From the IMG/VR virus record IMGVR_UViG_3300010371_000124, positions 1 through 20,467 of that record: a DNA stretch of 20,467 nucleotides; one strand, 5' to 3'. The number at the start of each line of letters is the position of its first letter. Positions within the stretch are counted from its first letter, which is position 1. The position numbers were made by a program, and so were the translations under genes. Origin of the DNA: a virus. The notes below the pieces were generated by a model. That model was not told the origin of the DNA and searched no databases. It worked only from the letters and a program-made list of their open reading frames with translations. Positions 1-20,467 of the stretch are shown here, one piece after another.

Positions 1-2
1 AG

Positions 3-26
3 TGCCACTTTCATTCATGCCACTTT
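3..26. repeat. Short direct repeat upstream of the HNH gene
   Basis: The nonamer TGCCACTTT occurs at 3-11 and again at 18-26, a 15-bp offset. It lies in the non-coding leader before the packaging genes. Many phages with an HNH gene next to the terminase carry the cos or packaging recognition region in this position, so the repeat could belong to it, but nothing in the sequence proves this. Two copies of nine bases can arise by chance. Confidence 0.25.
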
Positions 27-48
27 TCCACAGATGGGCAAAGAGAAA

Positions 49-77
49 GCCCCGCGAATGCGCGAACATTCCGGGGC
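49..77 (+). terminator. Stem-loop before the HNH gene, probable intrinsic terminator
   Basis: GCCCCG (49-54) pairs with CGGGGC (72-77), and GAATG (56-60) pairs with CATTC (67-71). C55 is bulged and the loop is CGCGAA. This gives about 11 base pairs, GC-rich at the base. It is preceded by an A-rich stretch (41-48), and no U tract follows on the plus strand. Read on the minus strand, the A-rich stretch would supply a short U-rich tail, so it could end transcription from either side. It probably insulates the packaging genes from the gene to the left. Confidence 0.5.
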
Positions 78-101
78 GGTGACCGACTTACAGGAGTCGA
101 T

Positions 102-725
102 ATGCAAAATTCTACAGCAGGCGTGCTCTCCGTTTGCCTTACTTGCAGCAGTGAATTTCGCTCGACCCGACCATCCAAGTACTGCGGTCGCAAATGTCGC
201 GATGCAGCCCGCGTTTTGGGGTCCAAGGATACTTGCGCCTCATGTGGGAGCGGCATGTTTCCTCATGCCGGTTTCGTTCAGGGGAGGTCAACGTGCCGCA
301 AGTGCAGGGCATTGGTTCACGGCACATCCACCCAGTACAAGCGGGGTTGTCGATGCCCCCAGTGCTTGGAAGCAAAGGCTAAGGAGATGCGAGACTTCAA
401 CGACTCTAAGCGCCTTGAGTCCGGCGTCAACTACTCAACTATTTGGCGCAGGCGGTTCCGTGAGGAAAACGGGCACTGGCCCAATAGGCGCGGTTCAGAC
501 TGGATCGACCCGAAGGCCCGGTTGGAAATTTATGAACGCGATGGCTGGATCTGTTACCTCTGCGAGTCTCCGGTTGACCGGGAGGGGGGTCCGAACGGAC
601 CTCTGGCACCGTCACTAGATCACGTTTTTCCCCGCTCTCTGGGCGGGGGCGACACCCCATCCAACTTGAAGACCGCTTGTCGCGCCTGTAACTCACGCAA
701 GGGGATAAAGGTGCTGACCGCATAG
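102..725 (+). CDS. HNH endonuclease with Cys-rich N-terminus
   Basis: A 207-aa protein. The C-terminal HNH (beta-beta-alpha-metal) nuclease domain spans about residues 135-205. Its metal-binding cysteine pairs are C151/C154 and C193/C196, with D173-H174 as the catalytic DH, then N188 and N197, giving the pattern DHVFPRS...GG...NL...C..CN..KG. The first 90 residues hold further cysteine pairs (C12/C15 with C28/C32; C45/C48 with C65/C68; C83/C85/C88), so it probably has two or three zinc-binding knuckles for DNA binding. The start follows CAGGAG by 5 nt. HNH proteins beside terminase genes are known to assist DNA cleavage in cos-type packaging. A homing endonuclease is the alternative, but the gene is free-standing and interrupts nothing. 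The HNH call is firm; the packaging role is inferred from position. Confidence 0.9.
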   Translation: MQNSTAGVLSVCLTCSSEFRSTRPSKYCGRKCRDAARVLGSKDTCASCGSGMFPHAGFVQGRSTCRKCRALVHGTSTQYKRGCRCPQCLEAKAKEMRDFNDSKRLESGVNYSTIWRRRFREENGHWPNRRGSDWIDPKARLEIYERDGWICYLCESPVDREGGPNGPLAPSLDHVFPRSLGGGDTPSNLKTACRACNSRKGIKVLTA

Positions 726-738
726 GAGGTGATTCCCG

Positions 739-1044
739 ATGGCCGGTAAGAAGCAGTTGCCTCCGGTGCGGATTGCCACCGAGGACGATGCCCCCGTTCC
801 CCTGAAGTCGTTGTCCGAGGCGATTTCGTCGGGCACGCGGCTGGATGAGTTGCTGGCATTGCGGAAGATCATCGTTGCCCATGTGTCGAACGAGGGCGTA
901 CTGGCTCGGGATCTTGCGTCGCTGACCGGCCATCTTCGCAGCATCTCCAAGGAGATCGAGGATCTTGAACTGGCAGACAAGCCGGATGCCCTAGGTAAGG
1001 CGGCTGGTACTAGTGACGAGAAGTTCGACCCTCGCGCAGTCTGA
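739..1044 (+). CDS. Probable terminase small subunit
   Basis: A 101-aa, mostly helical, charged protein. An ideal Shine-Dalgarno, AGGAGGT, lies 8 nt before the ATG. Residues about 35-78 form long amphipathic helices (for example VLARDLASLTGHLRSISKEI) of the kind that oligomerise in small terminases, and the N- and C-terminal ends look disordered. I see no clear sequence signature, so the call rests mainly on position: it lies directly before the large subunit and overlaps its start by 32 nt, which suggests translational coupling. Small terminases recognise the packaging site and stimulate the large-subunit ATPase. A different small packaging accessory protein is possible. Confidence 0.6.
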   Translation: MAGKKQLPPVRIATEDDAPVPLKSLSEAISSGTRLDELLALRKIIVAHVSNEGVLARDLASLTGHLRSISKEIEDLELADKPDALGKAAGTSDEKFDPRAV

Positions 1045-2482
1045 TCGTCTCCATGATCTGGCCCGCCATGTTGTCATTCCGGAGGGGATTGTTTCGACGG
1101 GCTGGCCGTCGGTTCGGGAGACGTTGGCCGAGCTAGGCATAACGCTGGATCCTTGGCAGCAGGGCGCGGCGCAGTTGATCTTGTCCAAGGATGCCGACGG
1201 CTACTATGCGACGACTGTTGGCGGCGTGACGATGAGCATCCCGCGGCAGGTCGGCAAGACGTTCATGATCGGTTGGATCGCGTTCGCGTTGTGCATCAAG
1301 CATGACGATCTGACGGTTACGTGGAGTGCCCATAAGAAGGATACGGCGGACGAGACGTTTTCGGGCATGAAGTCGATGGCCGCGACGCCACGCATGGCCC
1401 CGCATATTGACCGGACGCCGGATAACGGGTCTGAGCAGAAGATCGAGTTCACGAATGGTTCCCGGGTTGTGTTCGGGGCCCGCGAGCGGGGGTTTGGCCG
1501 CGGGTTCACCAAAGTGGACATTGCGGTCTTCGATGAGGCGCAGATCCTGACCGAGCGGGCCGTGGACGACATGGTGCCCGCCCAGAATGCTTCGCCGAAC
1601 GCGCTGACCATCATGATCGGTACGCCGCCCAAGCCTATTGACCCTTCGGAGATTTTCGAGGAGGCGCGTCGGGCTGCATTGTCTGGCGATAGTGAGGATT
1701 CGCTCTACATCGAGTTCAGTGCGGACCCGAAGGCCGATCCGGATGACCGGGATCAGTGGAGGAAGGCGAACCCGTCCTACCCGTTGCGCACCAAGGAAAA
1801 GTCGATGCTGCGTATGCGGCGGAAGCTGACCAAGGATTCCTTTCTGCGTGAGGCGATGGGCATCTGGGATGAGATGGCGTCTCGTAAGACGGCGTTTCCC
1901 CCTGGCGCTTGGGAAGGCCGCAAGATCGAGCATCCGTCGGATGATTGGCCGGTTGCTGCGGTCGGGATCGACATGAATCCGGAGCGTACTTGGGTTTCGG
2001 TGTCGTTGGCGATGTTTTCCGATGAAGGCTTGCACCTTGAGGTCGCGGAGACGGAGCCGTTCAACGAGTCGGGGTCTGCGGAGTTGGTGAATTGGATTCA
2101 GAAGCTTGCACGCCGTCGCACGCCGGTTGTGATCGACGCCTTTAGTCCTGCCCGCACGTTTGAGCCGATGCTCAAGGAGAAGAAGTGCATGGTGCGGATC
2201 TTGTCTACGCCGGAGTTCGCGCAGGCGTGCATGGGGCTTCATGATGCCGTGCGCGAGGGCACTGTTACCCACTTCGATCAGGAGCAGTTGAACGCGTCGG
2301 TGGCCGGCGCGACGAAGAAACCTGTAGGCAAGGCGGGGTCGTGGGCGTTTGCACGCGATGACGTCGAGGTTGACCTCACCCAGATCATGTCCGTTACCTG
2401 CGCCCATTTTGGCGCCGTCAAGTTCGCCCGCAAGCCTGCGGCGTCTGCTGGATCATCCGGAGGGGGTGTCACGGTTTGCTGA
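1013..2482 (+). CDS. terL: Terminase large subunit
   Basis: A 489-aa DNA-packaging motor and nuclease that docks on the portal. The ATPase domain has a Walker A-like loop, SIPRQVGKT at residues 75-83 (K82, T83), a Walker B, DIAVFDEA at 169-176 with D174 and catalytic E175, and a coupling motif IGTPP at 202-206. The RNase H-like nuclease domain shows the expected acidic residues: D320 (VGIDMN), D375 (VVIDAF) and D449/D450 (ARDDVEVD). Length is typical for actinophage enzymes. The GTG start overlaps the small-subunit gene by 32 nt; no in-frame ATG fits before the conserved N-terminal adaptor region (LDPWQQ at 45-50). The gene ends in TTGCTGA, which overlaps the portal start. Confidence 0.96.
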   Translation: MTRSSTLAQSDRLHDLARHVVIPEGIVSTGWPSVRETLAELGITLDPWQQGAAQLILSKDADGYYATTVGGVTMSIPRQVGKTFMIGWIAFALCIKHDDLTVTWSAHKKDTADETFSGMKSMAATPRMAPHIDRTPDNGSEQKIEFTNGSRVVFGARERGFGRGFTKVDIAVFDEAQILTERAVDDMVPAQNASPNALTIMIGTPPKPIDPSEIFEEARRAALSGDSEDSLYIEFSADPKADPDDRDQWRKANPSYPLRTKEKSMLRMRRKLTKDSFLREAMGIWDEMASRKTAFPPGAWEGRKIEHPSDDWPVAAVGIDMNPERTWVSVSLAMFSDEGLHLEVAETEPFNESGSAELVNWIQKLARRRTPVVIDAFSPARTFEPMLKEKKCMVRILSTPEFAQACMGLHDAVREGTVTHFDQEQLNASVAGATKKPVGKAGSWAFARDDVEVDLTQIMSVTCAHFGAVKFARKPAASAGSSGGGVTVC

Positions 2483-3876
2483 TTTCACCCAATGGACTCT
2501 CCGAGGAGGAGGGCCTGGTGCTCCGGAAGCTGCTTGAGGTCTATGAGGCCAAGCAGCCGCGCAATGTGCTTCGTCAGGTGTATTTTGACGGCAAGAACGC
2601 GTTTGTGGACCTTGGCATTGCGATTCCCCCGGAGATCCTGCAGAAGCTGGCCCCTGTGATGGGTTGGGTCGAGACTGGTGTCCGGGCGTTGACGGATCGT
2701 TCCATTTTGGAGGGGTTCGTTTCGGCGGGCGGCGAGGATGACCCGTTCGGGATTGACGAGATCCTCTATGACTCGAAGTTCATGAAGTTCTTCCCGGGGG
2801 CGACGCTTTCGGCTGCGATTCATTCGTGCTCGTTCTTGCGCGTGGATGACATGTCGGGTGATTTGCGGGTTCGTCCGCACTTGGCTGACATGTCGGCGGC
2901 GATCTGGGATAGCGAGCGTATGGAGATCGGCGCATATCTTGCGGTGATCGAACTACGCGACGGTCTCCCGGCCGACATGGCGATGTACCTGCACGAGAAG
3001 ATCGTCCGCATCCAGGTCGGCATAAACGGCCGCGTAAGCGTCGAACGGTTCGATAACCCACTGGGCCGCGTATCAGTCGCCCCGCTACCGCACAAGCCCA
3101 CCCTGAAGCGCCCGTTCGGGTACTCACGGATCTCGCGCCCTGCCATGTACTTCACTGATTCCGGGTTGCGCACCGTGGTCCGATCCGAGGTTCAGGCTGA
3201 AGGGTTCGCGGGCCCGCAGTATTGGCTCATGGGGGCCGACGCGAAGGCGTTTGCCGGGAACAACCGCTTCAAGGCGGTCATGGGCCGCGTGTTTGGTCTT
3301 GTCGAGGACGAGAAGACGCAGGAAGTGCCGGACGTGAAGCGGTTTGACGGAGCTTCCCCCGAGGCACACATCTCGCACCTGCGCATGTGGGCTTCACTGT
3401 TCGCGGGGGACCAGCGGCTGCCGGTTTCGTCGCTGGGCATCATCCACGACAACCCATCGTCGTCCCAGGCGATCTATGCAGGCAAAGAGGATCTGCTCAA
3501 CGACGCGAACAACGCGAACAGGTCGTGGGGGGCCGGTGCCGTGGAGGCGCTGGGCATGGCGGTCGAGTGGCGTGACGGTTCACTGCCTGCCGACTTCCGC
3601 AACCTGTCCGCCGTGTTCACGCCCGTTGGCACCGTTTCGCCCACGGACAAGGCTATTGCTTTCAACCAGCTTGCACCGAACATTCCGGGGCTTGCCGAGT
3701 CCGAGGTCGGGCTTGAGTATGCCGGGTTCTCGCGTGAGCAGATTGTCCGGTTGCGTGGCGATCTTCGGAAGGCGTCGATCTCGTCGTTCATGGACAGGAT
3801 CGCCAACCGTACGCCCGAGACGGGGCGTGTCGCTGATGCGGCCGCTGCGGGCGGGGAGAATCAGGCGGCTAGCTAA
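2476..3876 (+). CDS. Portal protein
   Basis: A 466-aa protein in the canonical slot directly after the large terminase. Portals form a dodecameric ring at the unique head vertex, through which DNA enters and leaves, and to which terminase and then the neck proteins bind. The sequence fits an actinophage (SPP1/HK97-like) portal: an N-terminal helical part, a central wing with alternating beta strands, and a C-terminal helical crown region (about 320-455, including SHLRMWASLFAGDQ and REQIVRLRGDLRKAS). The start is TTG, with GGAGGGGG about 9 nt upstream and a 7-nt overlap with the terminase end. The call rests on size, fold-like pattern and order rather than a short diagnostic motif. Confidence 0.88.
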   Translation: MLISPNGLSEEEGLVLRKLLEVYEAKQPRNVLRQVYFDGKNAFVDLGIAIPPEILQKLAPVMGWVETGVRALTDRSILEGFVSAGGEDDPFGIDEILYDSKFMKFFPGATLSAAIHSCSFLRVDDMSGDLRVRPHLADMSAAIWDSERMEIGAYLAVIELRDGLPADMAMYLHEKIVRIQVGINGRVSVERFDNPLGRVSVAPLPHKPTLKRPFGYSRISRPAMYFTDSGLRTVVRSEVQAEGFAGPQYWLMGADAKAFAGNNRFKAVMGRVFGLVEDEKTQEVPDVKRFDGASPEAHISHLRMWASLFAGDQRLPVSSLGIIHDNPSSSQAIYAGKEDLLNDANNANRSWGAGAVEALGMAVEWRDGSLPADFRNLSAVFTPVGTVSPTDKAIAFNQLAPNIPGLAESEVGLEYAGFSREQIVRLRGDLRKASISSFMDRIANRTPETGRVADAAAAGGENQAAS

Positions 3877-4793
3877 TGCTTATTCCATACAGTGCGACGC
3901 AGGGCTATTCGACGCTGCTTGACAGGTTGAGCGTGGCCGCACTGGCGGAACTGGACCAGCTCATGGCGACGGTCGCGAACGAGCCGCCCGCGGTGCAGCA
4001 GGAGGCCCTTATGGACCTCCTGCCTACCTTGGGAGATCAGTACGTGGGCGCGTCATCGCTGGTGTCTGCGCAGTTCTTCACGGAGCTGCAGGAGATGAAC
4101 GGGGTTCGCAAGCCGGTTGAGGCCGAGACGCTGGATGGCGTCGGGGCGAAACGGTGGCACGCGTTGGCCGGCTGGGGTGCACGGTCGTCCATCTTCGAGC
4201 AGGGCGGGGCCGCGCTGGTGTTTTCCCTACTGTCGGGTGGGATGACGAAGATCCTGACCGAGTCGTCGGCTGACACGATGATCGGTAATGCGGCCAACCA
4301 GGGGTCGATGCGGTCGCAGCGTGTCCCGCGCCCGGGTTGCTGCGCGTTCTGCGGGATGCTGGCTAGTCGGTTCGCCGGGTACACGTCGGAGCAGTCGGCC
4401 GGGAAGGTTGGCGGGCGCGGGAAGCCGATCTCGTCCAACTTTCGGGCTGACGGCACGCGCAAGAGTGGCGGGCAGGCGAAGGGCATCCGCACGCGGGGAT
4501 CCCGTGCGATTGGCGAGGACTTCCACGACCACTGCCGATGCCGCATCGTCGTCGTCACCGAGGGCAATGAGGCGGAGTTGCAGGCCGGCGCGGATCGCTA
4601 CTACGACGCGTACCTTGAAGCGTCAAAGAAGGCCAACGCGGGGCTTGAGCGCAACGTCCTCGAATCCATGGACGCGGCCGGGAATCGCCACAACGAATAC
4701 GAGTGGGTAACCACCGAGGGCGACATTGCCAGCCCGAAGAAGCGGCAGAGCATGATCGTCGCGGCAATGCGAGAAGAACTAGGGGTCAAGTAA
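3876..4793 (+). CDS. MuF-like minor head protein
   Basis: A 305-aa protein. It carries the Cys/His signature of the SPP1 gp7 / Mu gpF minor head family: PGCCAFCGMLASR at 153-165 (C155, C156, C159), then FHDHCRC at 216-222 (H217, H219, C220, C222), probably one metal site. The N-terminal 145 residues are helical. MuF proteins sit inside the procapsid on the portal and are thought to help head assembly or be ejected with the DNA. The start ATG overlaps the portal stop by one base (taATG), a classic coupled junction. The C-terminal end is Lys/Arg-rich. No toxin-like C-terminal extension of the kind found in polymorphic MuF toxins is present. Confidence 0.88.
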   Translation: MLIPYSATQGYSTLLDRLSVAALAELDQLMATVANEPPAVQQEALMDLLPTLGDQYVGASSLVSAQFFTELQEMNGVRKPVEAETLDGVGAKRWHALAGWGARSSIFEQGGAALVFSLLSGGMTKILTESSADTMIGNAANQGSMRSQRVPRPGCCAFCGMLASRFAGYTSEQSAGKVGGRGKPISSNFRADGTRKSGGQAKGIRTRGSRAIGEDFHDHCRCRIVVVTEGNEAELQAGADRYYDAYLEASKKANAGLERNVLESMDAAGNRHNEYEWVTTEGDIASPKKRQSMIVAAMREELGVK

Positions 4794-4935
4794 CCCCTGC
4801 TGGACGGCGCCTATGCGGACGGGCTGCCTATAAACGACCGATGCCATAGTTCGGCGTCCACCCACAATCCACGCGATACAGACGGCGGTCAACGGTCTGG
4901 TTAGTGCCGACGGGCTTACGGAAAGGCAAATACCA
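4794..4935. other. Intergenic gap between MuF and scaffold genes
   Basis: These 142 bp are the longest non-coding stretch in the head module. No reading frame here looks coding. A TATAAA hexamer at 4829-4834 could be a -10 element, but no matching -35 hexamer lies 16-18 nt upstream. No strong hairpin was found by eye. The only convincing signal is the ribosome-binding site GGAAAGG (4920-4926) for the scaffold gene. The gap may hold a promoter giving extra expression of scaffold and capsid, but the sequence does not show that clearly. Confidence 0.4.
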
Positions 4936-5436
4936 ATGAGTGAAGAATCTGCCGCGCACGAAAACGCGGGTACCGATTTCAAGCCGATCACGTCCCAGGA
5001 TGACCTCAACCGCATCATTGCGGATCGGGTCAGCCGGGAGCGCGGGAAGTTTGCGGACTATGACGACCTGAAGGCGAAGGCCGGCAAGTTCGATCAGGTC
5101 GAGGCCGAGAAGCTGACGGAAACGCAGCGACTGCAGGCGCAACTTGACGAGCTGTCGGGCAAGGCGGAGAAGGCGCAGCGCGAAAACGCACGTCTCGCCG
5201 CCATTGCCGCCGAGGGCATCCCTGCCGAATACCAGGATCTCGTTCATGGCGAGACGCCCGAGGAGTTCACAGCCTCCGCAAAGAAGGCCAAGGAACTGCT
5301 CGCGAAGGTCGCTGCGGCCGAGGGCAAGTCCGGTGTTTCGTACCGGGTGAATCTCGACGGTGACGGCTCGGAAAACCTCGCATTGAACGGCAGCGGCATT
5401 GAGGACGCACTCAAAAAGAAGCTCGGTATCTCCTAG
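4936..5436 (+). CDS. Scaffolding protein
   Basis: A 166-aa, highly charged protein directly before the major capsid gene. Residues 1-45 are acidic and hold the recurrent actinophage scaffold motif (FKPITSQDDLNRIIADRVSR at 15-34). About 45-110 is a coiled coil rich in Lys, Glu, Gln and Ala. The C-terminal end (AALNG-type turn, then EDALKKKLGIS) is a short amphipathic helix of the kind that docks on the inner capsid surface. Scaffolds template the procapsid and then leave or are degraded. The start ATG has GGAAAGG 9 nt upstream. There is no protease gene in the head module, so exit without cleavage, or a host protease, is implied. Confidence 0.88.
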   Translation: MSEESAAHENAGTDFKPITSQDDLNRIIADRVSRERGKFADYDDLKAKAGKFDQVEAEKLTETQRLQAQLDELSGKAEKAQRENARLAAIAAEGIPAEYQDLVHGETPEEFTASAKKAKELLAKVAAAEGKSGVSYRVNLDGDGSENLALNGSGIEDALKKKLGIS

Positions 5437-5464
5437 CTTCCGCTAACCACACACAGGAGTTGAC

Positions 5465-6364
5465 ATGGCGCAGACCGCCGCAACACAGACCAGCGATTTC
5501 GCTGGCTTCCTCAAGCCGGCCGAGGCTGAGAACTACTTCACCCAGGCCGCACGGCAGTCCGTCGTGCAGTCGCTCGTCCGGCGCGTTCCGCTGGGCATCA
5601 ACGGCCAGGAGATCCCGGTCGTAACGTCCAAGCCCACCGCCTCGTGGGTGTCTGAGGGCGGGCAGAAGCCGACCACCAATGGTGCGCTCGGGCTCAAGTC
5701 CATCAAGCCCCACAAGATCGCCGCGATCACGGTGGTTTCCGCCGAAGTCGTCCGCGCCAACCCGGGCAACTACGTGACCCTGTTCCGCGACCAGATCGCG
5801 GAAGCATTCGCCATGACGTTCGACGCCGCGGTCCTCCACGGCACGAACAGCCCCTTCGGTGCCGGGAACAACATCTCGGCAACGACCAAGGCTGTCGAGT
5901 TGGGCACCGCCACCCAGGCAACCGGCGGCGCCTATGCCGACCTGAACGGCGCCCTGAAGCTGCTTGTCGATGACAAGAAGAAGCTGACCGGCTGGGCCTT
6001 CGCTAACACGGTGGAGCCCACCCTGAATGCCGCCGTGGACCTGCAGGGGCGCCCGCTGTTCGTGGATGCCACCTACGAGGATTCGGCGCTGTCGGGCGGC
6101 CGTCTGCTGCGTCGCCCTGCGTTCTACAGCGAGGGTGTCGAGAATGGCACGACTGTTGGCTTCGCTGGCGACTGGTCGCAGTCCGTGTGGGGTGCCGTCG
6201 GTGGCATCTCCTACGACGTGTCCACCGAGGCCACGGTCACCATCAACGGTGAACTGACCTCGCTGTGGGAGCACAACCTCGTCGCGATCCGCGCTGAGGC
6301 CGAGTACGGCTTCCTGACCAACGACGCGGAAGCCTACGTGAAGCTCACGGACGGCGCCGTCTAG
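5465..6364 (+). CDS. Major capsid protein, HK97 fold
   Basis: A 299-aa protein, the usual size for a capsid protein without a fused scaffold domain. It follows the scaffold gene with a strong AGGAG 5 nt before ATG. Features fit an HK97-fold shell subunit: a short N-terminal arm, then RVPLGINGQEIPVVT (the strand leading to the E-loop), WVSEGGQKPTT (the E-loop turn), KSIKPHKIAAITVVSAEVV (the conserved strand and start of the spine helix), FRDQIAEAFAMTFDAAVLHG (spine helix) and the C-terminal A-domain and P-domain strands (LVAIRAEAEYGF). The call is firm from this pattern and the gene order. No crosslinking role can be judged. Confidence 0.93.
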   Translation: MAQTAATQTSDFAGFLKPAEAENYFTQAARQSVVQSLVRRVPLGINGQEIPVVTSKPTASWVSEGGQKPTTNGALGLKSIKPHKIAAITVVSAEVVRANPGNYVTLFRDQIAEAFAMTFDAAVLHGTNSPFGAGNNISATTKAVELGTATQATGGAYADLNGALKLLVDDKKKLTGWAFANTVEPTLNAAVDLQGRPLFVDATYEDSALSGGRLLRRPAFYSEGVENGTTVGFAGDWSQSVWGAVGGISYDVSTEATVTINGELTSLWEHNLVAIRAEAEYGFLTNDAEAYVKLTDGAV

Positions 6365-6365
6365 G

Positions 6366-6575
6366 TTGCCGCGGCTTCGTAACCCCGAGACGGGACTGGT
6401 GGTGACTTGCGAGGGCGACCTTGCGGATCGCTACCAGTCCCGTGGCTGGGTCGCGCTTGATGGCGCTTCCAAGCCTGCTGCTGGGGCGGCATCGGAGAAG
6501 CCCCAGAAGGAATCCGCGACCGACGATTCCGCAGACGAGAAGCCGACGCGGCGTTCACAGTCCCGTCGGCGCTGA
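6366..6575 (+). CDS. Small capsid-linked protein, MPR-family, unknown function
   Basis: A 69-aa protein starting at TTG one base after the capsid stop. The first 35 residues look folded (MPRLRNPETGLVV, then DLADRYQSRGW). The rest is a low-complexity tail rich in Lys, Glu, Ser and Arg. The Shine-Dalgarno is poor, so translation is probably coupled to capsid synthesis. The TTG start is supported by a second protein at 8826-8984 that begins MPRFTNADGL and has the same plan. Short proteins of this type follow capsid genes in many actinophages and are usually called head-tail or DUF7302-like. I cannot give a function. A minor head-binding or decoration role is conceivable. Confidence 0.72.
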   Translation: MPRLRNPETGLVVTCEGDLADRYQSRGWVALDGASKPAAGAASEKPQKESATDDSADEKPTRRSQSRRR

Positions 6576-6591
6576 GCAGTAAGGGGATGCG

Positions 6592-6996
6592 ATGTCTTGG
6601 GTTTCGCCTGAAGATGTGACGGACTCGTGGGTCGGCTCCAATGCCCCCACGGATAACAACCGTCTGCAAATCTGGATCGACCGTGCTGAGCGGCTGGTCC
6701 GGCGTCGCGTCCCCGATCTGCAGGCCCGCATTGATGCCGAGGCCGACCTGATCCCGGCGTCCACGGATCTCCTGGATACCGCCAAGGACGTCGTTACGGC
6801 GATGGTCACCGAGGTATTCAAGAATCCAGACGGGCGCCGTTCGACGCAGCAGACGACGGGGCCTTTCTCGGAGAGCACCACGTTCGGCGGGGACAATCCG
6901 GGAAAGCTCGTCCTGCTGCCCGATCAAGAGGATCTGCTCGCGACTGTCGGGTCAGGCGAGGCTTTCACTTTCGACCTGATCGGCGGAAGTGAATGA
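6592..6996 (+). CDS. Head-to-tail adaptor (Gp19/Gp15/Gp42-like)
   Basis: A 134-aa protein in the first neck position after the capsid. The pattern matches the adaptor family of HK97 gp6 / SPP1 gp15 and phage Gp19/Gp15/Gp42: an N-terminal WVSPEDVTDSWVG, then a helical core with DNNRLQIWIDRAERLVRRRVPDL, DAKDVVTAMVTEVFKNPDG, and a C-terminal part rich in Gly, Phe and Ser. These proteins form a ring under the portal that takes over when the terminase leaves. AAGGGG lies 5 nt before the ATG. The last four bases overlap the next gene (ATGA). Confidence 0.83.
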   Translation: MSWVSPEDVTDSWVGSNAPTDNNRLQIWIDRAERLVRRRVPDLQARIDAEADLIPASTDLLDTAKDVVTAMVTEVFKNPDGRRSTQQTTGPFSESTTFGGDNPGKLVLLPDQEDLLATVGSGEAFTFDLIGGSE

Positions 6997-7319
6997 GCAT
7001 CCTTGACAGGTTCCCCAAGTCCTGGCTGACGGACGTGGTCGTGGTTCGTGGTGGCGGCAGGGATCCGAAGGGTTACCCGCTGCCTACCGCGGATATTCCG
7101 GTTGCTGGTTGCCTGGTTGGCCCGCGTGCTACGTCGGATCCGCTGGACAGGTCGGATGTGGCGGAGTCGTCGGTGGTGCTTTACCACGAGTCATTCGGGT
7201 TCCTGGCTGCTGACCGGGTGCGTGTGCCGGCTGGTCATCGGATGGCCGGCGACTGGTCGGTTGATGGGCGCCCGGGCGAGTGGCCGTTTGGTGTCGAGGT
7301 CCAGCTGGTGAGGGCATGA
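6993..7319 (+). CDS. Head-to-tail stopper / head closure protein
   Basis: A 108-aa, beta-rich protein in the stopper position. It starts MSILDRFPKSWLTDVVVVRGG and ends with strands typical of the SPP1 gp16 fold (RVRVPAGHRMAGDWSVDGRP, then a final strand EVQLVRA). Stoppers close the neck channel after packaging and form the interface to the tail. Both ends overlap neighbours by four bases (ATGA), so the gene is translated in a coupled block. The call is mostly from order, length and strand pattern. Confidence 0.72.
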   Translation: MSILDRFPKSWLTDVVVVRGGGRDPKGYPLPTADIPVAGCLVGPRATSDPLDRSDVAESSVVLYHESFGFLAADRVRVPAGHRMAGDWSVDGRPGEWPFGVEVQLVRA

Positions 7320-7621
7320 GTCTTCGGAGGGTTCCCGGGGCGCGGCATTACAAGGCCGAGTCCGATGGGTTCAAGGCGATCAACAATTCGGCGGGGATGG
7401 CGACGGCAACGTTGGCTGTTGCCCAGCGGATTGCGGAGGGTGCCGAGGATGTTGGGCGCGGCACCTACACGGCATCGAACCTGCCTATTCGGATGGGTTC
7501 GGCTAATGAGCAGCGTGCGGGTGCTGTCGTTTCGGCTGGTGCCGACAATGACTGGCGGGATACGCGTGACCGGGTTCTGGTGCGTGTCACCGAAGCGATG
7601 GCGGTTAGGGGGCGGCGGTGA
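7316..7621 (+). CDS. Neck/tail-completion protein in the HK97 gp10 position
   Basis: A 101-aa basic protein starting at ATG 7316, overlapping the previous stop (ATGA). A longer in-frame start at 7280 is rejected because it would lie deep inside the previous gene, while GTGAGGG precedes 7316. Residues 12-60 are helical (KAINNSAGMATATLAVAQRI), and the end is RVLVRVTEAMAVRGRR. The location between stopper and tail terminator is that of HK97 gp10-like proteins, which are needed for tail completion or joining. The last four bases overlap the next gene (GTGA). No diagnostic motif is visible, so the name comes from position. Confidence 0.65.
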   Translation: MSLRRVPGARHYKAESDGFKAINNSAGMATATLAVAQRIAEGAEDVGRGTYTASNLPIRMGSANEQRAGAVVSAGADNDWRDTRDRVLVRVTEAMAVRGRR

Positions 7622-8022
7622 TTGATGCACTGGTTTTCCCTGATGCGCGGGCCGTGTTGTTCGACCTGATCGACGGCCACGAGCATCCTGATGGTGTTGT
7701 GCATGCGTTTTACCAGCAGCCCGCCGATGAGCTTGGGGCACCTCAGGGGCCGTTTCCTGTTGCGGTGATTTATGCGACGGGCGGCAATGAGGGGTATGTG
7801 GATCGTGTTGACCGGGTGACGGTCGAGGTGTTCGCGCCCATGCCTGTAGCTGTTCGGGTGCTCGAGTCGGTCCGCGCTTCCATTGTCGGGGACAACATCG
7901 AGACGCCGTCTGGGTTCGTTGACGAGATCCGAACACTGACGGTCCCGGTTGATGTCCCGTATCCGTCCGCAACTTTGAGCAAGGCCACCGCTTCATTTGA
8001 AGTCGTTTCGCGGCCTGTCTAG
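7618..8022 (+). CDS. Tail terminator protein
   Basis: A 134-aa protein in the terminator slot just before the major tail gene. It has an alpha/beta layout like lambda gpU / SPP1 gp17: an N-terminal helix (MIDALVFPDARAVLFDLIDG), strands with FPVAVIYATGG and VDRVTVEVFA, then a helix VAVRVLESVRASIVGD and C-terminal strands ending in KATASFEVVSRPV. These proteins cap the growing tube and bind the neck. The start is GTG at 7618, with AGGGGGCGG just upstream and an overlap with the preceding TGA. The 50-nt gap after it holds only the next ribosome-binding site. Confidence 0.78.
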   Translation: MIDALVFPDARAVLFDLIDGHEHPDGVVHAFYQQPADELGAPQGPFPVAVIYATGGNEGYVDRVDRVTVEVFAPMPVAVRVLESVRASIVGDNIETPSGFVDEIRTLTVPVDVPYPSATLSKATASFEVVSRPV

Positions 8023-8072
8023 CCCGTCCGGGCCAACCAATTCATAACGAACCCTGGAAGGGGTAATGCACC

Positions 8073-8735
8073 ATGCCTACTTTTGACACGATCCGCCAGG
8101 ATGCGGACGAGCGGAAGCTGATCCGAAAAGTCCAAAAGGCCGTGGCCTTCATGGGCCGCGCCGACGTGGATCTTCCCGAGACCCTGTTTGCTACGGGCTC
8201 GCTGATCGACCTGAAGACCCTTGGTTGGCTCCCGGTCGGCATCGTTTCCGCGGACGGCTATACGTTCGGGCGCGAGATAAACAAGGAGGACGTCGACGCC
8301 CTTGGCTATGCGTCTCCGGTCCGGTCGGACATCACGCAGGTTCCGCGGACGATCACGTTCACGCCGCTCGAAACGGGCCGTCGCCACATCATGGAACTGA
8401 AGTACGGTGCCGATTACAGTGCCGTGACCCAGGATGCGACGACGGGCGAGATCGTTCTTGATGAGCCCGAGCTGCCGGTTGGCGAGGAGTTCAAGCTGCT
8501 CGTGATCGGTTCGGATGGGCCGACTGCCGAGAACTGGATTCTTGGCAAGGGGTTCGAGGCCGTGAAGCTTTCGGGTGGCGGAGACGAGACGTGGGGCGGC
8601 GATTCCCCGGTCGGCGGCGAACTCACCCTTGACGTGTTCACGGGCGAAACGTCGGGCGTTCCGGTTCGCCACTACATGGGCGGCACGGGTGCTGTTGCCC
8701 ACAAGGACGTCCTCGGCTACGCAGCCGGCGTCTAG
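8073..8735 (+). CDS. Major tail (tube) protein
   Basis: A 220-aa, beta-rich protein between tail terminator and chaperones, the fixed place of the tube subunit. Typical elements are the N-terminal RKVQKAVAFMGRADVDLP, the strand pair GIVSADGYTFGREINKEDV, a loop on DALGYASPVRSDITQVPRTI, and FTPLETGRRHIMELKYGADY, an actinophage tube-protein pattern. The Gly-rich section 165-205 is followed by a final strand pair. The ATG has AAGGGG 9 nt upstream. A strong stem-loop directly follows the gene, as is common after the most highly expressed tail gene. Confidence is from order plus sequence pattern. Confidence 0.9.
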   Translation: MPTFDTIRQDADERKLIRKVQKAVAFMGRADVDLPETLFATGSLIDLKTLGWLPVGIVSADGYTFGREINKEDVDALGYASPVRSDITQVPRTITFTPLETGRRHIMELKYGADYSAVTQDATTGEIVLDEPELPVGEEFKLLVIGSDGPTAENWILGKGFEAVKLSGGGDETWGGDSPVGGELTLDVFTGETSGVPVRHYMGGTGAVAHKDVLGYAAGV

Positions 8736-8750
8736 CAATTCCCTCTAATC

Positions 8751-8790
8751 ACGGTGCGCGTCGTTTTCCGGGTGTGGCGGCGCGCACCGT
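8751..8790 (+). terminator. Strong stem-loop after the major tail gene
   Basis: ACGGTGCGCG (8751-8760) is perfectly complementary to CGCGCACCGT (8781-8790). The stem can be extended inward by TCG/CGG with a G-T pair, giving 13 or more base pairs around a loop of about 10-14 nt. No U tract follows. It may be a partial terminator, or an RNA end that stabilises major-tail mRNA, so that the tube protein is made in excess over the tape measure. The short gene at 8826 starts 36 nt later, so at least some transcripts must read through. Confidence 0.65.
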
Positions 8791-8825
8791 ATTCATCCAT
8801 GCCCGGACAGACTTCAGGAGGCATC

Positions 8826-8984
8826 ATGCCCCGCTTTACCAACGCTGACGGCCTGACCGTCGAGACTGCCATTCCCGCCGAGGCCGCACGCCTGCGCGCC
8901 GAGGGGTTCCGCGAAACCCGAGCCAGGACCGATGAGGTCAAGCAAGCCGACGCCGCGAAGACCGAAACCAAGACCACCAAGTAA
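8826..8984 (+). CDS. Small MPR-family protein after the major tail gene
   Basis: A 52-aa protein. AGGAGG lies 4 nt before the ATG. An upstream in-frame start at 8754 is rejected because it lies inside the stem-loop at 8751-8790. The N-terminus MPRFTNADGLTVET and the following EAARLRAEGF echo the protein after the capsid gene (MPRLRNPETGLVV, DLADRYQSRGW). Both end in a charged low-complexity tail, here rich in Lys, Thr, Asp and Glu. Function is unknown. Its place between tube protein and chaperones suggests a minor tail or assembly factor. It is too small for firm family assignment. Confidence 0.68.
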   Translation: MPRFTNADGLTVETAIPAEAARLRAEGFRETRARTDEVKQADAAKTETKTTK

Positions 8985-9011
8985 CCAACCCTCACACCCG
9001 GAGGTAACACC

Positions 9012-9371
9012 ATGGCATCAGCCAAGAATAACGACAAGCCGCTTGGTAACATCAAGCGCGTCAATATCGAGCATGAGACCAATCCGGATCCGGCTCAGTA
9101 TCCGCTCAAGTCGGGGAAGCTGGTTACGTTCCCGGACATCTTCGATCTTCCGACCGAAGAAGCAGAAGCCCTGCTTGACGAGATGAACGCTGCCGCGAGC
9201 AACGGCAAGGTCAGTCCGTTCCTGAAGAAGTGGCTGTCCAAGGAGGATTACGCCGCTCTTGATGCGGAATACCCGACCATGCGCCGGGTCCGCCCGGTGT
9301 TCTACGCCGTCATGAACTACTACCAAGGTACGTGGGGCGACGGGGGGGAAGGCGACGCCTCCGAGGGCTGA
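9012..9371 (+). CDS. Tail assembly chaperone, short form (G)
   Basis: A 119-aa product of the zero frame, the equivalent of lambda gpG. GGAGGT lies 6 nt before the ATG. The middle is helical (PTEEAEALLDEMNAA, then SPFLKKWLSKEDYAALDAEY), and the end is Gly/Asp/Glu-rich (TWGDGGEGDASEG). It ends at TGA 9369-9371, shortly after the slip site. The short form is made in excess and coats the tape measure before tube assembly. Position between the major tail protein and the tape measure, with the overlapping downstream frame, makes the assignment firm. Confidence 0.9.
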   Translation: MASAKNNDKPLGNIKRVNIEHETNPDPAQYPLKSGKLVTFPDIFDLPTEEAEALLDEMNAAASNGKVSPFLKKWLSKEDYAALDAEYPTMRRVRPVFYAVMNYYQGTWGDGGEGDASEG

Positions 9372-9826
9372 TAAGCCGTTTCCGCCGCGAGGTCCGCGCC
9401 GACCTGATGCAGGTGTACGGCGTGGATCTCGCGGAGTGGTATGCGGCCGGACGCTGGGTGGCGCTACTTGATTTCATCGACATGTTGCCAAGCGCGTCCC
9501 GGCTCAACGAGGCGATAACCAACGATCCAGAAGCGGCCGCCCTGCTGGCCGAACAGTACCTGGCCTCCCGCGGCGAGGCCGAGGACGAAGATGCTGGCGC
9601 CCCCCGCGTTTCCGAGTATGGCCTCGCCAATAAGCAGTTGGGCGATCTGCTGAACGAGATGAAGCAGGTCAAGCAGGCGATCATTGCGTCTGCCGGCATG
9701 AAGCCGAAGTCCGAGAAGCCTTCGCCAACCCCGCGTACGGGGATCGAGAAGGCCATTGCTGCTGCTGAGCGCAAGTGGGCCGAGGACTTCATTCAACAGT
9801 TTGGGTTTTCCCCGGACGACATCTAA
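9012..9826 (+). CDS. Tail assembly chaperone, -1 frameshift product (GT)
   Basis: Ribosomes that slip back one base at the G run (9342-9348) continue in the frame that stays open to TAA 9824-9826. If slippage follows codon 9348-9350, the fusion has 271 aa: 113 from the short form plus 158 from the second frame. The T part begins RRRLRGLISRFRREVRADLMQVYG, the conserved start of this half in actinophages, and continues with the Asp/Tyr-Trp motif LAEWYAAGRW and helical, acidic and Lys-rich sections. The longer form links chaperone and tube protein. The second frame has no credible start of its own; a GTG at 9332 lies before the slip site and lacks a ribosome-binding site. Confidence 0.85.
9341..9350 (+). 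promoter_or_regulatory. Probable -1 ribosomal slip site
   Basis: The bases are CGGGGGGGAA. In the zero frame the codons are GGG GGG GAA (9342-9350), so the heptamer G-GGG-GAA (9344-9350) allows the P-site tRNA to re-pair perfectly after moving back one base, while the A-site has a second-position G-U type pairing. C-GGG-GGG (9341-9347) is an alternative. A small hairpin, AGGC (9350-9353) with GCCT (9357-9360) and a 3-nt loop, follows at once and may contribute. The downstream ORF is in the -1 frame, as required. Confidence 0.75.
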
Positions 9827-9846
9827 ATAGTGATTCGAGGTGCCCC

Positions 9847-12800
9847 ATGCCGGTTGTCGGTGTTGCTGAGGTAGAGGTCCGCCCAATCACAAAGGGTGCA
9901 CAGCGTACCATCGCCAAGCAGTTCGATCCTGCGGCCGAGAAGGCGGGGCAGTCGGCGGGCTCGAAGATGGGGGCCACTCTTGGTGGGGCGCTGAAGGTTG
10001 GCGCCGTTGCCGCTGGTGGCGCTGTCATCGGCGGCCTCGGTCTCGCGCTGACCAAGGGTTTCGGTCGCTTGCAGGCGATTGAGAACGCGAAGGCCAAGCT
10101 GACAGGGCTGGGTCATTCGGCCAAGACGGTCGAGGGCATCATGACGAACGCGAATGCCGCCGTGAAGGGGACCGCGTTTGGACTTGACGAGGCGGCGACG
10201 GTCGCGGCTGGTGCCGTGGCGTCGGGCATCAAGCCGGGCAAGGAACTAGAGCGGACACTCACCCTCGTTGGCGACGCGGCAACCATTGCGGGCGTGCCGA
10301 TGTCGGAGATGGGTGCGATCTTCAACAAGGTCGCGGCGTCGGGCAAGATCCAGGGCGATGTGATCGCACAGTTGGGCGATCAGGGCATCCCCATTCTGCA
10401 GCTTTTGGGCAAGCAGATCGGGAAGACGCCGGAGGAAACGGCGAAGCTTGCCTCGAAGGGCAAGATCGACTTCGAGACGTTCCAGAAGGCCATGCAAGAG
10501 GGCCTAGGCGGGGCGGCGCAGAAGTCGGGCAAGACGCTTACCGGCGCATTCAAGAACACCATGGCCGCTGTCGGTCGTATCGGCGCGAACCTGCTCTCGG
10601 GCGTCTACCCGAAGATCCAGAAGTTCTTCTCTGGCGCGATTGAGTGGTTGAAGCCGTTGGAGGAGGGCGCGAAGGTTGCCGGTGCCGCGATTGGCGACTT
10701 CATCGGGCGTGCCACGGATGGCGTGAAGGGCCTCTATGACTTGCTGGTCAAGGGCCAGTTCACCAAGGCTTTCCGGGCGGCGTTCAATGTTGAGGAGGAT
10801 TCGGTGGTTGTCGATTTCCTGTTCAACGTCCGCGACGGATTCATTCGGCTGATCGACTTCGTGCGCACTGATGTGGTCAAGTGGCTGCAGGACGCGTGGG
10901 GCTGGCTGGATCGGAACCGTTGGGTTCTGGCCGCGTTGGCAGGTGCCGCGACTGGCGCTGTGGCGGCGTTTGTGGCAATGAAAATCGTGACTACGGTCAA
11001 GGGTTGGATCACTGCTGCGACTGTGGCGTTTCAGGCCCTGAACGTTGCGATGCGCGCAAACCCCATCGGCCTGATCATCACCGCGATTGGCGCGCTCGTT
11101 GGCGCTCTGATCTGGCTGTACAAGAACAACGAGACGGCCCGGAAGATCATGGATGCCGCATGGTTGGGCATCAAGACGGCTGTGATGGTGGCGTGGAAGG
11201 TCATCTCCACGGTGATCAAGTTCGCTTGGAACTACGTGATCATGCCGATATTCAAGGCGATCAAGTGGTATATCCAGAACGTGGTCGGGCCGATCTTCTC
11301 TTGGCTCTACAACAACATCGTGAAGCCGATCTGGTTCCTGATTTCCACGGCGATAAAGATCGCGTGGGCGGTCATCGAGACGATCTTCCTGGCGATCCGC
11401 TGGTACATGCGGAATGTCGTGGGCCCGATCTTCCGGTGGCTGTACGAGAACATCGTGAAGCCGGTTTTCGACAAGGTCGGCAAGCACATTTCGCTGGTCT
11501 GGAACAAGGGCATCAAGCCTATCTTCCAGGCGCTCGGGGCGTTCATTGAGAAGCATGTCGCCCCGGCTTTCAAGCGTGGTGTGGATGCGATTTCGCGGGC
11601 GTGGTCCGCGATCAAGTCCGCAGCCGCCAAGCCGATCAACTTCGTCATCGACACGGTGTACAACAACGGTTTGCGGAAGGCGCTGAACAAGGTTCGTTCC
11701 ATCGTGGGCGGCGATCCCCTGCCGTCCTTGCCCCTCATTGGCATGGGCACTGGCAACAAGGGTGTCGCTACGTCGGGTGGTCCGATGCGGGCGTTTGCCA
11801 AGGGTGGTTTCGCTTCCCGTGGCTGGGCTCTCGTTGGCGAGGAAGGCCCCGAGCTGGTGAACTTCACGAACCCGGGCCGCGTCTACACGGCTGCCGAGAC
11901 GAACCGGATGCTCGCCGGTAAAGAGCAGATGCCGATGGGCGCGCTCGAACAGGGCCAGCAAGCCCACAAGGGCATTGGCGGGTTCTGGTCGGATGCCGTC
12001 GCGAAGGGCATGTCGTTCGTTCGTGGCGGGCTTGCGTCTGCTGCGGGGATGGTGTTGAAGCCGGTCAAGAACGCGCTGTCGTCCATGATCGGCGGCACCG
12101 GTCTTGGCGACATGGCGGCGTCGTTGGTTCGGTCCACGATTGACAAGGCGTTGTCGTGGATCGCGGGCAAGGATGTCGTCACCGGAGGTTCTGCTGGCGG
12201 GTTCGTCGGTGGTTATGACGGACCCCTGGGGCGGTTCTTCCGTCCGGGTGGGCGCATCACGTCGGGCTTCGGTTCGTCCCGCGGCCGTTACCCGCACGCC
12301 GGCATCGACTTCGCCGTCCCGATTGGGACTGCGGTGAAGGCCGCGTTCGACGGGGTCGTGCAGAAGATCGGCTGGAACATCGTTACCGGGCGTTCGGGCA
12401 AGGGGCTTCTCATGGGCCACGGCAACCGGATGAACTCCTACTACGGGCACCTGTCCGGGTGGGCTGCGAAACCGGGCGACAAGGTCAAGGCGGGTCAGAC
12501 GATTGCCTACTCAGGCAACACCGGCAAGAGCACCGGCCCCCACCTGCACGAGGAGCTGTGGAGGAACGGGCAGCCGTTCAACTTCGCCTCCTACCTGTAC
12601 GACAACGGGGGCGTCCTGAATCCGGGGCTCACGTCGATTGTGAACGCGTCCCGGAAGCCCGAGGCGATCCTGAACAACCAGCAGTGGGCAGACATCCACA
12701 AGCTGGCGCTAAAGGGCACGACGACGGTCACCCCGGCTGTCCCGGATGGCACGACGTTCGTCATGCAGTTCGGGTCGGAGCAGGTTCTGGCCAAGGTCGT

Positions 12801-12849
12801 CAATAAGGGCGTCCACGAGTTGAGCCGCGGAAAGAAGGCAATCGTTTGA
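9847..12849 (+). CDS. Tape measure protein with M23 peptidase domain
   Basis: A 1000-aa protein. It sets tail length (at about 0.15 nm per residue, at most about 150 nm) and is ejected ahead of the DNA. Residues 1-250 hold the tape-measure core (KAKLTGLGHSAKTVEGIM, then GDAATIAGVPMSEMGAIFNK). Hydrophobic segments lie at about 50-70, 359-385 and 400-560. A Trp/Pro-rich block is duplicated at about 472-540. Residues about 800-930 are an M23 metallopeptidase (LytM) domain with the full zinc set: H817 and D821 in HAGIDF, H899 and H901 in HLH. It probably opens peptidoglycan during entry. Start 9847 has GAGGTG 4 nt upstream; an in-frame GTG at 9775 lies inside the chaperone frame and lacks a site. 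Confidence 0.95.
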   Translation: MPVVGVAEVEVRPITKGAQRTIAKQFDPAAEKAGQSAGSKMGATLGGALKVGAVAAGGAVIGGLGLALTKGFGRLQAIENAKAKLTGLGHSAKTVEGIMTNANAAVKGTAFGLDEAATVAAGAVASGIKPGKELERTLTLVGDAATIAGVPMSEMGAIFNKVAASGKIQGDVIAQLGDQGIPILQLLGKQIGKTPEETAKLASKGKIDFETFQKAMQEGLGGAAQKSGKTLTGAFKNTMAAVGRIGANLLSGVYPKIQKFFSGAIEWLKPLEEGAKVAGAAIGDFIGRATDGVKGLYDLLVKGQFTKAFRAAFNVEEDSVVVDFLFNVRDGFIRLIDFVRTDVVKWLQDAWGWLDRNRWVLAALAGAATGAVAAFVAMKIVTTVKGWITAATVAFQALNVAMRANPIGLIITAIGALVGALIWLYKNNETARKIMDAAWLGIKTAVMVAWKVISTVIKFAWNYVIMPIFKAIKWYIQNVVGPIFSWLYNNIVKPIWFLISTAIKIAWAVIETIFLAIRWYMRNVVGPIFRWLYENIVKPVFDKVGKHISLVWNKGIKPIFQALGAFIEKHVAPAFKRGVDAISRAWSAIKSAAAKPINFVIDTVYNNGLRKALNKVRSIVGGDPLPSLPLIGMGTGNKGVATSGGPMRAFAKGGFASRGWALVGEEGPELVNFTNPGRVYTAAETNRMLAGKEQMPMGALEQGQQAHKGIGGFWSDAVAKGMSFVRGGLASAAGMVLKPVKNALSSMIGGTGLGDMAASLVRSTIDKALSWIAGKDVVTGGSAGGFVGGYDGPLGRFFRPGGRITSGFGSSRGRYPHAGIDFAVPIGTAVKAAFDGVVQKIGWNIVTGRSGKGLLMGHGNRMNSYYGHLSGWAAKPGDKVKAGQTIAYSGNTGKSTGPHLHEELWRNGQPFNFASYLYDNGGVLNPGLTSIVNASRKPEAILNNQQWADIHKLALKGTTTVTPAVPDGTTFVMQFGSEQVLAKVVNKGVHELSRGKKAIV
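11260..11463 (+). repeat. Internal repeat in the tape measure protein
   Basis: Two copies of a 23-residue block, encoded at 11260-11328 and 11395-11463, are 45 residues apart. Eighteen of 23 positions are identical, with the pattern I-[KR]-WY-x-x-NVVGPIF-x-WLY-x-NIVKP. The residues before each copy are also related (ISTVIKFAW and ISTAIKIAW), so the true unit is about 45 residues. Such repeats are a usual way for tape measures to grow by duplication. The Trp and Pro phasing suggests hydrophobic hairpins, which might line the tube or insert in the membrane. Confidence 0.8.
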
Positions 12850-13664
12850 GTACCTTCATTGGCAAGCTGGGGCGTCTCGTTGAACTGCCCTACGTTGGGT
12901 CGCTTTCGGTTGAGCCGGAGGAGCGCTACTCGTTTCGGACGACGCTTGAGGGGCGGATCAAGGCACAGGTCCGCCCTGTTGGGCGCCGATCATGGTCACT
13001 CAGCGTTAAACACTACCGCCCGCAGGAGCAGGGCACCCTCATGTCGTTCTCCAACGGCGAGTGGGGTCCGGGGCCGTTCGTGTTCGTCTCGACGGACGCC
13101 CCGGTGACGAACATGTTGAGCCCGGATGCTGCGTCGTGCGCTCCGGGTGCCTATGTGGCCGGGTCGGGTTCGGCGCTGTCCGAGGCTGGCCCGTTGAATC
13201 TTGGTGCGGACGGCTGGGCGGGCAGGTCGTACTCGAACAACGGCGCGGGGACGATCTTCTTCGGTTCGGAGAAGGTGCCCGTTCTCCCCGGCCAGAAGGT
13301 CACGGCGTCGGCGTATCTGCTCGGAGCTGGTGCGATTGCCCGCATCGCATGGTACGACGCCGCTGATGGCAGTCTTGGCAGCACGTCCTCGACCATTGCC
13401 GCGACTGCCGGCACGGTAGCCCGTTCATGGGTGACGGCGACACCACCAGCCGGGGCAGTGTCGGCTTATGTGTGCGCCGTGAATGCGACCGCAATGGCCC
13501 GTCCTGCGTTGACGTGGACGGACACGCTATTCCCGTGGGCTGACGGCCAGGGTTGCCCGAAGGCGGTTCTATTTGGTGCGTCTCGGAGTGTCGTGAAGGC
13601 GATCAACAATCCCTACACCGGACGTTGGTCTGACATTTCATTTACCGTCCAGGAGGTGGGCTGA
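12846..13664 (+). CDS. Distal tail (Dit-like) minor tail protein
   Basis: A 272-aa protein directly after the tape measure, the usual place of Dit. Residues 1-85 form the N-terminal ring-like domain (LVELPYVGSLSVEPEERYSF, then the Arg/Trp-rich RPVGRRSWSLSV). The end, residues 245-272, returns to the same fold (SVVKAINNPYTGRWSDISFTV). Between them, about 95-235, is an inserted beta-sandwich starting NMLSPDAASCAPG, resembling carbohydrate-binding modules in minor tail proteins. Dit makes the hexameric hub that joins tube and tip. The TTG start overlaps the tape-measure stop (TTGA), with GGAAAGAAGG 8 nt upstream. The Dit role is inferred from order and architecture. Confidence 0.78.
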   Translation: MSTFIGKLGRLVELPYVGSLSVEPEERYSFRTTLEGRIKAQVRPVGRRSWSLSVKHYRPQEQGTLMSFSNGEWGPGPFVFVSTDAPVTNMLSPDAASCAPGAYVAGSGSALSEAGPLNLGADGWAGRSYSNNGAGTIFFGSEKVPVLPGQKVTASAYLLGAGAIARIAWYDAADGSLGSTSSTIAATAGTVARSWVTATPPAGAVSAYVCAVNATAMARPALTWTDTLFPWADGQGCPKAVLFGASRSVVKAINNPYTGRWSDISFTVQEVG

Positions 13665-15908
13665 TTGCAGGCTGGCGTTCTGGTCGATAGTGATTCCCGC
13701 GCTTTCACTTCCCGGGTTCTGGTGAATGGGGTCCAGCGTGAGCATGTGTCGTGGTCGGTTGATCGTGAGCTGACGGGGGATATGCCGGATCAGGTGGTGT
13801 CGGCGTCTGGCGTGAAGCAGGCTACGGGGAACATTGTCTTTGCGGGTGAGGATGTGGAGGAGCGGGCCCGTAACCCGTTCAACGCTTCGACGGGCTGGTT
13901 GCCGCGTCGTGGTGATCGTGTGCAGATCTTCGCGGGCGATGGCGTTACGGAGTGGGTGCAGTTCACGGGTGTCATGGATGGCCCGTCTGGTGATGCCCGC
14001 GGTGGGTTTCAGGCGACGATCATTGACGACTACGACAAGCTTTCGGCCAGCGTCTCGCACTTGCCCCTGTTGCGGATCATGCCGCCGCTGGTGGAAACGG
14101 ACCCGTACCGTGGGGTGGGCTTGTCTTCGATCCACTACATCGATCATGCGTTGCGGACGGCGGGTTTCTACTCGACGCCTCCCACGGAGTACGACCCGGC
14201 TGTTGCGGTGTCGTGCCAGGGCAGCATGTGGCCGAATGCGGAGGTTGCCGGGACGCTCGAAACGGGCGGCGCATATGACACCACGGCGTCGCACCATAGC
14301 AACAACACGGCCCCGTGGGGCTGGTCGGTGGGGAACTTCAACAACAAGTACAGCCCCCGCGTCTCGTATGCGTCCACGGTCGCTGTGCAGTTGACGGCGA
14401 TGGTCGCGGCCGATCATGCAGGCAGTTTCTTCCTGACCGCCTATTACGGCGCATCGAACACGGTCTCGTTGTCGGTCACGTCGGGCCGTATTGCGATCCT
14501 GCGGGTGAATGGGACGGAGGCGTGCCGGGTGGCGCTCGGCACGGCAATGATGGTCACGGCGCTATGCAAGGCCGGCGCAGTGACGCTCAAGACGAGTACC
14601 GGGACCACGGCCACCGGGACCGGGACCATCGGCGGCACAGCCATGTCCTCGGTCATCACGTCCGGTGATGCGCCGACCCGTGTTGCGGGAATCCAGGTTT
14701 CGCACCCGGCCACGGCGTCGCAGGAGTTCGCGTCGCTGTCGTGGGTTCCGTCCGCGGTTCTGGACCTGTCGAATGTCATCCATATCGGGCTCATGGACGC
14801 CGGTCCGGGAATTGAGGACGAACCCGCGTCGGATCTGATGAAACGTATCTGCGGGTCACTGCTCATCGGTTCATGGATTGACGAGAAGGGCGTGTTGCAG
14901 GTCGTCCCCACGCTGGCGCTAAAAGCCCGTACGCCGGTGCGCACGCTGACCACGTTGGACGACATTCTCGACCTCAACTGGGAGGACCCGCTGCTCGGGT
15001 CGCGGTCCAAGGTCACGGTTACCGGGAAGATCCCCGCAATCGACAAAGGCCGCTACCGGAACAAGAAGCTCTACCAGGGGTCGGGCGAGACGCTCAACAG
15101 CGAGGACTACAAGGCGCAGTTCATCAGCCCGGAGAATGACGTTGACTGGATCATGCCGGACGAGCACCCGCAGATCGTCAACTCTGGCGCTATGGAGGCT
15201 GCCTTCAATGCGGGGCGCGGGTCGTTCTTCTTCGCGTCGGTTGCCAGTGAGGGCGATCCGGTCGATGACTGGGGGCAGTCGTATGTGACATTCGGGATTC
15301 GCAAGATTTCGGCTAAGACGTGGAAGATCTCACAGCGTGTGGCCTCGATTTCGTCGGACTCGCAGATCAACTTGAAAACGCCGGATGACCCGGACTTGTG
15401 GCCGAAGTGGCGGCAATTCCCGGGGCCGATCATCCGCGGGTTTGGTCGGGTGGAATGGGCCCCTGTTTCGGTCACGCCTGTTACCGCTGGTGGCATTGGC
15501 CCGGAGTTGGTGCACGACGTTGACGTGTGGAACAACCGCGAGGACGACAACGAGTGGTTGGATCGGATCGCGGACTATCTATCGGCGCAGACCGCTACCC
15601 CGTTGCCGACAATTACGGGCCTCGACGTGGTGGACGATCCGCGGATCCAGTTGGGAGACGTGGTGACCATCTCATCCCCGCGCCTGCTGGGCGTGACCAT
15701 GAACGCGCTCATCGTGGGCATGAAGCGCAGTGCGGACAAGGACGGCACGACGCTGTCCCTGTCGGTGCGGATCATCAGCACGGCCACTACGTTCACGACC
15801 TACAAGGCTTACAACGATGCGCTGTCCGGGGCGAACCTGACCTACACGCAGCACGACGCGCTCGGCCCGAAGCCACAGACGTACGGGCAATTCAACGACG
15901 CCGCATAA
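13665..15908 (+). CDS. Tail-associated (Tal-like) minor tail protein
   Basis: A 747-aa protein. It begins with strands and turns typical of the gp27-like tip hub (LVDSDSRAFTSRVLVNGVQR, RDRVQIFAGDG-like turn at RRGDRVQIFAGDG). About 180-360 is a Gly/Thr/Ser-rich inserted beta-sandwich, perhaps carbohydrate-binding. The C-terminal half carries ASDLMKRICGSLLIGSWIDE and, near 660-700, DVVDDPRIQLGDVVTISSP, a signature of hub proteins. It forms the tip that contacts the cell. AGGAGG (13651-13656) lies 8 nt before the TTG start, which follows the previous stop directly. A perfect stem-loop follows the gene. The tip-hub role is well supported by order and by the C-terminal pattern. Confidence 0.83.
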   Translation: MQAGVLVDSDSRAFTSRVLVNGVQREHVSWSVDRELTGDMPDQVVSASGVKQATGNIVFAGEDVEERARNPFNASTGWLPRRGDRVQIFAGDGVTEWVQFTGVMDGPSGDARGGFQATIIDDYDKLSASVSHLPLLRIMPPLVETDPYRGVGLSSIHYIDHALRTAGFYSTPPTEYDPAVAVSCQGSMWPNAEVAGTLETGGAYDTTASHHSNNTAPWGWSVGNFNNKYSPRVSYASTVAVQLTAMVAADHAGSFFLTAYYGASNTVSLSVTSGRIAILRVNGTEACRVALGTAMMVTALCKAGAVTLKTSTGTTATGTGTIGGTAMSSVITSGDAPTRVAGIQVSHPATASQEFASLSWVPSAVLDLSNVIHIGLMDAGPGIEDEPASDLMKRICGSLLIGSWIDEKGVLQVVPTLALKARTPVRTLTTLDDILDLNWEDPLLGSRSKVTVTGKIPAIDKGRYRNKKLYQGSGETLNSEDYKAQFISPENDVDWIMPDEHPQIVNSGAMEAAFNAGRGSFFFASVASEGDPVDDWGQSYVTFGIRKISAKTWKISQRVASISSDSQINLKTPDDPDLWPKWRQFPGPIIRGFGRVEWAPVSVTPVTAGGIGPELVHDVDVWNNREDDNEWLDRIADYLSAQTATPLPTITGLDVVDDPRIQLGDVVTISSPRLLGVTMNALIVGMKRSADKDGTTLSLSVRIISTATTFTTYKAYNDALSGANLTYTQHDALGPKPQTYGQFNDAA

Positions 15909-15919
15909 GGCATAAGCAT

Positions 15920-15948
15920 GGAAGGCCCCCATGCGTTGGGGGCCTTCC
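15920..15948 (+). terminator. Perfect stem-loop after the Tal-like gene
   Basis: GGAAGGCCCCC (15920-15930) pairs base for base with GGGGGCCTTCC (15938-15948), with loop ATGCGTT. This is an 11-bp GC-rich stem, 11 nt after the stop codon. No U tract follows, but many actinobacterial terminators lack one. It lies 18 nt before the next start and just 8 nt before that gene's ribosome-binding site (GGGAGG, 15957-15962), so it may also tune expression of the deacetylase-like gene. An in-frame ATG in the loop (15931) is not a credible start. Confidence 0.8.
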
Positions 15949-15966
15949 CTATCACTGGGAGGCACT

Positions 15967-17751
15967 ATGCCGGAAACGACCGCTGGCGGCATTCAGTACC
16001 CGATTGCCGGGGACTTCATCAAGCAGGACAGCATCGAGGCAAAGCTGGCTAATGACATGCGCGACCTCGCGCAGACGGCAGACAACGCGATCCAGGTCGC
16101 GGCAGAGGCCGCCGAGTGGACAAAGCCTGATGCCACGGGAACCACGGCGAATGCACTCACCACTTCCGGCGTCCGCCCAGTCTCGTCGGCCGTCGCCGCA
16201 GCCATGGCGAACCTCCCTCCACTCACCGGGGCAGGGTCGATTGAGGCGATCCCCAACGGCGGCTCGGGCGTTTCCCAAGTGTGGCGCAGCAATAACGGAT
16301 ACAACGAGCCGCGAATACTTCACCGTGCCGGTGCCTCCAACGGGGCGTTCCCCGGACCGTGGGTGTCCTTAACTGACATCCCAGAGCCAGTCACCGAGGG
16401 CGCGCCCCTGGCCTCATATACGACTCCCGGAAATTACGGCACTCCAAGCGCGGCCACGGCGGCAACGGTTCCCGACATGCCTTCGGGCGTCGCCGGGCAG
16501 CCCTTCCACCTGCGGGTCACCGCCGACCGCACGGGCCTCACATCATACCGGGGCGTCCGTTGGCTTACGGTTCTCCCGTACGCGACAGGGCAGGCACCAC
16601 GCGGGTTCCGGCAGAACTTCACGCAGGCCGGCGTCGACCACGACTGGATCGAAGAAGTGCTGGATGAGCCAGAACGCTCGCCGCATCACCGGGAGCTTAT
16701 GCTTGAGAGGGCCCGCACCCGTCACGGTGGCCGCATCGGGACGGGCGGCAAGGGCGTCGTGGTGATCACCATCGACCACGCCTTTGACCGCTTCGAGTCC
16801 AAACTCATGGCAAAAGTCATTGATCACCAGCTTCCTATAACACTCGTTCCCTCGCCCTCGGACTTCGGCGGACTCGGCAACGAAACCATGACCTTCGCGA
16901 AGCTCCAGTCATGGGCTATTCAATATGGGTGGGAAATCGTCAACCACTCACGCGACCATGGCGACGCAGTAGCGGACTCCCTCATTCGCGACAAGATCCT
17001 AGGTTCCCTGGAAGCATTACATGCAGGCTGCCCGTTGGTCACAATCGACGGATACGTGATGCCCGGAGTGGGCGCGACGGGGTACAACGGATTCGACGCG
17101 GGGGCGGACTTGTCACAGTGGTGGTCCCACATCGCGGGTCGCACCATTCTTGACAACCATGCTGTGGTCTCCTCGGTTACTCCCGGCTACGTGGTGCCGC
17201 TATCCGGGGCGCCCGTGACCGCCATGACCCGGCTGGGAGTTGACATCACATCCTGGGCAGGGCTGGCGGAAGATATGGTGGTGGAGGCTGGCGCACTAGG
17301 CGGCATGGTGAATATTTACGGCCATCCCATCCGCTTGGACCAAGAAGGCTACATTTCGTCGGAGCGATGGGGCCAGATGTTGGACTTCATCGCTGCCGAA
17401 CGCGATGCAGGGCGAGTTGAAGTCCTGACCATGGGCGCTGCGGCGTGGGCGGACGCAGGGTCATCCCACGTGGTGAATCTGGCGAAGAGCGCGGCGTGGG
17501 TGTCGGGCTCAGCGACCATTGATCTTTCCCGCGCCTACGCATGGGCCCGAGGATCGACGTGGGAACTGTCAGTGGATAGCGCCGCCGCGGTGACACTATC
17601 GGCAAGCGACGATACGGGCGCGTTGAACATTTCCCGAACAATTACGCCTAATGGGGGGCGGGCGCGGCTGGGCTTCTCGATCCCGGCCGCTTCAAGCAGC
17701 CTCACGGTGTCTGCTTCCGGAGGGGACGGGCCGACAGTAAAGCCCGTCTAG
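15967..17751 (+). CDS. Tail protein with polysaccharide deacetylase-like (CE4) domain
   Basis: A 594-aa protein. Residues 1-95 are a phage-tail-like, Ala-rich attachment region; 95-250 are beta-rich. About 262-500 resemble the NodB/CE4 fold: VVVITIDHAF at 265-274 (D270; usual motif TFDD, here TIDH), FAKLQSWAIQYGWEIVNHSRDH with the H327-S-x-x-H331 zinc motif, and MVNIYGHP with H453 as the late catalytic His. CE4 enzymes remove acetyl groups from glycans or peptidoglycan with a D-H-H metal triad. The C-terminal 90 residues are a beta-rich Ser/Ala domain. GGGAGG precedes the ATG. It is probably the receptor-binding or depolymerising spike. The second Asp of TFDD is His here, so activity must be tested. 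Confidence 0.8.
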   Translation: MPETTAGGIQYPIAGDFIKQDSIEAKLANDMRDLAQTADNAIQVAAEAAEWTKPDATGTTANALTTSGVRPVSSAVAAAMANLPPLTGAGSIEAIPNGGSGVSQVWRSNNGYNEPRILHRAGASNGAFPGPWVSLTDIPEPVTEGAPLASYTTPGNYGTPSAATAATVPDMPSGVAGQPFHLRVTADRTGLTSYRGVRWLTVLPYATGQAPRGFRQNFTQAGVDHDWIEEVLDEPERSPHHRELMLERARTRHGGRIGTGGKGVVVITIDHAFDRFESKLMAKVIDHQLPITLVPSPSDFGGLGNETMTFAKLQSWAIQYGWEIVNHSRDHGDAVADSLIRDKILGSLEALHAGCPLVTIDGYVMPGVGATGYNGFDAGADLSQWWSHIAGRTILDNHAVVSSVTPGYVVPLSGAPVTAMTRLGVDITSWAGLAEDMVVEAGALGGMVNIYGHPIRLDQEGYISSERWGQMLDFIAAERDAGRVEVLTMGAAAWADAGSSHVVNLAKSAAWVSGSATIDLSRAYAWARGSTWELSVDSAAAVTLSASDDTGALNISRTITPNGGRARLGFSIPAASSSLTVSASGGDGPTVKPV

Positions 17752-17915
17752 GCAGGTTCCTGATTGTTCGCCGTAATGGTCCCGTCGGCGTGGCACGTGT
17801 GGCCGTCATTTGGGAAGCCGGGGAGTGGCGCGAACACTGCGCCGCATTCTTCACAGAGGTCGAACCCCATGTCGTGAGCGTAGGCGCGGGATTCTGACGT
17901 AATCGGCTGGGCCAT
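17748..17915 (-). CDS. Small Cys/His protein, unknown function
   Basis: A 55-aa protein on the minus strand, downstream of the HTH gene. It has one probable zinc knuckle: C21-E-E-C24 with H39 and C41-H42 (HTCH at 39-42), preceded by a short helix (SRAYAHDMGFDL). The ATG at 17915 has AAAGGAG 7 nt upstream; an ATG at 17921 is in frame but only 1 nt from the same site. Its stop TAG shares the palindrome CTAG (17748-17751) with the stop of the plus-strand tail gene, so the two genes collide with no spacer. Function is unknown; small zinc-knuckle proteins of this type occur in actinophages. Confidence 0.7.
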   Translation of the reverse strand: MAQPITSESRAYAHDMGFDLCEECGAVFAPLPGFPNDGHTCHADGTITANNQEPA

Positions 17916-17917
17916 GG

Positions 17918-18109
17918 TCATGCTCCTTTGATGATTTTGTGGACTTGCTGTTTGGACAGGCCGAGGTGGGTGGCGAGTTCTTGCGCGCTCACCCCGGCCA
18001 GTCTGGCATCCTTCACGGCCGCGTCTCGTTCTGCAGCCGCTTGGATGAAGTTCTGGTTGGCGGTGGCCAGTCGGTCTTGCGCTGCCTTCGCCTGTTCTAT
18101 CGTGCTCAC
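17918..18109 (-). CDS. Small HTH DNA-binding protein
   Basis: A 63-aa protein on the minus strand. Residues 1-37 form an Ala-rich helix or coiled coil; 38-60 are a helix-turn-helix (GVSAQELATHLGLSKQQVHKI), followed by a short basic end. A longer form starting at TTG 18139 exists, but that codon lacks a ribosome-binding site. GTG 18109 is preferred because a TACTAT box (18124-18119) lies just upstream, which would give a nearly leaderless message. The TGA (17920-17918) overlaps the upstream ATG choice of the next gene and lies 2 nt before its ATG at 17915. It is a probable transcriptional regulator, perhaps of itself or of late genes. Target unknown. Confidence 0.82.
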   Translation of the reverse strand: MSTIEQAKAAQDRLATANQNFIQAAAERDAAVKDARLAGVSAQELATHLGLSKQQVHKIIKGA

Positions 18110-18118
18110 GGCACCACC

Positions 18119-18150
18119 ATAGTAAACCCCCCGCGACAAAGCAAGCGGGG
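18119..18150 (-). promoter_or_regulatory. Candidate promoter and operator of the HTH gene
   Basis: Read on the minus strand, TACTAT (18124-18119) resembles a -10 element and is 9 nt before GTG 18109, so transcription would start almost at the start codon. The -35 region is weak. The inverted repeat CCCCGC (18129-18134) / GCGGGG (18145-18150), with a 10-nt spacer, covers the likely -35 position and is a possible binding site for the HTH protein. It lies between the divergent HTH and membrane-protein genes and could control both. The same repeat could instead be a weak RNA hairpin. Confidence 0.4.
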
Positions 18151-18176
18151 CACAGTCTCAAGCCCAAGGGGGGCCA

Positions 18177-18749
18177 ATGCAATACCTCAACACCGACACA
18201 TTGACCGAGATCCCCGACTACATGGCAGGGGTCACGGTCGGGCAGATACTCGCTTTCATGGGCGGGGCGTCGGTCATCATCGGCGGGCTATGGCTACTCT
18301 TGCGGCCCGTATTCCGTGGGGTGCGGGAAGTGTATCGATCAATCACCGACCTCAGCGGCAGGCCCGAACGGCTGGACGCTGCCGGGAACCTGGTGGAGGA
18401 AGCGCAACCATCATTGCGGGCATCCATCCACGCACTGCACGCGAAGGACGAGGAAACCACGGCGATCCTGAACGAGGTCCGCGAGCAGGTATCCAACACG
18501 CATTCCACGAACCTACGCGACGACTTGGACCGGCTACACCATGACGTGCGCGGCATCCGTGAAGACCTGTCCGCCGAAGTCCGTGGGATCAAGGCAGAGT
18601 ACAACGCGAACCATGCCGAGGGTTTGGCGCAGAACAGGGCGACACGGCAGGCCCTCGAAACGCAAAGCCTGACAACCAAGAAGCTCGCTGACCTTGCCGA
18701 ACTCTGGGGCCCCTACCTTCGTGAGCAGGGTTTGGATCCGGAGAAATAG
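18177..18749 (+). CDS. Membrane protein with coiled coil, DUF2746-like, holin candidate
   Basis: A 190-aa protein with one membrane segment at about 18-43 (AGVTVGQILAFMGGASVIIGG then LWLLL), followed by a basic RPVFRGVREVYR stretch and a long helical, charged cytoplasmic region (about 80-180). This matches the plan of the DUF2746 family in actinophage tail-to-lysis regions, where the short NH-S/N-x-LRDD-x-DRL pattern (here HSTNLRDDLDRLHHDV, 109-124) recurs. Its function is not settled; it could be a holin-like or membrane-linked tail factor. AAGGGGGG lies 3-10 nt before the ATG. It is the first plus-strand gene after the reverse island. Confidence 0.72.
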   Translation: MQYLNTDTLTEIPDYMAGVTVGQILAFMGGASVIIGGLWLLLRPVFRGVREVYRSITDLSGRPERLDAAGNLVEEAQPSLRASIHALHAKDEETTAILNEVREQVSNTHSTNLRDDLDRLHHDVRGIREDLSAEVRGIKAEYNANHAEGLAQNRATRQALETQSLTTKKLADLAELWGPYLREQGLDPEK

Positions 18750-18807
18750 ACCACGTTCGCCTGGGGGCGACACAACCACAACACCAGCACCACCCTAGGA
18801 GAATACT

Positions 18808-19137
18808 GTGGCAATCAAGACCGAAGCACAACGGAACACCCTTGCCAACGCGTATGGTGCGGCGGCAAAACAGGGGGCCCTCTACATCACGAGCCCGGGC
18901 GCAACCGCTGGCACCGAACCGGGGGGCAGCTACTCGAAGCAGCCGCTCACATGGTCGGCGGCATCGGGAAGCGTCATTGAAGCGACCGCGACGTTCACTG
19001 TTCCGGCGGGGGCAACCATCGTCGGCCAGGGTGTGCACGCGGCTGACGGGACATACCTTGACGGCGGCGACGTGACTTCCCAGAACTTCGCTACCGAAGG
19101 CACCACGACCGTCACGTTCATCTATACACAAGCCTAG
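18808..19137 (+). CDS. Small virion-like protein, probable minor tail protein
   Basis: A 109-aa protein. It starts at GTG with AGGAG 6 nt upstream. The N-terminal helix (AQRNTLANAYGAAAKQGALYI) and the Gly-Thr turn TSPGATAGTEPGGSYSKQPLTW, followed by beta strands (SVIEATATFTVPAGATIVGQGV), are a recurrent actinophage pattern. Proteins of this type sit near tail and fibre genes and are probably small virion components. The last strands (EGTTTVTFIYTQA) look like a beta-sandwich edge. It is not a known enzyme. Confidence 0.68.
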   Translation: MAIKTEAQRNTLANAYGAAAKQGALYITSPGATAGTEPGGSYSKQPLTWSAASGSVIEATATFTVPAGATIVGQGVHAADGTYLDGGDVTSQNFATEGTTTVTFIYTQA

Positions 19138-19154
19138 GCCGGGGGTGATCCGGC
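19138..19154 (+). promoter_or_regulatory. Hairpin holding the ribosome-binding site of the repeat gene
   Basis: GCCGG (19138-19142) pairs with CCGGC (19150-19154), with the loop GGGTGAT, so the Shine-Dalgarno GGGGGTGAT (19141-19149) lies partly in the stem and partly in the loop. The stem ends at the GTG start (19155) and begins at the base after the preceding stop codon. Such a structure could limit initiation until ribosomes of the upstream gene open it, which fits translational coupling. A 5-bp GC stem can also arise by chance in GC-rich DNA. Confidence 0.4.
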
Positions 19155-20467
19155 GTGGCAATCATCCAGCAGGCGTCGGGCCAGTTCAACGGCAGCGGCG
19201 CATTCACGGTAGCCCTACCAGCCGCATCCTCCCCAACGTCCACCGTCGTGGTGTTGATTGCCGGTAACACGGTCGTCAGCACACCGAGCGGCTGGACGTT
19301 GCGCACCTCGCAGGTCAACTACATGGGCCACTACCTCTGGGATCGGGTAGGCGGCGGCACTTCATACCCGTTTTCCGCGAACGGGCAAGGCATATGGTGG
19401 GTTGCCGAACTCTCCGGGGCTTATGACGCGGCACTGTCAGTGAACACGGCCGCGGCGAGCACGAGCATGGCGACCCCATCCCTGACGCCTACTGCGGGCG
19501 ACCGGACGATTCTTGCATCCATCGGGTCGGTAACCGCTGGAACGAATGCGCGCACGGTCACATTCGGCAACTCATTTGTTGAGAGCCTGGATACCTACGT
19601 CGCCGCCGCCGACTACCCCTCCCACGCTCTGGCGTCACGGGAGGGTGCGGGCGGTACGGCGTATACGACCACGGGAACATGGACTACGAACGTCGTCGGC
19701 CGGTCCGCGATCATCGCCGCCTACCAGTCCCCGAGCGCAACCGAGGAACCGCCCGTCTATTCGTGGACGGCGAACCTGTCCGGCGCTGGCACGCTCGCCG
19801 GCAACCCGAGGCCGTCATTCGTTTGGATGGCGGCACTCGACGGCGGTGGGCAACTCGCGGCAACAACGGCCCCCGGATTCACATGGGACGCTGATCGTGT
19901 CGGTGATGGGCTGCTCGAAGCCACGGCATCACCGCACTTCGAGTGGGCCGCCGACCTTGACGGGTCCGGCACACTCACCGTACAGGCCACCACGGAACGC
20001 TCGTGGACGGCCCCATTCGGCGGCAGCGGCACGCTGACCACCACGGCCACCATTGCGTTCGACTGGGAAGCACTGGCGGGCGCAGAAGGCACACTAACGG
20101 CCAACGCCGCGCCAGCCTTCCAATGGGTCACACCACTCGACGGCGAAGGAACACTTGCAGCCGACATCGCACGCGGCCGAGCGTGGTATCTGATACTCAC
20201 CGGGTCCGGGAATCTCGCCGCGACCAACCGACCGCACTTCACATGGACGGCCAACCTGACAGGGGAAGGCACGCTATCGGATGAACCACAGGAGCCCATT
20301 GACATGAATCAACCATCACCGGATTGGAACCTGGTTCTCTGCAGGTGGGCCGGGGTCAAGATGGACGGCACCCCCTGCACCGGGCGGCTCAAGTTCAGCT
20401 ACAACGGGACCGGGAAGTTCCTGCTGGACGACGACCCCGAAACCCCGCTGTCCATCTACACGGCGGA
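19155..20467 (+). CDS. Repeat-containing minor tail or fibre protein, partial (runs off the right edge)
   Basis: The reading frame from GTG 19155 is open for 437 codons to the window end, so the 3' part is missing. Residues 1-195 form a beta-sandwich-like domain (STVVVLIAGNTVVSTPSGW, then GIWWVAELSGAYDAAL), common in phage fibres. Residues 202-381 are nine tandem 20-residue repeats, each with W at position 3, G at 11 and L at 13. From residue 382 a new domain starts (WAGVKMDGTPCTGRLKFSY), resembling actinophage minor tail modules that begin V.G...DGTP..G. It is probably an elongated host-contact or decoration protein. GGGGGTGAT precedes the start. The GC-rich, Ala/Gly/Thr-rich content matches virion repeat proteins. 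Confidence 0.8.
   Translation, partial: MAIIQQASGQFNGSGAFTVALPAASSPTSTVVVLIAGNTVVSTPSGWTLRTSQVNYMGHYLWDRVGGGTSYPFSANGQGIWWVAELSGAYDAALSVNTAAASTSMATPSLTPTAGDRTILASIGSVTAGTNARTVTFGNSFVESLDTYVAAADYPSHALASREGAGGTAYTTTGTWTTNVVGRSAIIAAYQSPSATEEPPVYSWTANLSGAGTLAGNPRPSFVWMAALDGGGQLAATTAPGFTWDADRVGDGLLEATASPHFEWAADLDGSGTLTVQATTERSWTAPFGGSGTLTTTATIAFDWEALAGAEGTLTANAAPAFQWVTPLDGEGTLAADIARGRAWYLILTGSGNLAATNRPHFTWTANLTGEGTLSDEPQEPIDMNQPSPDWNLVLCRWAGVKMDGTPCTGRLKFSYNGTGKFLLDDDPETPLSIYTA
19758..20297 (+). repeat. Nine tandem 60-nt units encoding 20-residue repeats
   Basis: Nine units follow each other without insertion or deletion, starting at 19758, 19818, 19878, 19938, 19998, 20058, 20118, 20178 and 20238. 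The consensus is [FYR]-x-W-x-A-x-L-x-G-x-G-T-L-x-A. W3, G11 and L13 are invariant in all nine; G9 in eight. DNA identity between units is low outside these codons, so the repeats are old and held by protein structure. The phase fits beta-hairpin or beta-roll turns with the GxG at the turn. Confidence 0.92.
20291..20306 (+). promoter_or_regulatory. Internal ribosome-binding site and in-frame ATG
   Basis: An AGGAG-type site (AGGAG at 20290-20294) lies 9 nt before ATG 20304, which is in the same frame as the repeat gene, two codons after the last repeat. It sits exactly at the boundary between the repeat block and the following domain. It could start a shorter product of the C-terminal domain, or be a relic of two genes fused in frame. 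Confidence 0.4.

Follow-up and report, generated by a model that had tools for sequence, protein, structure and literature searches.

Comparison of gene neighbourhoods shows that the conserved partner of a small predicted zinc-knuckle gene, encoded on the minus strand among the late genes of an actinobacterial siphovirus, is a tail gene whose product resembles polysaccharide deacetylases. Judged from its occurrence in the phage analysed here, in one prophage and at two chromosomal loci, the tail-tip/deacetylase cassette is where the knuckle gene belongs. The helix-turn-helix (HTH) gene with which it is coupled in this phage belongs to a widespread type and, as far as its relatives indicate, is an unlinked addition; it is the knuckle, and not the HTH, that travels with the tail-tip cassette.

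A minus-strand island among late genes

The window, meaning the whole 20,467-base stretch of the virus record, carries late genes in the order terminase, portal, capsid, tail, tape measure and tail tip. The capsid protein shares 83% identity with the MCP of Arthrobacter phage ArV2, the nearest head relative of the window phage. Neither an integrase nor a repressor is encoded in the 20,467-base fragment. Since both are annotated in ArV2, a temperate parent is likely for the window phage by analogy.

The island consists of two minus-strand open reading frames (ORFs), arranged head to tail between the plus-strand late genes at 15931-17751 and 18177-18749 (Table 1). Both ORFs described in the initial annotation are confirmed and are coding-like in their GC content by codon position. 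Their stop/start coupling also holds, as the first ATG of the knuckle gene (17921) overlaps the stop codon of the HTH gene (ATGA). At its other end, the knuckle gene converges on the upstream tail gene, and the two overlap by the shared stop bases CTAG. Searches of the DNA for Rfam, tRNA and tandem-repeat features found none.

Table 1. Features of the minus-strand island and its flanking genes in the window.
Feature	Coordinates	Strand	Details
Window, virus record fragment	20,467 bases		Late region of an actinobacterial siphovirus
Tail protein gene	15931..17751	+	phrog_11373, E 4e-60; stop TAG 17749-17751
CTAG common to the stops of the tail gene (+) and the knuckle gene (-)	17748..17751	.	Sequence
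Predicted zinc-knuckle protein gene, 55 aa, C-x2-C-x14-H-x-C	17748..17915	-	Alternative start ATG 17921
Coiled-coil and helix-turn-helix protein gene, 63 aa	17918..18109	-	GTG start 18109; TGA 17920-17918
Shine-Dalgarno AAAGGAG of the knuckle gene	17923..17929	-	Sole AAAGGAG on either window strand
Weak -10-like TACTAT, 9 nt before the HTH GTG	18119..18124	-	Sequence; scan: none above chance
Inverted repeat CCCCGC/GCGGGG, 10-nt loop	18129..18150	.	Chance level
Next late gene, DUF2746/minor-tail-associated protein	18177..18749	+	PF10874, 4e-7; phrog_404, 5e-12

The zinc-knuckle protein

The AAAGGAG element lies 7 nt upstream of the second ATG of the knuckle gene (17915), and this spacing makes the second ATG the best start. 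Relatives encoded in bacterial genomes are 43-53% identical to the window protein. An ungapped block of 34 codons, compared with the relative at L051, gives identities of 0.74, 0.76 and 0.26 at the first, second and third codon positions, respectively, and the other two relatives follow the same trend. Such a distribution is that of a minus-strand protein under selection.

The four Cys/His ligand positions of the C-x2-C-x14-H-x-C motif are invariant in the alignment of the family (A1). By this ligand pattern the product is a CCHC-type protein, with predicted metal binding. The window protein was without a match in Pfam, PHROGs and NCBIfam, and sequence searches of the PDB returned nothing usable. 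The AlphaFold model is weak (pLDDT 63) and consists of one helix and four short strands. As judged by these searches, the predicted zinc-knuckle protein is one not previously described.

The knuckle gene is accompanied by a tail deacetylase-like gene

A profile search across 396 genomes of the order recovered strong knuckle relatives in three, G470, G525 and G440. All of these fall within a single family (3 of its 47 genomes), and a class-level draw of 395 genomes yielded no further relatives. Independent occurrences of the knuckle number four in all. Two of the three genomic loci are chromosomal (L055 and L056, the latter near heparinase II/III genes), and no other relatives of the window phage were found within the 20 kb examined at either; the third is a prophage in G440. 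Separately, G525 carries a weak knuckle paralogue (L064 6957-7214; profile E 5e-5) with no deacetylase within the 14 kb checked.

At all three loci, a gene related to the upstream tail gene (phmmer E 2.5e-18 to 2e-19) lies within 1.9 kb of the knuckle gene, on the other strand. The initial annotation had not considered this tail gene as a partner. Only 16 deacetylase-like loci were found in the family, distributed over 9 of the 47 genomes, so that three out of three by chance is very unlikely; we estimate the chance proximity of a knuckle and a deacetylase gene at about 5e-4 per gene. Taken from the side of the enzyme, a knuckle neighbour was undetected at 13 of the 16 deacetylase-like loci and the knuckle is also missing from six further phage contigs that encode the tail enzyme, three of them near-identical.

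The HTH gene has no such association. None of the three knuckle loci has an HTH gene of the window type beside the knuckle, the copy in L103 also stands without one, and relatives of the HTH gene occur without a knuckle gene. The initial annotation had proposed looking for recurrence of the two genes together in other phages and had counted a failure to recur as refuting its view; at no knuckle locus found do they recur. Because each has relatives that stand without the other, a conserved pair is not supported, and we rejected a conserved HTH-knuckle two-gene regulator.

Scans of viral contigs with the HTH, knuckle, 606-aa tail, 747-aa tail and DUF2746 queries returned no relatives. A scan with a profile built from the four knuckles was also negative, though a viral copy of the G440 type is present. 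That copy was missed because the patterns and E-values obtainable with a 55-aa query are weak, and it was reached only via the tail cassette. Nor did a knuckle match appear in the stretches fetched from three prophages (G001, G002 and G003) that carry a close capsid protein.

The upstream tail gene resembles NodB/CE4 deacetylases

In its C-terminal part (about 16720-17490), the tail gene shows a relationship to NodB/CE4 polysaccharide deacetylases. Ten of the 13 members of the tail-gene alignment match PF01522 (Polysacc_deac_1; best 3.7e-8), the phage relative L109 exceeds the cut-off of that model, and relatives in Arthrobacter phages are annotated as tail protein/esterase. DH and NHxxxH are invariant in the alignment of the C-terminal part (A3). 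The window gene aligns with NodB/CE4 tail proteins, including the "esterase" of Mudcatvirus JEGGS, and keeps NHxxxH, whereas DH replaces the canonical DD of motif 1 and the window copy alone falls below the PF01522 model. Owing to these two departures, we describe the product as deacetylase-like, a putative enzyme of uncertain activity. The AlphaFold model of the deacetylase part has a pLDDT of 37. Tail enzymes that deacetylate receptor polysaccharides are common in Klebsiella prophages (PMC13123978).

A mosaic phage fragment

The window Dit, 747-aa tail and deacetylase-like proteins have homologs in the same order in the G440 prophage (L057), which is also present as an IMG/VR contig in L103. 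There the deacetylase gene is followed by the opposite-strand knuckle gene, then by a large ORF (L057 10053-11666) and then by an amidase endolysin gene on the late strand. The large ORF matched no family; by eye, its sequence looks glycosyltransferase-like. The window is a mosaic, with head and tape-measure genes like those of ArV2 and a tail tip like that of the G440 prophage. Both the HTH and the knuckle gene are absent from ArV2, whose tail tip also differs from that of the window. Inserted between phage operon genes and missing from the nearest relative, the island has the placement of an accessory locus.

In Arthrobacter phage Hum25, this slot is occupied by an O-acetyltransferase gene, which converges on the tail esterase gene at a distance of 3 nt (L003 18853-22092). 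These two Hum25 genes could form a remove-and-restore pair acting at the receptor.

A tentative accessory-locus reading and the case for hitch-hiking

We tentatively favour reading the island as an accessory, moron-type locus behind a receptor-modifying tail protein, expressed in the lysogen, with the knuckle protein acting on surface polysaccharide; we put this first among the explanations considered while holding it with less than even confidence. Weighing against it are the deacetylase-like loci and phage contigs that lack a knuckle, the G525 paralogue that stands without a deacetylase, the small number of knuckle occurrences, the weak knuckle model, and the DH motif and missing PF01522 match of the window copy. 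Three precedents taken together favour an accessory locus that affects surface polysaccharide or adsorption, namely the Klebsiella tail deacetylases, the occupied slot in Hum25 and the lysogenic genes of actinophages. In the last group, accessory genes that are expressed during lysogeny and affect phage sensitivity are an established feature (PMC6426596, PMC6426606), and the position and orientation of the window pair support a match to genes of this kind. Genes 30-31 of Sbash (PMC6426596) and 43-44 of CarolAnn (PMC6426606) are small gene groups expressed from the prophage, and the Sbash pair 30/31 is driven by a promoter of its own and lies at a distance from the repressor, beside a likely tail gene (PMC6426596). 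The window pair is likewise a small gene group that would be expressed in the lysogen. The Sbash and CarolAnn groups are, however, RexAB-like and lie near the genome centre, whereas the window pair sits within tail genes on the opposite strand, and neither its HTH nor its knuckle protein matched the Sbash/CarolAnn accessory families. Serotype-converting phages carry O-antigen acetyl- and glucosyltransferases (PMC3851460). They share with the proposed locus the use of accessory genes on surface polysaccharide, as does Hum25 with its gp27 O-acetyltransferase convergent with the tail esterase; the window, unlike these, has no recognisable transferase, only the 55-aa knuckle and the HTH.

Under the accessory-locus reading, transcription of the pair would take place in the lysogen while the late operon is silent, and the short operon may be controlled by its own small HTH protein. 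The knuckle protein would assist sugar-modifying enzymes of the host or prophage, its target being the same surface polysaccharide as that recognised or modified by the tail deacetylase, and could alter the adsorption of sibling phages. A gene on the opposite strand behind the tail enzyme shares no operon with it and stands in a favourable position for being expressed in the lysogen. In the lytic cycle, late transcription would, given the tail-to-tail stop overlap, read antisense through the pair and tend to silence it. A bolder proposal, to which we give little weight, is that the knuckle represents a new family working with or against NodB-type deacetylation. Shared by bacterial loci and prophage tail cassettes, it would be a partner at the lysogenic stage, perhaps one that masks the receptor or protects its own host, kept opposite the tail enzyme that it would balance.

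The strongest alternative is that tail-tip cassettes move between phages and chromosomes and that the knuckle gene simply lies at the border of one, functionally unconnected to the deacetylase. The mosaic structure of the window is what such exchange would leave, opposite-strand neighbours have no common operon, and with only four independent occurrences the linkage could reflect shared descent. We nevertheless regard hitch-hiking as a less likely, if serious, possibility. Identity is higher for the knuckle (43-53%) than for the deacetylase (24-31%), the neighbourhood survives at the two chromosomal loci that are free of other window-phage relatives in the 20 kb examined, and the codon-position pattern points to selection on the knuckle protein. 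If the functional link is true, a tiny zinc protein marks the place where a receptor-modifying enzyme stands beside a receptor-altering function of the lysogen, and it could serve as a compact marker when actinobacterial prophages are searched for receptor-modification loci. If there is only hitch-hiking, the knuckle is a routine accessory gene lying at a recombination boundary.

The HTH gene and the signals upstream of it

The HTH protein matches phrog_7061 (E 4.4e-9; residues 5-62, profile positions 10-67 of 70) and phrog_686 (E 2e-7), and the genome search returns the match in the window at 2.3e-10. The likeness to these DNA-binding families is near full length, but their function is generic and they have no tie to a knuckle gene. 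A tblastn search against phages and plasmids gave weak partial HTH matches only. From our reading of the sequences, the HTH is of a generic type that is also found within HicB-like and nucleotidyltransferase-fused ORFs. In L110, a further phage contig encoding this tail enzyme, the integrase gene is followed by a comparable small HTH gene, with which it overlaps by 4 nt.

The initial annotation had given the pair its own likely leaderless promoter with an inverted repeat. The scan for sigma-70-like sites found none at its threshold, against 0.2 expected, which leaves only the weak TACTAT; this is the best -10-like hexamer before the GTG, matching at four of six positions. Its spacing would allow a leaderless start at the HTH GTG, which is possible; leaderless transcripts are common in Mycobacterium tuberculosis (PMC3898074), which does not count as evidence for one here. 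The inverted repeat is present, but repeats of this kind occur 2.7 times per kb in the window, and the folding z-scores of the region (-0.6 to -1.3) are not clearly better than those of shuffles.

These results bear on the original view of the island as an autoregulated HTH/zinc-knuckle operon that opposes late transcription or favours lysogeny. In favour of such an operon are the HTH fold and its phage family match, the tight coupling of two minus-strand genes inside a late operon and the small HTH gene after the integrase gene in L110. We consider it unlikely, given that the HTH and knuckle genes are not together at the other knuckle loci found, that the operator and promoter signals are at chance level and that the HTH is generic. 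A toxin-antitoxin-like prophage moron, with the HTH protein as antitoxin and the small zinc protein as toxin, is in our judgement improbable: the sizes, the HTH-first order and the coupling fit, and the HTH is similar to the C-terminal portions of HicB-like antitoxins (phrog_8245, E 0.017), yet the knuckle relatives stand without an HTH and no toxin family was matched. That the frames opened by chance in a GC-rich genome, where spurious ORFs are many, is scarcely credible in view of the family matches, the sole AAAGGAG and the codon-position conservation, a reading refuted for the knuckle gene and unlikely for the HTH gene.

Other features of the window

Beyond the island, positions 19155-20467 hold an open-ended ORF of 437 aa, the C-terminal half of which comprises about eight degenerate units of the type F.W.A.L.G.GTL.A. 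The units are invisible as repeats at the DNA level, and the ORF has no convincing family match. The ORFs at 9012-9371 and 9332-9826, the second of which matches tail assembly chaperones, are a tail assembly chaperone set that overlaps in the -1 frame (9332-9371), and the GGGGGGGA run within this overlap is a plausible programmed frameshift site. In the tape measure ORF (9775-12849), one segment matches the product of the ArV2 endolysin (peptidase M23) gene, a match suggesting that the tape measure protein includes a peptidase domain.
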